Origin: Xenophilus aerolatus
Lineage (GTDB): Bacteria > Pseudomonadota > Gammaproteobacteria > Burkholderiales > Burkholderiaceae_C
DNA length: 64,000 nucleotides
Assembly (NCBI GenBank): GCA_030418545.1
Contig: QAIB01000001.1
Coordinates: 1,116,001 to 1,180,000, forward strand
Direction: 5' to 3'
Part shown: piece after piece, positions 1-64,000 of the stretch
How positions within the stretch are numbered: the first letter of the stretch is position 1
Layout: each line of letters starts with the position of its first letter
The notes under the pieces: model-generated
Seen by the model: the letters and a program-made list of their open reading frames with translations, nothing else
What the model was told of the DNA's origin: nothing
The model's database searches: none
Translations under genes and position numbers: made by a program

Positions 1-341
1 CGCTCGGGCGCATATTCGACCCGGTCCATCCGGTGGCCGGTGGACATGACGAAGCTGTGGTGCTCGCCCGCGCCGCCGTAGTCGCGCAGGCGGTCCACCA
101 CCTCCTGCGCCAGGCCGGCCACCACACGCCGCCCGGCGGCCGTCTGCCAGCTGTTGAACTGCGCGACGGCGCCGGCCGTGGCGTTGCCGCCGAGGAAGCC
201 GTAGCGCTCCATCAGCACGGTGCGGGCGCCCTGGCGAGCGGCCGCCACGGCCGCCACCGTGCCGGCCACGCCGCCGCCGCAGACCAGCACATCGGCCTCG
301 ATGGCGGGCAGGGCTTCGGCCAGCTTCGTCGTCGACGTCAT
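1..341 (-). CDS. FAD-dependent oxidoreductase, N-terminal part (cut by window edge)
   Basis: The first 113 residues of a flavoprotein are visible. After about 14 residues comes a Rossmann-type dinucleotide-binding segment (ADVLVCGGGVAGTVAAVAAA), followed by an acidic residue in LMERYG and the FLGGNAT segment typical of the FAD_oxidored family (Pfam PF12831 type). The rest lies outside the window, so the substrate cannot be told. The ATG at 341 lies only 4 bases beyond the stop of the upstream TctC-type gene on the same strand, so the two are almost certainly one operon. That suggests oxidation of a carboxylate captured by the binding protein, but this is inference. Family assignment is good; specific function unknown. 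Confidence 0.85.
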   Translation of the reverse strand, partial: MTSTTKLAEALPAIEADVLVCGGGVAGTVAAVAAARQGARTVLMERYGFLGGNATAGAVAQFNSWQTAAGRRVVAGLAQEVVDRLRDYGGAGEHHSFVMSTGHRMDRVEYAPE

Positions 342-345
342 CGAC

Positions 346-1332
346 TCAGCCCGCCTTGATGCCGCGCGACTTCACGATGTCGGCATAGCGGCGCGTCTCG
401 GCCTGCAGGAAGCGCGCGGTGGCCTGGCGGTCCATCACCACGGGCTCCACATTGAGCATGGCGAACTTGGACTTGACCGTCTCCGACGCCAGCACCTTGG
501 CCAGGGCCGCTTCGAGCCGCGCCAGCCCGGTCGGCGCAATGCTGCCGTGCGGGGCCAGCAGGGCCGCCCAGCCGCGCACCTCCAGTGCCGGATAGCCCAG
601 CGCCTTGACGGTCGGCACGCCCGGCAGGTCCGCCACCGGCTGCGGGGCGGAGACCGCCAGCGCCCGCAGCTTGCCCGCCTTGATGTGCGGCGCCACGCTC
701 GGCAGGTTGAGGAAGCCGAAGCCCAGCAGGCCGCTGATGAGGTCGGGCATCAGCGCGCTTTCGCCCTTGTAGGCCACGGGCACGATCTCGGCGCCCACCT
801 GGCCCGCGAAGATTTCCGAGGCGATGTGGGCCAGCGTGCCGTTGCCGCTGTTGCCGGCGCTCAACTGCCCGGGCCTCGCCTTGGCCTGCGCCACCAGCTC
901 CTGCATCGAGCGGATGGGCGAGCTGGCCGGCACCACGAGCACCAGCGGCTGGTCGGACACCATGCCCACCGCATCGAAGTCGGCGATCGGGTCGTAGCCG
1001 ATCTGCGGATTGAGCGCGGGGTTGATGACCATGCTGTTGCTGGCCATCAGCAGCGTGTGGCCGTCGCGCGCCTGGGCCGCGGCCATCACGCCGATGGCGC
1101 TGCCGGCGCCGGGCTTGTTCTCGACGATCACGGCCTGGCCGAGCAGCGGCGACAGCAGGTCGCCCAGCACGCGTGCCGAGCTGTCGGCACCGCCGCCGGG
1201 CGCGAAGGGCACGACGATCCGCACGGCCTTGGTGGGCCATTCGGGCTGCGCCTGGCTGGTGAAGGGGAGGGCGCCCGCGCCGGCGGCGGCGAGCCAGCCG
1301 AGCGCAGCCCGGCGGGTGAATCGAAGGGTCAT
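346..1332 (-). CDS. Bug/TctC-type tripartite tricarboxylate transporter receptor protein
   Basis: 328-residue periplasmic solute receptor of the Bug family, which is strongly expanded in Burkholderiales and usually binds carboxylates or aromatic acids. The N-terminus has a signal sequence with a twin-arginine-like FTRRAALGW segment and likely cleavage after SQA (about residue 28). The mature start WPTKAVRIVVPFAPGGGAD and the following VIVENKPGAGSAIG are hallmark Bug segments. No TctA/TctB membrane genes are in the window, so this is an orphan receptor as is common in the family. It is divergent from a LysR regulator across a 123-bp gap that carries a perfect palindrome, which suggests LysR control. 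Ligand unknown. Confidence 0.93.
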   Translation of the reverse strand: MTLRFTRRAALGWLAAAGAGALPFTSQAQPEWPTKAVRIVVPFAPGGGADSSARVLGDLLSPLLGQAVIVENKPGAGSAIGVMAAAQARDGHTLLMASNSMVINPALNPQIGYDPIADFDAVGMVSDQPLVLVVPASSPIRSMQELVAQAKARPGQLSAGNSGNGTLAHIASEIFAGQVGAEIVPVAYKGESALMPDLISGLLGFGFLNLPSVAPHIKAGKLRALAVSAPQPVADLPGVPTVKALGYPALEVRGWAALLAPHGSIAPTGLARLEAALAKVLASETVKSKFAMLNVEPVVMDRQATARFLQAETRRYADIVKSRGIKAG

Positions 1333-1413
1333 GGAATGCGTGTCTCCGTCTTTCGCTATGGCCGGGATCATGGCCGCTTGCACGCTTGCCGTGAAATACC
1401 AAGACGCGCGATC

Positions 1414-1434
1414 TGCATAACATGCCGTTATGCA
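1414..1434. promoter_or_regulatory. Probable LysR operator (8-bp perfect inverted repeat)
   Basis: The arms TGCATAAC and GTTATGCA are separated by 5 bases (ATGCC), a perfect dyad between the divergent tctC-type and LysR genes. It contains the T-N11-A core (T1418 to A1430) with ATAAC/GTTAT arms expected for LysR-type regulators. It ends 21 bases before the LysR start codon and 81 bases before the receptor gene, so it fits autoregulation plus control of the divergent gene. Binding itself is inferred. Confidence 0.65.
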
Positions 1435-1455
1435 AGATCCACCCCTTCGCCGCCC

Positions 1456-2355
1456 ATGAACCTGCGCCAGATCGAAGTCTTCCGTGCCGTGATGCTGGCC
1501 GGCTCCATCACCGATGCCGCGCGGCTGCTGCACGTGTCGCAGCCCGGCATCAGCCGCATGCTGTCGCACATCGAGCTGCAGCTGGGCCTCAAGCTCTTCG
1601 AGCGCGGCCGGGGCCGGCTGCGGCCCACGCCCGAGGCGCAGGTGCTGTACGAGGAGGTCGAGTCGGTCTACCGCGGCGTGCGCGGCATCGAGACCCGCGC
1701 ACAGGCCCTGCGGGACGGCAACGGCCTGCGCCTGCGCGTGCTGTGCAGTCCCAGCGCCGGCCTGGAACTGGTGCCGCGGGCCTTGCATGCGCTGTCGCAG
1801 CGCTTTCCCGCGGCCCGGCTCTACATGGAGACGCTGCGCGCCCGCGAGATGATGGGCCAGCTGGTGCACCACGAGGCCGACCTCGCCATCTGCACACTGC
1901 CGGTGACGCATCCGCTGCTGACGGCGCAGACGCTGGGTAGTTGGTGGATGGGCTGCGTCTTTCCCGCCGGTCACGCCTTCGCGCAGCGGCGCACCGTGCG
2001 CATGGCCGACCTGCTGCGCGAACCGCTGATCGCCTTCAGCGAGGACACGCCGCAAGGGCAGTTGATGCGCAAGGCGGCGGAGAAGGCGGGGCAGTTGCCC
2101 GCCTCACGGATCGAGGTGCGCTCGGGCCAGGCCGCCTGCGCGCTGGTGGCCAGCGGGGCGGGCGTGGCCTTGGTGGACGACCTGACGGCGCGGGCCTGGC
2201 AGAACGAGCGACTGGGATGGCGGCCCATTGCCGCGGCCCAGGCTCAGCCGGTGCTCGCCGTGCGGCATGCGGCGATGCCGCCGTCGAGTCTGGCGCAGGC
2301 GCTGGTGGGCTCGGTGCGGGAGCAACTGAGGGGGAAGGACACTTCGCAGCCGTGA
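1456..2355 (+). CDS. LysR-family transcriptional regulator
   Basis: 299 residues. The N-terminal winged helix-turn-helix (residues about 1-60) includes LAGSITDAARLLHVSQPGISRMLS, in which the HTH and the SQPGISR recognition helix are typical. The rest is the LysR substrate-binding domain of two alpha/beta subdomains, with a final segment GAGVALVDDL as in regulators that sense small organic acids. It is divergent from the Bug receptor gene, and the palindrome 21 bp upstream is a natural target, so it probably controls the receptor/oxidoreductase operon. The effector is unknown. The reading frame stays open far upstream, but this ATG is the one that begins the conserved MNLRQIEVF start. Confidence 0.93.
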   Translation: MNLRQIEVFRAVMLAGSITDAARLLHVSQPGISRMLSHIELQLGLKLFERGRGRLRPTPEAQVLYEEVESVYRGVRGIETRAQALRDGNGLRLRVLCSPSAGLELVPRALHALSQRFPAARLYMETLRAREMMGQLVHHEADLAICTLPVTHPLLTAQTLGSWWMGCVFPAGHAFAQRRTVRMADLLREPLIAFSEDTPQGQLMRKAAEKAGQLPASRIEVRSGQAACALVASGAGVALVDDLTARAWQNERLGWRPIAAAQAQPVLAVRHAAMPPSSLAQALVGSVREQLRGKDTSQP

Positions 2356-2407
2356 ACACGACTGGCCCTTCCTCCCAAGGGCACCGGAGGGACGCGGCTC
2401 CTCAGGC

Positions 2408-3721
2408 CTAGCGAACGCCCGCCCAGGTGGCGGCGCCCCAGCTCAGACACGCAAGCGCCATTGCGCCCGTTGCAGCCCAGCCCAGCACCTTCCACTTTTT
2501 CGGAAGGACGAACCTGCCCATCAAGGCCCGGTTGGTGGCGGCGAGCATGACCCCGGCCATGATCGGCACGGCCATCACGGAGTTGATGACTGCGGACCAG
2601 ACCAACGCTTTCATCGGATCGACGCCGGAAAGGCTCAGCGCGACGCCGATCAGCATGGCGGCCCCAAGGATGAGGTAGAAGGCCGGCGCGGCCGCGGGCT
2701 TCTTCTCCAGGCCGCGCCGGATCCCCATCAACTCCGCCGTCGCATACGCGGCGGACCCTGCAAGCACCGGGAGCGCCAGCAGCCCGGTTCCCACGATGCC
2801 CATTGCGAACAGGGCAAAGGCAGCATCCCCGGCGATCGGCTTCAGCGCTTCGGCGGCCTGGGTCGTACTCTGCACATCGGTCTGGCCGTGCGAATGCAGC
2901 GTTGCCGCGGCGGCGAGGACCATGCAGAAGCCGATGAAATTGGAAAAGCCCATGCCGATCCAGGTGTCCAGGCGCAGCCGACGCAATTGCGCGCGCGCCT
3001 GCTCCGGCGCATTGCGCAGCGGCCGGTCCTTGCGCACGCGCTCGATTTCTTCGACCTCCTGGGAAGCCTGCCAGAAGAAGAGGTAGGGGCTGATGGTCGT
3101 GCCCAGGACCGCAACGACGATCTTGACCGACTCCGCGCTCATCTCGAGGTGCGGCAGAAGAACGCCCTTGGCAGCGGCGCCCCAGTCCACATGCGCGACC
3201 AAGGCCACACCCACGTACGAAAACAGGGACAAGGTCAGCCACTTCAGTACGCTGACGTAGCGCCGGTAGGGAATCCACGCCTGCAACAGGAAGGAGACAA
3301 GCCCGAATCCGATGGCCCATGCGGAGGCGGAGCCGCCGAGGGCGATGCGGCACACCTCGGCCATGGCACCGAGATCCGCGCCCAGATTGACGACATTGGC
3401 AATGAGCAGCAGCATGACCATGAGCGCCACCACCGGCCGTGGCCACATCTTCGCAAAGGCATATGTCAGTCCCTTGCCGGTCGTCCTGCCGATACGGGCG
3501 CTGGCCAACTGGATGCCGACCATGAGCGGGTAGGTCACCAACAACACCCAGCCCAAGCCGTAGCCGTAGGCCGCGCCTGCCTGCGTATACGTTGCGATGC
3601 CGCTCGGGTCGTCGTCGGCGGCGCCCGTGATGAGCCCCGGTCCCAGCTTGTTCAGCCATCCGTCCCGCTCTGGCCCGCCGTCGTCGTTCGTCTCTCCGCG
3701 TTCCCTGCCCATCGAATCCAT
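2408..3721 (-). CDS. Nramp-family divalent metal transporter with altered metal-site motifs
   Basis: 437 residues from the ATG at 3721; a GTG at 3748 or an ATG at 3712 are alternatives and no start has a convincing Shine-Dalgarno. About eleven hydrophobic segments fit the LeuT-fold Nramp family. The first-helix motif reads DPSG instead of the canonical DPGN, and the helix-6 region reads TTISPYLFFWQ where canonical Nramp proteins have a metal-binding Met in an MPH motif. It is therefore an Nramp relative whose substrate should not be assumed to be manganese or iron. A long soluble loop (QEVEEIERVRKDRP) follows helix 6. It stands alone, convergent with the LysR gene and downstream of a MocR gene on the same strand. 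Confidence 0.88.
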   Translation of the reverse strand: MDSMGRERGETNDDGGPERDGWLNKLGPGLITGAADDDPSGIATYTQAGAAYGYGLGWVLLVTYPLMVGIQLASARIGRTTGKGLTYAFAKMWPRPVVALMVMLLLIANVVNLGADLGAMAEVCRIALGGSASAWAIGFGLVSFLLQAWIPYRRYVSVLKWLTLSLFSYVGVALVAHVDWGAAAKGVLLPHLEMSAESVKIVVAVLGTTISPYLFFWQASQEVEEIERVRKDRPLRNAPEQARAQLRRLRLDTWIGMGFSNFIGFCMVLAAAATLHSHGQTDVQSTTQAAEALKPIAGDAAFALFAMGIVGTGLLALPVLAGSAAYATAELMGIRRGLEKKPAAAPAFYLILGAAMLIGVALSLSGVDPMKALVWSAVINSVMAVPIMAGVMLAATNRALMGRFVLPKKWKVLGWAATGAMALACLSWGAATWAGVR

Positions 3722-3857
3722 GGCTGCGTGCTCGAGGTTGAACTGCACCGAAATTGCACGACCGTTTCAGAGTTGGCAATAGGCCTCGATGCACAACGTT
3801 CGGGGCGCAAGGCGCCAGTCGCGGGCAGGGGTGGTGAAGCGCGTGCCCCCGCATCCT

Positions 3858-5267
3858 CTAGGCAGCCCTGGCCTCGCGAGCCAGAAATTCATACACCCGC
3901 GCATCATCCGCATACGCCGCATTGAAGCGCATCCATGCCGTCGGCTGCGGCGTCGGACGGAACAGATGTCCCGGCGCCAGCAACAAGCCGGCTGCCACGG
4001 CCCGCTGTGCCACGGCCACCGTATCGATGCGCTCCGAAGGCAACCGTGCCCACAGAAAGGGGCCGCCGGCCGGCTGGCCGAACACCTCCAGCCCCGCCTT
4101 CGCCAGCCCCGCACACACCGCCGCCTGCGCGTCGGCCAGCCGCTGCGCCAGCCGCGCCACATGGGCGCGGTGCTTGCCCTCGGCCAGCACGGCATGCACC
4201 AGCCGTTCGTTCATCTCCGAGCTGGTCAGGCTGTCGCCCATCTTGGCGTGGATGAGCTTGTCCACCATCTCCTCGTTGGCGGTGACGAAGCCCACCCGCA
4301 GGCTGGGTGAGACCAGCTTGGAGAAGCCGCCCACGTAGATCACCCGCCGCAGCTGGTCCAGGCTGGCGAGCGAGGTGGCGCCGGGCGGTTCCAGCCCGGC
4401 CATGACGTCGTTCTCGACGATGGCGAAGCCCAGCTGCTCGGCCAGGCGCAGCAGCTGGTAGGCCTTGGCCGGCGCGCAGGACGAGCCGGTGGGGTTGTGC
4501 AGCTGGGTCTGGATGAAGAAGGCCTTGGGCCGATGGCGCTGGGCCAGGGCCTGCAGGGCCGTAAGGTCGGGGCCGTCCTGCAGGCGGGGCACGCCGACCA
4601 GGCGCGCGCCCAGCTGGCGCAGCGTCTCGAAGAGATTGGTGGAACCCGGGTCGTCCACCAGCACCGCGTCGCCGGGCTGCAGCAGGCAGCGGCCGGCCAG
4701 GGCAAGGGCCTGCGTGGCGCCGTGGGTCAGGACGACCTGGTGCGGCGGCGCCTGGATGGCCCGCGCGGCCAGTTGCGCCTCGATCTGCTGGCGCAGCGGG
4801 AGGTAGCCATGGGGCGAGCCGTAGCGGGCGAGGGCGGGGCCCTGCTTGCGGGCCAGGCCCGACAGCGCGCGGCGCACCGCATCCGACTGCAGCCACTCGG
4901 GCGGGATCCAGCCGCAGCCGGCATTCAGCAGCGAGGCGTCGTCCTCGTACACGCGGCGGATCAGCCACAGCGAATCGACCGAGGTGCGGCCGACGAAGGG
5001 CCTGCGGCGCGCAGCCTGGGCGGCGGCATCCCCGTGGGCTGCGACGTAGTAGCCGCTCGCCGGGCGGGCCTCCACGTAGCCATCGGCCACCAGCCGCTGA
5101 TAGGCGTTGGTGGCGGTCATCGTGCTCACGCCCGATTCGCGCGCCAGCTCGCGCACCGAGGGCAGTCGTGCACCGACGGCGAGCGAACCGCGGTCGATCT
5201 GCAGGGCCAGGGCGTCGCGGATCTGCCGCACGAGCGGCACGTCGGAGTGGGGGTCGAGCGAAATCAT
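3858..5267 (-). CDS. MocR-type regulator: GntR DNA-binding domain fused to aminotransferase fold
   Basis: 469 residues. Residues about 1-75 are a GntR winged helix (VPLVRQIRDALALQIDRG, LPSVRELARESGVSTMTATNAYQRL). The remaining ~370 residues are a class I aminotransferase fold, with the PLP-site segments NPTG and the Schiff-base lysine in FSKLVSPSLRVGF. MocR proteins use PLP adducts as signals and usually activate a neighbouring divergent gene. Here the divergent neighbour is the peptide-type ABC operon starting at 5470. A GTG further upstream (5327) would add 20 residues, but it lies inside an inverted repeat and the ATG at 5267 gives the standard N-terminus. Confidence 0.9.
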   Translation of the reverse strand: MISLDPHSDVPLVRQIRDALALQIDRGSLAVGARLPSVRELARESGVSTMTATNAYQRLVADGYVEARPASGYYVAAHGDAAAQAARRRPFVGRTSVDSLWLIRRVYEDDASLLNAGCGWIPPEWLQSDAVRRALSGLARKQGPALARYGSPHGYLPLRQQIEAQLAARAIQAPPHQVVLTHGATQALALAGRCLLQPGDAVLVDDPGSTNLFETLRQLGARLVGVPRLQDGPDLTALQALAQRHRPKAFFIQTQLHNPTGSSCAPAKAYQLLRLAEQLGFAIVENDVMAGLEPPGATSLASLDQLRRVIYVGGFSKLVSPSLRVGFVTANEEMVDKLIHAKMGDSLTSSEMNERLVHAVLAEGKHRAHVARLAQRLADAQAAVCAGLAKAGLEVFGQPAGGPFLWARLPSERIDTVAVAQRAVAAGLLLAPGHLFRPTPQPTAWMRFNAAYADDARVYEFLAREARAA

Positions 5268-5311
5268 GGACGGTCCGGATGGGGCGAGCGCGGTGGTCGG
5301 GGCACTGAATG

Positions 5312-5328
5312 GGTGCACGTCATGCACC
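5312..5328. promoter_or_regulatory. Inverted repeat in the divergent MocR/ABC promoter region
   Basis: GGTGCA and TGCACC are separated by 5 bases in the 202-bp gap between the MocR gene and the divergent binding-protein gene. It lies 45 bases upstream of the chosen MocR start and overlaps the alternative GTG start. It is a candidate operator for the MocR regulator. MocR sites are often direct repeats, so this could equally be the target of another factor. Confidence 0.35.
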
Positions 5329-5469
5329 TGTCTGTAATCGTGAACGCGGACTGTTCTAGTGCAGCGTTCGCCAACTGTACATATTCAATTGGACTGATTT
5401 TTGTCCCAATCCATCCCCACCGGCAAGCCGGATCTTTCCTGACTTCCCACCGCCTGTTTCTGGACCTTC

Positions 5470-7089
5470 ATGCACACCTCCAACCCTTCCGACGGCCGCC
5501 CCGTGAGCCGCCGTGCCCTGTCGAAGTGGGCGGCCTGCGCCGCCATGCTGGCCGTGACGGCCGGCACCGCGCTGCCCGCCGCGGCGCAGAGCAGCACGCT
5601 CAAGATCATTCCCACCACCAACATGACGGTGCTGGACCCGATTTGGACCACGGCGTACATCTCGCGCAACTTCGGCTACATGATCTATGACACCCTGTTC
5701 GGCACCGACGCCCAGGGCAGGATCCAGCCGCAGATGGTGGGCAAGTGGAGTGCGTCCAAGGACAACAGGACCTGGACCTTCCAGCTGCGCGATGGGCTGG
5801 AGTTTCATGACGGCAAGCCGGTGACGAGCGAAGACGTGGTCGCCTCGCTCAAGCGCTGGGCCAGCCGCGACACCTTCGGCGGCCAGCTGGCCAAGGCCGT
5901 CGACAGGTACCAGACGCCGGACGCGAAGACCTTCGTCATCCAGCTCAAGGAGCCCTTCGGCCTGGTGACCGAGGCGCTGGGCAAGCCCTCGTCCAACGTG
6001 CCCTTCATCATGCCCAAGCGCGTGGCCGACACGCCCGGCGACGTGCAGGTGAAGGAGACGATCGGTTCCGGCCCCTACATCTTCAAGGCCGACGAATTCC
6101 GCCCCGGCGAGAAGGCCGTCTTCCTGAAGAACGCCAAGTACAAGCCGCGCGCCGAGGCGCCCTCGGGCACGGCCGGCGGCAAGAACGTGTACGTGGACCG
6201 CGTGGAATGGCTCTTCATCCGCGACGCGCAGACGCAGCTCAATGCGCTGCTCAACGGCGAGGCCGACATCCTGGAGCAGCCGGCCTTCGAGCAGTACGCC
6301 ACGCTGCGCAGCAACCCGGCCATCGAGCTTGTCGATGCCCAGCCGGCGGGCAACCAGTTCATCCTGCGCTTCAACTTCCTGCATGCGCCCTTCGACAACG
6401 AGAAGATCCGCCGCGCCGCCATGCTGGCCCTGGGGCAGGAGGCCTTCCTGCGCACGCAGGTGGGCACGCCGGGCCTCACGCGCTACTGCAAGAGCATGTT
6501 CCCCTGCGGCACGCTGTACGAGTCGGACAAGACGGGCGAGTACACCGGCATCGCCAACCCGCAGAAGGCCAAGGCCCTGCTGGCCGAGGCCGGCTACAAG
6601 GGCGAACCCGTGGTGCTGATGCGCCCCTCCGACAACGGCACCATCGGCAAGCTGCCGCTGGTGGCCAAGCAGCAGCTGGAGCAGGCCGGCTTCAAGGTCG
6701 ACCTGCAGAACATGGACTGGCAGACCCTGGTGGCCCGCCGCGCCAAGAAGGACGCCCCCGCGGCCGGCGGCTGGAGCATCTTCATGACCTCCTGGACGGC
6801 CTCGGACATCCTCAACCCGCTGACCATGGCCATGATGAACGCCACCGGCGACAAGGGCTGGTTCGGCTGGCAGGACGATCCCAAGCTCGAAGCCATCAAG
6901 AAGCAGTTCATCGCGGCCACCACCGACGCCGAGAAGAAGAAGCTGGCCGAGGCCGCGCAGCTGCAGGCCTTCCAGAGCGTCACCCACGTGCCGGTGGGCC
7001 AGTACAACCAGCCGGCGGCCGTGCGCAAGGGCGTGAGCGGGCTGGTGCCCGCCGGTGCGCAGGTGTACTGGAACATCCGCAAGCAGTGA
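5470..7089 (+). CDS. ABC transporter substrate-binding protein, family 5 (peptide/opine/nickel type)
   Basis: 539 residues. The N-terminal ~39 residues form a signal sequence with a twin-arginine-like SRRALSKW and cleavage near PAAAQ. The mature protein is an SBP_bac_5 receptor: IYDTLFGTD near the start, then DGKPVTSEDVVASLKRW, the GSGPYIF hinge segment and a C-terminal lobe ending in YWNIRKQ. The family binds di/oligopeptides, opines or other small amides in the periplasm. It is the first gene of a complete five-gene operon (receptor, two permeases, double ATPase, amidase). Two cysteines in RYCKSMFPCG may form a disulfide. Ligand unknown; the amidase suggests an amide or N-acyl compound. Confidence 0.93.
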   Translation: MHTSNPSDGRPVSRRALSKWAACAAMLAVTAGTALPAAAQSSTLKIIPTTNMTVLDPIWTTAYISRNFGYMIYDTLFGTDAQGRIQPQMVGKWSASKDNRTWTFQLRDGLEFHDGKPVTSEDVVASLKRWASRDTFGGQLAKAVDRYQTPDAKTFVIQLKEPFGLVTEALGKPSSNVPFIMPKRVADTPGDVQVKETIGSGPYIFKADEFRPGEKAVFLKNAKYKPRAEAPSGTAGGKNVYVDRVEWLFIRDAQTQLNALLNGEADILEQPAFEQYATLRSNPAIELVDAQPAGNQFILRFNFLHAPFDNEKIRRAAMLALGQEAFLRTQVGTPGLTRYCKSMFPCGTLYESDKTGEYTGIANPQKAKALLAEAGYKGEPVVLMRPSDNGTIGKLPLVAKQQLEQAGFKVDLQNMDWQTLVARRAKKDAPAAGGWSIFMTSWTASDILNPLTMAMMNATGDKGWFGWQDDPKLEAIKKQFIAATTDAEKKKLAEAAQLQAFQSVTHVPVGQYNQPAAVRKGVSGLVPAGAQVYWNIRKQ

Positions 7090-7102
7090 GGGCAGGTCGG
7101 CC

Positions 7103-8044
<942 letters not shown>

Positions 8045-8048
8045 AGCC

Positions 8049-8921
8049 ATGGGCACCCTCCAAAAACTCTGGCGCCATGGCGCCGTGCGCGGCGGCACGC
8101 TGGTGCTGCTGGTGCTCACGCTGCTGGGCCTGATGGCGCCCTGGCTGGGCACCTTCGACCCCTCGGCCATGGATGCCAGCTTCATCACCGTGCCCGCGGG
8201 CACGGCCGGCCAGGTCACGCTGCCGGATGGCTCGCTGGTGCAGCACACCTTCTGGATGGGCAGCGACAGCGTGGGCCGCGACGTGTGGAGCCGTGTGCTC
8301 TACGGCACCCGCACCTCGCTGCTGGTGGGCGTGCTCACGGCCTTCCTGGCCATCGCCCTGGGCTGCACGCTGGGCATGCTGGCCGGCTACTTCCGCGCGG
8401 CCGATGCGGTGCTGATGCGCGTGATGGACGGGCTGATGGCCATCCCGGCCGTGCTGCTGGCCATCACGCTGGTGGCCATGCTGGGCGCCAGCCTGCCGAC
8501 GGTGATCCTGGCCATCGCCGTGCCCGAGGTGCCGCGGGTGACGCGCCTGGTGCGCGCCCTGGTGATCGGCCTGCGCGACGAACCCTTCGTCGAAGCGGCC
8601 CGCGCGCTGGCCACCTCCAATGCCGTCATCCTGTGGCGAGACATCCTGCCCAACGCGCTGGCGCCGCTGATCGTGCAGGGGACCTTCATCGCTGCATCCG
8701 CCGTGCTGACCGAGGCCATCCTGAGCTTCCTGGGCCTGGGCCTGCCGGCCGAGGTGCCGACTTGGGGAAACATCATGGCCGAGGGCCGGGTGCTGTTCTC
8801 GCAGGCGCCGGGCAATGTGCTGTGGCCGGCGCTCTTCCTCGTGCCCACCGTGCTGGCCATCAACCTCCTGGGCGACGGGCTGCGCGATGTGCTCGACCCC
8901 AAGTTCTCCAAGCGTGCCTGA
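8049..8921 (+). CDS. ABC transporter permease, DppC type
   Basis: 290 residues with the DppC signature: an N-terminal helix, a periplasmic segment ending in the conserved FWMGSDSVGRDVWSRVLYG, then five further helices with the EAA loop FVEAARALATSNAVILWRDI. It ends in DGLRDVLDPK, the usual C-terminus. It pairs with the upstream DppB-type permease; the two genes are 4 bases apart. Confidence 0.94.
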   Translation: MGTLQKLWRHGAVRGGTLVLLVLTLLGLMAPWLGTFDPSAMDASFITVPAGTAGQVTLPDGSLVQHTFWMGSDSVGRDVWSRVLYGTRTSLLVGVLTAFLAIALGCTLGMLAGYFRAADAVLMRVMDGLMAIPAVLLAITLVAMLGASLPTVILAIAVPEVPRVTRLVRALVIGLRDEPFVEAARALATSNAVILWRDILPNALAPLIVQGTFIAASAVLTEAILSFLGLGLPAEVPTWGNIMAEGRVLFSQAPGNVLWPALFLVPTVLAINLLGDGLRDVLDPKFSKRA

Positions 8922-8934
8922 GCGAGCCCTGCCG

Positions 8935-10605
8935 ATGAAACCCCACCCCACGCAGATCGCCGCCGGCGAAGCCACGTCCGCGTCTTCCACGCCGGTCCTG
9001 GAGGTGCGCGGCCTGCAGGTCGCGCTGCCCGCCGATGCCGACCGCCCGCATGCCATCGAGCGCCTGGACGTGCGCATCGAGGCCGGCCGCACGCTGTGCA
9101 TCGTGGGCGAGTCCGGCTCCGGCAAGTCGGTGCTGGCCACCACCGTGATGGCGCTGCTGGCCAAGGGCCTCACGATCACGGCCGGCGACGTCGTGCTGGC
9201 CGGCGAGCCGCTGCTGAGCAACGGCAAGTACCTGCCCGAGAAACGCCTGCGCGCGCTGCGCGGCCAGGTGATGGGCATGGTCTTCCAGGAGCCGATGACC
9301 GCGCTGAACCCGGTGCTCGGCTGCGGCGAGCAGGTCGACGAGCTGCTGCGCAACCACACGGCGCTGACGCCGGCCGAGCGCAAGGCGCGCATCCTGGAGG
9401 TGTTCGAGCGCGTGCGCCTGCCCGATCCGCAGCGCATCTTTTCGAGCTACCCGCACCAGCTGTCGGGTGGGCAGCGCCAGCGCATCGTGATCGCGATGGC
9501 GATCATCCTCAAGCCGCGCCTGCTGATCTGCGACGAGCCCACCACGGCGCTGGACGTGACGACGCAGGCCGAGATCCTCAAGCTCATCGCCGAGCTGCAG
9601 CAGGAGCAGGGCAGTGCGGTGCTGTTCATCACGCACGACATGGGCGTGGTGGCCGAGATCGCCGACGAGGTGATGGTGATGCACCGCGGCACGGTGGTGG
9701 AGCAGGGCCCGCGCGAGCAGGTGCTGCGCGCGCCGCGCGAGGACTACACCCGCCTGCTGCTGGCCGCCGTGCCCGGCATGGTGCCGCCACCGCCGCGCGC
9801 GCTGCCCGGCGGCCCCGCGCTGCTGGCCGGCCGCGCCGTGGGCAAGACCTACGTGCGCCGCGACTGGCTGGGCCGCGCCAGGCCCAATACCGCGCTGCAG
9901 GACGCCAGCGTTGCCGTGCACCGCGGCGAGACGGTGGGCGTGGTGGGCGAATCGGGCTCGGGCAAGTCCACCTTCGCGCGCTGCATGATCCGGCTGATCG
10001 ACCCGAGCGAAGGCACCGTCACCTGGGGCGACCGCGAGGTGCACTCGCTGTCGGAGTCGCGCCTGCGGCCGTTGCGCTCGCGGGTGCAGGTGGTGTTCCA
10101 GGACCCGAACCGTTCGCTGAACCCGCGGCGGACCGTGGGCTCGTCGATGATCGAGGGGGCGGTCAACTTCGGCCTGGACGTGCCCGCGGCGCGCAGGCTG
10201 GCCGAGGAGCTCATGGACCGCATCCGACTGCCCCGTGCCGCGCTGTCGCGCTATCCGCACCAGTTCTCGGGCGGGCAGCGCCAGCGCCTGGCCATCGCCC
10301 GCGCCGTGGCCTGCCAGCCGCAGGTGCTGGTGGCGGACGAGGCGGTGTCGGCCCTCGACGTGTCGGTGCAGGCGCAGATCCTGGACCTGCTGCGCGAAGT
10401 GCAGCGCGACTTCGGGCTCGGCATTTTGTTCATCACGCACGACCTGCGGGTGGCGGCGCAACTGTGCGACCGCGTCATCGTGATGAACCAGGGCCGCATC
10501 GTGGAAGAGGGTTTGACGGCCGACGTCTTCGGCGCGCCCGGCCATGCCTACACCCGCAAGCTGCTGGCCGCCGCGCCGCGCACCGAGCTGGGCCTCGCCG
10601 CCTGA
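8935..10605 (+). CDS. ABC transporter ATPase with two fused nucleotide-binding domains (DppD-DppF type)
   Basis: 556 residues containing two complete ATPase modules. Module 1 has Walker [10 protein letters not shown]-loop [10 protein letters not shown], signature LSGGQRQR and Walker [13 protein letters not shown]. Module 2 has Walker [11 protein letters not shown]-loop [10 protein letters not shown], signature FSGGQRQR and [12 protein letters not shown]. Both end with the HxYTRKLL-type oligopeptide extension. The second Walker B carries alanine-valine (DEAVSALD) where DEPTSALD is usual; the catalytic glutamate is kept. It energises the two permeases upstream. It starts 13 bases after the dppC-type stop. 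Confidence 0.94.
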
Positions 10606-10633
10606 GCACCGCCGCGCCGGACCGGGCAGAATT

Positions 10634-10648
10634 TTCGGTTCGACCGAA
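10634..10648. promoter_or_regulatory. Perfect inverted repeat before the amidase gene
   Basis: TTCGGT and ACCGAA separated by TCG form a 15-base hairpin or operator in the 67-bp gap between the ATPase and amidase genes. It lacks a U-tract, so it is not a classical terminator. It could be a regulator site or an mRNA-stabilising stem that separates amidase expression from the transporter. Confidence 0.35.
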
Positions 10649-10672
10649 TCCGCACACACAGAAGGACGACAC

Positions 10673-12148
10673 ATGACATTGGCAATGAGCTGGGACGAAT
10701 GGGCCGCGCAGGACGCGACGGCCCTGGCCGAGAAGGTGCGCCAGGGCGAACTGACCGCCGCCGAGCTCGCGCAGCAGGCGGCTGCCGGCATCGCGAAGAC
10801 CAACCCGACCCTCTCGGCCGTGGTCGAGGTCTTCGAGGACGTGGTCGCCGATCCGCTCAAGGACGGCCTGAACCCCGAGGGCCCCTTCGCCGGCGTGCCC
10901 TTCCTCATGAAGGACCTGGGCCCCACGCTCAAGGGCCGCCTGCAGGAGCAGGGTTCGCTCTTCATGCGCGGCAACCGCCCGACCGAGGACGCGTGGCTCA
11001 CGAAGCAGATGCGCAAGGCCGGCCTCAACCTCATGGGCCGCACCACCACGCCCGAGTTCGGCGTCTGCAGCTCGGCCGAGAACCCGGCCGTGTACGTCAC
11101 GCGCAATCCCTGGAACACCGACTTCACCACCTGCGGCTCTTCCGCCGGCACCTCGGCCATGGTGGCGGCGGGCGTGGTGCCCATGTCGCACGCGACCGAT
11201 GGCGGCGGCTCGATCCGTATCCCGGCCGGCTTCAACGGCAACATCGGCCTCAAGCCCTCGCGCGGCGTGTTCAGCATCGGGCCCCACCTCTCGGACATCA
11301 CCGGCTACGTGTCGGCCCAGGGCTGCCACAGCCGCACGGTGCGCGACACGGCCGCCTTCGTCGATGCCTGCCGCGGCGGCGCGCCCGGCGAGTTCATGCC
11401 GTATTGGACGGCGCCCGAGCCCTATACCGAGCTGATCCGCAAGGACCCGGGCCGGCTGCGCATCGCGCTGTCGCACGAGTGGGGCGACTACCGCGCCACG
11501 CCCGAGATCGTGGCCGAGCTGGAGAAGGCGGGGCGCTTCCTCGAGGGCCTGGGCCACCATGTCGAGTGGGCGCTGCCGCAGGCCGACCTGCGTGAGGCCT
11601 TCCGTGCGCAGACCACCTGCTACATCAGCAACTTCGCGCAGGTCATCAACGGCCTCCTGGCCAAGGCCGGGCTGGAGCGCCCGCCGGCGGACCTCATCGA
11701 GCCGATCAACATCCGCATCTGGGAGGCCGGCAAGGACCTGCCCTACGCCGAGCGCCACAGGATGCAGGCCGTCTTCAACAGCACCGCGCGGGCCTTCGGC
11801 GCCTTCTTCGAGGACTGGGACATCATCCTCACGCCGATCACGGCGCTGCCCACGCCGCGCATCGGCACCACCGAGTACCTGACGACCAGCGACAACCCGG
11901 ACGTGCTGGACTGGTTCGACAAGCTCTGGAAGTTCTTCTCGTACACGCCGCTGTCCAACCTGTGCGGCATTCCGGCCATCTCGCTGCCGATGGCGCAGCA
12001 GGCCAACGGGCTGCCCTTCGGCATCCACGCCCAGGCCCGCCAGGCCAACGACGGCCTGCTGCTGCAGCTCGCGGCGCAGATCGAGCGCGCCCTGGGCGGC
12101 CGCTGGAACGACGGCCGCCGCCCGGGCGTGCACGTCACCGCCGCCTGA
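10673..12148 (+). CDS. Amidase (amidase-signature family)
   Basis: 491 residues. The Ser-cisSer-Lys triad is present: Lys80 in PFLMKD, Ser156 in TCGSSAGTS and the nucleophile Ser180 in DGGGSIR. These hydrolases cleave carboxamides to acid plus ammonia or an amine. No signal peptide, so it acts in the cytoplasm, presumably on the compound imported by the ABC system just upstream. A clear GAAGGA ribosome-binding site lies 8 bases before the ATG. A short inverted repeat upstream may separate its expression. Specific substrate unknown; it is too divergent to call GatA, and no gatB/gatC lies nearby. Confidence 0.92.
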   Translation: MTLAMSWDEWAAQDATALAEKVRQGELTAAELAQQAAAGIAKTNPTLSAVVEVFEDVVADPLKDGLNPEGPFAGVPFLMKDLGPTLKGRLQEQGSLFMRGNRPTEDAWLTKQMRKAGLNLMGRTTTPEFGVCSSAENPAVYVTRNPWNTDFTTCGSSAGTSAMVAAGVVPMSHATDGGGSIRIPAGFNGNIGLKPSRGVFSIGPHLSDITGYVSAQGCHSRTVRDTAAFVDACRGGAPGEFMPYWTAPEPYTELIRKDPGRLRIALSHEWGDYRATPEIVAELEKAGRFLEGLGHHVEWALPQADLREAFRAQTTCYISNFAQVINGLLAKAGLERPPADLIEPINIRIWEAGKDLPYAERHRMQAVFNSTARAFGAFFEDWDIILTPITALPTPRIGTTEYLTTSDNPDVLDWFDKLWKFFSYTPLSNLCGIPAISLPMAQQANGLPFGIHAQARQANDGLLLQLAAQIERALGGRWNDGRRPGVHVTAA

Positions 12149-12176
12149 TCGGCGCGCGGCGCGGGACCCTCACGAC

Positions 12177-12902
12177 ATGGCGCTGTTCGGCACGCGATCG
12201 CTGCGCTCGCTCTTCACGCACCCCGGCTTCGCCGAGGGCGTGCGGGCCATCGCCGGCCCGGCCCTGGGCACGGTGGCCCTGGGCCTGGTGACCGGCGTGG
12301 CCATGGCGCGCAGCGGCCTGCCGATGGGCGCGGTGCTGGCCATGTCGCTCTTGGTCTTCGCCAGCGCCTCGCAGCTGGCCTGCCTGCCGATGATCCTGGC
12401 CGGCGCGCCGCTGTGGGTGATCGTGCTGACGGCCCTGATGCTCAACGTGCGCTTCGTGGTCTTCAGCGCCCATTGGCGGCGCTACTTCGGCCTGCTGCCC
12501 CGGCCGCAGCGGCTGGGGCTGGCCTACCTGGCGGGCGACCCGGTGTACGTGCGCTTCATGCAGCGCTACCCGCGGCGCTCGCCCGACCAGCTGGCCTACT
12601 TCCTGGGCCTGGCGCTGTTCAACTGGGCGGCCTGGCAGGTGGCGTCGCTGGCCGGCATCTTCCTGGCCGACGCCATACCACCGGACTGGGACCTTCGCTT
12701 CGTCGGCGTGCTGGCCCTGCTGGGCCTGGCGATGCCGATGATCGCGGACCGGCCGAGCTGGGTGGTCGCCGCGGTGGCCGGCGCCATCGGCTGGATGGGG
12801 CAGGGCTGGCCCTTCGGCCTGCAGGTGATCGCGGCCATCGGCGCGGCCATGGCAGCGGGCCACTGGGCCGAACGGCGCCGCCCCCGCATCGCCGCGCCAT
12901 GA
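12177..12902 (+). CDS. azlC: AzlC-family branched-chain amino-acid exporter subunit
   Basis: 241 residues, strongly hydrophobic, with the AzlC landmarks PMGAVLAMSLLVFASASQLA and a LNVRFVVFSAHWRRYF segment. AzlC with AzlD forms a low-specificity exporter of branched-chain and related amino acids. The stop codon overlaps the azlD start by 4 bases (ATGA), which fits translational coupling and a two-component membrane complex. Whether it is transcribed with the amidase (28-bp gap) is likely but not proven. Confidence 0.92.
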   Translation: MALFGTRSLRSLFTHPGFAEGVRAIAGPALGTVALGLVTGVAMARSGLPMGAVLAMSLLVFASASQLACLPMILAGAPLWVIVLTALMLNVRFVVFSAHWRRYFGLLPRPQRLGLAYLAGDPVYVRFMQRYPRRSPDQLAYFLGLALFNWAAWQVASLAGIFLADAIPPDWDLRFVGVLALLGLAMPMIADRPSWVVAAVAGAIGWMGQGWPFGLQVIAAIGAAMAAGHWAERRRPRIAAP

Positions 12903-13237
12903 CCGACGCGCACCTGTGGATCGCCATCCTCGCGCTGGCGGGAGTGACCGTGCTCACGCGCGGCGTGTTCCTGCTGCCGCGGCGGGAGCCACGCCTGCCG
13001 GGCTGGCTGGCCTCGGGTCTGCGGCATGCACCCCTTGCGGCGCTCATGGCGGTCGTGGTGCCGGAAGTGCTGCGTGGTTCGGCAAGCGCCGTGGCCAGCG
13101 GCGGCTGGCACGACCCACGGTGGCTGGCCGTGGCCGTCTCCGTCGCCTGGTTCTGCTGGCGGCGCGGCGTCACCGGGCCGGTGGTGGTGGGCACTGCCGC
13201 GTTGCTGCTGATGCGCAGCCTGGGCATGGCCGGCTGA
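12899..13237 (+). CDS. azlD: AzlD-family exporter small subunit
   Basis: 112 residues with about four transmembrane helices. It begins with WIAILALAGVTVLTRGVFLLP and contains LRHAPLAALMAVVVPEVL, matching the AzlD family, the small partner of AzlC. It overlaps the azlC stop by 4 bases. A 95-bp gap follows before the next gene; the gap is GC-rich and shows no clear terminator. Confidence 0.92.
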   Translation: MTDAHLWIAILALAGVTVLTRGVFLLPRREPRLPGWLASGLRHAPLAALMAVVVPEVLRGSASAVASGGWHDPRWLAVAVSVAWFCWRRGVTGPVVVGTAALLLMRSLGMAG

Positions 13238-13332
13238 CCGCCGCAGCGGCGCGGGATGCGTACGTCCTTCGTGACGCGCCGACGCGCGCTTCTCCGACGC
13301 ACTCCCTCCTTCGTGCGTGCGTTCATGAACCC

Positions 13333-14127
13333 ATGACTGCACTCCAACTTTCTTCCTTCCAGGGACGTGACCGCTTCCACGGCCGCGTCGTCATCGTCAC
13401 CGGTGCCGGATCGGGCATCGGCGAGGCCGTGGCCCGTCGCTTCTCGGCCGAGGGCGCTCACGTGGTCCTGGCCGGCGACCACGCCGACAAGCTCGAGAAG
13501 GTGGCGGCCGAGCTGCCTTCCGAACGCACGCTGGTGCACCAGACCGACGTGGCCGAACTGGCGCAGGTCGAAGCACTGATGCGCGCCACCATCGAGCGCT
13601 TCGGCGAACTGCATGTGCTGGTCAGCAACGCCGGCATCGCGCCCGAGGGGGATGCCACCCAGGCCTCGGCCGAGGATTTCCATCGCACGCTGGCGGTGAA
13701 TGCCGGCGGCGTGTTCAACGGCGCCAAGGCGGCGATGCCGCACCTGGTGCGCAGCCGCGGCTGCATCGTCAACACGGCGTCCGTGTCGGGCCTGGGCGGC
13801 GACTGGGGGCTGGTGGCCTACAACGCCTCGAAGGGCGCGGTGGTCAACCTGACCCGCGCACTGGCCCTCGACCACGGCGGGCAGGGCGTGCGCGTGAACG
13901 CGGTCTGCCCCAGCCTGACCTTCACGCCCATGACGGCGGACATGCAGGACGATCCGGAGACCATGGCACGCTTCAAGGACCGCATCCCGCTGGGCCGCGG
14001 TGCCGATCCCGCCGAGGTGGCGTCGGTCGTGGCCTTCCTGTCCAGCGACGATGCCAGCTTCGTCAACGGCGCCCTGGTGCCGGTGGACGGTGGCCTCACG
14101 GCGTCGAACGGCCAACCGCGGATGTGA
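13333..14127 (+). CDS. Short-chain dehydrogenase/reductase (SDR)
   Basis: 264 residues of the classical SDR family. The cofactor motif TGAGSGIG is at residues 23-30, NNAG-equivalent SNAG near 98-101, and the catalytic Ser150, Tyr163 and Lys167 (YNASK) are all present. The C-terminal DGGLTASNGQPRM is normal for the family. The acidic residue after the second strand (AGDH) suggests NAD rather than NADP use. It stands apart from the azl genes, and the substrate cannot be deduced. The start ATG lacks an evident Shine-Dalgarno, but an upstream ATG 8 bases earlier runs straight into a stop. Confidence 0.9.
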   Translation: MTALQLSSFQGRDRFHGRVVIVTGAGSGIGEAVARRFSAEGAHVVLAGDHADKLEKVAAELPSERTLVHQTDVAELAQVEALMRATIERFGELHVLVSNAGIAPEGDATQASAEDFHRTLAVNAGGVFNGAKAAMPHLVRSRGCIVNTASVSGLGGDWGLVAYNASKGAVVNLTRALALDHGGQGVRVNAVCPSLTFTPMTADMQDDPETMARFKDRIPLGRGADPAEVASVVAFLSSDDASFVNGALVPVDGGLTASNGQPRM

Positions 14128-14177
14128 AAGCGGGCCGCCGAACCGGCTTCATGGCGTAGCCGGCGGCGGCTGCGCCT

Positions 14178-15527
14178 TCAGCGCAGCTTCTTGACCAGCA
14201 CCTGGCTCTTGCGGTCCCAGTTGTACTTCTTCTTGCGCGCCTCGGGCAGCCAGTCGGGGTTCACCTGCTGGAAGCCGCGCTTGATGAACCAGTGCATGGT
14301 GCGGGTGGTCAGCACGAAGATGCTGTCCAGGCCCGCAGCGCGCGCGCGGTGCTCGATGCGCTTGAGCAGCTTCTCGCCGTCGCCCTGGCCCTGCGACTGC
14401 GGCGACACGGTGAGCGCCGCCATCTCCGCCGTCTTGGCCTCGGGGTAGGGGTAGAGGGCGGCGCAGCCGAAGATCACGCCGTCGTGCTCAACCACCGTGT
14501 ACTGGTGGATGTCGCGCTCGATCTCGGTGCGGCTGCGCTTGACCAGCGTGCCGTCGCGCTCGAAGGGCTCGATCAGCTGCAGGATGCCGCCGATGTCGTC
14601 CACCTCGGCCTCGCGCACCGATTCGAGCTTTTCGTCGATGACCATGGTGCCGATGCCGTCATGGACGTAGATCTCGAGCAGCAGCGCGCCATCCACGGCG
14701 AAGGGCAGGATGTGGTTGCGCTCCACCCCGGCCTCGCAGGCCTTGACGCAGTGCTGCAGGTAGAAGGCGGTGTCGGTGGGGCGTTGCGCCGGGGCCAGCG
14801 TGGTCAGCAGCTGGCGGGCGGTGTCCAGCGGCAGTTCGGTGTCGATGGGGTTGTCCTCGCTCACCGGCTGGTTGACGTCGAGCGGGATGCCCGGAATCTC
14901 GGTCAGGAAGAGCAGCTTGTCGGCCTGGATGGAGATGGCCACGCTGGTGGCGACCTCTTCCATCGTCAGGTTGAAGGCCTCGCCGGTCGGCGAGAAGCCG
15001 AAGGGCGACATCAGCACCATGGCGCCGAAGTCCAGCGTGCGGCGGATGCCCGCCACGTCGACCTTGCGCACCAGCCCCGAATGCTGGAAGTCCACCCCGT
15101 CGACCACGCCCACCGGGCGCGCAGTGATGAAGTTGCCGGAGATCATGCGCACCGTCGAGCCCGCCATCGGCGTGTTGGGCAGGCCCTGGCTGAAGGCGGC
15201 CTCGATCTCGTAGCGCAGCTGGCCGGCCGCTTCCTGGGCGCAGTCCAGCGCGACCTCGTCGGTGATGCGGATGCCGTGCGAGTACTTCGCCTCGTGGCCC
15301 TTGGCACGCAGCTGCTCGTTCACCTGCGGGCGGAAGCCGTGCACCAGCACGATCTTCACGCCCATGGACTGGATCAGTGCCAGGTCCTGCGCGATCGACG
15401 GCAGCTTGCCCGCCGCGATGGCCTCGCCCGCCACCGCCACCACGAAGGTCTTGCCCCGGTGCGTGTGGATGTAGGGCGCCACCGAGCGGAACCAGGGGAC
15501 GAAGGTGAAATTGAAGACGGCGGACAT
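14178..15527 (-). CDS. argA: Amino-acid N-acetyltransferase (N-acetylglutamate synthase)
   Basis: 449 residues. The N-terminal half is an amino-acid-kinase-like domain (FVVAVAGEAIAAGKLPSIAQDLA, VHGFRPQVNEQL) that binds arginine as feedback inhibitor. The C-terminal ~140 residues are a GNAT acetyltransferase (AEMAALTVSPQSQGQGDGEKLL, FVLTTRTMHWFIKRGF). It catalyses the first step of arginine biosynthesis, transfer of an acetyl group from acetyl-CoA to glutamate. Length matches the classical bacterial ArgA (about 440). The ATG at 15527 begins the usual MSAVFNFTFVPWFR. It is divergent from hrpA across a 187-bp gap. Confidence 0.96.
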   Translation of the reverse strand: MSAVFNFTFVPWFRSVAPYIHTHRGKTFVVAVAGEAIAAGKLPSIAQDLALIQSMGVKIVLVHGFRPQVNEQLRAKGHEAKYSHGIRITDEVALDCAQEAAGQLRYEIEAAFSQGLPNTPMAGSTVRMISGNFITARPVGVVDGVDFQHSGLVRKVDVAGIRRTLDFGAMVLMSPFGFSPTGEAFNLTMEEVATSVAISIQADKLLFLTEIPGIPLDVNQPVSEDNPIDTELPLDTARQLLTTLAPAQRPTDTAFYLQHCVKACEAGVERNHILPFAVDGALLLEIYVHDGIGTMVIDEKLESVREAEVDDIGGILQLIEPFERDGTLVKRSRTEIERDIHQYTVVEHDGVIFGCAALYPYPEAKTAEMAALTVSPQSQGQGDGEKLLKRIEHRARAAGLDSIFVLTTRTMHWFIKRGFQQVNPDWLPEARKKKYNWDRKSQVLVKKLR

Positions 15528-15654
15528 GAGGGCTGACGAGGCTGGCAGGGACTGGACGGCGGTGCGAAGCGCGGATTGTCCATGAAGCGCCCGGGGCGCG
15601 TGGACCGGCCGGGGCACGCGGGCACGACGCGCGGGGCACGCGGGGCGGGCCAAA

Positions 15655-15660
15655 GATAAT
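15655..15660 (+). promoter_or_regulatory. Possible -10 element for hrpA
   Basis: GATAAT stands out in the otherwise very GC-rich 187-bp gap between argA and hrpA, 54 bases before the hrpA start. No good -35 hexamer is visible at the standard distance, so this is tentative. Confidence 0.3.
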
Positions 15661-15714
15661 CGCCGGTCGACTTGAGGCCGCGCCTGCCGCCCCCACCTGA
15701 CTCCTTCCCCCCGA

Positions 15715-18700
15715 ATGCCCGCGCTCGACATCCAGTTCCCCGAATCGCTTCCCGTCAGCGCCAGGCGCGACGAGATCGCGGCCGCCATCGCCGCCCACCA
15801 GGTGGTGATCGTGTGCGGCGAGACAGGTTCGGGCAAGACGACGCAGTTGCCGAAGATCGCGCTCGCCCTCGGCCGCGGCAAGCTCAATGCCCCCGAAGGA
15901 CGCGGCCGGCTGATCGGCCACACGCAGCCGCGGCGCATCGCGGCCAGCTCGGTCGCCAAGCGCATCGCCGAGGAACTGAAGACGCCGCTGGGCGAGGTGG
16001 TGGGCTACAAGGTCCGCTTCCAGGACCGCCTGTCGCGGGATGCCTCGGTCAAGCTGATGACCGACGGCATCCTGCTGGCCGAGACGCAGACCGACCCGCT
16101 GCTCAAGGCCTACGACACGCTGATCATCGACGAGGCGCACGAGCGCTCGTTGAACATCGATTTCCTGCTGGGCTACCTCAAGGAGATCTTGCCGCGCCGG
16201 CCCGACCTCAAGGTGATCGTGACCTCCGCCACGATCGATGCGGACCGGTTCTCCGAGCACTTCGCTTCCGCGAAAGGGAAGGCGCCCGTCATCTATGTAT
16301 CGGGCCGCACCTTCCCGGTCGAAATGCGCTGGCGGCCCTTCGAGGAATCGCGCGATTTCGATCTCAACGATGCCATTGCAGACGGCGTCGACGAGCTGTG
16401 GGCGGGTGGCGTGGGGGGCGACATCCTCGTGTTCCTGCCCGGCGAGCGCGAGATCCGCGAGGCGGCCGACCATCTGCGCAAGCACCTCGCGCACAGCCCG
16501 GTGCTGCGCAACGCGGAGGTGCTGCCGCTCTTCGCTCGCCTGTCGCAGGCCGAGCAGGACCGGATCTTCGACGGCCACACGGGCCGGCGCATCGTGCTGG
16601 CGACCAACGTGGCCGAGACCTCGCTCACGGTGCCGGGCATTCGCTACGTGATCGACGCCGGCACGGCGCGCGTGAAGCGCTACGCCTTCCGCAGCAAGGT
16701 CGAGCAGCTGATGGTCGAGCCCATCAGCCAGGCGGCGGCCAACCAGCGTGCCGGGCGCTGCGGCCGGGTGGCGAACGGCATCTGCATCCGCCTGTACGAC
16801 GAGAAGGACTTCAACAGCCGGCCGCGCTTCACCGACCCGGAGATCCTGCGTTCGTCGCTGGCGGGCGTGATCCTGCGCATGAAGTCGCTGCACCTGGGCG
16901 ACGTGGGGCGCTTTCCCTTCCTCGAGTCGCCCTCGGGCCGCGCGATCGCCGATGGCTACCAGCTGCTCAACGAGCTGGGCGCGGTGGACGAGGCGAACGA
17001 GCTCACGCCCATCGGCGCCGAGCTGGCCAAGCTGCCGCTCGACCCGCGCGTGGGCCGCATGATCCTGGAGGCGCGCAGCCGCGGCGCGCTGCAGGAGGTG
17101 CTGGTGATCGCCGCCGCGATGAGCGTGCAGGACGTGCGCGACCGCCCCCTGGAGGCGCAGCAGCAGGCCGACCAGGCGCACGCCAAGTTCGACGATGAGA
17201 AGAGCGAGTTCAGTGGCTACCTGACGCTGTGGAAGTGGTTGCACGATGCGCGCGGCGGCGCACCCGTGGCGCAGACGCGGCGCGAGATGCAGGCGAAGGT
17301 GCAGGGGCCGAAGAAGGCAAGTGCGGCCGTGCTGCCCGTGGCGCAGCGGCTGGCTGCCGCCGCGCCGGCGCCGGCCCCCGAACTGGCGACGCCCACCCAC
17401 AAGCTCAGCAACCGTCAGTACGAACAGCTGCTGCGCCAGAACTTCATCAGCGTACGCCGCGTGCGCGAGTGGCGCGACATCCATTCGCAGCTGCTCACCG
17501 TCGTGACCGAGCACAAGTGGAAGCTGAACAGCGCGCCGGCGGGTTACGAGGCGGTCCACAAGTCGATGCTGGCCGGCCTGCTGGGCAACATCGGCTGGAA
17601 GATGGACGAGGAGGCGGGGGCGTCCTCCGGCGAGTACCTGGGCGCGCGGGGCATCAAGTTCCACCGCCATCCCGGCGCGCACCTGCGCAAGCGGCCGGGC
17701 CGTTGGATCGTGTGCGCCGAGCTGGTCGAGACCACGCGCCTCTTCGGTCGCGGCATCGCCAACATCGAGCCGCAATGGATCGAGGAGGTCGCCGGCCACG
17801 TGCTGAAGAAGCAGCTGCTCGACCCGCACTGGGAGAAGAAGGACGCGCGCGTGGCCGCCTTCGAACGCGCCACGCTCTACGGCCTCGTGGTCTACAGCGG
17901 CCGGCGCGTGGACTTCGCGAAGGTCGACCTGCCGGCGGCGCGCGAGATCTTCCTGCGCGAGGCGCTGGTGGCCGGCGACTGGGAGACCAAGCTGCCCTTC
18001 CTGGCCGCCAACCGCAAGCTGGTGCGCGAGGTCGAGGGCCTGGAGCACAAGTCGCGCCGGCAGGACGTGCTGGTGGACGACGCGCTGATCTACGCCTTCT
18101 ACGACGCGCATGTGCCGGCCGAGCTGGCCAACGGCCAGGCCTTCGAGCAGTGGTACCGCGAGGCGGCGAAAGCCCAGCCGCGCCTGCTGTTCCTGAGCCG
18201 CGAGGAGCTGATGCGCCACCAGGCCGCCGGCATCACGACGCAGGCCTTCCCGCCCACCGTCAAGCTCGGCGGGGTGGACTGCGCCGCGACCTACCTGCAC
18301 GAGCCCGGTGACCCGAAGGACGGGCTCACGGTGACGGTGCCGCTCTTCGTGCTCAACCAGGTGAGCGAGGAGCGCTGCGAATGGCTGGTGCCGGGCATGC
18401 TCAAGGACAAGATCCAGGCGCTGCTCAAGAGCCTGCCGCAGCGGCCGCGTTCGCGCTTCGTGCCGCTCCCCGAATCGGCCGCGCGCCTGAACGAGGCGCT
18501 GTCGGCGCCCGAGGCTTTCGGCCATGGTTCGCTGACCGACGCGCTGCTGAAGCGGGTGCGCGACGAGACCAGCCTCGACGTCAAACGGGCCGACTTCAAG
18601 CTCGACATGCTGCCGCCGCACCTGTTCATGAACCTGCGTGTGGTCGACGAGCACGGCCGGCAGCTCGGCATGGGGCGCAACCTCGGCGCACTGAAGGGCG

Positions 18701-19704
18701 AACTGGGTGCCCAGGCGCGCGGCGCTTTCCAGGCGCTGGCGGGCCTGCGTGCCCGGGCGCCCGAAACTTCGAAGGAAAAAGTGCCTGAAGCGCCCGTGGG
18801 GCGGGCACAGGAAGCTATTAAAAACGCAGCAACCGAAGCGCCCGCGCGGACCACGACCCAACGCCACACCGCCTGGACCTTCGGCGAACTGCCCGAGCTG
18901 ATGGAGGTCTGGCGCGGCGCGCAGACGCTGATCGGCTTCCCGGCGCTGATCGACGGCGGCGACGCGGTCACGATCGAGGTGTTCGACGAGCCGGAGGTCG
19001 CAGCGGCCAAGCACCGCGCCGGCCTGCGCCGGCTGATCGCGCTCCAGCTCAAGGACGCGCTGAAGTACCTCGAGAAGAACATCCCCGAGCTGCAGAAGAT
19101 GGCGGTGGCCTATCTGCCGCTCGGCACACTCGAAGAACTGCGCGCGCAGATCATCGACGTGGCACTGGACCGCGCCTTCCTGCAGGACCCGCTGCCCGCC
19201 GACGCGGCCGCCTTCCAGCGCCGGGTCGATGAAGGTCGCGGCCGCCTGACGCTGATCGCCAACGAGGTGGCGCGCCTGGCCGGGACGATCCTGGCGGAAT
19301 ACGCGGCCGCGGCGCGCAAGATCAAGGACACCAAGGTGCAGCCCGACGCGGTGAAGGACGCGGCCGAGCAGCTGCAGCGGCTCGTGGGCAAGCGCTTCCT
19401 GGCCGACACGCCGTGGGCGCAGCTGCAGCACTTCGCGCGCTACCTCAAGGCCATCGTGCTGCGGCTGGACAAGCTGCGTGCGGACCCGGCCCGCGACGCC
19501 TCGCGCCTGGCCGAGCTGAAGCCGCAGGAACAGCGCTACTGGCGGCTGGTGGCCGAGCGCAAGGGCGCGACCGACGAGCGCATGCTGGAATTCCGCTGGC
19601 TGCTGGAAGAGTTGCGTGTGAGCTTCTTCGCGCAGGAGCTGCGCACGCCGCAGCCGGTCAGCCTCAAGCGCCTCGACAAGGCCTGGCTGCAGATCGCGCA
19701 TTGA
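15715..19704 (+). CDS. hrpA: ATP-dependent RNA helicase HrpA (DEAH box)
   Basis: 1329 residues, the usual length of bacterial HrpA. Motif I GETGSGKT is at residues 35-42, the DEAH box at 139-142 (IIDEAHERSLN), SAT in VTSATID, and motif VI QRAGRCGRV. The OB-fold and the long DUF3418-type C-terminal region follow. It is an RNA helicase involved in mRNA processing and in rescuing stalled ribosomes. About residues 1026-1039 (EAPVGRAQEAIKNAA) are encoded by one of the repeated two-stem DNA elements described separately; they fall in a poorly conserved linker, so the helicase is probably intact. Confidence 0.97.
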   Translation: MPALDIQFPESLPVSARRDEIAAAIAAHQVVIVCGETGSGKTTQLPKIALALGRGKLNAPEGRGRLIGHTQPRRIAASSVAKRIAEELKTPLGEVVGYKVRFQDRLSRDASVKLMTDGILLAETQTDPLLKAYDTLIIDEAHERSLNIDFLLGYLKEILPRRPDLKVIVTSATIDADRFSEHFASAKGKAPVIYVSGRTFPVEMRWRPFEESRDFDLNDAIADGVDELWAGGVGGDILVFLPGEREIREAADHLRKHLAHSPVLRNAEVLPLFARLSQAEQDRIFDGHTGRRIVLATNVAETSLTVPGIRYVIDAGTARVKRYAFRSKVEQLMVEPISQAAANQRAGRCGRVANGICIRLYDEKDFNSRPRFTDPEILRSSLAGVILRMKSLHLGDVGRFPFLESPSGRAIADGYQLLNELGAVDEANELTPIGAELAKLPLDPRVGRMILEARSRGALQEVLVIAAAMSVQDVRDRPLEAQQQADQAHAKFDDEKSEFSGYLTLWKWLHDARGGAPVAQTRREMQAKVQGPKKASAAVLPVAQRLAAAAPAPAPELATPTHKLSNRQYEQLLRQNFISVRRVREWRDIHSQLLTVVTEHKWKLNSAPAGYEAVHKSMLAGLLGNIGWKMDEEAGASSGEYLGARGIKFHRHPGAHLRKRPGRWIVCAELVETTRLFGRGIANIEPQWIEEVAGHVLKKQLLDPHWEKKDARVAAFERATLYGLVVYSGRRVDFAKVDLPAAREIFLREALVAGDWETKLPFLAANRKLVREVEGLEHKSRRQDVLVDDALIYAFYDAHVPAELANGQAFEQWYREAAKAQPRLLFLSREELMRHQAAGITTQAFPPTVKLGGVDCAATYLHEPGDPKDGLTVTVPLFVLNQVSEERCEWLVPGMLKDKIQALLKSLPQRPRSRFVPLPESAARLNEALSAPEAFGHGSLTDALLKRVRDETSLDVKRADFKLDMLPPHLFMNLRVVDEHGRQLGMGRNLGALKGELGAQARGAFQALAGLRARAPETSKEKVPEAPVGRAQEAIKNAATEAPARTTTQRHTAWTFGELPELMEVWRGAQTLIGFPALIDGGDAVTIEVFDEPEVAAAKHRAGLRRLIALQLKDALKYLEKNIPELQKMAVAYLPLGTLEELRAQIIDVALDRAFLQDPLPADAAAFQRRVDEGRGRLTLIANEVARLAGTILAEYAAAARKIKDTKVQPDAVKDAAEQLQRLVGKRFLADTPWAQLQHFARYLKAIVLRLDKLRADPARDASRLAELKPQEQRYWRLVAERKGATDERMLEFRWLLEELRVSFFAQELRTPQPVSLKRLDKAWLQIAH
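18790..18830 (-). repeat. Two-stem repeat element inside hrpA (copy 3)
   Basis: Read on the minus strand the element is GCTGC-N7-ATAGC, 5 bases, GTGCCCG, 5 bases, CGGGCGC. The spacing is identical to the intergenic copies at 43330 and 61968; three arm bases differ. It is inside the hrpA frame and adds coding sequence without disrupting it. Confidence 0.6.
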
Positions 19705-19725
19705 GCGCGCAGCGCGGCTGAGGTC

Positions 19726-20226
19726 TCAGCGCGCCGAGCGTTGCAGCGCGTTGCATTCGGAACGCAGCGTCTCGAGCCGGTCGGCCAGCTCGCGGCCCTG
19801 GCGGTCGCAGCGGGCCTGGGCGTCGGACAGGGCATCGGTCAGGGTCTGCTGCTGCCCCGGAAAGCGGCCGCTGGTGCCTTCGCGTCGTGCACGCAGGGCC
19901 GACAGTTCCTGCTCGCAGGCCTGACGGTGCGAGGCCAGCGCGGACTGGGCGGCGGGCAACAGCGCGCTTTCCAGCTGCGTCTTGCGCAGCGCCCGGGTGC
20001 TGGCTTCCTGGTTGCGCTGGATCTGCTGGGCACGCTGACCATCGTCGGCCCCGTTGACCAGCGGCGGCGGCGCGGGAGCGCCGATCGCCTGTTCCTTGCT
20101 GCCCTCGGGGCAGCGCTTGTCCTGGAAGCTGATCGTGCCGTTCGGCGCCTCGCAGCGGTACATGGCGAAGGCAGGGCCGGCAAGCGCGGCGCCGAAGACG
20201 AGACAGAGCAGGGGAGCGGACTTCAT
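19726..20226 (-). CDS. Secreted DUF4124-domain protein
   Basis: 166 residues. A signal peptide (MKSAPLLCLVFGAALAGPAFA) precedes a DUF4124 segment, MYRCEAPNGTISFQDKRCPEG, in which two cysteines probably form a disulfide. The remainder (about residues 70-166) is charged, glutamine-rich and likely coiled coil, with two more cysteines in RQACEQE and ARCDRQ. Periplasmic; role unknown. Such proteins are numerous in Burkholderiales. The gene is downstream of the DUF3309 gene, separated by a terminator, and its stop is 21 bases from the convergent hrpA stop. Confidence 0.85.
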   Translation of the reverse strand: MKSAPLLCLVFGAALAGPAFAMYRCEAPNGTISFQDKRCPEGSKEQAIGAPAPPPLVNGADDGQRAQQIQRNQEASTRALRKTQLESALLPAAQSALASHRQACEQELSALRARREGTSGRFPGQQQTLTDALSDAQARCDRQGRELADRLETLRSECNALQRSAR

Positions 20227-20292
20227 CGAAACAAGGCGGGCGAAGACGGCAACCCTAACCGATGTCGAGCGGCGCAGGCTCCGCCCCGGCAG

Positions 20293-20317
20293 AAAAAAGC
20301 CCGCCGGGTGGCGGGCT
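20293..20317 (-). terminator. Rho-independent terminator after the DUF3309 gene
   Basis: On the minus strand the stem AGCCCGCC/GGCGGGCT with a 4-base loop is followed by six T (A-run 20293-20298 on the plus strand). It begins 18 bases after the stop of the small DUF3309 gene. Confidence 0.85.
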
Positions 20318-20334
20318 GGCGGCACGGGCTCGCG

Positions 20335-20490
20335 TTATATGCGGCCCATGAGGAGCAGCACGATCACGACGATGACCACCAGGCCCAGGCCGCCGCTCGG
20401 GCCGTAACCCCAACTCTTGCTGTAGCCCCAGCTCGGCAGGGCGCCGATCAGCAACAGGATCAGGACGATCAGGAGGATAGTCGACAACAT
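20335..20490 (-). CDS. Small membrane protein, DUF3309 family
   Basis: 51 residues: MLSTILLIVLILLLIGALPSW forms the first hydrophobic helix, a short Tyr/Gly-rich loop (YSKSWGYGPSGG) follows, and a second helix ends in LLLMGRI. This is the DUF3309 pattern found widely in proteobacteria, often as stress- or stationary-phase-associated small proteins; function unknown. A GGAG ribosome-binding site lies 8 bases upstream, and a strong terminator lies downstream, so it is probably its own transcription unit. Confidence 0.9.
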   Translation of the reverse strand: MLSTILLIVLILLLIGALPSWGYSKSWGYGPSGGLGLVVIVVIVLLLMGRI

Positions 20491-20639
20491 TTTGCTTCTC
20501 CAGCAGTTCGAAGAGGCTTCATGGTGTGCTGCCGGTTGCGCGCAGTCGGCCGGTGCGCGACGACTTCGCGTGTCAGGGCGGTCCTGCGCCGGTGTCAGCG
20601 CGCCCGCTGGCCGAAGCAGGAGCGCAGCCGGGGCGCGGC

Positions 20640-21800
20640 TCAGAGCCGTGCCAGGCGATCGAGCGCGGTCTGCAGCGTTTCGTCCTTCTTGGCGAAGCAG
20701 AAGCGCACGACCCGCTGGTCGAAGCCGTCGCCGTAGAAGGCCGACAGCGGGATCGCCGCGACGCCGATCTCGGTGGTGAGCCACTGGCAGAAGTCGGCCT
20801 CGCCCAGCTCGCTCACCGCGGAGATGTCGACGCACTGAAAGTAGCTGCCCTCGCTGCGCAGCAGCTTGAAGCGGGTCTTCGCCAGGCCGGCCGCGAAGAG
20901 GTCGCGCTTGCGCTGGTAGAAGGCGGGCAGCTGCAGGTAGGGCGCCGGGTCGGCCATGTAGGCGGCCAGGGCGTGCTGCATCGGCGTGTTCACGGTGAAC
21001 ACGTTGAACTGGTGCACCTTGCGGAACTCGGCCATCAGCGGCGCCGGCGCGGCCACGTAGCCGACCTTCCAGCCGGTGACGTGGTAGGTCTTGCCGAAGC
21101 TGCTGACGATGAAGCTGCGTGCCGCAAGCCCCGGGAAGCGCGCCACGCTCTCGTGCTGTGCGCCGTCGTACACCATGTGCTCGTAGACCTCGTCGGCGAT
21201 GACGAAGATGTCGGTGGGGGCGAGCAGCTCTTCCAGCTGGCGCATCTCGGCCGCCGTCCACACCGTCGCACTCGGGTTGTGCGGCGTGTTGACCAGGATG
21301 GCGCGGGTCTTGGGCGTGATGGCGGCGGCGATGCGGTCGAAGTCGGGCCGAAAGCTGCCGGGCACCAGCGGAACGCGCACCACGGTGCCGCCGGCGAGGT
21401 CGATGTTGGGCACGTAGCTGTCGTAGCAGGGCTCCAGCACGATCACCTCGTCGCCGGGCCGCACGATGGCAAGGATGGCGGTGATGATGGCCTGCGTGGC
21501 GCCGGCCGTGACGGTGATCTCGGTCGCCGGGTCGTAGTGGCGGCCGTACATCGCCTCGAGCTTGCCGGCGATGGCATTGCGCAGCGCCGGGATGCCGGGC
21601 ATCGGCGGGTACTGGTTGTGGCCGGCGGCCATGGCGGCCGTGACGTCGTCGAGCAGCTTGGGGTCGCAGCCGAAGTCAGGGAAGCCCTGGCCGAGGTTCA
21701 CGGCGTTCTTCTCGGCGGCCAGGGCCGACATGACGGTGAAGATGGTGGTGCCGACGGCGGGCAGCTTGGTGCCGGGCAGGGGGGTGCGGGGAGCGGTCAT
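20640..21800 (-). CDS. PLP-dependent aminotransferase, methionine/kynurenine type
   Basis: 386 residues, the same length class as E. coli YbdL, a methionine aminotransferase. Typical class I fold: NLGQGFPDFGCDPKL at the N-terminus, NTPHNPS and DEVYEHMVYDG for PLP contacts, and the Schiff-base lysine in SSFGKTYHVTGWKVGY. It probably transaminates methionine (and aromatic amino acids) with 2-oxoacids. The neighbouring CysB-type regulator upstream on the same strand suggests a link with sulfur metabolism. The gap to that gene is 25 bases, so co-transcription is likely. Confidence 0.92.
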   Translation of the reverse strand: MTAPRTPLPGTKLPAVGTTIFTVMSALAAEKNAVNLGQGFPDFGCDPKLLDDVTAAMAAGHNQYPPMPGIPALRNAIAGKLEAMYGRHYDPATEITVTAGATQAIITAILAIVRPGDEVIVLEPCYDSYVPNIDLAGGTVVRVPLVPGSFRPDFDRIAAAITPKTRAILVNTPHNPSATVWTAAEMRQLEELLAPTDIFVIADEVYEHMVYDGAQHESVARFPGLAARSFIVSSFGKTYHVTGWKVGYVAAPAPLMAEFRKVHQFNVFTVNTPMQHALAAYMADPAPYLQLPAFYQRKRDLFAAGLAKTRFKLLRSEGSYFQCVDISAVSELGEADFCQWLTTEIGVAAIPLSAFYGDGFDQRVVRFCFAKKDETLQTALDRLARL

Positions 21801-21825
21801 GGGTCGCAACGGCAATGGAGAGGGA

Positions 21826-22767
21826 TCACAGGTCGTAGTCGTTCGCGTGGCCGGCAAGGGCCTTGGCGATCAGGTTGCGGTCGAGCCGGTCGGACAGCAG
21901 CTCGGCGAACTTGAAGACGAAGTTGCGCAGGTAGGCGCTTCGCTTGAAGGCCACGCGTGCGATGTTCTGGCCGAACAGGTGGCCCATGGGGCGCACGACC
22001 AGGTCGGCGTTCGAGTCGTCGCGCACCGCCATCTCGGCCACGATGCCAACGCCCAGGCCCAGGCGCACGTAGGTCTTGATGACGTCGGAATCGATCGCCT
22101 CCAGCGCGATGCGCGGGGTCAGCTTCTTCTGCGCGAAGGCGTGGTCTATGCGCGTTCGGCCGGTGAAGGAGGGGTGGTAGGTGATGATGGGCTCGTGCGC
22201 CAGGTCGTCGAGCGACACGCGCTCCTTGGCGGCCAGCGGATGGTCCTTGGGCAGGACCAGCACGTGCTGCCATTCGTAGCAGGGGAGGGTGACGAGGTCC
22301 GCGTAGTCGGCCAGCGATTCGGTCGCGATCCCGATCTCGGCGATCTCGTCGAGCACCATGCGCGCCACCTGGTCGGGCGAGCCCTGGTGGAGACTCACGT
22401 TGACCTTGGGGTAGGCCTCGCGCAGCTTCGCCACGGGCACCGGCAGCACATAGCGCGCCTGGGTGTGGGTGGTGGCGATGGAGAGGGTGCCGCTGTCCTG
22501 CGCGCTGAACTGCTCGCCGATGCGCTTGAGGTTGCCCACCTCGCGCATGATGAGTTCGATGCTGGCGATGACGTGCTGGCCGGGCTCGGTCACGCGCTTC
22601 AGGCGCTTGCCGTGGCGGGCGAAGATCTCGACGCCCAGTTCCTCCTCCAGTTCGATGATGGCCTTGGACACGCCCGGCTGCGAGGTGTGCAGCGCCTTGG
22701 CTGCTTCGGTGAGGTTCAGGTTGCGACGGACGGCTTCCTGAACGAACTTGAACTGGTGCAGATTCAT
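21826..22767 (-). CDS. cysB: CysB-like LysR-family regulator of sulfur assimilation
   Basis: 313 residues. It begins MNLHQFKFVQEAVRRNLNLT, with the HTH TEAAKALHTSQPGVSKAIIELE and then HGKRLKRVTEPG, the characteristic CysB/Cbl N-terminus. The effector domain has TTHTQARYVLPVPVAKLRE, as in CysB proteins that bind O-acetylserine-type inducers or sulfate. It probably activates sulfate or sulfonate assimilation genes. It starts inside a long imperfect palindrome that could mediate autoregulation. The upstream neighbour is a sirohydrochlorin chelatase-like gene, which fits sulfite reductase cofactor supply. Confidence 0.93.
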   Translation of the reverse strand: MNLHQFKFVQEAVRRNLNLTEAAKALHTSQPGVSKAIIELEEELGVEIFARHGKRLKRVTEPGQHVIASIELIMREVGNLKRIGEQFSAQDSGTLSIATTHTQARYVLPVPVAKLREAYPKVNVSLHQGSPDQVARMVLDEIAEIGIATESLADYADLVTLPCYEWQHVLVLPKDHPLAAKERVSLDDLAHEPIITYHPSFTGRTRIDHAFAQKKLTPRIALEAIDSDVIKTYVRLGLGVGIVAEMAVRDDSNADLVVRPMGHLFGQNIARVAFKRSAYLRNFVFKFAELLSDRLDRNLIAKALAGHANDYDL

Positions 22768-22800
22768 AACAAATTCCGTCTTATTCAGGAATTCATTATG
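22765..22800. promoter_or_regulatory. 36-bp imperfect palindrome overlapping the cysB start codon
   Basis: The left arm CATAACAAATTCC and right arm GGAATTCATTATG pair at 11 of 13 positions around a 10-base spacer. The left arm includes the cysB start codon (22765-22767 on the minus strand). The region is AT-rich in a GC-rich genome and holds CATAAT-like promoter boxes. It is a strong candidate operator for CysB autorepression; binding is inferred. Confidence 0.6.
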
Positions 22801-22810
22801 CCTTCAATGT

Positions 22811-23194
22811 CTAAAGATTGTTTGAAATTGAAAGCGGCCGAAGCGCCAGTTCGGCGAGCAGGTTGACGACCTCGGGCGCTTCACCCACGGGGCCGGACAC
22901 CTCGATGTCCAGGCCGGGATGGCTCAGCCGAGCGGCGTCCACGAGCCTTGGCAGGTCTTCGCGGGCATGCTTGCCCATGCCCAGGAACATCGGTACGACA
23001 CGCAGGCGCCGCACGCCCGAGTCGGCAAGCTCGCGTGCCGCGGTGGCGAAGTCGGGTTCGGCCAGTTCGAGATAGGCGCAGCGCACGAGCGCTTGCGGCG
23101 CGCGCTCCTGCACGGCACGCGCCACGGCCTCGAGGGGCTCGCGCCAGCGCGGGTCCCTCGACCCGTGCGCGAACAGGACGATGCCTTGCTCCAT
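22811..23194 (-). CDS. CbiX/SirB-type sirohydrochlorin (cobalto)chelatase-like protein
   Basis: 127 residues, the size of the short single-domain CbiX form. The N-terminal GIVLFAHGSRDPRWREP carries the catalytic histidine of the HGS motif, and VPMFLGMGKHAREDLP contains the second metal-site histidine. These enzymes insert Fe2+ or Co2+ into sirohydrochlorin, giving siroheme or cobalamin precursors. Location upstream of the CysB regulator favours siroheme for sulfite reduction. The gene starts one base after the stop of lptG on the same strand. Confidence 0.9.
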   Translation of the reverse strand: MEQGIVLFAHGSRDPRWREPLEAVARAVQERAPQALVRCAYLELAEPDFATAARELADSGVRRLRVVPMFLGMGKHAREDLPRLVDAARLSHPGLDIEVSGPVGEAPEVVNLLAELALRPLSISNNL

Positions 23195-23195
23195 G

Positions 23196-24305
23196 TCAAC
23201 GTCGCAGCACGAGCCAGCCGAACGCGCCGAGCGAGAGCAGCGAATAGATCATTCCGGGCGCCGCCGCGGTGATCCAGGGCCACCAGTTGCGCAGGTTGCC
23301 GATGTAGCCGAACACGTTGTTCAGCAGGAAGAAGCTGATGCCGATCATCACGCCGCCGAACACGTAGCTGGTGATTCCGCTCTGGCGGAAATGCAGGTAG
23401 GCGAAGGGCAGGGCCAGCACGACCATCACCAGGCACGACAGCGGGTAGAAGACCTTGCGCCAGAACTCGATCTCGTAGCGTTGCGACTGCTGGCCATTGG
23501 CGTCCAGGTGCCGCGTGTACTCGAACAGGTCCATGGTCCGCATCTTGTCGGGCTTGAGCAGCGCGACCGAGACCATGTCGGCGGTGAGCGTAGATGGCCA
23601 GGCGAGCAGGGGCAGGTGCGTGGTCGCGACCTTGGCCGTGCCGTCCGCCTTGCGGGTGGCGAACTCCTGCTTCTCGGCGTTCTGCAGCACCCAGACGCCG
23701 TTGGCGATGCGGGCGGACTCCGCGTTCGTCTGCGAGACGAGAAAACCACGCTCGTCGAACTCGAAGATGCGCGGCTGCTTGAGCACGCCGTGCTTGTCGA
23801 TCGACAGCACGTTGGCGGCATAGGAGTGGTCGTCGCGCTTCTCCTTCAGCCAGCCGCCGGTCAGCCCCGCGGTGGCCAGGTAGCCCTGGTAGCGGGACTT
23901 GAGCAACTGGGCGGCGCGGTCCGAAGCCGGCGCGATGTAGTCGCCGATCGCGAAGGTCAGCATCACGAAGGCGAGGCCGAGCAGCAGCAGGGTGCGCAGC
24001 GCGCGCCAGGGCCCGAGGCCGCTCGTGCGCAGGATGGTGTATTCAGACGTGCGGGCCAGGTTGGCCATCACGAAGATGGTGCCGATCAGCACCGTGATGG
24101 GCAGCAGCTCGTAGAGGTGGCTCGGCACCAGCAGCGTCACGTACAGCAGCGCCTGCGGCAGGCCGTAGCCCAGCGCGTTGGCCTTGCCGACCGATTGCAG
24201 CTCGTCGACGAAATCGAAGAAGAAGAACAGGCACAGGAAGCCGAAGGTGACGAAGCCGACGGCCTTGAGCACCTCCAGGTAGATGAGACGGCGGATCGTT
24301 TTCAC
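23196..24305 (-). CDS. lptG: LPS export ABC transporter permease LptG
   Basis: 369 residues of the YjgP/YjgQ family. It has an N-terminal helix block (IYLEVLKAVGFVTFGFLCLFFFFDFVDEL), a periplasmic beta-jellyroll region in the middle (about residues 125-270), then three C-terminal helices ending in WLVLRR. With LptF it forms the membrane core that extracts lipopolysaccharide for transport along the Lpt bridge. The gene lies 3 bases after lptF, the normal order. A one-base gap separates it from the downstream cbiX-like gene. Confidence 0.96.
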   Translation of the reverse strand: MKTIRRLIYLEVLKAVGFVTFGFLCLFFFFDFVDELQSVGKANALGYGLPQALLYVTLLVPSHLYELLPITVLIGTIFVMANLARTSEYTILRTSGLGPWRALRTLLLLGLAFVMLTFAIGDYIAPASDRAAQLLKSRYQGYLATAGLTGGWLKEKRDDHSYAANVLSIDKHGVLKQPRIFEFDERGFLVSQTNAESARIANGVWVLQNAEKQEFATRKADGTAKVATTHLPLLAWPSTLTADMVSVALLKPDKMRTMDLFEYTRHLDANGQQSQRYEIEFWRKVFYPLSCLVMVVLALPFAYLHFRQSGITSYVFGGVMIGISFFLLNNVFGYIGNLRNWWPWITAAAPGMIYSLLSLGAFGWLVLRR

Positions 24306-24308
24306 GGT

Positions 24309-25400
24309 TCAGCGGGCAGCAGGACGCAGAGCGCGGCGCAGCGTCCAGTGGGTGTGGCGCTTGGCCAGCCAGGCCAGCACGAGCACGAGGACGCCGCCAT
24401 GCAGCGCGAGCAGGAAGGCGCCGACGTTGAAGCGGCCGGCACCCACCCAGTTCTGCCCCAGGTTGAGCAGGTTGTAGTAGAGGACGAAGCAGAACAGCGC
24501 GAACAGCAGGTTGCCGCTTCGCCCCACGCGCGGATTGACGCCGGAGACCACCAGGGCCAGCAGCACGAAGTTGACGGCGGCCAGCACCATGCCGAGGCGC
24601 CAGCCGAACTCGCCAAGTGCCGGCGGCGACCGGTCGGCCAGCAACTGCAACGTGGACAGGGCCCGCGGCGGTGGCCCGTCGCCGAGCAGCGCGCTGCTGC
24701 CGCCTACCCGCGCGCCGTAGGTGTCGAACTCGCTGATCTTCAGGCCTGTCTTGTCGAAGGGGCTCTCCAGCCGCTGGCCGTGCCGCAGCACAAGGTAGCG
24801 CGAGCCGTACATCGGTTCGACCGTGCCGCTCTTGGCGGAGGTCACGATCTGCATGTTGCGCTCGAGCGAGGAGATGAAGACGTTGGAGGCCGTCGTGGTG
24901 TCGGCCGAGTCCTTGTCGATGTAGAAGACGCGGTTGCGCGCGGCCGACTCCTGGAACTGTCCCGGCGCGACGCGATCGATGTCGCTGCGGCGCTCGTACT
25001 GGTCGCGCATGCCCTGGGTCTGCGAATTGGCCCAGGGCCAGCCGACGAAGGCCAGTGCGCCGATCAGGATGAGCACCGGCCAGGCGAACTGGAAGAGCGG
25101 CCGCACCAGGTCGGCCAGGCCCCGGCCCGCGGAGAACCAGATCACCATCTCGCTGTCGCGGTACATGCGCGAGAGGGTGCCGACGATGGCGATGAACAGG
25201 CTCAGACTCAGGATGGTCGGCATGTAGCCGATCACCGTGTAAGCCATGACCAGGAAGACGTCGGATGGGTTGACGCTGCCCTTGGATGCGAGGCCCAGGG
25301 TGCGGATCAGGATGATCGTCATGACGATCGTGACCAGCACCACCAGGGTCGCCCCGAAGCTGCGCGACAGCTCCTTGCGTAGAGAGGAATGGAATAACAT
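24309..25400 (-). CDS. lptF: LPS export ABC transporter permease LptF
   Basis: 363 residues. It opens with MLFHSSLRKELSRSFGATLVVLVTIVMTI, the standard LptF start with an amphipathic helix before the first membrane segment. The middle periplasmic domain includes FYIDKDSADTTTASNVFI, and three helices follow. It partners LptG in lipopolysaccharide transport. The start codon is only 21 bases from the divergent pepA start, so the two promoters must overlap the opposing genes or each other; the same divergent arrangement is conserved in other proteobacteria. Confidence 0.96.
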   Translation of the reverse strand: MLFHSSLRKELSRSFGATLVVLVTIVMTIILIRTLGLASKGSVNPSDVFLVMAYTVIGYMPTILSLSLFIAIVGTLSRMYRDSEMVIWFSAGRGLADLVRPLFQFAWPVLILIGALAFVGWPWANSQTQGMRDQYERRSDIDRVAPGQFQESAARNRVFYIDKDSADTTTASNVFISSLERNMQIVTSAKSGTVEPMYGSRYLVLRHGQRLESPFDKTGLKISEFDTYGARVGGSSALLGDGPPPRALSTLQLLADRSPPALGEFGWRLGMVLAAVNFVLLALVVSGVNPRVGRSGNLLFALFCFVLYYNLLNLGQNWVGAGRFNVGAFLLALHGGVLVLVLAWLAKRHTHWTLRRALRPAAR

Positions 25401-25421
25401 CGTCGCGGAAAAAAGCGGATT

Positions 25422-26912
25422 ATGGACTTTCAACTCAAGCCCCTCGGCCTCGTGCAGGCCGCCACCGAAAAGGCCGATGCGCTGGTCGTGCTGGTGCCAG
25501 CCACCGGCGCCGACGGCAAGGACCGCATCGCCGCGCTCATCGCCGCCGCGCGCAAGGCGGGCGACCTCGGCGACAAGCCGGGCAAGCAGCTCGTCGCCTA
25601 CCGACCGGAGGGCATCGCGGCCACGCGTGTCGTGCTGTCGGCGGTCGGGCAGGGCGACGCCGTCGCCGTGCGCAGCGCCGTGCTGGCGGCGGTGCAGGCG
25701 CTCAAGGGGTCTGCGCCCAAGCGCATGGTCATCCTGTTCGCCGGCCCGGCGGATGCGGTGGGCGTTTCCGCGGCCGTGTCGGCCGCAGCCGACGCCAGCT
25801 ACGTCTACACGACCACCAAGTCCAAGCCGGAACCGAGCACGCTGCGCCAGTGCGTGGTCGGCATCGACAAGCCGGCGACGCTGAAGTCGGCCTTCGACAC
25901 GGCCGTGGCGCTGGTGCATGGCGTCGAGTTCGCGAAGGAGTGGGGCAACCGGCCGGGCAACCATTGCACGCCGACCCAATTGGCCGAGGCCGCGCGTTCG
26001 CTGACCAGGCTGCCCCGCGTGAAATGCGAAGTGCTGGGCCCGAAGGAGGTCGCGGCGCTGGGCATGGGGGCGTTCCTGGCGGTCGCGCAGGGGTCGGCCG
26101 AGCCGCTGCGCTTCGTCGTGCTGCGCTACCAGGGCGCCGCGAAGGGCGTTGCGCCGCAGGTGCTGGTGGGCAAGGGCATCACCTTCGACACCGGCGGCGT
26201 GTCGCTCAAGCCCGCCGCCGAGATGGACGAGATGAAGTTCGACATGTGCGGCGCCGCCAGCGTGCTCGGCGTGTTCCGCGCGCTGGGTGAACTGCAGCCC
26301 GCGATCAACGTCGTCGGCCTGATCCCGGCCTGCGAGAACATGAACGACGGCCGGGCGATCAAGCCGGGCGACGTCGTGACGAGCATGAGCGGCCAGACCA
26401 TCGAGATCCTGAACACGGACGCCGAGGGCCGGCTGATCCTCTGCGACGCGCTGGACTATGCCAAGCGCTTCTCGCCCGAGGCGGTGATCGACATCGCGAC
26501 GCTGACGGGCGCCTGCGTCATCGCCCTGGGCGGCGTGCGCAGCGGCCTCTTCTCGACCGACGACGCGCTGGCCGAGGCCTTGCATGCGGCCGGCGAGGCC
26601 TCGCTGGACCGCTGCTGGCGGCTCCCGCTCGACGACGAGTACGCCGAGGGCCTGAAAACGCAATTCGCCGACGTGGCCAACGTAGCGGGCCGCGCGGGCG
26701 GGGCCATCACCGCGGCCAAGTTCCTCCAGCGCTTCACGTCCGAGTTTCCGTGGGCGCACCTCGACATCGCCGGCACGGCCTGGAAGAGCGGTGCAGCCAA
26801 GGGCTCGACCGGCCGGCCCGTGCCGTTGCTCGTGACCTACCTGCTGGGACGGCAGGGCGCTGCGGCCAGCCCCGCGACGGCGTCGGGCAAGCGAGCCCGC
26901 AAGACCGCGTGA
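25422..26912 (+). CDS. pepA: Leucyl aminopeptidase PepA
   Basis: 496 residues, M17 family. The N-terminal macro-like domain (to about residue 165) is followed by the catalytic domain with VGKGITFDTGGVSLKP (metal-binding Lys and Asp), MKFDMCGAA and the signature NTDAEGRL. It removes N-terminal residues from peptides in the cytoplasm using two metal ions; in E. coli it is also a DNA-binding protein. Its stop overlaps the holC start (GTGA). Confidence 0.97.
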   Translation: MDFQLKPLGLVQAATEKADALVVLVPATGADGKDRIAALIAAARKAGDLGDKPGKQLVAYRPEGIAATRVVLSAVGQGDAVAVRSAVLAAVQALKGSAPKRMVILFAGPADAVGVSAAVSAAADASYVYTTTKSKPEPSTLRQCVVGIDKPATLKSAFDTAVALVHGVEFAKEWGNRPGNHCTPTQLAEAARSLTRLPRVKCEVLGPKEVAALGMGAFLAVAQGSAEPLRFVVLRYQGAAKGVAPQVLVGKGITFDTGGVSLKPAAEMDEMKFDMCGAASVLGVFRALGELQPAINVVGLIPACENMNDGRAIKPGDVVTSMSGQTIEILNTDAEGRLILCDALDYAKRFSPEAVIDIATLTGACVIALGGVRSGLFSTDDALAEALHAAGEASLDRCWRLPLDDEYAEGLKTQFADVANVAGRAGGAITAAKFLQRFTSEFPWAHLDIAGTAWKSGAAKGSTGRPVPLLVTYLLGRQGAAASPATASGKRARKTA

Positions 26913-27346
26913 CGGAGATCGACGTCCATTTCAATGCACCTGACAAGGTGCATCACGCCTGCCGACTGTTGCGCAAGGCGGTCGTGACGGCGGGCGCGAA
27001 AGTTGCCGTCGCCGGTGACAAGGCCACCCTGGACATCCTCGACGCATCGCTCTGGCAGTTCTCTGCTACCGACTTCATTGCGCATTGCCGCGGCGATGCG
27101 GAGGAGGAAGTCCTGGTACGTTCGCCGGTCGTGCTGCTCGACGCGCCGTCGCAGGGTGCGCAGGCGCACCGTCAGGTGCTGGTCAACCTCGGTTGCGACT
27201 TGCCGGTGGGGTTCGAGCGCTTCGAGCGCCTGATCGACGTGGTCGGCACCGAACAAGCAGAGCGGCAGTCCGGTCGCCAGCGCTGGCGCCACTACGCCGA
27301 ACGTGGCTACGCCATCACGCGGCACGACGTCGGCGGTCGGCGCTGA
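26909..27346 (+). CDS. holC: DNA polymerase III chi subunit
   Basis: 145 residues from a GTG at 26909, which overlaps the pepA TGA by 4 bases. The protein begins VTEIDVHFNAPDKVHHACRL and contains the typical HolC pattern of FIAHCRGD and PVVLLD. Chi links the clamp loader (through psi) to single-stranded DNA-binding protein. Co-translation with pepA is conserved in beta- and gammaproteobacteria. No psi gene is in the window. Confidence 0.93.
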   Translation: MTEIDVHFNAPDKVHHACRLLRKAVVTAGAKVAVAGDKATLDILDASLWQFSATDFIAHCRGDAEEEVLVRSPVVLLDAPSQGAQAHRQVLVNLGCDLPVGFERFERLIDVVGTEQAERQSGRQRWRHYAERGYAITRHDVGGRR

Positions 27347-27379
27347 GCGCCAGCCGCGGAAGTCCGATCGACTGTCTCC

Positions 27380-27859
27380 ATGAATTCCGGTCCGCGCACA
27401 CCGCCGCGTTTCGTCCCGACCTTGACGACGGTGGTCGACCTGTCGGCGCCACCGCCGTCGGAGCCGGCGCCCCAGCCGTCCGAGCCGTTCGAGCCGATGC
27501 CCGTGATCGAGGCGGAATCGCCACCTGCCCCACCCGAGGCGCAGCCCCTGCCGCCGGTGCCGGCCGAGACGCCGGTGCCGCCTGCTCGACCGGCCTTCGC
27601 GGCCCTCACGGACGCCGATGCCTTCCGCATCGAAGAGGACCTGCTGCACCGCGTTCTGCAACGCATCGATCTTTCGCTCGAGGAGCGTCTGACGGAGGCG
27701 GTGTCTGCCGCCGTGCAGCAGCAACTCGACGCCATGCTGCCCAGGTTGCGCGACGAAATCGAGACCGTTTTGCGCTCGCTCGTCGTCGAGGCGCTGGCCC
27801 GGGAACTTTCGGAAAACACAGGGTCTGCGCCGGGTTCCGGCGCACCAGCCTTGGGCTAA
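27380..27859 (+). CDS. Proline-rich protein of unknown function downstream of holC
   Basis: 159 residues without signal peptide or membrane helix. Residues about 24-72 are a low-complexity Pro/Ala/Glu segment (PPPSEPAPQPSEPFEPMP and similar). Residues about 78-145 are an amphipathic helical region (EEDLLHRVLQRIDLSLEERL, VSAAVQQQLDAMLPRLRDEI), probably coiled coil. The architecture, a flexible linker plus a helical oligomerisation segment, suggests a scaffold or adaptor. It lies 33 bases after holC and is likely co-transcribed. I do not recognise a named family. Confidence 0.75.
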   Translation: MNSGPRTPPRFVPTLTTVVDLSAPPPSEPAPQPSEPFEPMPVIEAESPPAPPEAQPLPPVPAETPVPPARPAFAALTDADAFRIEEDLLHRVLQRIDLSLEERLTEAVSAAVQQQLDAMLPRLRDEIETVLRSLVVEALARELSENTGSAPGSGAPALG

Positions 27860-27987
27860 ACTGCGCCGCGGGTCGATGGCGCGAGGGTGCTGCGATCGGG
27901 GTGCCGGCGCGGTTTTTGCTGAGCTCAAGCACCCGGATTCGAACGACCGGTTTATCAACTCTATTCCTCATGTTCTGGAGGTTCCCC

Positions 27988-29199
27988 ATGCAATTGAAAT
28001 GGACTGCGGTCGCACTGGCTGCTCTCTCGGTGGTGGCTTGCGGCAAGAAAGAAGAAGCCGCCGCTCCTGCCGCTGCTCCTGCGCCTACCGCCGCCGCACC
28101 CGCGCCCGCAGCACCTCCTGCCGCCGACACACTCGTCGTGAAGATCGGCCACGTCGGCCCGACGAGCGGCGCCATCGCCCACCTCGGCAAGGACAACGAG
28201 CTGGGTGCCAAGATGGCCATCGAGGACCTCAATGCCAAGCAGCTGAAGATCGGTGACTAGGTCGCCAAGTTCGAGCTGGTGGCCGAAGACGATGCCGGCG
28301 ATCCGAAGCAGGGCACCGCCGTTGCCCAGAAGCTGGTCGACGAGAAGGTCAACGGCGTGGTCGGTCACCTGAACTCGGGCACGACCATCCCCGCATCGAA
28401 GCTGTACAGCGATGCAGGCATCCCGCAGGTTTCGCCCTCGGCCACCAACCCCAAGTACACCCGCCAGGGCTTCAAGACGGCCTTCCGCGTGGTGGCTGAC
28501 GACACCCAACTGGGCGGCACGCTGGGCAAGTACGCTGTCGAAACCCTGAAGGGAAAGAACATTGCGGTGATCGACGATCGCACGGCCTATGGCCAGGGCG
28601 TCGCCGAGGAATTCGAGAAGGCCGCCAAGGCCGCCGGCGGCACGATCGTCGGCCACGAGTTCACGACCGACAAGTCGACGGACTTCAACGCCATCCTGAC
28701 CAAGCTCAAGGGTGCCAAGCCCGACATCCTGTTCTTCGGCGGCATGGACGCGGTCGGCGGTCCGATGCTCAAGCAGGTCAAGCAACTCGGCCTGAACGTC
28801 AAGTTCATGGGCGGCGACGGCCTGTGCACCGGCGAACTGGCCAAGCTGGCTGGCGACGCCATCGGCGAAGACATGGTGGTGTGTGCCGAAGCCGGCGGCG
28901 TGGACGGCGACTTCAAGGCGCCGCTCGACAAGTTCAAGGCCGACTTCAAGGCCAAGAATGGCGTCGACGTGCAGATCTACGCGCCGTACGTGTACGACGC
29001 GGTCAACGTCCTGGCCGACTCGATGGTGCGCGCGGGCTCGTCCGATCCGGCGAAGTACCTGCCGGAAGTCGGCAAGACCAACTACAAGGGCGTGACCGGT
29101 CCCATCGCCTTCGACGAGAAGGGCGACATCAAGAACGGTGCCCTGACGCTGTACACCTACAAGGGCGGCCAGCGCACGCAGATCGCCGTCGTTCGCTGA
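27988..29199 (+). pseudogene. Branched-chain amino-acid ABC transporter binding lipoprotein with in-frame amber codon
   Basis: The frame runs 403 codons from ATG 27988, which has a GGAGG ribosome-binding site, but codon 91 is TAG (28258-28260). Both sides are in the same frame and read as one normal type-1 periplasmic receptor: lipobox SVVAC (Cys18), an Ala/Pro spacer, DTLVVKIGHVGPTSGAIAHLGKD, [stop], VAKFELVAEDDAGDPKQGTA, SGTTIPASK, NPKYTRQGFKTAFR and a final YKGGQRTQIAVVR. Family members usually carry Lys, Gln or Glu at this surface-exposed position, so one base change (for example AAG to TAG) explains it. No further decay is visible, so the event is recent, a sequencing error, or suppressed. 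A good terminator follows. Confidence 0.85.
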
Positions 29200-29219
29200 T
29201 CGACAGCACGAACGCCTGC

Positions 29220-29246
29220 AAGGGGACCTCCGGGTCCCCTTTTTTC
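29220..29246 (+). terminator. Rho-independent terminator after the amino-acid-binding protein gene
   Basis: The stem AAGGGGACC/GGTCCCCTT with loop TCCG runs into a tract of T residues. It starts 21 bases after the stop codon at 29199. Confidence 0.92.
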
Positions 29247-29375
29247 TTGGCTGCGGCGGGCGGAGGGATGCATGGGAATACCCGCGGAGGGAAAACCCGT
29301 TGAATACTTTCGATGAATTGCGCGGGGTCGGGCGCCTTCATATGCTGGTCACAAGATCAACACTCCAGCCGTGCC

Positions 29376-29564
29376 ATGAGAACCGTTCTGTTGCTGTCCA
29401 GTGCCCTGTTGTCCATCGGGCTCCTTCTGAGCGTCGGCCCGCTGGGCCTGGTCGCGTGCTTCGCCCTGTGCCTGCTGAGCTTGCTCGTGTCGGTGCAAGG
29501 CCCCGCCGTTTCCCGGCATGAAGGCGCGCTGCGCCCGGCCGTCGGGGCGGAAACGCTCTACTGA
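29376..29564 (+). CDS. Small hydrophobic protein of unknown function
   Basis: 62 residues. MRTVLLLSSALLSIGLLLSVGPLGLVACFALCLLSLLVSV forms one long or two short membrane helices, followed by a 20-residue polar tail. It lies between two terminators with its own space upstream (129 bases), so it would be a separate unit. The hydrophobic pattern is non-random, but no family is recognised and no strong ribosome-binding site is visible. It could be a small membrane protein or a chance frame. Confidence 0.45.
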   Translation: MRTVLLLSSALLSIGLLLSVGPLGLVACFALCLLSLLVSVQGPAVSRHEGALRPAVGAETLY

Positions 29565-29604
29565 GAAACCCGGACGCGCACGCGCGGCGCGATCGCAAAA
29601 AAAG

Positions 29605-29628
29605 AAACGGGCCGAAAGGCCCGTTTTT
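29605..29628. terminator. Bidirectional terminator between small ORF and tRNA-Ser
   Basis: The stem ACGGGCC/GGCCCGT with a GAAA tetraloop has a T-run on the right and an A-rich run on the left. It can end transcription of the small plus-strand gene and of the minus-strand tRNA. Confidence 0.85.
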
Positions 29629-29639
29629 CATGTGTGTCC

Positions 29640-29730
29640 TGGCGGAGCAGGCGGGATTCGAACCCGCGGTGGGCTATTAACCCACACACGCTTTCCAGGC
29701 GTGCGACTTAAACCACTCATCCACCGCTCC
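29640..29730 (-). tRNA. tRNA-Ser (anticodon GGA)
   Basis: A 91-nt class II tRNA including an encoded CCA end. The acceptor stem GGAGCGG pairs with CTGCTCC, with one G-U pair. The anticodon stem-loop CACGC-CTGGAAA-GCGTG gives anticodon GGA, reading UCC and UCU. A long variable arm (GGGTTAATAGCCC) and the T-loop TTCGAAT are present, as expected for a serine tRNA. A GNRA-loop terminator lies just downstream on the minus strand. Confidence 0.97.
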
Positions 29731-29746
29731 AGGTGAGCCCGCTATT

Positions 29747-30673
29747 CTAGCCTGCCGAAGGGCCTGTCTTGCCGGCCTGCACCATGCGCATGGCCGAAGC
29801 GATGAGCGAGGCCGTCTCCGTCATGGTGCTGGGCACGATCAGCGTGGTGGTGGCGTCGGCTGCCACCTTGCCGTAGGCATCCACGGCGCGTTCGGCCACC
29901 TTGAGCTGCACCGCCTGTTCGCCTCCCGGCTGGCGGATGGCCGCGGCCACGCGTTCGATGGCGCCGGCCGTCGCCTCGGCCACCGCGGTGATCGCAGCCG
30001 CCTCGCCCTGTGCGTTGTTGATGGCGGCCTGCTTCTCGCCCTCGGAGCGCGCGATGAAGGCCTCGCGCTCGCCGGTGGCGATGTTGATCTGTTCCTGCCG
30101 ACGCCCTTCGGAGGCCGCGATCAGTGCGCGCTTCTCGCGCTCGGCCGTGATCTGCCGCTGCATGGCCTGCAGGATCTCCTTGGGCGGCGTCAGGTCCTTG
30201 ATCTCGTAGCGCAACACCTTCACGCCCCAGTTGAGCGCAGCCTCGTCGATGGCCGCCACCACCTGGGCGTTGATGATGTCGCGCTCCTCGAAGGTCTTGT
30301 CCAGTTCCAGCTTGCCGATCACGCTGCGCAGCGAGGTCTGCGCCAGCTGCGTGACGGCGACGATGTAGTTGGACGAGCCGTAGCTGGCTCGCATCGGGTC
30401 CGTGACCTGGAAGTACAGGATGCCGTCGACCTGCAGCTGCGTGTTGTCGCGCGTGATGCAGATCTGGCTGGGCACGTCGAGCGGGATCTCCTTCAGGCTG
30501 TGCTTGTAGGCCACCTTGTCGATGAAGGGGATGAGGAAGTTGGGCCCCGGCGTCATGGTGCCGTGGTACTTGCCCAGGCGCTCGCGCACCCAGGCGTTCT
30601 GCTGCGGCACGAACTTGATCGACTGCCAGATGAAGATCACCGCGATGACGAGGATGACGGCTGCGACTTCCAT
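29747..30673 (-). CDS. SPFH/Band 7 membrane protein (QmcA/stomatin type)
   Basis: 308 residues. One N-terminal membrane helix (AAVILVIAVIFIWQSIKFV) is followed by an SPFH domain (VRERLGKYHGTMTPGPNFLIPFID, LDVPSQICITRDN, TSLRSVIGKLELD) and a long coiled-coil region rich in Ala/Glu (about residues 180-260). These proteins oligomerise into large rings in the membrane and affect protease and membrane quality control. The upstream NfeD-type gene, 23 bases away, is its usual partner. Confidence 0.94.
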   Translation of the reverse strand: MEVAAVILVIAVIFIWQSIKFVPQQNAWVRERLGKYHGTMTPGPNFLIPFIDKVAYKHSLKEIPLDVPSQICITRDNTQLQVDGILYFQVTDPMRASYGSSNYIVAVTQLAQTSLRSVIGKLELDKTFEERDIINAQVVAAIDEAALNWGVKVLRYEIKDLTPPKEILQAMQRQITAEREKRALIAASEGRRQEQINIATGEREAFIARSEGEKQAAINNAQGEAAAITAVAEATAGAIERVAAAIRQPGGEQAVQLKVAERAVDAYGKVAADATTTLIVPSTMTETASLIASAMRMVQAGKTGPSAG

Positions 30674-30696
30674 GACTCTTCCTTTGCTTTGTTGAT

Positions 30697-31119
30697 TCAG
30701 ATCTTCTCGACGACGAGGCGGTTGCCCACCACTTCGACGATCCGGTTCAGCCCGGCCACCGGCATGGCACCAGGCCGCACGACCACCGTCCATTGCGCAC
30801 CGCGGTGCCGCACGGTGGCGGTGCCGTCGGGGTTCCAGGCTTCCACATGGACGCTTTCGCCCACGTCGAGGTTGAGGTCGCGGCTGGCTTCGCTGGGCAC
30901 GATCGGCGCGCCGCGGTGGGTGAGGTACCACGCCACAACGGCACCCACGCCGACGACGGCCGCCACCACAAGCTGTACCGTGATTGCGAAGCCCAGGTGG
31001 GCGGACACCGCCGCCGCCGCGAAGGCGATGCCGATCAGCAGCAGGTAGACGGTGCCCGACAGCAGTTCGAGCGCCACGGCCGCACCAGCCAGCAGCCACC
31101 ACAGGGTTGAATTCGCCAT
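30697..31119 (-). CDS. NfeD-family membrane protein
   Basis: 140 residues. Two or three hydrophobic helices in residues 5-70 are followed by a C-terminal OB-fold domain (GESVHVEAWNPDGTATVRHRGAQWTVV). This is the short NfeD1b form that is normally encoded with SPFH proteins, as here. It is thought to act as a partner of the SPFH ring; the detailed role is unclear. It is divergent from the decarboxylase gene. Confidence 0.92.
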   Translation of the reverse strand: MANSTLWWLLAGAAVALELLSGTVYLLLIGIAFAAAAVSAHLGFAITVQLVVAAVVGVGAVVAWYLTHRGAPIVPSEASRDLNLDVGESVHVEAWNPDGTATVRHRGAQWTVVVRPGAMPVAGLNRIVEVVGNRLVVEKI

Positions 31120-31235
31120 CTCATCTCCTCTCTCGCGGACGGGCCCCGATTCTGGGGCATCGGCACCATGCCCCGTTCATTTGAATTCCTTACACTTCGC
31201 GCCTTTATTCGCACGCCCGACCGGAGCCAGCGCCC

Positions 31236-33590
31236 ATGAAATTCCGCTTTCCCATCGTCATCATCGACGAGGACTTCCGCTCCGAGAACACCTCGGGCCT
31301 GGGCATCCGTGCCCTGGCGCAGGCCATCGAGTCGGAAGGGTTCGAGGTCCTGGGCGTGACCAGCTACGGCGACCTGTCGCAGTTCGCCCAGCAGCAGAGC
31401 CGGGCCAGCGCCTTCATCCTGTCGATCGACGACGAGGAGTTCAGCGGCGGGCCGGACATGGACCCGGCCGTGCTCAACCTGCGCACCTTCATCGACGAGG
31501 TGCGCCGCAAGAACACCGACGTCCCGATCTACATCTACGGCGAGACGAAGACCTCGCGCCACCTGCCCAACGACATCCTGCGCGAACTGCACGGCTTCAT
31601 CCACATGTTCGAGGACACGCCGGAGTTCGTGGCCCGCCACATCATCCGCGAGGCCAAGAGCTACCTCGAGGGCGTGCAGCCGCCGTTCTTCAAGGCGCTG
31701 CTCGACTACGCGGAGGACGGCTCCTATTCCTGGCATTGCCCGGGCCACTCGGGCGGCGTGGCGTTCCTGAAGAGCCCGGTGGGCCAGATGTTCCACCAGT
31801 TCTTCGGCGAGAACATGCTGCGCGCCGACGTGTGCAACGCCGTGGAAGAACTCGGGCAGCTGCTCGACCACACCGGCCCGGTGGCCGAGAGCGAGCGCAA
31901 TGCGGCGCGCATCTTCAATGCCGACCACTGCTTCTTCGTCACCAACGGCACCAGCACCAGCAACAAGATGGTCTGGCACCACACGGTGGCGCCGGGCGAC
32001 GTGGTGGTCGTGGACCGCAACTGCCACAAGTCCAACCTGCACGCCATCATCATGACCGGCGCGATCCCGGTCTTCCTCAAGCCCACGCGCAACCACTTCG
32101 GCATCATCGGGCCCATCCCGCGCCAGGAGTTCGACGTCGAGTCGATCAAGGCGAAGATCCGCGCCAACCCGCTGCTCAAGGGTGTCGACGCCGACACGGT
32201 CAAGCCGCGCATCCTGACCCTCACCCAGTCGACCTACGACGGCGTGGTCTACAACACCGAGACGATCAAGAAGGCGGTGGACGGCTACGTCGACACGCTG
32301 CACTTCGACGAGGCCTGGCTGCCGCACGCGGCCTTCCATCCCTTCTACGGCCCCTACCACGCCATGGGCAAGAAGCGGGCGCGTCCCCAGGAGACGCTGG
32401 TGTTCTCGACCCAGTCGACGCACAAGCTGCTGGCGGGCATCAGCCAGGCCAGCCACGTGCTGGTGCAGGATTCGCAGCATCGCAAGCTGGACCGGCACCT
32501 CTTCAACGAGGCCTTCCTGATGCACACCAGCACCTCGCCGCAGTACGCGATCATCGCCAGCTGCGATGTCGCGGCCGCGATGATGGAGCCGCCCGGCGGC
32601 ACGGCCCTGGTGGAGGAGAGCATCCTGGAAGCGCTGGACTTCCGCCGCGCGATGCGCCAGGTCGAGGCCGAATTCGGCGAGAACGACTGGTGGTTCAAGG
32701 TCTGGGGACCCGACAAGCTTGCCGAAGAGGGCATCGGCCGGGCCGACGACTGGGTCATCAAGGGCGACGACCGCGATGCCAAGTGGCACGGTTTCGGCGT
32801 GCTGGCGGACGGCTTCAACATGCTCGACCCGATCAAGTCGACCATCGTGACGCCCGGGCTGGACATGGACGGCAACTTCGCCGAGAGCGGCATTCCGGCC
32901 AGCATCGTCACCAAGTTCCTGGCCGAGCACGGCGTGATCGTGGAGAAGACGGGCCTGTACAGCTTCTTCATCATGTTCACCATCGGCATCACCAAAGGCC
33001 GCTGGAACACGCTGCTCACGGCCTTGCAGCAGTTCAAGGACGACTACGAGCGCAACCAGCCGATGTGGCGCATCCTTCCGGAGTTCTGCCAGCAGCACAA
33101 GCGCTACGAGCGCATGGGCCTGCGCGACCTGTGCCAGCACGTGCACAAGATGTACGCCGAGTACGACATCGCCCGCCTGACCACCGAGATGTACCTGTCG
33201 GACCTCACGCCCGCGATGAAGCCCAGCGACGCCTATGCGCACATCGCGCACCGCAAGACCGAGCGCGTCGAGATCGACCACCTCGAGGGCCGCATCACGA
33301 CCAGCCTCATCACGCCGTACCCGCCGGGCATCCCGCTGCTGATCCCGGGCGAGGTGTTCAACAAGAAGATCGTCGACTACCTCAAGTTCTCGCGCGAATT
33401 CAACACCAAGTGCCCGGGCTTCGAGACCGACATCCACGGCCTGGTCGAGCTCGAGGACGAGGACGGCAACGTGCGCTACTACGCCGACTGCGTGGCGGCG
33501 GGCCGTGGCGAGCAGGACCCGCAACCGCTGGCCAGGGAGGACAACCTGGTGCAGGTCGGCGCCGACGGACCCTTCGGCCGGACGGTCTGA
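31236..33590 (+). CDS. Arginine/lysine/ornithine decarboxylase (OKR_DC family)
   Basis: 784 residues, the size of acid-inducible biodegradative decarboxylases. The N-terminal response-regulator-like wing domain (FPIVIIDEDFRSENTSGLG) is followed by the PLP core (WHCPGHSGGVAFLKSPVG, TNGTSTSNKMVW, FDEAW) with the Schiff-base lysine in STQSTHKLLAG, and a C-terminal domain with TPYPPGIPLLIPGE. It removes CO2 from arginine, lysine or ornithine to give polyamines and consume protons. Overall sequence recalls AdiA-type arginine decarboxylases, but I cannot fix the substrate. No antiporter gene adjoins it, which argues for polyamine synthesis rather than acid resistance. Confidence 0.94.
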   Translation: MKFRFPIVIIDEDFRSENTSGLGIRALAQAIESEGFEVLGVTSYGDLSQFAQQQSRASAFILSIDDEEFSGGPDMDPAVLNLRTFIDEVRRKNTDVPIYIYGETKTSRHLPNDILRELHGFIHMFEDTPEFVARHIIREAKSYLEGVQPPFFKALLDYAEDGSYSWHCPGHSGGVAFLKSPVGQMFHQFFGENMLRADVCNAVEELGQLLDHTGPVAESERNAARIFNADHCFFVTNGTSTSNKMVWHHTVAPGDVVVVDRNCHKSNLHAIIMTGAIPVFLKPTRNHFGIIGPIPRQEFDVESIKAKIRANPLLKGVDADTVKPRILTLTQSTYDGVVYNTETIKKAVDGYVDTLHFDEAWLPHAAFHPFYGPYHAMGKKRARPQETLVFSTQSTHKLLAGISQASHVLVQDSQHRKLDRHLFNEAFLMHTSTSPQYAIIASCDVAAAMMEPPGGTALVEESILEALDFRRAMRQVEAEFGENDWWFKVWGPDKLAEEGIGRADDWVIKGDDRDAKWHGFGVLADGFNMLDPIKSTIVTPGLDMDGNFAESGIPASIVTKFLAEHGVIVEKTGLYSFFIMFTIGITKGRWNTLLTALQQFKDDYERNQPMWRILPEFCQQHKRYERMGLRDLCQHVHKMYAEYDIARLTTEMYLSDLTPAMKPSDAYAHIAHRKTERVEIDHLEGRITTSLITPYPPGIPLLIPGEVFNKKIVDYLKFSREFNTKCPGFETDIHGLVELEDEDGNVRYYADCVAAGRGEQDPQPLAREDNLVQVGADGPFGRTV

Positions 33591-33599
33591 GCGGGGGCC

Positions 33600-34469
33600 T
33601 CAGCCGAAGCGCAGCGCCATCACGCCGGCGACCACCACGCCGGTGCCCAGCGCACGCTGCAGGCCGAAGCGCTCCTTGAGCCACAGCGTGCCGATGAGCG
33701 CCGCGAAGAGCACCGAGGTCTCGCGCAGCGCAGCCACCACGGCGACCGGCGCGCGCGTCATGGCCCACAGCGCGATGCCGTAGCTGCCCAGCGAGGCGAT
33801 CGTGCCGAGGCAGGCGATGCGCCAGCGGCCCCCCATGTAGCGCCACGCGGCGGGGCGCCCGCCGGGCCCGCGGCGCCACAGCACCAGCAGCAGGTAGGGC
33901 ACGCCGTCGAAGAGGAAGAGCGCCGCCACGTAGGCGGCCGCATCGCCCGAGGCGCGCACGCCCAGCCCGTCGACCAGGGTGTAGACCGCGATGATGGCGG
34001 CGTTGCACAGCGCGAAGCGCAGCGCCTTGCCACGGTGCCCGCCGCTCGCGTGCAGGCTGGCGGGCGACAGGCCCAGCAGCACCACGCCGGCGCACACCGC
34101 GGCGACGCCCGCCCACGCGATGGGCGAGATGGATTCGCCGATCAGCGCGTGGCTGCTGAGTGCGACCAGCAGCGGCGCGCAGCCGCGCATCACCGGATAG
34201 GTCAGCCCGAGTTCGCCATGCCGGTAGGCGCCGGCCAGCGCGACGTAGTAGCCGATGTGCACCCCCATCGAGGCCAGCAGGTAGGGCCAGGACGCCATCG
34301 CCGGCAGCCCGGTGAACAGCAGCAGCGGCAAGGCCACGAAGAAGCCGAGGCTGTGGATGAGCGCCGTGTCCAGTTCCTTGTCGGTGGACGACTTGATCAG
34401 CGCGTTCCAGCTGGCATGCAGCAGCGCGCCGAAGAGCACCGCGAGCGCGACCGGGCCGGTCAGCGTCAC
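33600..34469 (-). CDS. EamA/DMT-family transporter in the phosphonate locus
   Basis: 289 residues from a GTG at 34469 that overlaps the upstream HD gene stop by 4 bases. About ten membrane helices form two EamA repeats: ALAVLFGALLHASWNALIKSS at the start of the first, and CNAAIIAVYTLVDGLGVRASG at the start of the second. DMT proteins usually export or exchange small metabolites. Tight overlap with the HD gene and position after the GntR regulator imply a role in aminophosphonate use, perhaps moving a product or an amino compound. Substrate unknown. It is convergent with the decarboxylase gene. Confidence 0.9.
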   Translation of the reverse strand: MTLTGPVALAVLFGALLHASWNALIKSSTDKELDTALIHSLGFFVALPLLLFTGLPAMASWPYLLASMGVHIGYYVALAGAYRHGELGLTYPVMRGCAPLLVALSSHALIGESISPIAWAGVAAVCAGVVLLGLSPASLHASGGHRGKALRFALCNAAIIAVYTLVDGLGVRASGDAAAYVAALFLFDGVPYLLLVLWRRGPGGRPAAWRYMGGRWRIACLGTIASLGSYGIALWAMTRAPVAVVAALRETSVLFAALIGTLWLKERFGLQRALGTGVVVAGVMALRFG

Positions 34470-35023
34470 GCCGGCGAGTCCATGCAGCAGCGTCGGGCGC
34501 GTGCCAGGTAGTGGCCCAGAGACGGGGTGGGCAGCCCGGCCTGCTTGGCCGCGTCGTCCCACAACCGGACCCGCACCGCCTCCTGCGCATGGGGCCGGTC
34601 GAGGAAGGCGCGGGCGTCGGCGGGAGAGAAGACGCCGCCCTGCAAGGCCAGGCTGCGCTTGGAATCATCCGACAGCGAGGCCTCGTAGTCCGGCCGCGAC
34701 GCGCAGAGGTAGCGCTTGGCATCGACATGCCAGCGGATCGCGTCGAGCACCCGCTCGGAGAACAAGCCACGCAGGAAGGGCAGGGCGTAGAACTGGTGAA
34801 GGTCGTCGATGCCGCGCAGGGTCGGCGATTCGCCCTGGTCGTTGAGCAGGTGGCCCAGGTCGTGCAACAGGGCGGCCGTGACCAGCTCGTCGTCCGCGCC
34901 GGCCTGCTCGGCGAGCAGGGCGCACTGGAGCGCGTGCTCGAGCTGCGTGACCGGCTCGCCGCTGTATTGCGCCGCGCCCTTGCGCTCGAAGAGCGCCGAG
35001 ATGTCGTCCAGGGTCAGGGCCAC
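34466..35023 (-). CDS. PhnZ-like HD-domain oxygenase of phosphonate catabolism
   Basis: 185 residues matching the phosphonate-operon-associated HDIG family. Compared from memory with PhnZ, every iron ligand has a counterpart at nearly constant offset: His30, His54, Asp55, His58, His76, His99 and Asp156/157. Tyr20 and Glu23, and Lys103, also correspond to substrate-site residues. PhnZ uses a mixed-valent di-iron centre and O2 to cleave 1-hydroxy-2-aminoethylphosphonate to glycine and phosphate. The hydroxylase PhnY that makes this substrate is not in the window. The gene lies 13 bases after the GntR regulator and overlaps the EamA gene. Confidence 0.88.
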   Translation of the reverse strand: MALTLDDISALFERKGAAQYSGEPVTQLEHALQCALLAEQAGADDELVTAALLHDLGHLLNDQGESPTLRGIDDLHQFYALPFLRGLFSERVLDAIRWHVDAKRYLCASRPDYEASLSDDSKRSLALQGGVFSPADARAFLDRPHAQEAVRVRLWDDAAKQAGLPTPSLGHYLARARRCCMDSPA

Positions 35024-35036
35024 GGCACCGTTCCCT

Positions 35037-35771
35037 TCAGGCTGCCACCGCGTGCGGCGCGGCGCCGGTGGCCTGGGCGGTCTCCGCCAGCCGGGCGGCG
35101 TGGTTGCGCAGCGTGCGCTCCCGGCTGTTCATCACATGCTGGTACATCGCCTGGCCCGCCGCCTCGGCGTCGCCGGCCGCGATGGCCTTCACGATCTGCC
35201 GGTGCTCGCGCGAGTACACGGCCATCGATTCGCCCGTGAGGTTCTGGCGCCGGAACAGCGACAGTTCGTTGACCAGCTTGCGGTAGGTGGCCAACAGCTT
35301 GGCATTGCCGGCCAGTTCGAGCAGCCGGTCGTGGAACGCCAGGTTGAAGCGGTGGTAGTCGCGCGCATTGCCGGACTTGACGGCCTGGTCCATCGCATCG
35401 ACCAGCTGGCGCAGCTCGCGCACCTGTGCCGCCGATGCGGACTGCGCCACCTTGCGGCCGACGTACAGGTCCATGGCGGCCCGCACCTCGAAAATCTCCA
35501 GCGCCTCCTCGATCGGCACGTCGCGCACGAACACCCCGCGGTTCTTCTCGGTGCGCACCAGGCCGGCTTCCTCGAGCATGCGAAACGCCTCGCGCACCGG
35601 GCCCCGCGACACGCCCAGCTGGTCGGCCAGCGTGGACTCGGTCAGCTTGGCGCCCGAGGCCAGCTCGCCGTCCAGGATCATGCGTTCGATTTCGGTCTGC
35701 ACCACGTTCGCCAGCGAATTGCACTGAAGCTGTGCGATGACGGGGTGTGGCGAGATCTTCTTGGCAGGCAT
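35037..35771 (-). CDS. GntR/FCD-family regulator of phosphonate utilisation
   Basis: 244 residues. The GntR winged helix (residues about 15-85: VVQTEIERMILDGELASGAK, LADQLGVSRGPVREAFRMLE) is followed by an FCD all-helical effector domain with conserved metal-type residues (FNLAFHDRL, REHRQIVKAI). Its place between the two arms of the aminophosphonate locus matches the phosphonate-associated GntR regulators of Burkholderiales. It probably represses both arms until an aminophosphonate or degradation product is present. An inverted repeat 28 bases upstream is its likely target. Confidence 0.92.
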   Translation of the reverse strand: MPAKKISPHPVIAQLQCNSLANVVQTEIERMILDGELASGAKLTESTLADQLGVSRGPVREAFRMLEEAGLVRTEKNRGVFVRDVPIEEALEIFEVRAAMDLYVGRKVAQSASAAQVRELRQLVDAMDQAVKSGNARDYHRFNLAFHDRLLELAGNAKLLATYRKLVNELSLFRRQNLTGESMAVYSREHRQIVKAIAAGDAEAAGQAMYQHVMNSRERTLRNHAARLAETAQATGAAPHAVAA

Positions 35772-35799
35772 GGTGGAAATGCTAAGGGGCAGAGTGCAG

Positions 35800-35825
35800 A
35801 TTGTCTACGATCTGCAAAAGACAAT
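35800..35825. promoter_or_regulatory. Probable GntR operator of the aminophosphonate locus
   Basis: ATTGTCT and AGACAAT form a perfect 7-bp inverted repeat around 12 bases, in the 159-bp gap between gntR and the ABC receptor gene. The left half continues as TTGTCTACGA, close to the TNGT-NN-ACNA sites of FadR-type regulators. TTGACG directly after it (35825-35830) could be a -35 box of the plus-strand operon, which binding would cover. Confidence 0.55.
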
Positions 35826-35930
35826 TGACGATCGATGCGAGCAGGCCCCGATTTTGCTTGGCGCATGTGTCACGAGGATGTCTTGTCCCGCCGGCACATT
35901 CGCCTTTCATTTTTCGATGAGGAGTTGCTC

Positions 35931-36965
35931 ATGCAGTACGCAAAACACATCGTGGCCGCATTCATCGGCCTGGCTTGCGCAACGTCGGCGCTGGCGCAGA
36001 AGACGCAGCTGACGGTCTACACGGCGCTCGAGACCGACCAGCTCAAGGCCTACCAGGAGGCCTTCAACAAGGTGAACCCCACGATCGACATCAAGTGGGT
36101 GCGCGACTCCACGGGCGTCATCACCGCCAAGCTGCTGGCCGAGAAGGCCAACCCGCAGGCCGACGTGATCTGGGGCGTGGCCGCCTCGAGCCTGGCGCTG
36201 TTCGACAAGAACGGCATGCTGGAACCCTACGCGCCGCTGAACCTCGACGCGATCATGCCGCAGTACCGCGACAAGAAATCGCCGCCGGCCTGGTTCGGCA
36301 TGGACGTGTTCGGTGCCGTGGTGTGCTTCAACACCGTCGAGGCCAAGAAGAAGAACATCCCCCTGCCCACCACCTGGAAGGACCTGCTCAAGCCCGAGTT
36401 CAAGGGCCAGGTCGTAATGCCCAATCCGGCGTCCTCGGGCACCGGCTACTTCGACGTGGCCGCATGGCTGCAGCTCTGGGGCGACGACAACGGCAAGGGC
36501 GGCGGCTGGAAGTACATGGACGCGCTGCACGAGAACATCGGCCAGTACACCCATTCCGGTTCCAAGCCCTGCAACATGGCGGCGGCCGGCGAGTACGTGG
36601 CCGGCATCTCCTTCGAGTACCGCGGCCACACCAACAAGGCCAAGGGCGCGCCCATCGACCTGGTCTTCCCCAAGGAAGGCCTGGGCTGGGACCTGGAGGG
36701 CTTCGCCATCTACAAGGGCACCAAGAAGCTGGATGCGGCGAAGAAGCTGGCCGACTGGGCCTCGTCCAAGGACGCCATGCTGCTCTACGGCAAGAACTTC
36801 GCCATCACCGCGCAGCCGGGCGTTGCACCCAAGCTGGCGAACATCCCGGCCGACTACGAATCGCGCCTGATCAAGATGAATTTCGAGCAGTCGGCCGTGA
36901 ACCGCGAGCGCATCCTCGCCGAATGGTCGAAGCGCTACGACGCCAAGAGCGAGGCGAAGAAGTAA
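35931..36965 (+). CDS. phnS: 2-aminoethylphosphonate ABC transporter, substrate-binding protein
   Basis: 344 residues. A signal peptide ends at ATSALA (about residue 22). The mature protein starts [22 protein letters not shown], the iron/AEP-type SBP fold, with [19 protein letters not shown] and [20 protein letters not shown]. The pattern matches the alternative 2-AEP receptor family found with PhnX and GntR genes. It captures aminophosphonate in the periplasm. A GAGGAG ribosome-binding site lies 6 bases before the ATG. It is the first gene of the plus-strand operon and shares a base with the start of phnT. Confidence 0.92.
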
Positions 36966-38119
36966 TGTGGGCCCGGCGCGGCCACGACGCGATGGACGCC
37001 GCAGTCTCCATGCCCGCCGGCCCCACCCCGCAGGATGAGAGCTACCTGCGCCTGCAGGGCGTGGGCAAGCGCTTCGGCAGCTTCACTGCGCTCTCGCAGA
37101 TCGACCTGGCCATCGCACGCGGCGAGTTCGTGTGCTTCCTCGGGCCCTCGGGCTGCGGCAAGACCACGCTGCTGCGCATCATCGCGGGCCTGGAGACGCA
37201 GACCGCCGGTCGCATCCTGCAGGCCGGGCGCGACGTGTCGGTGCTGCCGCCCGCGCAGCGCGACTACGGCATCGTGTTCCAGTCCTATGCGCTGTTCCCC
37301 AACCTGAGCATCGCCGACAACGTGGCCTACGGGCTCGTCAACCGCAGGCAGCCGCGCGCCCAGGTTTCCGCGCGGGTCGACGAACTGCTCGCGCTCGTGG
37401 GCCTGCCGGGTAGCGGCAGCAAGTACCCGGCGCAGATGTCGGGCGGCCAGCAGCAGCGCGTGGCGCTGGCACGCGCCCTGGCCACTTCGCCGGGCCTGTT
37501 GCTGCTGGACGAGCCGCTGTCGGCCCTCGACGCCATCGTGCGGGTGCACCTGCGCAACGAGATCCGGGCACTGCAGCGCCAGCTCGGCGTGACCACCATC
37601 ATGGTCACGCACGACCAGGAGGAGGCGTTGTCGGTGGCCGACCGCATCGTGGTCATGAATCACGGCGTCATCGAGCAGGTCGGCACGCCGCGCGAGGTGT
37701 ACCGCGCGCCGGCCTCGCCCTTCGTGGCCGACTTCGTCGGCAAGGTGAACCGCCTGCAGGCCGTGGCCGAGGGCGATCACTGGTTCCGCTGCGGCGAGCT
37801 GCGGATGCGCTGCCAGGAGGGGCAGGGCGCCGATTTCCGCCCGGGCCGCCGCGTGATGCTGTACCTGCGGCCCGAGGACCGACTGATGATCGACGTGCCC
37901 GACGACCATCCCGGCCGCTGCGAAGGCACGGTGTGCCACGTCGAGTTCCTCGGGGGCAACTGCCTGGCGCAGGTGGAGGTCGAGGCACTCGGCGGCCAGT
38001 CGCTGCAGCTGCAGTTCTCGCTCAACCAGATGGACGAGTTCTCGGTGCGCGAGGGCGGCCGCCTGCGCTTCGCCCTGCGCACGGACCGGCTGCGCGTGTT
38101 CGCCGCGGGACAGGAATGA
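36965..38119 (+). CDS. phnT: 2-aminoethylphosphonate ABC transporter, ATP-binding protein
   Basis: 384 residues from the ATG that overlaps the phnS stop (TAATG). Walker [11 protein letters not shown]-loop in [10 protein letters not shown], signature MSGGQQQR and Walker [13 protein letters not shown] are all present. A C-terminal TOBE-like domain (from about residue 260) follows, as in CUT/Fbp-type ATPases. It powers AEP uptake with the double permease downstream. Later ATGs (36992 and beyond) are possible starts, but the overlap supports this one. The stop overlaps the permease start by 4 bases. Confidence 0.92.
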
Positions 38120-39822
38120 ACGCCACCGCCGTCCTGTTGCCGCCGCCACTTCGCCAGCGCGTGCCCTGGAGCGACCGCGTCGCGCATGCGGCGCTGCTGG
38201 GCATCCTGCTGTTGCTGGTGGTCGGCCTGGCACTGCCCCTGGCCGCCATCCTCTCCCAGGCCGTGCACAACGCGGAGCAGGGCAGCGGCTGGGCCGCCTT
38301 CGCCGCCTACCTGAAGTCGCCCGCGCTGCTGCAGAGCCTGTGGAACAGCGTGTGGGTGTCGCTGCTGGTCACGGTGATCGTGATCCCGCTGGCCTTCAGC
38401 TTCGCGTATGCGCTCACGCGCAGCTGCATGCCGGCCAAGGGGGTTTTTCGCGGCATCACGCTGCTGCCGCTGCTGGCACCCTCGCTGCTGTCCGCCATCT
38501 CGCTCATCTACTGGTTCGGCAACCAGGGGGTGGCCAAGGGGTTCTGGCTGGCGCTGGGCTTCCAGGGCATCTATGGCGCACCGGGCATCGTGCTGGCGGA
38601 GTGCTTCGCCACCTTTCCGCATGCGCTGATGATCCTCGTCACCGCGCTGTCGCTGGCCGACGCGCGCCTGTACGAGGCGGCCGACGCAATGGGCACCCGG
38701 CGGCTGCGCCGCTTCCTCACCATCACGCTGCCGGGCGCCAAGTACGGACTGATCTCGGCGGCGCTCGTCACCTTCACGCTGGTCATCACCGATTTCGGCA
38801 TCCCCAAGGTGGTCGGCGGCAATTTCAACGTGCTGGCCACCGACGTCTTCAAGCTGGTCATCGGCCAGCAGGATTTCCAGCGCGGTGCGGTGGTGGCGCT
38901 GCTGCTGCTCACGCCGGCGGCGCTCACCTTCGCCATCGACCATGCGGTGCAGCGCAAACAGACGGCGATGCTCACGGCCCGTGCCGTCGCCCTGGTGCCG
39001 CAGCCGTCGCGAGGCTTCGACGCGGCCATGACCGCGTACTGCACACTGATCGTGGCGCTGATGCTGGCCATGTTCGGGATGGCCGTGTTCGCCTCCTTCG
39101 CCACGCTGTGGCCCTACAACCTGGCACCCAGCCTGAACCACTACGTCGCCGGTCTGGTGGACGCCGAACTGGGCGACGCGCTGGTCAACAGCCTGAAGCT
39201 GGCCGCCGGCACGGCGGTGGTCGGCACGGCCGTGGTCTTCGTCGGCGCCTACCTGCTCGAGAAGACGCGCGGGCTCGGCTGGGCGCGGCCGCTGGTGCGG
39301 CTGATGGCGATGCTGCCCATGGCGGTGCCGGGACTGGTGCTGGGGCTGGGTTACATCTTCTTCTTCAACGCGCCGGGCAACCCGCTCAACCTGCTCTACC
39401 AGAGCATGGCGCTGCTGGTGCTGTGCACGGTGGTGCACTTCTACACCACCGGGCACCTGACGATGGTCACGGCGCTGAAAGCCATCGATGCCGAGTTCGA
39501 GTCCGTCTCGGCCTCGCTCAAGGTGCCGTTCTACAAGACCTTCTGGCGCGTCACGCTGCCGATCTGCCTGCCCACGCTCATCGACGTGTCGCGCTACTTC
39601 TTCATCAACGCCATGACCACCATCTCGGCCGTGGTGTTCCTGTATTCGCCCGACACCAAGCTCGCGTCCGTCGCCATCCTCAACCTCGACGAGGCCGGCG
39701 AGACCGGCGCGGCCGCCGCCATGGCCGTGCTCATCGCCGGCATCTCGGCCGTGGTCACCGTGCTTTACCTGCTGCTGGGCCGCATGGTCGAGCGGCGGAC
39801 GCAGGCGTGGCGGCGCCGATGA
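38116..39822 (+). CDS. phnU: 2-aminoethylphosphonate ABC transporter, double permease
   Basis: 568 residues with about twelve membrane helices in two homologous halves, so it is a fused PhnU-PhnV-type permease like the FbpB architecture. Each half has an EAA coupling loop: [19 protein letters not shown] in the first and [20 protein letters not shown] in the second. One gene thus provides both membrane subunits, which explains why no second permease follows. It overlaps phnT by 4 bases. A GCGAAGG hairpin element begins 11 bases after its stop. Confidence 0.92.
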
Positions 39823-39832
39823 ATGCGGGCCT

Positions 39833-39941
39833 CCGTACGCGAAGGGCGCGAAGGTTTCGCGAAGGACGCGAAAAGGGACAACAAATGAAATAGATGTTTT
39901 TCGCGACCTTCGCGTGACTCTGGTTTTCCTTTCGCGTACGG
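39833..39941. repeat. GCGAAGG hairpin element, copy A (phnU / FAD-oxidoreductase gap)
   Basis: A left arm of about 42 bases consists of tandem units, CCGTACGCGAAGG then GCGCGAAGG then TTTCGCGAAGG then ACGCGAAAAGG. After a loop of about 22 bases comes a right arm with TCGCGACCTTCGCG and the end TTCGCGTACGG, which pairs perfectly with the outer 11 bases of the left arm. The left arm differs from copy B (49050) at one position in 42. Not a CRISPR: units are too short and uneven and there are no spacers. Confidence 0.9.
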
Positions 39942-39983
39942 ATGTCCGCTCCCGTATTCAATTCGCGCTCCCACTTGGCACCC

Positions 39984-41120
39984 ATGACCTCCAACGACCG
40001 CTTTGATCTCATCGTCGTCGGCGCCGGCATCGTCGGCCTGGCGCATGCCTACACGGCCGCGCGACGCGGGCTGCGGGTGTGCGTGGTCGAGAAGGACGCC
40101 GCCTGCGTCGGCGCGTCGATCCGCAACTTCGGCTTCATCACCGTCACGGGCCAGGGCGCCGGCGACACCTGGCGGCGGGCGCGGCGCGCACGCGAGGTGT
40201 GGGGCGCCGTGGCGCCGCAGGCCGGCATCCCGGCCGTGCACCACGGGCTGTACCTCACGGCCTTCCGCCCGCAATCGCTGAAGGTGCTGGAGGAATTCAT
40301 GGCCACCGAGATGGCGGCCGGCTGCGAGCTGCTGTCCACGGGCGAGGCGGCGCGCAGGGCGCCTGCGTTGCGCCTCGAGGGGCCTCACGGTCCGGCCCAG
40401 GGCGTGCTCTACAGCCCGCACGAGATGCGCGTCGAATCGCGCACGGCCATCGGCCAGTTGGCGCGCTGGCTGTCGGACGCGCTGGGCGTTCGGTTCCGCT
40501 TCGGCGAGGCGGTGCTCGAGGTGGCGACGCCGCGGGTGCGCACCTCGCGCGCCGTGCTGCATGCCGAGCGGGTGGCCGTGTGCACGAACAGCGAGCTCAA
40601 CGGTCTGTTCGCCGAGCGCCTGTCGCCGCACGGCCTGCGCCTGTGCCAGTTGCACATGATGCGCGTGCGTCCGCAGCCGGGCTTCCGATTGCCCGGCTCC
40701 GTCATGGCCGACCTGAGCCTGGTGCGCTACCACGGCTACAGCAAGCTGCCCGCGGCCCAGGTGCTGCGCACGCAGATCGAGGCCGAGGAGGGCGAGTCCC
40801 TGGCGCACGGCATCCACCTGATCGTGGTGCAAAGCGCCGACGGCACGCTGGTCGTGGGCGACTCGCACCACTACGGACCGGTGCTCGAACCCTTCGCCGA
40901 CCAGCGGGTGGACGAACTCATCCTGCGCCACCTGCGCGAGACCCTGCAGCTCACCGAGGCGACGGTGACCGAGCGCTGGGTCGGCACCTACCCCTCCTCG
41001 CCGGTGACGGACTGCCTGATCGACGCACCGGACGATGCCACGCGGCTCGTGCTCGTCACCAGCGGCACCGGCGCCAGCACCGCCTTCGGCATCGCCGAGG
41101 ACGTCTTCGCCGGATGGTGA
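39984..41120 (+). CDS. FAD-dependent oxidoreductase of aminophosphonate catabolism (TIGR03364 type)
   Basis: 378 residues. The DAO fold starts FDLIVVGAGIVGLAHAYTAARRG (GxGxxG at the N-terminus) with E in VVEKD, then SIRNFGFITVTGQ, and a C-terminal FAD segment GTGASTAFGIAEDVF. It matches the FAD oxidoreductases that are linked with PhnX-like hydrolases and phosphonate transporters. From memory, such enzymes have been shown to oxidise aminoethylphosphonate derivatives (N-alkylated forms) to phosphonoacetaldehyde. With PhnX next and no PhnW, it is the likely source of phosphonoacetaldehyde here. An upstream ATG at 39942 lies on the edge of the repeat and is less likely. Confidence 0.9.
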   Translation: MTSNDRFDLIVVGAGIVGLAHAYTAARRGLRVCVVEKDAACVGASIRNFGFITVTGQGAGDTWRRARRAREVWGAVAPQAGIPAVHHGLYLTAFRPQSLKVLEEFMATEMAAGCELLSTGEAARRAPALRLEGPHGPAQGVLYSPHEMRVESRTAIGQLARWLSDALGVRFRFGEAVLEVATPRVRTSRAVLHAERVAVCTNSELNGLFAERLSPHGLRLCQLHMMRVRPQPGFRLPGSVMADLSLVRYHGYSKLPAAQVLRTQIEAEEGESLAHGIHLIVVQSADGTLVVGDSHHYGPVLEPFADQRVDELILRHLRETLQLTEATVTERWVGTYPSSPVTDCLIDAPDDATRLVLVTSGTGASTAFGIAEDVFAGW

Positions 41121-41146
41121 GCCCCATTCGTGTACCGATCTCTTCC

Positions 41147-41965
41147 ATGAACACTCCCTACCAACTCCAGGCCGTCGTCTTCGACTGGGCCGGCACCATC
41201 ATCGACTTCGGCTCCTGCGCGCCGATGGGCGCCTTCGTGCGCCTGTTCGAGCGCTTCGGCATCGAGCTGTCCATCGCCGAGGCGCGCGGCCCCATGGGCA
41301 TGGCCAAGTGGGACCACATCCAGGCTCTCAGCAAGCTGCCGCGCGTTGCCGCGCAGTGGGAGGCGAAGCAGGGCCGCGCCTTCACCGACGCCGACATCGA
41401 CCACCTGTACGAGGTGTTCACGCCGATGAACGCGGCAGTGGTGCCCGACTTCGCGGACTTCATCCCTGGCGCACTCGACACCGTGGCCGCCGTGCGCGCG
41501 CGCGGGCTGAAGGTCGGGTCGACCACCGGCTACAACCGGCCGATCATGGAAGTCGTCACGGCCATCGCGGCCCAAGGCGGCTACGTGCCCGACAACCTCG
41601 TGTGTGCCGGCGACCTGGGGGCGGGGCGCCCGTCGCCGCTCATGATGTACCGCAGCTTCGCCGACCTCGGCGTCTGGCCGGCGTGCACCGTGGTGAAGGT
41701 GGACGACACGGGCGTCGGCGTGCAGGAGGGCCTGAATGCCGGCACCTGGGCGGTGGGCCTGGCCATCAGCGGCAACGCGGCCGGGCTGACGCTGGCCGAG
41801 TGGCGGGCGCTCGACGCCGATGCGCAGGAGGCCGTACGCCAGCGCGCGACGGCCGAACTGAAGGCGGCCGGTGCGCACTACGTGATCGACAGCGTGGCCG
41901 ACCTGTTGCCGGTGCTGGACGCGATCGGTGCCCGGCTGGCTGCGGGCGAAATGCCCACGTCGTGA
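41147..41965 (+). CDS. phnX: Phosphonoacetaldehyde hydrolase (phosphonatase) PhnX
   Basis: 272 residues, HAD superfamily. The nucleophile Asp13 lies in VVFDWAGTIIDFG, and the Schiff-base lysine typical of phosphonatase is Lys54 in GPMGMAKWDHI (one residue offset from Asp12/Lys53 of the Bacillus enzyme). STTGYNRPIM and KVDDTGVGVQEG supply the remaining HAD motifs. It splits phosphonoacetaldehyde into acetaldehyde and phosphate in the cytoplasm. It is the last gene of the plus-strand phosphonate operon, 26 bases after the FAD gene. A 90-bp gap without a clear terminator follows. Confidence 0.96.
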   Translation: MNTPYQLQAVVFDWAGTIIDFGSCAPMGAFVRLFERFGIELSIAEARGPMGMAKWDHIQALSKLPRVAAQWEAKQGRAFTDADIDHLYEVFTPMNAAVVPDFADFIPGALDTVAAVRARGLKVGSTTGYNRPIMEVVTAIAAQGGYVPDNLVCAGDLGAGRPSPLMMYRSFADLGVWPACTVVKVDDTGVGVQEGLNAGTWAVGLAISGNAAGLTLAEWRALDADAQEAVRQRATAELKAAGAHYVIDSVADLLPVLDAIGARLAAGEMPTS

Positions 41966-42055
41966 GATCGTCACGTTTGTGACGAATTCGGCTGCAGCGC
42001 CCGCCCGGCAAGGGCTGTAGGCCGATAGCACTTCCCGTAGAGCGCGTCTCGTTCT

Positions 42056-42394
42056 TCAGGGTTCCGGCCGTCGCCACAGCCACAGGAGCACGACGGCCAT
42101 CACGACGATGCCGCCGGCCGCGGCGGCACGCGGCCGCACCAGCCAAAGCAGCATGCCGGCGCATACGGCCATCGCGAGCGCCGCGCTCCACTTGGCGCGC
42201 CGGCTCACCCGCCCGCCGGCGCGCCAGTCGCGGATCAGCGGGCCGAAGAGGCGATGCGATTCGAGCCAGGCTGCGAGGCGCGGCGAACTGCGCGCCGCCG
42301 CCCAGGCGGCCAGCAGCACGAAGGGTGTGGTCGGCAGACCCGGCAGCAGCACGCCGAGGACGGCAAGCGCGAGGCTCACCACGGCAAGCGCCAT
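42056..42394 (-). CDS. YbaN-family (DUF454) small membrane protein
   Basis: 112 residues from the first ATG, with four hydrophobic helices and the DUF454 core VLGVLLPGLPTTPFVLLAAWAAARSSPRLAAWL. The conserved pattern seems to begin slightly upstream (PLRWAF), and the frame is open back to a CTG that overlaps the ligase stop; that stretch is proline-rich and has no ATG, GTG or TTG. The true start is therefore uncertain. Function unknown. It follows the DNA ligase gene on the same strand. Confidence 0.85.
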   Translation of the reverse strand: MALAVVSLALAVLGVLLPGLPTTPFVLLAAWAAARSSPRLAAWLESHRLFGPLIRDWRAGGRVSRRAKWSAALAMAVCAGMLLWLVRPRAAAAGGIVVMAVVLLWLWRRPEP

Positions 42395-42486
42395 GAAGGC
42401 CCAGCGCAGCGGGCCGCGCGCGGGAGGCGGCGGGGACGGCAGCGGCGGATCGACCGGCGCTTGCGAATCGGGCGGGTCCGGCGTGC

Positions 42487-43329
42487 TCAGCCGTCGTCCC
42501 GCACGCGCACGAAGCGCGCAAAGCGCGGCACGCCGGTCGCGCTGGTGCCGTTGAAGCGGTAGGTCACGGTGCTGCCGATGGGCGGCGGGTCGGCCCGCTG
42601 TGCGTCGGTGAAGCCGCCGCCCAGGCGGAAGGTCAGGCCTTCGGGCGTGCGCACGAGCAGGGCGCCCATGCGGCCTGCATGCCGGCCCTGGCCCGGCAGG
42701 TGGGCAACGACCCGCGCCTCGGCATCGTCATGCGGCTTGAGCTTGAGCAGGTCGCCGCTGCGCTCGCCACGGTAGAGCGAGGCGCCCCGGTGCAGCATCA
42801 GCCCTTCGCCGCCCAAGCGGATCGTCTTGTCGAGCAGCGCCATGAGTTCGGCGTGCGTGGTCGCAGGCGCCTGTGCCACGGGCACGACCCATGGCGCCTC
42901 GGTGATGGGAAGCCGTTTGCGCAGCGCGGCCAGGCGCGCGTCGAAGTCGCCGGGCTGTGCGGGCAGGTCGAAGACCATGAAGCGGATCTCGCGCCAGGCC
43001 TTGTCGTCGGGCGTGCGGTTGCGCACGGTGGACACGGCCTGCTCGAAGCGTCCGCGGCCGGCCCACAGCTCGCCATCCATGGGCGTGGCCGGCAGCGGCG
43101 CGGTGAACCATGCCGGCGCGGCGATCGGCTCGCCGCCCCGCGTCCACAGGCGCTTGCCGTCCCAGTAGCCGCGCAGGCCGTCGTACTTCTCGCTGACCCA
43201 CCAGCCGGCCAGCGGCATGCCGGGGCGGTAGCGCTCGGCCAGCATGAGCGCGGGGGCGGCCCAGGTGGCGGCCGGCCACGCCAGCCACGCGGCGGGGGCG
43301 ATCAGCAGGGCGCGGCGCGCGATCGTCAT
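42487..43329 (-). CDS. ATP-dependent DNA ligase with signal peptide (LigE-like)
   Basis: 280 residues. The adenylation motif I is SEKYDGLRGYW with the catalytic Lys48. FMVFDLP, GGEGLML and LLKLKPHDDAEA correspond to later nucleotidyltransferase motifs, and an OB-fold domain ends the protein. The first ~24 residues (RRALLIAPAAWLAWPAATWA) form a signal peptide, so the enzyme is predicted to be exported. This is the minimal LigE type of Gram-negative bacteria, thought to seal nicks in periplasmic DNA, possibly linked to DNA uptake. No competence genes lie nearby. Confidence 0.92.
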   Translation of the reverse strand: MTIARRALLIAPAAWLAWPAATWAAPALMLAERYRPGMPLAGWWVSEKYDGLRGYWDGKRLWTRGGEPIAAPAWFTAPLPATPMDGELWAGRGRFEQAVSTVRNRTPDDKAWREIRFMVFDLPAQPGDFDARLAALRKRLPITEAPWVVPVAQAPATTHAELMALLDKTIRLGGEGLMLHRGASLYRGERSGDLLKLKPHDDAEARVVAHLPGQGRHAGRMGALLVRTPEGLTFRLGGGFTDAQRADPPPIGSTVTYRFNGTSATGVPRFARFVRVRDDG

Positions 43330-43370
43330 GCTATGGAATCGATAGCTGCCTGCGCCCGGCTTGCGGGCGC
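43330..43370 (+). repeat. Two-stem repeat element, intergenic copy 1 (ligase / fabI)
   Basis: GCTAT-N7-ATAGC, 5 bases, GCGCCCG-N5-CGGGCGC: a weak 5-bp stem followed by a perfect 7-bp GC stem. The spacing is the same as in the copy at 61968. It begins directly at the ligase start codon side and ends 31 bases before the fabI stop. No T-run follows, so it is not an ordinary terminator. Confidence 0.75.
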
Positions 43371-43401
43371 TGCGGGCACTTCTGGCTTGGAAGAATGCAG
43401 C

Positions 43402-44193
43402 TCAGGCCGCGGGCTCGTCGATGCCACCCACGACGTTGCTGAAGCCGCCGTCGACATAGGTGATCTCGGCTGTCACGCCGGCCGCCAGGTCCGACAGCAG
43501 GAAGGCCGCGACGTTGCCCACGTCCTCGATCGTGATGTTGCGGCGGATGGGCGAGACCTCGGCCACGGTGCTGAGGATCTTGCCGAAGCCCTTGATGCCG
43601 CTGGCAGCCAGCGTCTTGACCGGGCCGGCACTGATGCCGTTGACGCGCATGCCGCGCGGGCCGAGCGAGCCGGCCAGGTAGCGCACCGAGGCCTCGAGGC
43701 TGGCCTTGGCCAGGCCCATGGTGTTGTAGTTGGGCAGGGCGCGCACGGCACCCAGGTAGGTCAGCGTGAGAAGGGCCGACTTGTCGTTGAGGTAAGGCAG
43801 GGCCGCCTTGGCCATGGCCGGGAAGCTGTAGGCGCTGATGTCGTGCGCGATCTTGAAGCCTTCGCGCGAGAGGCCCTCGAGGAAGTCGCCCGCGATCGCC
43901 TCGCGCGGCGCGAAGCCGATGCTGTGCACGAAACCGTCGAACTTGGGCCAGGTCTTCGACAGGTCGGCGAAGAGCTTGTCGATCTGGGCATCGTCGCCCA
44001 CGTCGCAATCGAACACCAGCTTGGAATCGAAGTCGGCGGCGAACTCGGTGATGCGGTCCTTGAAGCGCTCGCCGACGTAGCTGAAGGCCAGTTCGGCGCC
44101 CTGCTGGTGGCAGGCCTTGGCGATGCCGTAGCCGATGGATCGGTTGCTCAACACGCCCGTGATCAACAGTTTCTTGCCGGAGAGAAAGCCCAT
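43402..44193 (-). CDS. fabI: Enoyl-[acyl-carrier-protein] reductase (NADH) FabI
   Basis: 263 residues, starting [20 protein letters not shown] with the divergent SDR cofactor motif. Counting gives Tyr146, Tyr156 and Lys163, the same positions as the catalytic residues in E. coli FabI. Gly93, Met159 and Phe203, known triclosan-contact positions, are also conserved, so inhibitor sensitivity is expected. It catalyses the last reduction in each cycle of fatty-acid synthesis. It is divergent from the yejA-type gene; the start codons are 37 bases apart. Confidence 0.96.
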
Positions 44194-44230
44194 GAAAATG
44201 CCTCGTAGAAATCTTGTGCAGAATTCTCGC

Positions 44231-46027
44231 ATGCGAGGTTGGCTGCTCTGTGCGTTGGCGCTGTCTGGAAATCCGGTGTGGGCGGCGCATGCCTACGCCC
44301 AGTTCGGCGACATCAAGTACCCGCCGGGCTTCACGCATTTCGACTATGTGAACCCCGATGCGCCCAAGGGCGGCGAGATCCGCCTCGTGCCGCCCACGCG
44401 CCCCACCAACTTCGACAAGTTCAATCCCTTCACGCTCAAGGGCACGGCGCCGGCCGGCCTGGGCACGCTGATGTTCGAGAGCCTGCTCACCGGCAACAGC
44501 GAGGAGCCCACCACCGCCTACGGCCTGCTGGCCGAGGACGTCGAGGCGGCGTCCGACGGCCTCTCGGCGACCTTCCGCCTCAACCCCAAGGCCCGCTTCA
44601 ACGACGGCTCGCCGGTGCTCGCTGCCGACGTGGTGCACTCCTTCGACACGCTCATGAGCAAGGAGGCCGCGCCGCAGTTCCGCACCATCTACGCCGAGGT
44701 GAAGAAGGCCACCGCCACCGCCGAGCGCACGGTGCGCTTCGACTTCGCGACGCCGAACCCCGAGCTGCCGCTGGTGGTGGGCGGCATGCCGGTCTTCAGC
44801 CGCGCCTGGGGCAAGGGCAAGCCCTTCGACCAGGTGACGACCGAGCTGCCCATCGCGTCGGGCCCCTACAAGCTGCCGAGCGGCCGGCTCGGGCGCGACA
44901 TCACCTACGTGCGCGATCCGAACTACTGGGGGGCCGATCTTCCTGTGCGCAAGGGCCAGTTCAACTTCGACCGGGTCAGCTACAAGATCTACCTCGACGA
45001 GACCAGCCGCTTCGAGGGCCTCAAGGCCGGCGAGTACGACTTCATGCGCGAATTCATCTCGCGCAACTGGGCCCGCCAGTACACCGGCCGCGTGTTCGAC
45101 CGCGGCGAGGTGGTCAAGCGCGCCTTTCCCAACGGCAATCCGGGCGACTACCAGGGTTGGGTCTTCAACCTGCGCAAGGACAAGTTCAAGGACGTGCGGG
45201 TGCGCCAGGCGATCGGCCTGGCCTTCGACTTCGAATGGCTCAACCGGCAGATGTTCTACGGCCTGTACAAGCGGGTCGAGGGCTGGTTCCCCAACAGCGA
45301 GTTCCATGCCGAAGGCCTGCCCAGGCCCGACGAGCTCGCGCTGATGGAGCCGCTGCGGGACAAGCTGCGGCCCGAGGTCTTCGGCCCGGCCGTGGTGTCG
45401 CCCGTGACCACGCCGCCGCACAGCCTGCGCGAGAACCTGCGCCAGGCGCAGAAGCTGCTGGCCGAGGCGGGCTGGACCTACCGCGACGGCGCCCTTCGCA
45501 ACGCCAAGGGCGAGCCCTTCACTATCGAGGTGCTGAACGACCAGCCTTCGACGCTGCGGGTGATGGCGCCGATGCAGGGCGCGCTGCGCAAGCTGGGCAT
45601 CGACATGAGCTTTCGCAGCGTGGACTTCTCGCTTGCGCAGCAGCGCATGGACAACTTCGATTTCGAGATGACCACCGTGCGCCTGCCCGGCAGCACGGCG
45701 CCGGGCAGCGAGCTCTTCGAGCGCTTCGGCTCCAAGGCGGCCGAGACCACGGGCTCGTCCAACATCTGGGGCATCGCCGATCCGGCCGTGGATGCGATCG
45801 TCGGCAAGGTGGTGTCGGCCCGCACCCGGCCCGAGCTGGTGACCGCCATGCGGGTGCTCGACCGCCTGCTCTCGCACGGCTACTACGGCGTGCCGCAGTA
45901 TTACGGCGACGCCTTCCTGATCGGCTACCGGCCCGCGCCCTTCGTGCTGCCCCGGACGATCCCGCCGTACTACGACGCCCACGCCTGGGCCATCTCGACC
46001 TGGTGGGCATCGCCCGCCAACAAGTAG
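44231..46027 (+). CDS. yejA: YejA-type ABC transporter substrate-binding protein
   Basis: 598 residues, a family 5 receptor of the YejA branch: [32 protein letters not shown] at the mature start and [13 protein letters not shown] are typical. The signal peptide is [18 protein letters not shown] if the ATG at 44231 is used; ATGs at 44192 and 44198 would give a longer basic N-terminus, the former overlapping the fabI start. YejABEF imports peptides, including microcin C-type antimicrobials in enteric bacteria. It is the first gene of the yej operon. Confidence 0.92.
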
Positions 46028-46034
46028 GCACACG

Positions 46035-47069
46035 ATGGCCAGCTACATCCTCAAGCGCCTGCTGCTGATGATCCCGACCCTGCTCGGGGTGTTGCTCCTG
46101 ACCTTCACCGTCATCCAGTTCGTGCCGGGCGGACCGGTCGAGCAGATGGCGGCCCAATTGCAGGGCCGCGATTCGGGCGGGGAGGGCGCGGCCTCGCATG
46201 GCTCGGGCTACCGCGGCCGCCAGGGCCTGGACCCCAAGCGCATCGAGGAGATCAAGGCCTTCTACGGTTTCGACAAGCCGGCGCACGAGCGCTTCTGGCA
46301 GATGCTCAAGTCCTTCGCCAAGCTGGATCTGGGCCAGAGCTTCTACCAGCGCAAGGGCGTGTGGGAGCTGGTCAAGGAGAAGCTGCCGGTCTCGATCAGC
46401 CTGGGTCTGTGGACCTTCTTCATCAGCTACCTCATCGCGGTGCCGCTGGGCGTGGCCAAGGCGGTGCGGGCCGGCACCCGCTTCGACTTCGTCACCACGC
46501 TCTTCGTGCTGGTGGGCTACGCCATCCCGGGCTTCGTGCTCGGCGTGGCGCTGCTGGTCATCTTCGGCGGGCAACTGCAGTGGTTCCCGCTGCGCGGGCT
46601 CACGTCATCGAACTGGGAGCAGCTGTCTTGGGGGGCGCGCATCGTCGACTACCTCTGGCACATCGCGCTGCCGGTCACGGCGATGGTGCTGGGCAGCTTC
46701 GCGGTGACGGCCATGCTGACCAAGAACGCCTTCCTCGAGGAGATCCGCAAGCAGTACGTGCTGACCGCGCGCGCCAAGGGGCTAAAGGAGAAGCAGGTGC
46801 TGTGGAAGCACGTGTTCCGCAACGCGCTCATCCCCATCATCACCGGCTTCCCGGCCGCCTTCATCGGCGCCTTCTTCGCCGGGTCGCTGCTCATCGAGAC
46901 ACTGTTCTCGCTCGACGGCCTGGGCCTGCTGAGCTACGAGAGCGTGATCCGGCGCGACTACCCCGTGGTGCTGGGCACGCTCTACCTCTTCACGCTCATC
47001 GGGCTGGTGACCAAGCTGATCTCCGACCTCTGCTACGTGTGGGTCGATCCGCGCGTGAAGTTCGATTGA
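46035..47069 (+). CDS. yejB: YejB-type ABC transporter permease
   Basis: 344 residues. The start MASYILKRLLLMIPTLLGVLLLTF and the extended loop GSGYRGRQGLDPKRIEEIKAFYGFDKP are characteristic of YejB. Six helices and the EAA loop (FLEEIRKQYVLTARAKGLKE) follow. It forms the channel with YejE. It starts 7 bases after the yejA stop. The toxin-antitoxin pair that follows interrupts the usual yejB-yejE junction. Confidence 0.94.
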   Translation: MASYILKRLLLMIPTLLGVLLLTFTVIQFVPGGPVEQMAAQLQGRDSGGEGAASHGSGYRGRQGLDPKRIEEIKAFYGFDKPAHERFWQMLKSFAKLDLGQSFYQRKGVWELVKEKLPVSISLGLWTFFISYLIAVPLGVAKAVRAGTRFDFVTTLFVLVGYAIPGFVLGVALLVIFGGQLQWFPLRGLTSSNWEQLSWGARIVDYLWHIALPVTAMVLGSFAVTAMLTKNAFLEEIRKQYVLTARAKGLKEKQVLWKHVFRNALIPIITGFPAAFIGAFFAGSLLIETLFSLDGLGLLSYESVIRRDYPVVLGTLYLFTLIGLVTKLISDLCYVWVDPRVKFD

Positions 47070-47071
47070 AG

Positions 47072-47099
47072 TGGACATATAAGAAGGATAAGATGTCCA
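47072..47099. promoter_or_regulatory. Operator/promoter of the toxin-antitoxin module
   Basis: TGGACAT and ATGTCCA form a perfect 7-bp inverted repeat whose centres are 21 bases (two helical turns) apart. It lies in an AT-rich 58-bp gap before the antitoxin gene, with TATAAG and TAAGAT as possible -10 boxes between the arms. This is the layout expected for autoregulation by a Phd/YefM antitoxin dimer pair. Confidence 0.6.
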
Positions 47100-47127
47100 T
47101 ATTCAGTGTCCTTTTCGGGGGTCGACC

Positions 47128-47475
47128 ATGACCTGGAACATCGCCAGCGCCAAGCAGCAGTTCTCCGAAGTCGTGCGCCTCACCGCGCAGGAGCCGCAGG
47201 CCATCTACAACCGCGACAAGCCGGTGGCGGTGATGGTCTCGCCGCAGGAGTTCGAGGAGTTCCGTCGCTGGAAGGCCGAGCGGGAGAAGCCGGACCTGAT
47301 GGAACTGTTCGCCAAGATGCGCGCAGCCCTCATCGAGGAGGGTTTCGAGGACGGCATCGAATTGCCGCCACGCACGGACCGCTTCAACCCGATGGTGGAC
47401 GACCCCCACTATTGGGACGAGCCGGCATCGGATCGGGCCCCCGACCCCGACGACGCACCACCCAGGCTCCCCTGA
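47128..47475 (+). CDS. Phd/YefM-family antitoxin
   Basis: 115 residues. The N-terminal Phd/YefM DNA-binding fold is clear ([46 protein letters not shown]). The C-terminal half is acidic and Pro-rich ([19 protein letters not shown]), an unstructured toxin-binding tail. It should neutralise the PIN toxin encoded 3 bases downstream and repress the module through the upstream inverted repeat. The pair sits between yejB and yejE. Confidence 0.9.
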
Positions 47476-47477
47476 CC

Positions 47478-47882
47478 GTGTACCTGCTCGACACCAACAT
47501 CGTGAGCGAACTGATGCGTCCGGCGCCCGATGGCGCGGTTCTGCAATGGTTCTCTCGTATCGCGTCCCTGGCGCAGCCGCTTTCCGTGTCGGCCATCACC
47601 GTCGACGAAGTCGTGTTCGGGCTGGCGCGCAAGCCGCGCAAGGCTGCTGCCATCTTCTTCGACGATTTCGTGGCCAGTGGCCGCGTGATCGATGTCAATG
47701 AGACCATCGCCCGCCGTGGCGGCGACTTGCGCGGCCTGCTGGGCAACCGCGGGCGCGTGCGCAGCCAGGCCGACATGCTCATCGCCGCCACCGCCCAGGT
47801 CCACGCCCTCACGCTCGTCACGCGCAACGTGCGCGACTTCGACGGGTGCGGCGTCGCCGTGCTCAACCCTTTCGACGCATGA
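47478..47882 (+). CDS. PIN-domain ribonuclease toxin (VapC/FitB type)
   Basis: 134 residues from a GTG 3 bases after the antitoxin stop. PIN acidic residues are present: Asp5 (LLDTNIVSE), Glu44 (ITVDEV), Asp99 ([10 protein letters not shown]) and Asp120 in TRNVRDFDG. The FitB-like [12 protein letters not shown] start is typical. Such toxins cleave RNA, often tRNA, when the antitoxin is lost. Translational coupling with the antitoxin is likely. Confidence 0.92.
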
Positions 47883-47943
47883 GCACCCGCCCAGCCGCTC
47901 CGAAGGGGGCTCGCACCGCAGCGCGCGGCGCAGAGGTTCTCCA

Positions 47944-49044
47944 ATGAGTCCTGCCCCGCCGCTCGAAAACGGGGTTCGCCTCGCAGGCGACGCCGAAGAA
48001 GCGCCGCACGTGAGCCCGGCGCGTGTGTCGCCCGGCCGCCGGGCCTGGCGGCGCTTCCGCCGCAATCGGCTGGGCTTCTACAGCCTGGTCCTTTTCGTCG
48101 CCTTGGTGGTGCTGAGCCTGTTCGCCGAGCTGCTGTCGACCGACAAGCCGCTGGTGGTGCGCTACCAGGGCCAGACCTACTTCCCGGTGGTCAAGGACTA
48201 TTCCGAGAAAGCCTTCGGTGGCGACTTCGAGACGCCGGCCGACTACCTCGACCCCTTCATCCGCCAGCGCATCACCGACGGCGGCAACTGGGCCGTCTAT
48301 GCGCCCAATCCGTACGGCCCGCGCACCCTCAATTACTTCGCGAGCCAGCCCAACCCGGCGGCGCCCTCGCGCGAGAACCTCTTCGGCACCGACGACCGGG
48401 GCCGCGACCTGCTGGCTCAGCTCATCTACGGCTTCCGGGTGAGCGTGCTCTTCGCGCTGGCGCTCACCGCCATCGGCGTGGTGCTGGGTGTGATCACCGG
48501 CGCGATCCAGGGCTACTTCGGCGGCAAGACCGACCTGGCCTTCCAGCGCTTCATCGAGATCTGGGGATCGATGCCCGAGCTGTACCTGCTCATCATCTTC
48601 AGCGCCATCTTCGCGCCCAGCGTGGCGCTGCTGCTCATCCTGCTGTCGCTGTTCGGCTGGATGGGCCTGTCGGACTATGTGCGCGCCGAGTTCCTGCGCA
48701 ACCGGCAGATGGACTACGTGCGCGCCGCCCGCGCGCTCGGCGTGGGCAACCTGCAGATCATGTGGCGCCACATCCTGCCCAACAGCATGGTGCCGGTCGT
48801 CACCTTCCTGCCGTTCCGCATGAGCGCGGCCATCCTCGCGCTGACCTCGCTCGACTTCCTGGGCCTGGGCGTGCCGCCCGGCACGCCGTCGCTGGGCGAA
48901 CTGCTCAACCAGGGCAAGGCCAACATCGACGCCTGGTGGATCTCCATGTCGACCTTCGGCGTGCTGGTCGTCACGCTGATGCTGCTGACCTTCATGGGCG
49001 ACGCGCTGCGCGACGCCATGGACCCGAGGAAGGCGGACCGATGA
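47944..49044 (+). CDS. yejE: YejE-type ABC transporter permease
   Basis: 366 residues. After a polar N-terminus comes [36 protein letters not shown], then a large periplasmic loop (about residues 65-155) with [22 protein letters not shown], five helices and the coupling segment [22 protein letters not shown]. This matches YejE, partner of YejB. It is 61 bases downstream of the toxin gene, so it may be driven by read-through or by the module's promoter. The start ATG is preceded by AGAGG. Confidence 0.94.
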
Positions 49045-49049
49045 AAAAC

Positions 49050-49170
49050 GGACAGCCGTACGCGAAGGGCGCGAAGGTTTCGCGAAAGACGCGAAAAACA
49101 TCCAGCAGGAATTTGGCTATTCCTTTCGCGACCTTCGCGCACATTTCGCGACCTTCGCGTACGGCTGCCC
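49050..49170. repeat. GCGAAGG hairpin element, copy B (yejE / yejF gap)
   Basis: The outer arms CAGCCGTACGCGAAGG (49053-49068) and CCTTCGCGTACGGCTG (49152-49167) pair perfectly over 16 bp, and the inner arms continue with GCGCGAAGG and TTTCGCG-type units on one side and CCTTTCGCGACCTTCGCGC on the other. The loop is about 24 bases. The element occupies nearly the whole 133-bp gap, from 5 bases after the yejE stop to 7 bases before the yejF start. Confidence 0.92.
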
Positions 49171-49177
49171 GCACCCC

Positions 49178-50794
49178 ATGACCCCACTTCTCCAAGTCCG
49201 CAACCTGCGCATCGCCTTCGATGGCAAGGAGGTCGTGCATGGCGTCGACTTCGACATCGCCGCCGGCGAGAAGCTTGCGCTGGTGGGCGAGTCCGGGTCG
49301 GGCAAGACCATCACGGCACTGAGCCTGCTGCGGCTGGTGCCCAACGCCGAGCTGTCGGGCGTTGCAAGCCTTTTCGGCCCGGAGGCCCCGCCAGGCGAAC
49401 GCGACCTGCTATCGATTTCGGAGCGCGAACTGCGCGGCGTGCGGGGCCGCGAGATCGCGATGATCTTCCAGGAGCCGATGACGGCACTCAACCCGCTGTA
49501 CCCGGTGGGCGACCAGATCGCCGAGGTGCTCGAGCTGCACGAGGCGATGGGCCGGCGCGAGGCGCAGGCCGCGGCGGTGCAACTGCTGGCCGACACCGGT
49601 GTGCCCGAGCCGGCACGGCGGGCGCGGTCCTTCCCGCACCAGCTCTCCGGGGGGCAGCGCCAGCGCGCCATGATCGCCATGGCCCTGGCCTGCAAGCCGC
49701 GCCTGTTGTTGGCCGACGAGCCCACCACCGCCCTGGACGTGACCCTGCGGGTGCAGATCCTCGACCTGCTCGACAAGCTGCAGCAGCAGTACGGGATGGC
49801 GGTGCTGCTCATCACCCACGACCTCAACCTGGTGCGCCGCTTCGCCGACCGCGTGGCGGTGATGGAGCAGGGGCGCCTGGTGGAGGAGGGCGCCGTCGCC
49901 GACGTGTTCGACGCGCCCCGGCACCCCTACACCCGCAAGCTGATCGACAGCCGGCCGACGCGCGATGTCGTCGCCGTGCCGGCCGCGGATGCCGGGCGCC
50001 CGCCGGTGCTGGCGGCCCGTGGCCTGCGCGTCAGTTACCCCGTGCCGCGCCCCGGCCTTCGCGGCTGGTTCGGCCGCGATTCGTTCGTGGCGGTGCAGGG
50101 CGCCGACCTGGCGATCGCGCGCGGCGAGACGCTCGGCGTCGTCGGCGAGTCCGGCTCGGGCAAGTCCACGCTGGCCCTGGCCGCGCTGGGCCTGCTGCCC
50201 GCCCAGGGCGAACTGCGCATCGACGGCCGTGGGTGGACGCGCCGCACTGGGGCCGACCGGCCGCTGCGCCGGGTGGTGCAGGTGGTGTTCCAGGACCCGT
50301 TCTCGTCGCTGTCGCCGCGCCTCACGGTCGAGGGGATCGTGGGCGAAGGCCTGGCCGTGCACGGGCAGGCGACCGACGCCGCCCGGCGCGAGCGCGTGCT
50401 CGCAGCGCTGGCCGACGTCGGACTCACCGAAGCGCAGTTCCCGTCACTGCTGCAGCGCTATCCCCACGAGTTCTCGGGCGGCCAGCGGCAGCGCCTGGCG
50501 ATCGCGCGGGCGCTGATCGTCGACCCCGAACTGCTGGTGCTGGACGAGCCGACCAGCGCGCTGGACGTGACGATCCAGAAGCAGGTGCTGGGCCTGCTGC
50601 AGCGGCTGCAGCGCGAGCGCGGCCTGAGCTACCTGCTGATCACCCACGACGTGGAAGTCATCCGCGCCATGGCGCACCGGGTGCTGGTGATGAAGGACGG
50701 CGCGGTCGTGGAACAAGGCACCGTCGAGCAGGTGCTCGATGCCCCGCAGCATCCCTACACACGCCAGCTGGTGGCCGCTGCGCTGGCCGAATAG
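49178..50794 (+). CDS. yejF: YejF-type ABC transporter ATPase (two fused domains)
   Basis: 538 residues with two ATPase modules. Module 1: [38 protein letters not shown]. Module 2: [39 protein letters not shown]. Both end with HPYTRxL segments of peptide-type ATPases. It energises YejBE. Residues about 69-82 (GPEAPPGERDLLSI) coincide with a degenerate copy of the two-stem DNA element. The start is 7 bases after hairpin element B, so no separate ribosome-binding site of good quality is visible. Confidence 0.94.
   Translation: MTPLLQVRNLRIAFDGKEVVHGVDFDIAAGEKLALVGESGSGKTITALSLLRLVPNAELSGVASLFGPEAPPGERDLLSISERELRGVRGREIAMIFQEPMTALNPLYPVGDQIAEVLELHEAMGRREAQAAAVQLLADTGVPEPARRARSFPHQLSGGQRQRAMIAMALACKPRLLLADEPTTALDVTLRVQILDLLDKLQQQYGMAVLLITHDLNLVRRFADRVAVMEQGRLVEEGAVADVFDAPRHPYTRKLIDSRPTRDVVAVPAADAGRPPVLAARGLRVSYPVPRPGLRGWFGRDSFVAVQGADLAIARGETLGVVGESGSGKSTLALAALGLLPAQGELRIDGRGWTRRTGADRPLRRVVQVVFQDPFSSLSPRLTVEGIVGEGLAVHGQATDAARRERVLAALADVGLTEAQFPSLLQRYPHEFSGGQRQRLAIARALIVDPELLVLDEPTSALDVTIQKQVLGLLQRLQRERGLSYLLITHDVEVIRAMAHRVLVMKDGAVVEQGTVEQVLDAPQHPYTRQLVAAALAE
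49384..49424 (-). repeat. Possible degenerate two-stem element inside yejF
   Basis: On the plus strand GGCCCCG-N5-CGAACGC, 5 bases, GCTAT-N7-GGAGC follows the 7-5-7-5-5-7-5 spacing of the family in reverse orientation, but 2 arm bases are changed in each of three arms. The codons used here (CTA, TCG-ATT-TCG) are unusual for this genome. It could also be ordinary coding sequence. Confidence 0.35.
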
Positions 50795-50814
50795 AACAAA
50801 TCAGAAACCCCTGG

Positions 50815-52008
50815 ATGTCGAATACCGGATACGAGCCGCGCGGCGGCTGGCGGGCCGCGCTGGCCTGCATGGTGGCCCTGGCCGTGGCGATGGGCCTCGG
50901 ACGCTTCGCCTTCACCCCCATGCTTCCCGTCATGCTCCACGAGGGCAAGCTGAACCTGGAAGCGGGCGGCCTGCTGGCCTCGCTCAACTACCTCGGCTAC
51001 TTCGTCGGTGCGCTGTCGTGCGCGGCGATCCGCGTGGCCGCGCCGCGCATGGTGCGCGGCGGCCTGGTCGCCACGGCGCTGCTGCTTCTGGGCATGGGGC
51101 TGCTGCACGGCTTCACGGCCTGGGGGGTGTTGCGCACCGCGGCGGGCGTCATGAGCGCCTGGACCTTCGTCTTCGCCTCGGGCTGGGGCCTGCGGCGCCT
51201 GGCCGAGACAGGCACACCGACGCTCGGCGGCGTGATCTACACCGGCCCGGGCATCGGCATCGCGGCGACCGGCCTGCTGGGCGGGCTGGCCGGGCGCTGG
51301 GGGTCCGACGCCGCGTGGATCGGCTTCGGGCTGGTGGCGCTGCTGCTCATCGCCGTGATCTGGCGCATCTTCGACGACGGCGCGCATGCAGGCACGCCGG
51401 GCAGCCCGCCGCCGGTAGTCGCACCGCTGGCGGCGCCGTCGGCCCACGACCGCAGCGACGCACGCGCGCTGGTGCTGCTCTACGGCCTGGCAGGCTTCGG
51501 CTACATCATCACGGCGACCTTCCTGCCGGTGATCGCGCGTCAGGCGCTGCCCGGCTCGCCCTGGCCGGACCTGTTCTGGCCGCTCTTCGGGCTGGCCGTG
51601 ATTCCCGGCGCGCTGATCGGGGCGCGCGCCCCCACGCACTGGGACAACCGGCTGCTCCTGGCCGCGGCCTACGCGCTGCAGGCCCTCGGTGTGCTGCTGT
51701 CGGTGGCCTGGCCGACGATCGGCGGCTTCGCGCTGGGCAGCCTGCTGCTGGGCATGCCCTTCACGGCCATCACGTTGTTCGCGGTGCGCGACGCACGGCG
51801 GCTGCGCGGCAATGCCGCGGCCGGGCTGATCGGCTACGCCACGGCGTCGTACGGCATCGGTCAGATCGTCGGCCCGCTGTTCGCGGCGCCACTGGCACAT
51901 CGCACCGGTTCCTTTTCGGTGCCGCTGCTGGTGGCGGCAGCCGCCCTGGCGCTGGGCGCGCTGCTTTTTCTGTGGGTCTGGCGGACGGCCCGGCGTCGCG
52001 CCCGCTGA
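50815..52008 (+). CDS. YbfB/YjiJ-family MFS transporter
   Basis: 397 residues with about twelve membrane helices. The first helix reads ACMVALAVAMGLGRFAFTPMLPVML, the family hallmark GxGRFAFTPxLP, followed by ASLNYLGYFVGALSC. The second half starts at LVLLYGLAGFGYIITATFLPVIA. Substrate unknown; relatives are often annotated as sugar or drug exporters. It lies 20 bases after yejF, possibly co-transcribed. No clear ribosome-binding site is visible. Confidence 0.9.
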   Translation: MSNTGYEPRGGWRAALACMVALAVAMGLGRFAFTPMLPVMLHEGKLNLEAGGLLASLNYLGYFVGALSCAAIRVAAPRMVRGGLVATALLLLGMGLLHGFTAWGVLRTAAGVMSAWTFVFASGWGLRRLAETGTPTLGGVIYTGPGIGIAATGLLGGLAGRWGSDAAWIGFGLVALLLIAVIWRIFDDGAHAGTPGSPPPVVAPLAAPSAHDRSDARALVLLYGLAGFGYIITATFLPVIARQALPGSPWPDLFWPLFGLAVIPGALIGARAPTHWDNRLLLAAAYALQALGVLLSVAWPTIGGFALGSLLLGMPFTAITLFAVRDARRLRGNAAAGLIGYATASYGIGQIVGPLFAAPLAHRTGSFSVPLLVAAAALALGALLFLWVWRTARRRAR

Positions 52009-52034
52009 TTTTGTGCCGCGGCCGGCTTGACGAC

Positions 52035-52063
52035 GCGACAAATTCCGCACAGCCCGCTATAAT
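52035..52063 (+). promoter_or_regulatory. Sigma-70 promoter upstream of rimP-nusA-infB
   Basis: A perfect TATAAT (-10, 52058-52063) lies 17 bases after GCGACA (-35, 4 of 6 match). TTGACG at 52027 is 25 bases from the -10, too far. Predicted start of transcription is near 52070, only about 10 bases before the terminator-like hairpin. Confidence 0.65.
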
Positions 52064-52078
52064 CTGAGGCTCACGACC

Positions 52079-52110
52079 AAACGGGCGGGTACCAACCGCC
52101 CGTTTTTTTT
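52079..52110 (+). terminator. Terminator or attenuator hairpin before rimP
   Basis: The stem AAACGGGCGG/CCGCCCGTTT with a 7-base loop is followed by a run of eight T. It could end the MFS transcript, but it lies after the TATAAT promoter, so it also sits in the 5' leader of the rimP operon, 135 bases before the rimP start. Confidence 0.9.
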
Positions 52111-52244
52111 GGTCGATCATTTTCCCACCGCCTCGACCTTCATAGTTCTTGTGCCGGGTGAGTCGCACGGGCTTCAGGCCCCGTCCGGCGGCACCCGGTG
52201 CGGCACTGGCCTTGGCGGCTACCCGCAAGGACGCGCGCACACCG

Positions 52245-52853
52245 GTGGCATTGCAGCAGACAGTCGAAACAACCGTGGCCGGACTGGGCTACGACCTGGT
52301 CGAGATCGAACGCTCGGCCGGAGGACTGCTGCGCGTCACCATTGATCTGCCGTGGTCCGGCCCCACCTCCGAAGCAGCGCCCGGTGCGCCCGAGCCCTTC
52401 GTGACGGTCGAGGACTGCGAGAAGGTCACGCGCCAGCTGCAGTATGCGCTGGAAGTGGACAACGTCGACTACAAGCGGCTCGAGGTGTCCTCGCCGGGCA
52501 TCGACCGCCCGCTGCGCAACGAACAGGATTTCGAGCGCTTCGCCGGCGAGTCGATCGACATCACGCTCAAGGCGCCCATCGGCGAGGCAGCGGCCGGCCA
52601 GGTCAACGCCAACCGCAAGAAGTTCCGCGGCACGCTGGAGCGCACGGAAGGACCGAACGGCGAGCGTGGCTGGCAGATCGTGTGGAGCGAAGAGCCCGCG
52701 GCCAAGCCGGGCCAGAAGATCAGCAAGAAGCGCGCGCCGGCCCCGGTCCAGGCGCTCGGCTTCACCCTGGACGAGCTGCGCGAGGCGCGGCTCGCACCCA
52801 TCGTGGATTTCAAGGGGCGCAAGCCCAAGACCGGCGCGCCCTCGGCGGAATAA
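52245..52853 (+). CDS. rimP: Ribosome maturation factor RimP
   Basis: 202 residues from the GTG at 52245. The N-terminus VALQQTVETTVAGLGYDLVEIERSAGGLLRVTID and the segment SSPGIDRPLRNEQDFERFAGE are typical of RimP, which helps assemble the 30S subunit. Upstream in-frame codons (from a TTG at 52149) give a non-conserved, basic extension, so the later start is preferred. A lysine-rich stretch (PGQKISKKRAPAP) is inserted before the C-terminus, as in other Comamonadaceae. First gene of the conserved translation/transcription operon. Confidence 0.93.
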   Translation: MALQQTVETTVAGLGYDLVEIERSAGGLLRVTIDLPWSGPTSEAAPGAPEPFVTVEDCEKVTRQLQYALEVDNVDYKRLEVSSPGIDRPLRNEQDFERFAGESIDITLKAPIGEAAAGQVNANRKKFRGTLERTEGPNGERGWQIVWSEEPAAKPGQKISKKRAPAPVQALGFTLDELREARLAPIVDFKGRKPKTGAPSAE

Positions 52854-52883
52854 GGCCGGAGTCATCGGAAGGAGCCAAGTGGC

Positions 52884-54371
52884 ATGAATCGCGAAATGTT
52901 GATGTTGGTGGATGCGATCTCGCGCGAGAAGAACGTCGAGCGCGACGTCGTCTTCGGCGCCGTGGAATCGGCGCTGGCGCAAGCCACCAAGAAGCTGTAC
53001 GCCGGCGACGTGGACATCCGCGTCGCGATCGATCGCGACAGCGGCGCCTACGAAACCTTCCGCCGCTGGCACGTCGTGCCCGACGAGGCCGGCCTGCAGC
53101 TGCCCGACCAGGAAATCCTGCTGTTCGAAGCCAAGGAAGAGGTGCCGGACATCGAGGTCGACGAGTACATCGAGGAACCCGTCGAGTCGCTGCCGATCGG
53201 CCGCATCGGCGCCATGGCCGCCAAGCAGGTGATCCTGCAGAAGATCCGCGACGCCGAGCGCGAGATGCTGCTCAACGACTTCATGTCGCGTGGCGAGAAG
53301 ATCTTCACCGGCACCGTCAAGCGCCTGGACAAGGGCGACATCATCGTGGAAGCGGGGCGCGTCGAAGGGCGCCTGCGCCGCAGCGAGATGATCCCCAAGG
53401 AGAACCTGCGCAACGGCGACCGCGTCCGCGCCATGATCATGGAAGTGGACCTGACGCTGCGCGGCGCGCCGATCATCCTCTCGCGCTCGGCGCCTGAGTT
53501 CATGATCGAGCTGTTCCGCAACGAGGTGCCCGAGATCGAGCAGGGCCTGCTCGAGATCAAGAGCTGCGCCCGCGACCCCGGCTCGCGCGCCAAGATCGCC
53601 GTGCTCAGCCACGACAAGCGGGTCGACCCGATCGGCACCTGCGTCGGCGTGCGCGGCACCCGCGTCAACGCCGTGACCAACGAGCTGGCCGGCGAGCGCG
53701 TCGACATCGTGCTGTGGTCGGAGGACCCGGCGCAGTTCGTGATCGGCGCCCTGGCCCCGGCCAACGTCAGCTCCATCGTGGTGGACGAGGAAAAGCACGC
53801 CATGGACGTGGTGGTGGACGAGGAGAACCTCGCCATCGCCATCGGCCGCGGCGGCCAGAACGTGCGCCTGGCTTCCGACCTCACCGGCTGGAAGATCAAC
53901 ATCATGGATGCCAACGAATCGGCCCAGAAGCAGGCCGAGGAAACCAGCACCATCCGCCAGCTCTTCATGGAGAAGCTGGACGTCGACGAGGAGATCGCCG
54001 ACATCCTGATCCACGAAGGCTTCACCAGCCTCGAAGAAGTGGCCTACGTGCCGATCGCCGAAATGCTCGAGATCGAGTCCTTCGACGAAGACACGGTCAA
54101 CGAGCTGCGCGCCCGAGCCAAGGACGCGCTGCTGACGATGGAAATCGCCAAGGAAGAGAGCGTCGAAAGCGTCTCGCAGGACTTGCGCGATCTCGAGGGG
54201 CTGACCCCCGACCTCATTGCCAAGCTGGCTGGCTCGGGTGTGAACACCCGTGACGACCTGGCCGACCTGGCTGTCGACGAACTCACCGAAATCACCGGCC
54301 AGAGCGCCGATGAAGCCAAGGCCCTGATCCTCAAGGCACGCGAACACTGGTTCGCGGGCTCGCCAGAGTGA
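52884..54371 (+). CDS. nusA: Transcription termination/antitermination protein NusA
   Basis: 495 residues, the E. coli length. The N-terminal RNA-polymerase-binding domain (1 to about 125) is followed by S1 (from about 137: [19 protein letters not shown]), two KH domains ([15 protein letters not shown], and [15 protein letters not shown]) and two C-terminal acidic repeats (from about 360). It binds the polymerase at pauses and boxA RNA and affects termination. AAGGAG lies upstream of the ATG. It is 30 bases after rimP. Confidence 0.98.
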
Positions 54372-54395
54372 TCGCCATGGAGGCACGAACCAGAT

Positions 54396-57308
54396 ATGTC
54401 CAGCACCACCGTTGCAGAGTTCGCTCAAGAACTCAAGAAGACACCCGAAACGCTGCTTGACCAGCTGCGCAGCGCGGGCGTGACCAAATCGGCTGCGTCC
54501 GATGCCCTGACCGAGGGCGACAAGCAGGCCTTGCTCGGCCACCTCAAGGCGAGCCACGGCACGGCTGCGCCCGAGCGCAAGAAGATCACCCTGACCAAGA
54601 AGTCCACCAGCGAGATCAAGCAGGCGGACGCGATGGGGCGCGCGCGCACGATCCAGGTGGAAGTGCGCAAGAAGCGCACCTTCATCCAGCGCGACGATGC
54701 GCCGGCCGAGGCGCCCGCGCCGGCTCCCGCTGCGCCGGCGGTGCCCCAGATCGACGAGGCCGAACTGGCGCGTCGTGAGGAAGAAGCACGCCGCAACGCC
54801 GAGCTGCTGCGCCGCCAGGAAGAAGAGCTGGCCGCCAAGCGCAAGGAGCGCGAGGAGGCCGAGGCGCGCGAACGCGAAGCCGCCGATCGGGAAGAGCAGG
54901 CCGACAAGGCCCGCGAAGCCCAGGTCGAGAGGGCCCGCGCCGAAGCGGCCATGCTGAACGCCGCCGCCGAGAAGGCCCGCAACACATCGCCGAGTGCCGA
55001 AGCCGCCGCCGCTGCCGCCGCCGCCCAGGCTGCGGCAGACAAGGCCGCAGCCGAGAAGGCGGCCGCCGAGAAGGCCAAGGAAGAAGCGAAGGCGAAGGCC
55101 GCCGCGGAATCCAAGGCACGTGCCGACGAAGAAGCCGCCCGGGCCAAGGACCTCGACGAACGCCGTCGCAAGGCCCTGGCCGAGGCCGAAGCCATTCGCG
55201 CCATGATGAGTGCCCCGGCGCGCGTGCTGGTGCCGCACAAGGCGCCCGAGAAGGAAGCACCGAAGACCGCCGTCAAGGGGACGCTGCACAAGCCGGCCAC
55301 CGGGACGGGTACGGCGCGTCCTGCAGCGGGTGCCGCTGCGCCTGCGGCGCCCGGTTCGGGCAAGGAAATCAAGTCCGCGAAGACCTCTTCCGCCTGGGCC
55401 GGCGATCCGGCCAAGAAGAAGGAAATCAAGACCCGCGGCGACGCCAGCGGTGGCGTGGGCCGTGGCAACTGGCGCGGGGGTCCGCGTGGCCGCCGCGGCG
55501 GCGACCGCGACCGCGACGATTCGCACCAGCAGGCCGCACCGGTCGAGCAGCGCGTGATCGAGGTGCACGTGCCGGAAACCATCACGGTGTCCGAGCTCGC
55601 GCACAAGATGTCGATCAAGGCCTCCGAGGTGATCAAGCAGCTGATGAAGCTGGGCCAGATGGCGACCATCAACCAGTCGCTGGACCAGGACACGGCCATG
55701 ATCCTCGTGGAGGAACTGGGCCACACCGCCGTCGTGGCGGCGCTGGACGATCCGGAAGCCTTCACCGAGGAAGAAGTGCAGGGCCAGCAGGCCGAAGCGC
55801 TGCCGCGTGCGCCGGTCGTGACCGTCATGGGCCACGTCGACCACGGCAAGACCTCGCTGCTGGACTACATCCGCCGCGCCAAGGTGGCGGCGGGCGAAGC
55901 GGGCGGCATCACGCAGCACATCGGCGCCTACCACGTCGAGACGCCGCGCGGCATGATCACCTTCCTCGACACCCCCGGCCACGAGGCGTTCACCGCCATG
56001 CGTGCCCGCGGTGCGCAGGCCACCGACATCGTCATCCTGGTGGTGGCGGCCGACGACGGCGTGATGCCGCAGACCAAGGAAGCCGTCAAGCACGCGAAGG
56101 CGGCCGGCGTTCCGATCGTGGTCGCGGTCAACAAGATCGACAAGCCCGATGCCAACCCCGAACGCGTGAAGAGCGAGCTGGTGGCCGAGGAGGTCGTGCC
56201 GGAAGAATTCGGCGGCGATTCGCCCTTCGTCGAGGTCTCGGCCAAGACGGGCAAGGGCATCGACGACCTGCTCGAGCAGGTGCTGCTGCAGGCCGAAGTG
56301 CTGGAACTGAAGGCGCCGGTGGAAGCCGCCGCCAAGGGCCTGGTCATCGAAGCGCAGCTGGACAAGGGCCGCGGCCCCGTGGCCACGGTGCTGGTGCAGT
56401 CGGGCACGCTCAAGGTGGGCGACGTGGTGCTGGCCGGTTCGACCTATGGCCGCGTGCGCGCCATGATCGACGAGGACGGCAAGACCACCAAGTCGGCCGG
56501 CCCCTCGATCCCGGTCGAGATCCAGGGCCTGACCGAAGTGCCGCAGGCGGGCGACGAGTTCATGGTGATGGCCGACGAGCGCCGTGCGCGCGAGATCGCC
56601 ACCTACCGTGCCGGCAAGTTCCGCAACACGAAGCTGGCCAAGCAGCAGGCGGCGAAGCTGCAGAACATGTTCTCGGACATGACGGCCGGCGAGGTCAAGA
56701 CCCTGCCGATCATCATCAAGGCCGACGTTCAGGGCTCGCAGGAAGCGCTGTCGCAGTCGCTGCTCAAGCTCTCGACCGACGAGGTCAAGGTGCAGGTGGT
56801 GTATGCGGGCGTGGGCGGCATCAGCGAATCCGACGTCAACCTGGCGATCGCCGCCAAGGGCATCGTGATCGGCTTCAACGTGCGGGCCGATGCCGGCGCG
56901 CGCAAGCTGGCCGAAGGCAACGACGTCGACATCAAGTACTACAGCATCATCTACGACGCCGTGGACGAGCTGAAGACGGCGATGGCCGGCATGCTGGCGC
57001 CCGAGAAGCGCGAAGAGATCATCGGCCACGCCGAGATCCGCACCGTGTTCGTGGCGACCAAGATCGGCACGATTGCCGGTTCGTACGTGCTCGACGGCGT
57101 GGTCACGCGCAACGCGCACTTCCGCCTGCTGCGCGACAACATCGTGGTCTACACGGGCGAGATCGAGTCGGTCAAGCGCATGAAGGATGACGTGAAGGAA
57201 GTCCGCGAAGGCTTCGAGTGCGGTATCAAGCTGCGCAACTACAACGACATCAAGGAAGGCGACCAGCTCGAGATCTTTGAGATCAAGGAGATCGCGCGGA
57301 CGCTGTAA
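54396..57308 (+). CDS. infB: Translation initiation factor IF-2
   Basis: 970 residues. The N-terminal IF2N domain ([21 protein letters not shown]) is followed by a very long charged Ala/Glu/Lys linker (about residues 100-300) and a Gly/Arg-rich patch, then a second IF2N-like domain. The G domain has G1 GHVDHGKT at residues 479-486, DTPGHEAF and NKIDKP. Domains II-IV follow, with the end [14 protein letters not shown]. It brings initiator tRNA to the ribosome. The linker accounts for the extra length over E. coli IF-2. Confidence 0.98.
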
Positions 57309-57320
57309 AACGGACACGAA

Positions 57321-57435
57321 CAGCCGTACGCGAAGGACGCGAAGATCACGCGAAGTACGCGAAAGAGAAAGTCATCTTCTTTCGAGTTCTTCGCGGTCTT
57401 CGCGAGACCTTCGCGTATTTCGCGTTCGGTTCCCG
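57321..57435. repeat. GCGAAGG hairpin element, copy C (infB / rbfA gap)
   Basis: The left arm CAGCCGTACGCGAAGG is followed by ACGCGAAGATC, ACGCGAAGT and ACGCGAAAG units. The loop is about 23 bases, and the right arm holds TTCGCGGTCTTCGCG, AGACCTTCGCG and TTTCGCGTTCGG. It is the most diverged of the three copies, but the arms still pair over about 42 bases with mismatches. It starts 12 bases after the infB stop and fills most of the 142-bp gap. Confidence 0.88.
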
Positions 57436-57450
57436 CTCCCGCTTTGCACC

Positions 57451-57831
57451 ATGCCCAAGCGCAAGTCCACCGCCCCCAACCGCGGCTTCAAGGTCGCCGA
57501 TCAGATCCAGCGCGATCTGACGGAGCTGATCGCGCGCGAGCTGAAGGACCCGCGGGTGGGCATGGTCACGCTGCAGGCGGTGGAGGTCACGCCCGATTAC
57601 GCGCACGCGAAGGTGTTCTTCAGCGTGCTCGTGGGCGATCCGCTGGAAACCCAGGAGGCGCTGAACCAGGCCGCCGGTTTCCTGCGCAACGGCCTCTTCA
57701 AGCGCCTGCACATCCACACCGTGCCCACGCTGCACTTCGTGTTCGACCGCACCACCGAGCGCGCGGCCGACATGAACGCCTTGATCGCCAAGGCCGTTTC
57801 CTCGCGTTCAAAAGACGACGACACCCCATGA
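57451..57831 (+). CDS. rbfA: 30S ribosome-binding factor RbfA
   Basis: 126 residues: [47 protein letters not shown] is the conserved KH-type core, and [22 protein letters not shown] the second signature. It aids late 16S rRNA processing and cold adaptation. It is separated from infB by hairpin element C rather than the usual short gap. The stop overlaps the truB start by 4 bases. Confidence 0.97.
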
Positions 57832-58808
57832 GCCCGCCATCCCGTGTCAGGGTGCAGCGGCGCCCTGTGCATGGGGTGTTGCTGCTCGACAAGCCGCTGG
57901 GTCTGTCCAGCAACCAGGCCTTGCAGAAGGCCAAGTGGCTGCTGCGCGCCGAGAAGGCGGGCCACACCGGCACGCTCGATCCACTCGCGACGGGCGTTTT
58001 GCCGCTGTGCTTCGGCGCGGCGACCAAGTTCAGCCAGCTGCACCTCGATGCCGACAAGACCTACCGCGCCGTCGCGCACCTGGGTGTGCGCACGTCCACG
58101 GGCGACGCGGAGGGCGAGGTGATCGCCGAACGTCCCGTCCAGGTGACTGCGCAGGACCTGGCGCGCGTGCAGGCGCAGTTCACCGGCCGCCTCACGCAGG
58201 TGCCGCCGATGCACAGCGCGCTCAAGAAGGACGGCAAGGCGCTGTACGAGTACGCCCGTGAAGGGGTCGAGGTCGAGCGCGCACCGCGCGAGGTCGAGAT
58301 TTACAGGCTGAAAGTGGCCGCAGCGCCCGCCAGCCCTGCGCAGCCCGCTATCGAAATCGTAGCGACCGTGAGCAAGGGCACGTACATTCGCACGCTCGGC
58401 GAGGACATCGGCGAGGCCCTGGGCTGCGGTGCGCACCTCACGGCGCTGCGCCGCACCGCCACCGGCGGCTTCGACGTGTCGCAGTGCGTCACGCTCGAGG
58501 CCCTCGAGGCGCTGCCCGAAGACGAGCGCCTGGCGCTGCTGCAGCCGGTCGAGTGCCTGGTGGCCGGCCACACGCGCGTCACGCTCGGCGCCGAGGATGC
58601 CGGCCGCTTCCTGTCCGGTGTTCGCCGCCGCGGTGCCTGGCCCGATGCTGACGCCGTCGCGGTGTTCGGCGAGCGGCCGGCGGCCTTCCTGGGCACGGCC
58701 CACGTCAGGGCCGGCGAACTGATCCCGGGGCGCTTGCTGAGCCCCCTCGAAATCCAGCAAACCCTTCTTTCGAATCCAGCGCCTCGCGAAGAGGCCCTCA
58801 CACCATGA
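57828..58808 (+). CDS. truB: tRNA pseudouridine(55) synthase TruB
   Basis: 326 residues. [15 protein letters not shown] and [17 protein letters not shown] include the catalytic Asp51 (Asp48 in E. coli), and [23 protein letters not shown] follows. A PUA-like C-terminal domain is present. It makes the T-loop pseudouridine in tRNAs. Residues about 166-179 ([14 protein letters not shown]) are encoded by a two-stem repeat element and lie in a loop before SKGTYIRT, so activity is probably kept. Overlaps both rbfA and typA by 4 bases. Confidence 0.97.
58323..58363 (-). repeat. Two-stem repeat element inside truB (copy 4)
   Basis: On the plus strand GCGCCCG-N5-CCTGCGC, 5 bases, GCTAT-N7-GTAGC. This is the family spacing in reverse orientation, with two changes in the GC stem and one in the AT stem. 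It is in frame within truB. Confidence 0.6.
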
Positions 58809-60637
58809 CTGCAGCCAAGCAAATCCGAAACATCGCCATCATTGCGCACGTCGACCACGGCAAGACCACGATGGTCGACCAGTTGCTGCGCCAGTCCGGC
58901 ACCTTCGCCGACCACGAGAAGGTGGTCGACACGGTGATGGACAACAACGCCATCGAAAAGGAACGTGGCATCACGATCCTGGCCAAGAACTGCGCCGTGA
59001 CCTGGCAGGGCACGCACATCAACATCGTCGACACCCCCGGCCACGCGGACTTCGGCGGCGAGGTGGAACGCGCGCTGTCGATGGTCGACGGCGTGGTGCT
59101 GCTGATCGACGCCCAGGAAGGCCCGATGCCGCAGACGCGCTTCGTGACCAAGAAGGCGCTGGCCCTGGGCCTGAAGCCGATCCTGGTGGTCAACAAGGTC
59201 GACAAGCCGGGCGCCAACCCCGACAAGGTGGTGAACGCGGCCTTCGACCTGTTCGACAAGCTCGGCGCCACCGACGAACAGCTCGACTTCCCGGTGGTGT
59301 ACGCCTCGGGCATCAACGGCTGGTCCTCGCTGGAAGAGGGCGCACCCGGCGAGCAGTGGGGCCCCGACATGTCGGCCCTGTTCGACACCATCCTGAAGCA
59401 CGTCCCCTCGCAGAAGGGCGACCCGACGGCGCCGCTGCAGCTGCAGATTTCGGCCCTGGACTTCTCCACCTTCGTGGGCCGCATCGGCGTGGGCCGCATC
59501 AGCCAGGGCACCATCAAGCCGATGATGGATGTCATGGTCATGGAAGGCCCGGACGGCAAGGCCTTCAAGGGCCGCGTCAACCAGGTGCTGACCTTCCAGG
59601 GCCTAGACCGCGTGCAGGCCACCGAGGCCGGCCCCGGCGAGATCGTGCTGATCAACGGCATCGCCGACATCGGCATCGGCGTGACGGTGACCGACGTCGC
59701 CAAGCCGGCACCCCTGCCAATGCTCAAGGTCGACGAGCCGACGCTGACGATGAACTTCTGCGTCAACACCAGCCCGCTGGCCGGCCGCGAAGGCAAGTTC
59801 GTGACCAGCCGCCAGATCTGGGACCGCCTGCAGAAGGAGCTCCAGCACAACGTCGCGCTGCGCGTGAACGAGACGGACGAGGAAGGTGTATTCGAAGTGA
59901 TGGGCCGCGGTGAACTGCACCTCACCATCCTGCTGGAGAACATGCGCCGCGAGGGCTACGAGATGGCCGTGTCCAAGCCGCGCGTGGTGTTCCGCACCAT
60001 CAACGGCGAGAAGCACGAGCCCATCGAGCTGGTGACGGCCGACATCGAGGAAGGCCACCAGGGTGGCGTGATGCAGGCCCTGGGCGAGCGCAAGGGCGAA
60101 CTGGTGAACATGGAGCCGGACGGCCGTGGCCGCGTGCGCCTGGAGTACCGCATCCCGGCACGGGGCCTGATCGGCTTCACCAACGAGTTCCTGAACCTCA
60201 CGCGCGGTTCGGGCCTGATCAGCAACATCTTCGATTCCTACGAGCCGCACAAGGGCGACATCGGCGGCCGCAAGAACGGCGTGCTGATCTCGATGGACGA
60301 CGGCGAGATCTTCACCTACGCCCTGGGCAAGCTGGACGACCGCGGCCGCATGTTCGTGCGTGCCAACGACCCGGTGTACGAGGGCATGATCGTCGGGATT
60401 CACAGCCGCGACAACGACCTGGTCGTCAACGCCACTCGCACCAAGCAGCTGACCAACTTCCGCGTCAGCGGCAAGGAAGACGCGATCAAGATCACGCCGC
60501 CCATCGACCTTACGCTGGAGTACGGCGTCGAGTTCATCGAGGACGACGAACTGGTCGAGATCACGCCCAAGAGCGTGCGCCTGCGCAAGCGCTTCCTGAA
60601 GGAGCACGAGCGCAAGCGGGCCAGCCGCGAAGCCTGA
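58805..60637 (+). CDS. typA: Ribosome-associated GTPase TypA/BipA
   Basis: 610 residues, standard length. The G1 motif AHVDHGKTTMVDQLL, the GITILAKN switch I, DTPGHADFGGEVER switch II and NKVDKPGA are all present, followed by EF-G-like domains and the BipA-specific C-terminal domain (GSGLISNIFDSYEPHKGDIG). It acts in ribosome assembly and stress or low-temperature growth. It overlaps the truB stop (ATGA). Confidence 0.98.
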   Translation: MTAAKQIRNIAIIAHVDHGKTTMVDQLLRQSGTFADHEKVVDTVMDNNAIEKERGITILAKNCAVTWQGTHINIVDTPGHADFGGEVERALSMVDGVVLLIDAQEGPMPQTRFVTKKALALGLKPILVVNKVDKPGANPDKVVNAAFDLFDKLGATDEQLDFPVVYASGINGWSSLEEGAPGEQWGPDMSALFDTILKHVPSQKGDPTAPLQLQISALDFSTFVGRIGVGRISQGTIKPMMDVMVMEGPDGKAFKGRVNQVLTFQGLDRVQATEAGPGEIVLINGIADIGIGVTVTDVAKPAPLPMLKVDEPTLTMNFCVNTSPLAGREGKFVTSRQIWDRLQKELQHNVALRVNETDEEGVFEVMGRGELHLTILLENMRREGYEMAVSKPRVVFRTINGEKHEPIELVTADIEEGHQGGVMQALGERKGELVNMEPDGRGRVRLEYRIPARGLIGFTNEFLNLTRGSGLISNIFDSYEPHKGDIGGRKNGVLISMDDGEIFTYALGKLDDRGRMFVRANDPVYEGMIVGIHSRDNDLVVNATRTKQLTNFRVSGKEDAIKITPPIDLTLEYGVEFIEDDELVEITPKSVRLRKRFLKEHERKRASREA

Positions 60638-60644
60638 CCTGCCA

Positions 60645-61424
60645 ATGCGCGGCCGCGGCCTGGTTCGTTGGGGAGCAGCGTTGGGCGTCGTCATCGCAGC
60701 TGCGTTGCCGCTGGCGGCGCCCGCGCAGGACATGGCGGCGCACGTGGCGGCCGGCCAGGCCTTCGACGCGCTGCGCTCGGCGCATCCCGAACGCCTGCCG
60801 CGGCTGGCGGAGCCGGAGGCGGCCGACGCCTTGCACACCCTGGCCGATTCGTCGACCTTCCTGCCGGCGCAGTCCGGCGTCGACCTGCCGACCCTTTCGG
60901 ACGCCTGCGACCGCGCGCAGTCCGCGGTCGTGGCCTACCAGACCTTCGGTGCGTTGCAGAACGGCCAACTGGTCGCTTCGGTGGTGATCGACAACTCGGC
61001 CACCTACCAGGACGAGCTGGCGCTGCTGCAGCCCTTCGTGGCGCGCTGCATCGCCAAGCAGGTGCCGCTGGCCGAAGCCACCCTGCGCCAGATGGATCCG
61101 CGCACCGTGGCGCAACTGCGCCTGGGCGGCCTGCGGCGCGGGCAGGCCACCATCCTGCAGCTCTACGCGAGCCTGGCCACTGCGCTGCCGGACGCCCGCA
61201 TCCGCCCGGTCAACGTCGATGCGCTGCTGGTTGCGCTGGCGGAGACGGTGTCCGTGCACGTGCGGGCCCTGGCGGTGGCGGCACGGGCCGTGCCACGCGA
61301 CCTGGCCGTTGGCCAGGGACGGGAGGGCGGGCCCCGGCAGGTGAAGTGGCAGCGCATCGCCGCCGCGATGGCCGACACGCGCTGCGAAGCGCTGTGCGAA
61401 CTGGCGGCACGCAACGGTCGCTGA
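60645..61424 (+). CDS. Secreted protein of unknown function downstream of typA
   Basis: 259 residues. The signal peptide MRGRGLVRWGAALGVVIAAALPLAAPAQ precedes an all-helical region without recognised motifs. Five cysteines (DACDRAQ, VARCIAK, TRCEALCEL) suggest disulfides in the periplasm. It contains HPERLPRLAEPEAADALHTL and a NSATYQDELALLQPFV segment. It starts 8 bases after typA and is probably in the same transcript. No family recognised. Confidence 0.75.
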   Translation: MRGRGLVRWGAALGVVIAAALPLAAPAQDMAAHVAAGQAFDALRSAHPERLPRLAEPEAADALHTLADSSTFLPAQSGVDLPTLSDACDRAQSAVVAYQTFGALQNGQLVASVVIDNSATYQDELALLQPFVARCIAKQVPLAEATLRQMDPRTVAQLRLGGLRRGQATILQLYASLATALPDARIRPVNVDALLVALAETVSVHVRALAVAARAVPRDLAVGQGREGGPRQVKWQRIAAAMADTRCEALCELAARNGR

Positions 61425-61543
61425 GCCTGGCCCTGCGGGGTCGATGCAAGGCGCAATGCGGATGCCGCGCGATCGGCGTTGTCCGACAACGGCCGCGCCG
61501 CCCACCACGTTGAGCAGCGTGCCCACAACAACAGGAATCCACG

Positions 61544-61948
61544 ATGACTCCCAAGCTGTCCCTCCTCGTGCTGGCCCTGGCCGCCGCCGCGGCGCCCATC
61601 GTTGCCAGCGCCCAGGTGTCCGTCAACATCAACGTGCCCGGCGTGGTGACGGTGGCTCCGCCTCCGCCACGCATGGAGCGCATGCCCGGACCGCGCCCCG
61701 GGCAGGTCTGGGTCCCGGGCCATTGGCAATGGGCAGGCAACGCCTACGCCTGGCGCGCCGGCTACTGGCAGGCGGCCCGACCGGACTACGACTACGTGCC
61801 CGGCCGCTGGGTGGCCGCGGACGGCGGGTGGCGCTGGGTCGAGCCCGACTGGCGTCGCGGGCCGGGTCGCCATGAAGGCCCCCACGATGACGGCCCGCAC
61901 GGTGGCTACCACTGCCCGCCGGGGCAGGCGAAGAAGGGCCGGTGCTGA
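61544..61948 (+). CDS. YXWGXW-repeat secreted protein
   Basis: 134 residues. A signal peptide (SLLVLALAAAAAPIVASAQ) is followed by VSVNINVPG and then repeated Trp/Gly/Tyr units: PGQVWVPGHWQWAGN, YAWRAGYWQAAR, YDYVPGRWVAADGGWRWVEPDW. These match the YXWGXW repeat type found in proteobacterial envelope proteins. The C-terminus is His/Gly/Asp-rich (RHEGPHDDGPHGGYHC), possibly metal-binding. Function unknown. Confidence 0.85.
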   Translation: MTPKLSLLVLALAAAAAPIVASAQVSVNINVPGVVTVAPPPPRMERMPGPRPGQVWVPGHWQWAGNAYAWRAGYWQAARPDYDYVPGRWVAADGGWRWVEPDWRRGPGRHEGPHDDGPHGGYHCPPGQAKKGRC

Positions 61949-61967
61949 CAGGCAGCAGGCCGCGATT

Positions 61968-62007
61968 GCTATCGAAGTGATAGCGATAGGCGCCCGAGTG
62001 GCGGGCG
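61968..62007 (+). repeat. Two-stem repeat element, intergenic copy 2
   Basis: GCTAT-N7-ATAGC, 5 bases, GCGCCCG-N5-CGGGCG. Same layout as the copy at 43330; loops and spacer are unrelated in sequence. It lies 20 bases after the stop of the YXWGXW gene, and a separate terminator follows at 62041. Confidence 0.75.
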
Positions 62008-62040
62008 TTCTAGCCCGATTTCCTTCGAAAGGCGCGCAAA

Positions 62041-62068
62041 AAAAAGCCGACCCCGAGGTCGGCTTTTT
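62041..62068. terminator. Bidirectional terminator
   Basis: A perfect 12-bp stem, AAAAAGCCGACC/GGTCGGCTTTTT, with loop CCGA. It serves the plus-strand YXWGXW gene and the convergent minus-strand lipoprotein gene. Confidence 0.95.
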
Positions 62069-62088
62069 CCATGGACGCGGCAAGGCGC

Positions 62089-62478
62089 TCAGGGGCGCGC
62101 GACCTTCCAGGCGCCTTGCAGCATGCCGTCACCCGTACGGTCGCCGGCCTTGGCGTCCTTGGCCCAGTAGTACAGCGGCTGGCCCTTGTAGGCCCACTGC
62201 TTCTTGCCGTCGTCACGCACCACCACCGAGTAGCCGCCCATGGGCTTGGCCGACTCGGGCGCCATCAGCGGCGGCCAGTTCGTGGCGCACTGCGCATTGC
62301 AGACCGACTTGCCGCTGCCGGCGGTGTCGCGCGCGAAGGTGTAGAGCGTCATGCCCGTCGGGCCGATGAGCACGCCGTCGACGGTGCGGGTCGGCGTGTC
62401 GGGTGCCGGAGAGCTCGACATGCTGCCGCAGCCGGCAAGCAGGGCGGCGGCGAGGATCGAAGCGCTGAGCAGTTTCAT
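62089..62478 (-). CDS. Secreted-repeat lipoprotein (COG4315 / Lipoprotein_15 type)
   Basis: 129 residues. The lipobox LLAGC (Cys near residue 17) follows MKLLSASILAAA. The body has two related segments, GMTLYTFARDTAGSGKSVCNAQCATNWPPL and KQWAYKGQPLYYWAKDAKAGDRTGDG, the pattern of the family. Function is unknown; it is often found near sigma-factor/anti-sigma genes, as here. Cys-containing CNAQC may bind a metal or form a disulfide. Confidence 0.9.
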   Translation of the reverse strand: MKLLSASILAAALLAGCGSMSSSPAPDTPTRTVDGVLIGPTGMTLYTFARDTAGSGKSVCNAQCATNWPPLMAPESAKPMGGYSVVVRDDGKKQWAYKGQPLYYWAKDAKAGDRTGDGMLQGAWKVARP

Positions 62479-62544
62479 TGGATTTTCTCCTTGGTTGAAC
62501 AAAGGGCAGGGCAGTGTAGGCCGCCCGCGAAGGCGGCCCCGAGG

Positions 62545-63282
62545 TCAGAGCTGGCGGTACACCTCGGTGGCGAGCTTCAGCAGGGCCTCGCGCGACAGGG
62601 GCGCGCTCAGCGCATAGCCGAAGCCGCGGTCGACCCAGTAGAAGCTGGGCACCGCGCCCGTGGACGCGAAGCTGAAGGCGGTCTCCTGGCTCGCGCGCGC
62701 GGACGGCGTGGCCTTGTCGTCGAGCGCACCGAGGTACAGCGTCACGCGCTGGCTCGCTGCGTTCTCGAACATGAACTGTGCCCGCGCACCGTCGTCGCCC
62801 GGCAGCAGACGGCCGCCGACAAGCGCGTAGCCCTGAGCCGACAGGTCGGGCAGCTTCAGCGGGCGGTCGAGCCGGCGCGACAGCCATTGCACCAGGTGCT
62901 GCTGCTCGCTGGCGGCCACTTCGACGGGGTGCCGCTTCTCGGGGGAATAGACGACGTAGGCCGCGGTCGCGTCGCGCACGAAGCTCTGGGCCGCGGGCGC
63001 CCGCGCGAGGGACATCGCAGGGCGCGCCTGCCACTGGGCGTTGGCCACCCAGCCGACGCCGAAGGCCACCAGCACCGCGGCCGCCATGCCGCCCCATGTC
63101 GTCCAGCGGGCGCGGCGCTCGACGGCCGCGCGGTGGCGGCCGAGGCGCTCGGCGGCCGCCTGCAAGGCCGGCGGCAGGGGTTCGGAGAGGACCTCGCGGT
63201 GCAGGCCCCGCAGCGCCTCGCGCTGGGCGGGCCAGTCCCCGGGTTCGTCCGGTCGATCGGGAGCGATGGGCGGCGTGGGCAT
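62545..63282 (-). CDS. Anti-sigma factor (transmembrane)
   Basis: 245 residues from ATG 63282; a GTG at 63297 that overlaps the sigma-factor stop by 4 bases would add 5 residues and is equally possible. Cytoplasmic N-terminal ~60 residues, one membrane helix (TTWGGMAAAVLVAFGVGWVANAQW), then a periplasmic domain to the end. No zinc-binding HxxxCxxC motif is visible in the N-terminus. Position right after the ECF sigma gene implies it binds and inhibits that sigma factor. Signal unknown. Confidence 0.87.
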   Translation of the reverse strand: MPTPPIAPDRPDEPGDWPAQREALRGLHREVLSEPLPPALQAAAERLGRHRAAVERRARWTTWGGMAAAVLVAFGVGWVANAQWQARPAMSLARAPAAQSFVRDATAAYVVYSPEKRHPVEVAASEQQHLVQWLSRRLDRPLKLPDLSAQGYALVGGRLLPGDDGARAQFMFENAASQRVTLYLGALDDKATPSARASQETAFSFASTGAVPSFYWVDRGFGYALSAPLSREALLKLATEVYRQL

Positions 63283-63293
63283 GGCGGGAACGG

Positions 63294-63824
63294 TCACTTC
63301 AGGCGCCGCAGGGGCGGGCGGGCCGGCGCCGGGGCGGCATCGGTGGGTGAAACCCCTTCCATCAACTGGCGCAACCGGGACCGGGCACGCGACAGACGCG
63401 ACATCACGGTGCCCGCCGGCACGCCGAGGATGCGCGCCACGTCGTCGTAGGACAGGTCTTCCAGCGCCACCAGCAGCAGCACGGCGCGCTGCTCGTCCGG
63501 CAGCTGGAGCAGGCAGCGCTGCAGGTCGATCCGGCGCTCGGGCGGCGCGTCGGGAGCGGGCAATTGCTCGGCCAGCTCGTCGATGTCCAGGGCCGCGCGC
63601 GGCGACGGCGTTCGGCGGGCCTGGCTGGCGAAGAGGTTGTGCATGAGCGTGAAGAGCCAGGCCCGCAGGTCGGTGCCCGCGGTCCACAGGCGCCACTTGT
63701 CGCAGGCCCGCTCCAGCGTGTCCTGTACCAGGTCGTCGGCCAGCCAGGCATCGCCCGTCAGCGCGCGCGCATAGCGGCGCAGGCTGGGGATGTGGGCAAC
63801 GAGGGCGGCCGTGCCGTCGGTCAT
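63294..63824 (-). CDS. ECF-type RNA polymerase sigma factor
   Basis: 176 residues. Region 2 (SLRRYARALTGDAWLADDLVQDTLERACDKW) and region 4 (LPDEQRAVLLLVALEDLSYDDVARILGVPAGTVMSRLSRARSRLRQL) are complete, with no region 3 and a short linker. It would redirect RNA polymerase to stress or envelope genes when released by the membrane anti-sigma factor downstream. A 98-bp gap separates it from smpB. Confidence 0.94.
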   Translation of the reverse strand: MTDGTAALVAHIPSLRRYARALTGDAWLADDLVQDTLERACDKWRLWTAGTDLRAWLFTLMHNLFASQARRTPSPRAALDIDELAEQLPAPDAPPERRIDLQRCLLQLPDEQRAVLLLVALEDLSYDDVARILGVPAGTVMSRLSRARSRLRQLMEGVSPTDAAPAPARPPLRRLK

Positions 63825-63922
63825 GCAGGTGGCGAGTGGATCACGACGGCGCGGGAAGCGCGCCTTCTGACTGCATGAACACCGGGGCGGGGCGGTTTAT
63901 TCCATGCCGCGCCAAAAAAACT

Positions 63923-64000
63923 TCAGCGCTGGCGGTTCTTCATCGCGCGTTCAACCTCGCGCTTGCCTTCGCGGTCCTTGATGACATCGCGCTTGTCGTG
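63923..64000 (-). CDS. smpB: SsrA-binding protein SmpB, C-terminal end (cut by window edge)
   Basis: Only the last 25 residues are present: HDKRDVIKDREGKREVERAM and KNRQR, then TGA. The HDKR and the basic helical tail match the C-terminus of SmpB, which guides tmRNA to stalled ribosomes. The stop is followed by a T-rich stretch on the minus strand (A-run 63914-63920) without a long stem, a weak terminator at best. Confidence 0.82.
   Translation of the reverse strand, partial: HDKRDVIKDREGKREVERAMKNRQR

Follow-up and report, generated by a model that had tools for sequence, protein, structure and literature searches.

Dispersed intergenic hairpins of Xenophilus aerolatus are associated with a GxxExxY gene, predicted to encode a PD-(D/E)XK nuclease-type protein, that lies inside a hairpin of the same family

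The 64,000-nucleotide stretch of the Xenophilus aerolatus genome analysed here (the window) contains three gaps between genes that are largely filled by long hairpins resembling each other, which raises the question of what these hairpins are and what makes them alike. The original prediction had described three related hairpins lying between co-directional genes; all three are present as described, and the gene annotation of the window places co-directional genes on both sides of each (Table 1). The limits first given were slightly short, because the consensus of the family, read by eye, extends outward to CGGACnnCCG...CGGnnGTCCG. The left arms of elements A and B differ, again by eye, at one base over their units, as had been claimed. 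The predicted RNA folding energies of A, B and C were -59.9, -66.9 and -61.3 kcal/mol (z = -6.94, -7.34 and -7.05), and for each of them none of 200 shuffled sequences was as stable. The window contains 30 occurrences of the string CGCGAAGG, where 7.66 would be expected, and 22 inverted repeats were found there, including B (I1), C (I2) and A, which was detected through its outer ends only (I9). A search of the window with Rfam at gathering thresholds returned a tRNA only, no curated RNA family matching the hairpins, and inspection by eye revealed no T-run after the right arm in the three copies.

Table 1. Positions of the hairpins and of other features discussed in the text (window coordinates unless a contig is named)
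Feature	Location	Strand	Remarks
Element A	~39825-39949	.	gene-less hairpin between a BPD_transp_1 permease gene and a DAO oxidoreductase gene; units of the GCGAAGG dialect, with some degeneration of the right arm
Element B	49049-49171	.	gene-less hairpin at a former ATGA stop/start overlap; between an OppC-type permease gene and an ABC ATPase gene
Element C	57311-57443	.	gene-less hairpin; infB/rbfA gap
GxxExxY gene	G000:C2:159.75-160.10 kb, outside the window		trpE-trpG gap (gene names presumed)
Species-specific segment (~0.9 kb)	47070-48026		between two permease genes
PIN-domain gene	47106-47882		within the species-specific segment
Y1_Tnp (PF01797) gene (L068)	G000, C32:153.6 kb		before a presumably gltB-like gene

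Whether the hairpins form a defined element family, as had been proposed, was examined by seeking further copies in the whole genome (G000), and many were found, so that the proposed refutation by absence of copies fails. The 16-base unit pattern ACGCGAAGGNCGCGAA gave 216 matches with at most one mismatch, against 4 for the reversed control, and the arm-end pattern CCGNACGCRRAGGNCGC found 119 arms, its reversed version none; these counts point to a family whose members number in the tens, reaching about 100 at most. In a second genome of the same species (G060) the exact-pattern counts nearly match those of G000 (51/51 and 51/53), and those of the listed sites on collinear contigs that were inspected by eye occur in both. 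A consensus drawn by eye from 68 unit clusters of G000, which come from the first exact places listed for the unit pattern and thus from part of the whole match list, reads CGGACATCCGTACGCGAAGGGCGCGAAGGTTTCGCGAAGGACGCGAAAG, a free loop and then the reverse complement. The short hairpins are about 125-130 bp long, and each of their two arms is built from tandem units of 8-11 bases with GCGAAGG as the core.

Removal of seven of the 68 clusters, namely the partial copies L001, L017 and L044, the long copies L004 (twice) and L026, and element C (counted as a window row only), left 61 hand-picked copies, whose unit counts are biased because the places were chosen by a match to the GCGAAG pattern. 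Their median length is 128 and their median RNA energy -73.9 kcal/mol, against -54.5 kcal/mol for 183 control pieces, and 22 of the 61 are more stable than every control. All except two, which overlap the end of a predicted gene, lie outside predicted genes (59/61). According to a simple codon-usage gene finder, 51 of the 61 are in co-directional, 4 in convergent and 4 in divergent gaps; this preference is weak, because co-directional gaps form the majority in the window in any case (43 of 57). Among the 51 co-directional copies, 47 start within 20 nt after the upstream stop codon.

A long copy of the hairpin on contig C2 of G000 (L004/L177) has the same arms and a loop of several hundred bases that carries a gene. 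It lies between genes that we take to be trpE and trpG, the trpG side being recognised by the motif DNYDSFT. The loop gene is GxxExxY, with matches to TIGR04256 (E 3e-40, 137.1 bits against a cut-off of 35) and PF13366 (PDDEXK_3; E 8e-39, 133 bits against 22). The N-terminus of the protein is probably translated arm, because the reading frame is open across the left arm. The residues E23, D63, E73, K75, Q87 and Y91 are invariant in 12 GxxExxY members, and Q87 and Y91 are nearly invariant in an alignment of 61 relatives (80 less five with internal stops and 14 others). We take these residues to be the PD-(D/E)XK motif set with QxxxY, that is, the motifs E, D, ExK and QxxxY. The motif pattern is matched by 72 of the 75 stop-free relatives, and 5 of the 80 have an internal stop. 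The structure predicted for one relative (L199) has a pLDDT of 96.5, and its best, although weak (E at least 3e-3), folds in the PDB are Cas4 SSO0001 (TM 0.61, best chain), LHK-Exo and lambda exonuclease. GxxExxY is predicted from these data to be a PD-(D/E)XK nuclease-type protein with a minimal domain of 120 residues. It resembles the Cas4, lambda exonuclease and RecB-type nucleases in predicted fold and motif set, but differs from them in its 120-residue domain, in being encoded inside hairpin repeats and in matching no PDB chain by sequence at E up to 1. With one query at E 1e-5, it was matched by none of 50,697 phage records and by 8 of 72,556 plasmid records, and a peptide-pattern scan of 2.9 million viral contigs gave one match (L359, arm score 47).

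The placement of the gene inside arms is not confined to X. aerolatus. Of 25 GxxExxY genes from the bacterial family and the genus, a set that omits L197 of the same-species genome G060, 21 have a local inverted-repeat score exceeding all 200 control placements. The arm units vary by genome and include GCGAAGG, GCAGAGG, GCAAAGG, CACAGAGG, CCACAGATG, ACGCGAAAA and others. GxxExxY precedes trpG in 20 of the 25 (17 by motif and 3 more by reading). All 21 armed genes keep D63, E73, K75, Q87 and Y91, and two of them carry a stop codon. All four armless genes (in G025, G159, G251 and G320, genomes with 0 tandem-unit matches) have the substitutions D63G and Y91A and keep E73 and K75. Armless loci of this D63G/Y91A form were seen before trpG at L187, L190, L191 and L192. 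The armless form is possibly an inactive version kept as an open frame, and the four genes, with identical substitutions, may represent one or two events. Loss of the arms together with loss of motif residues is a prediction of the two-part-element model described below. The same arrangement was scored at 80 loci taken from named genomes in many phyla, with archaea such as Methanothrix and Methanosarcinales among them; L242 was dropped for its short flank. Of the 79 loci that could be tested, 56 have an arm score higher than the 99th percentile of 395 controls, 41 of these surpassing every control, and the other 23 do not exceed that percentile; many of these arms read like C-R-C-R-R-A-G units.

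Gene and repeats also occur together. Tandem-unit matches were found in 20 of 299 genomes of the bacterial family. GxxExxY was likewise present in 20 of 299 genomes drawn in the same way, the listed handles of the two surveys agreeing, with one copy in 18 and two copies in 2 of them. Twelve genomes have both, and all 10 genomes with at least two tandem-unit matches carry the gene (hypergeometric 1.4e-13, uncorrected for phylogeny). Eight genomes have the gene and no tandem-unit match; four of these are the armless cases, and the other four (G026, G137, G260 and G314) have arms of other units. Eight genomes have a single match and no gene. Within the genus, GxxExxY is present once each in 6 of 15 genomes (G000, G060, G002, G008, G012 and G013), and these are the same six that have hairpin elements; the nine other congeners have no match to the GCGAAGG pattern and no nuclease gene, and a wider pattern used on two of the nine (G003 and G011) gave 0 matches. 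The association of the hairpin repeats with the GxxExxY gene is strong.

The behaviour of single copies was followed by comparing the orthologous gaps of A, B, C and seven further sites in the genus. At the B gap the element is found only in this species (G000 and G060) and is absent from all 13 other congeners. The empty site in G002 reads GGACCGATGACCCC, and the occupied site in G000 reads GGACCGATGA, the element and then ATGACCCC; the junctions, with ATGA on both sides, suggest a possible 4-base ATGA duplication. B is the sole site with a readable empty counterpart, the other empty gaps being too diverged. The A gap is occupied in G002, G008 and G013, with GCAGAGG units in G008 and G013, and the C gap in G002, G008, G012 and G013, with GCAGAGG or GCAAAGG units in the last three.

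Some further differences at these gaps were noticed. The infB-rbfA gap holds unrelated DNA in G003 and G004, that of G004 with an inverted repeat of its own (by eye). In G002, the gap orthologous to L061:6376-6501 lacks the core and shows joined ends, CGGATACAGGATGTCCG, that look like the scar of a deleted element. The window also contains a species-specific segment with a PIN-domain gene (Table 1), missing from the aligned congeners inspected, which may be an inserted toxin-antitoxin module of what we take to be the VapBC type.

At the sites that are shared, the spelling of the units changes between species. Five species with long shared stretches were divided into T genomes (G000 and G002) and non-T genomes (G008, G012 and G013), and their dialects were counted with a detector accepting both GCGAAG and GCAGAG spellings. 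The GCGAAG/GCAGAG counts were 64/0 in G000, 33/0 in G002, 5/36 in G008, 7/32 in G012 and 9/25 in G013, the last including 3 GCGAAG from a probable false positive (G013_C33:208976). Twelve sites are occupied in a T genome and in at least one non-T genome, and at 11 of them the T genomes contain GCGAAG and lack GCAGAG, the spelling that the others possess; at the exceptional site (C22:473629) G012 is also T-type and G008 is empty. The dialects are mixed to some extent. A-type copies remain in G000 (3 of the 13 arms listed; L360-L362), and G012 and G013 have minority copies of T-type; G012 is mostly G-type, G013 mostly A-type, and G008 a mixture of A and G.

Sequence identity was compared at 13 loci, after G013_C33:208976 and G012_L108, which has no partner, were dropped. 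Orthologous copies are 0.84 identical between G000 and G002, 0.81 between G008 and G012, 0.79 between G008 and G013 and 0.74 between G012 and G013. Across the divide, T and non-T orthologues are 0.63-0.66 identical, only slightly above the 0.60-0.62 of non-orthologues; the values of G000 against the non-T genomes are 0.65-0.66, its mean with G012 including the site that is T-type in both. Paralogues within G000 are 0.70 identical, above its cross-dialect orthologues, which is a mark of concerted evolution; paralogues in G008, G012 and G013 (0.63-0.67) are no better than cross-dialect orthologues. The private segment AAACCAAAGT at L061:1441 persists across the dialects in five species, slightly altered in G002, and at one site the stem was kept while, in one or more of five sequences, 8 of its 37 pairs underwent changes on both sides. 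By eye, what is apparently the same copy in G008 (L368) and G013 (L370:996) has one GCGAAGG arm and one GCAGAGG arm; it is possible that this is a half-converted element.

The division of dialects was compared with the nuclease allele and with the relation of the species. Among the five species, the DNA flanking the nuclease gene is 0.915-0.979 identical. The nuclease itself falls into the alleles {G000, G002} (0.931), {G008, G012} (0.939) and {G013}, with 0.73-0.78 identity between alleles, a DNA difference of 22-27%. Judged by shared DNA, the species nearest to G002 is G013 (5.2%, all other pairs being at 7.2-8.2%; 27 of 38 tiles), a nusA-infB tree also groups these two with a support of 96, and G008 and G012, at 8.2% divergence, are no closer than other pairs. 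The spelling (T or non-T) and the allele thus agree where both conflict with the species relation, above all for G002 and G013. The conflict rests on the pairs G002-G013 and G008-G012, because G000 itself is nearest to G002 in shared DNA (7.2%, 19 of 38 tiles). The finer division into G and A types matches the allele only loosely, since G008 mixes both, and the link to the allele concerns the dominant dialect and not every copy, given the minority copies in G000, G012 and G013.

We propose, with a probability of roughly 0.6, that the hairpins and the gene are the two parts of one element, a nuclease gene in a hairpin and many gene-less hairpins that are rewritten by nuclease-driven gene conversion. 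The full form would be a hairpin with GxxExxY in its loop, usually one per genome, and the gene-less copies would be the tens of short hairpins, in G000 mostly located just behind stop codons. The nuclease would recognise the units of its own arms, probably when these are extruded as a hairpin or cruciform, and cut the arms, whereupon repair would copy another member of the family. The usual outcome would be that an existing hairpin is overwritten in place by gene conversion, and the rare one that a new copy is inserted, as at B. We infer the cutting of the arms, the copying by repair and a maintenance that is selfish rather than host-serving. A further-reaching reading, which we hold tentatively and at somewhat less than even odds, is that GxxExxY acts as a genome-wide hairpin editor, so that a new allele would rewrite tens of hairpins, and enzyme and dialect would turn over together; its odds are lowered by the one shared site in 12 that is unswitched and by the fact that G000 is nearest to G002.

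The strongest competitor, in our opinion unlikely, is that T, G and A subfamilies of hairpins spread by ordinary insertion and that gaps were hit again after loss, none being rewritten in place. It would account for most inspected copies being internally of one dialect, for genomes also holding minority dialects, and for cross-dialect orthologues at several sites being no more alike than random pairs; at several sites, fresh insertion and conversion are indistinguishable. However, 12 of the 13 compared loci have a copy on either side of the T/non-T divide, and in 11 cases the spelling differs; it seems improbable that the same gaps were hit repeatedly and independently. Moreover, private segments such as the one at L061:1441 survive the change of dialect, exact or nearly exact in five species, and the half-and-half copies in G008 and G013 also speak against it.

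It is less probable still that the hairpins are RNA or DNA elements useful to the host, serving as stable 3' ends or operon separators, with the nuclease as a host processing enzyme and selection keeping the spelling uniform. The starts just behind stop codons, the strong folding of the 61 copies and the stem pairs kept through two-sided changes would all fit such a role. The occurrence is patchy, however, with no tandem-unit match in 279 of the 299 family genomes and nine congeners lacking both GCGAAGG matches and the gene, the preference for co-directional gaps is weak against the background, and for point selection to keep the spelling uniform, most units in many copies would have had to change twice within some 5-8% divergence. 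That the hairpins are REPIN-type elements moved by a RAYT (Y1 HUH) transposase, with GxxExxY as a passenger, is very improbable: the layout of many hairpins with one enzyme gene is REPIN-like and G000 has a single Y1_Tnp gene (Table 1), but Y1_Tnp is present in 14 of the 15 genus genomes regardless of hairpins, its 3.3-kb locus in G000 has no tandem units and three scattered hexamers only, and it is GxxExxY that tracks the hairpins in the genus and sits inside their arms.

The preferred reading, a nuclease gene and gene-less hairpins rewritten by conversion, can be set beside known systems. Homing endonucleases are encoded by a gene inside an element and spread through cutting and copying by repair; the present gene is similar in being carried in the element that its presumed cutting would spread, but there is no intron or intein host, many copies are gene-less, and hairpin arms take the place of one cut site. 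MITEs are short non-coding copies with inverted ends. The hairpins share with them the short copies, the inverted ends and, at B, a private insertion with a possible ATGA duplication, but no transposase partner was identified (Y1_Tnp being the sole family sought), the full-length form has a nuclease gene in it, and sister species have most of the compared sites in common. The interpretation given in the original prediction is supported in part. A defined element family and a miniature mobile element are borne out by the many copies, the patchy occurrence among congeners and the near-clean empty site of B. The partner that tracks the hairpins is a GxxExxY PD-(D/E)XK gene inside a hairpin and not a transposase, and most compared sites occur in several sister species with their sequence rewritten. 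The mRNA role that was also suggested may exist, but the co-directional placement of the copies speaks for it only weakly.

REPIN/RAYT systems, according to the available text of two papers, also comprise many inverted-repeat hairpins with a dedicated, co-varying enzyme gene (PMC3116915, PMC8266576). The present system is like them in its many short intergenic inverted-repeat hairpins and its associated, co-varying enzyme gene, and unlike them in that the enzyme has a predicted PD-(D/E)XK fold, theirs being HUH Y1, that the gene lies inside the hairpin loop, that the arms consist of tandem 8-11-base units and that the sequence is rewritten at shared sites. REP palindromes are described, in the portion of the source available, as GTAG- or CGTC-tagged (PMC3733652), and the hairpin ends here read CGGACnnCCG (by eye). 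Membership in REPIN/RAYT was rejected, the Y1 (PF01797) transposase being neither linked to the repeats nor tracking them. Among the literature matches listed (open-access text, bioRxiv excluded) there was no description of these hairpin repeats, and the long unit strings had no match in open-access literature; the repeat of PMC5944118, as far as its available text goes, is a CRISPR repeat unrelated to the hairpins. No described function for GxxExxY was found in the open-access text available, and in the accessible part of PMC8934634 the name appears only as a neighbour label.

The hairpins and the nuclease may constitute a previously undescribed form of selfish or self-rewriting DNA. The link to the hairpins gives the GxxExxY family, which occurs in many phyla, a directly testable substrate hypothesis. 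The system would be a second, unrelated solution to the problem solved by REPIN/RAYT. It would also illustrate how dispersed bacterial repeats evolve in concert, with a driver that may be identifiable. If the reading of GxxExxY as a genome-wide hairpin editor is true, the system would represent a widespread class of bacterial and archaeal hairpin-homing elements not described before.
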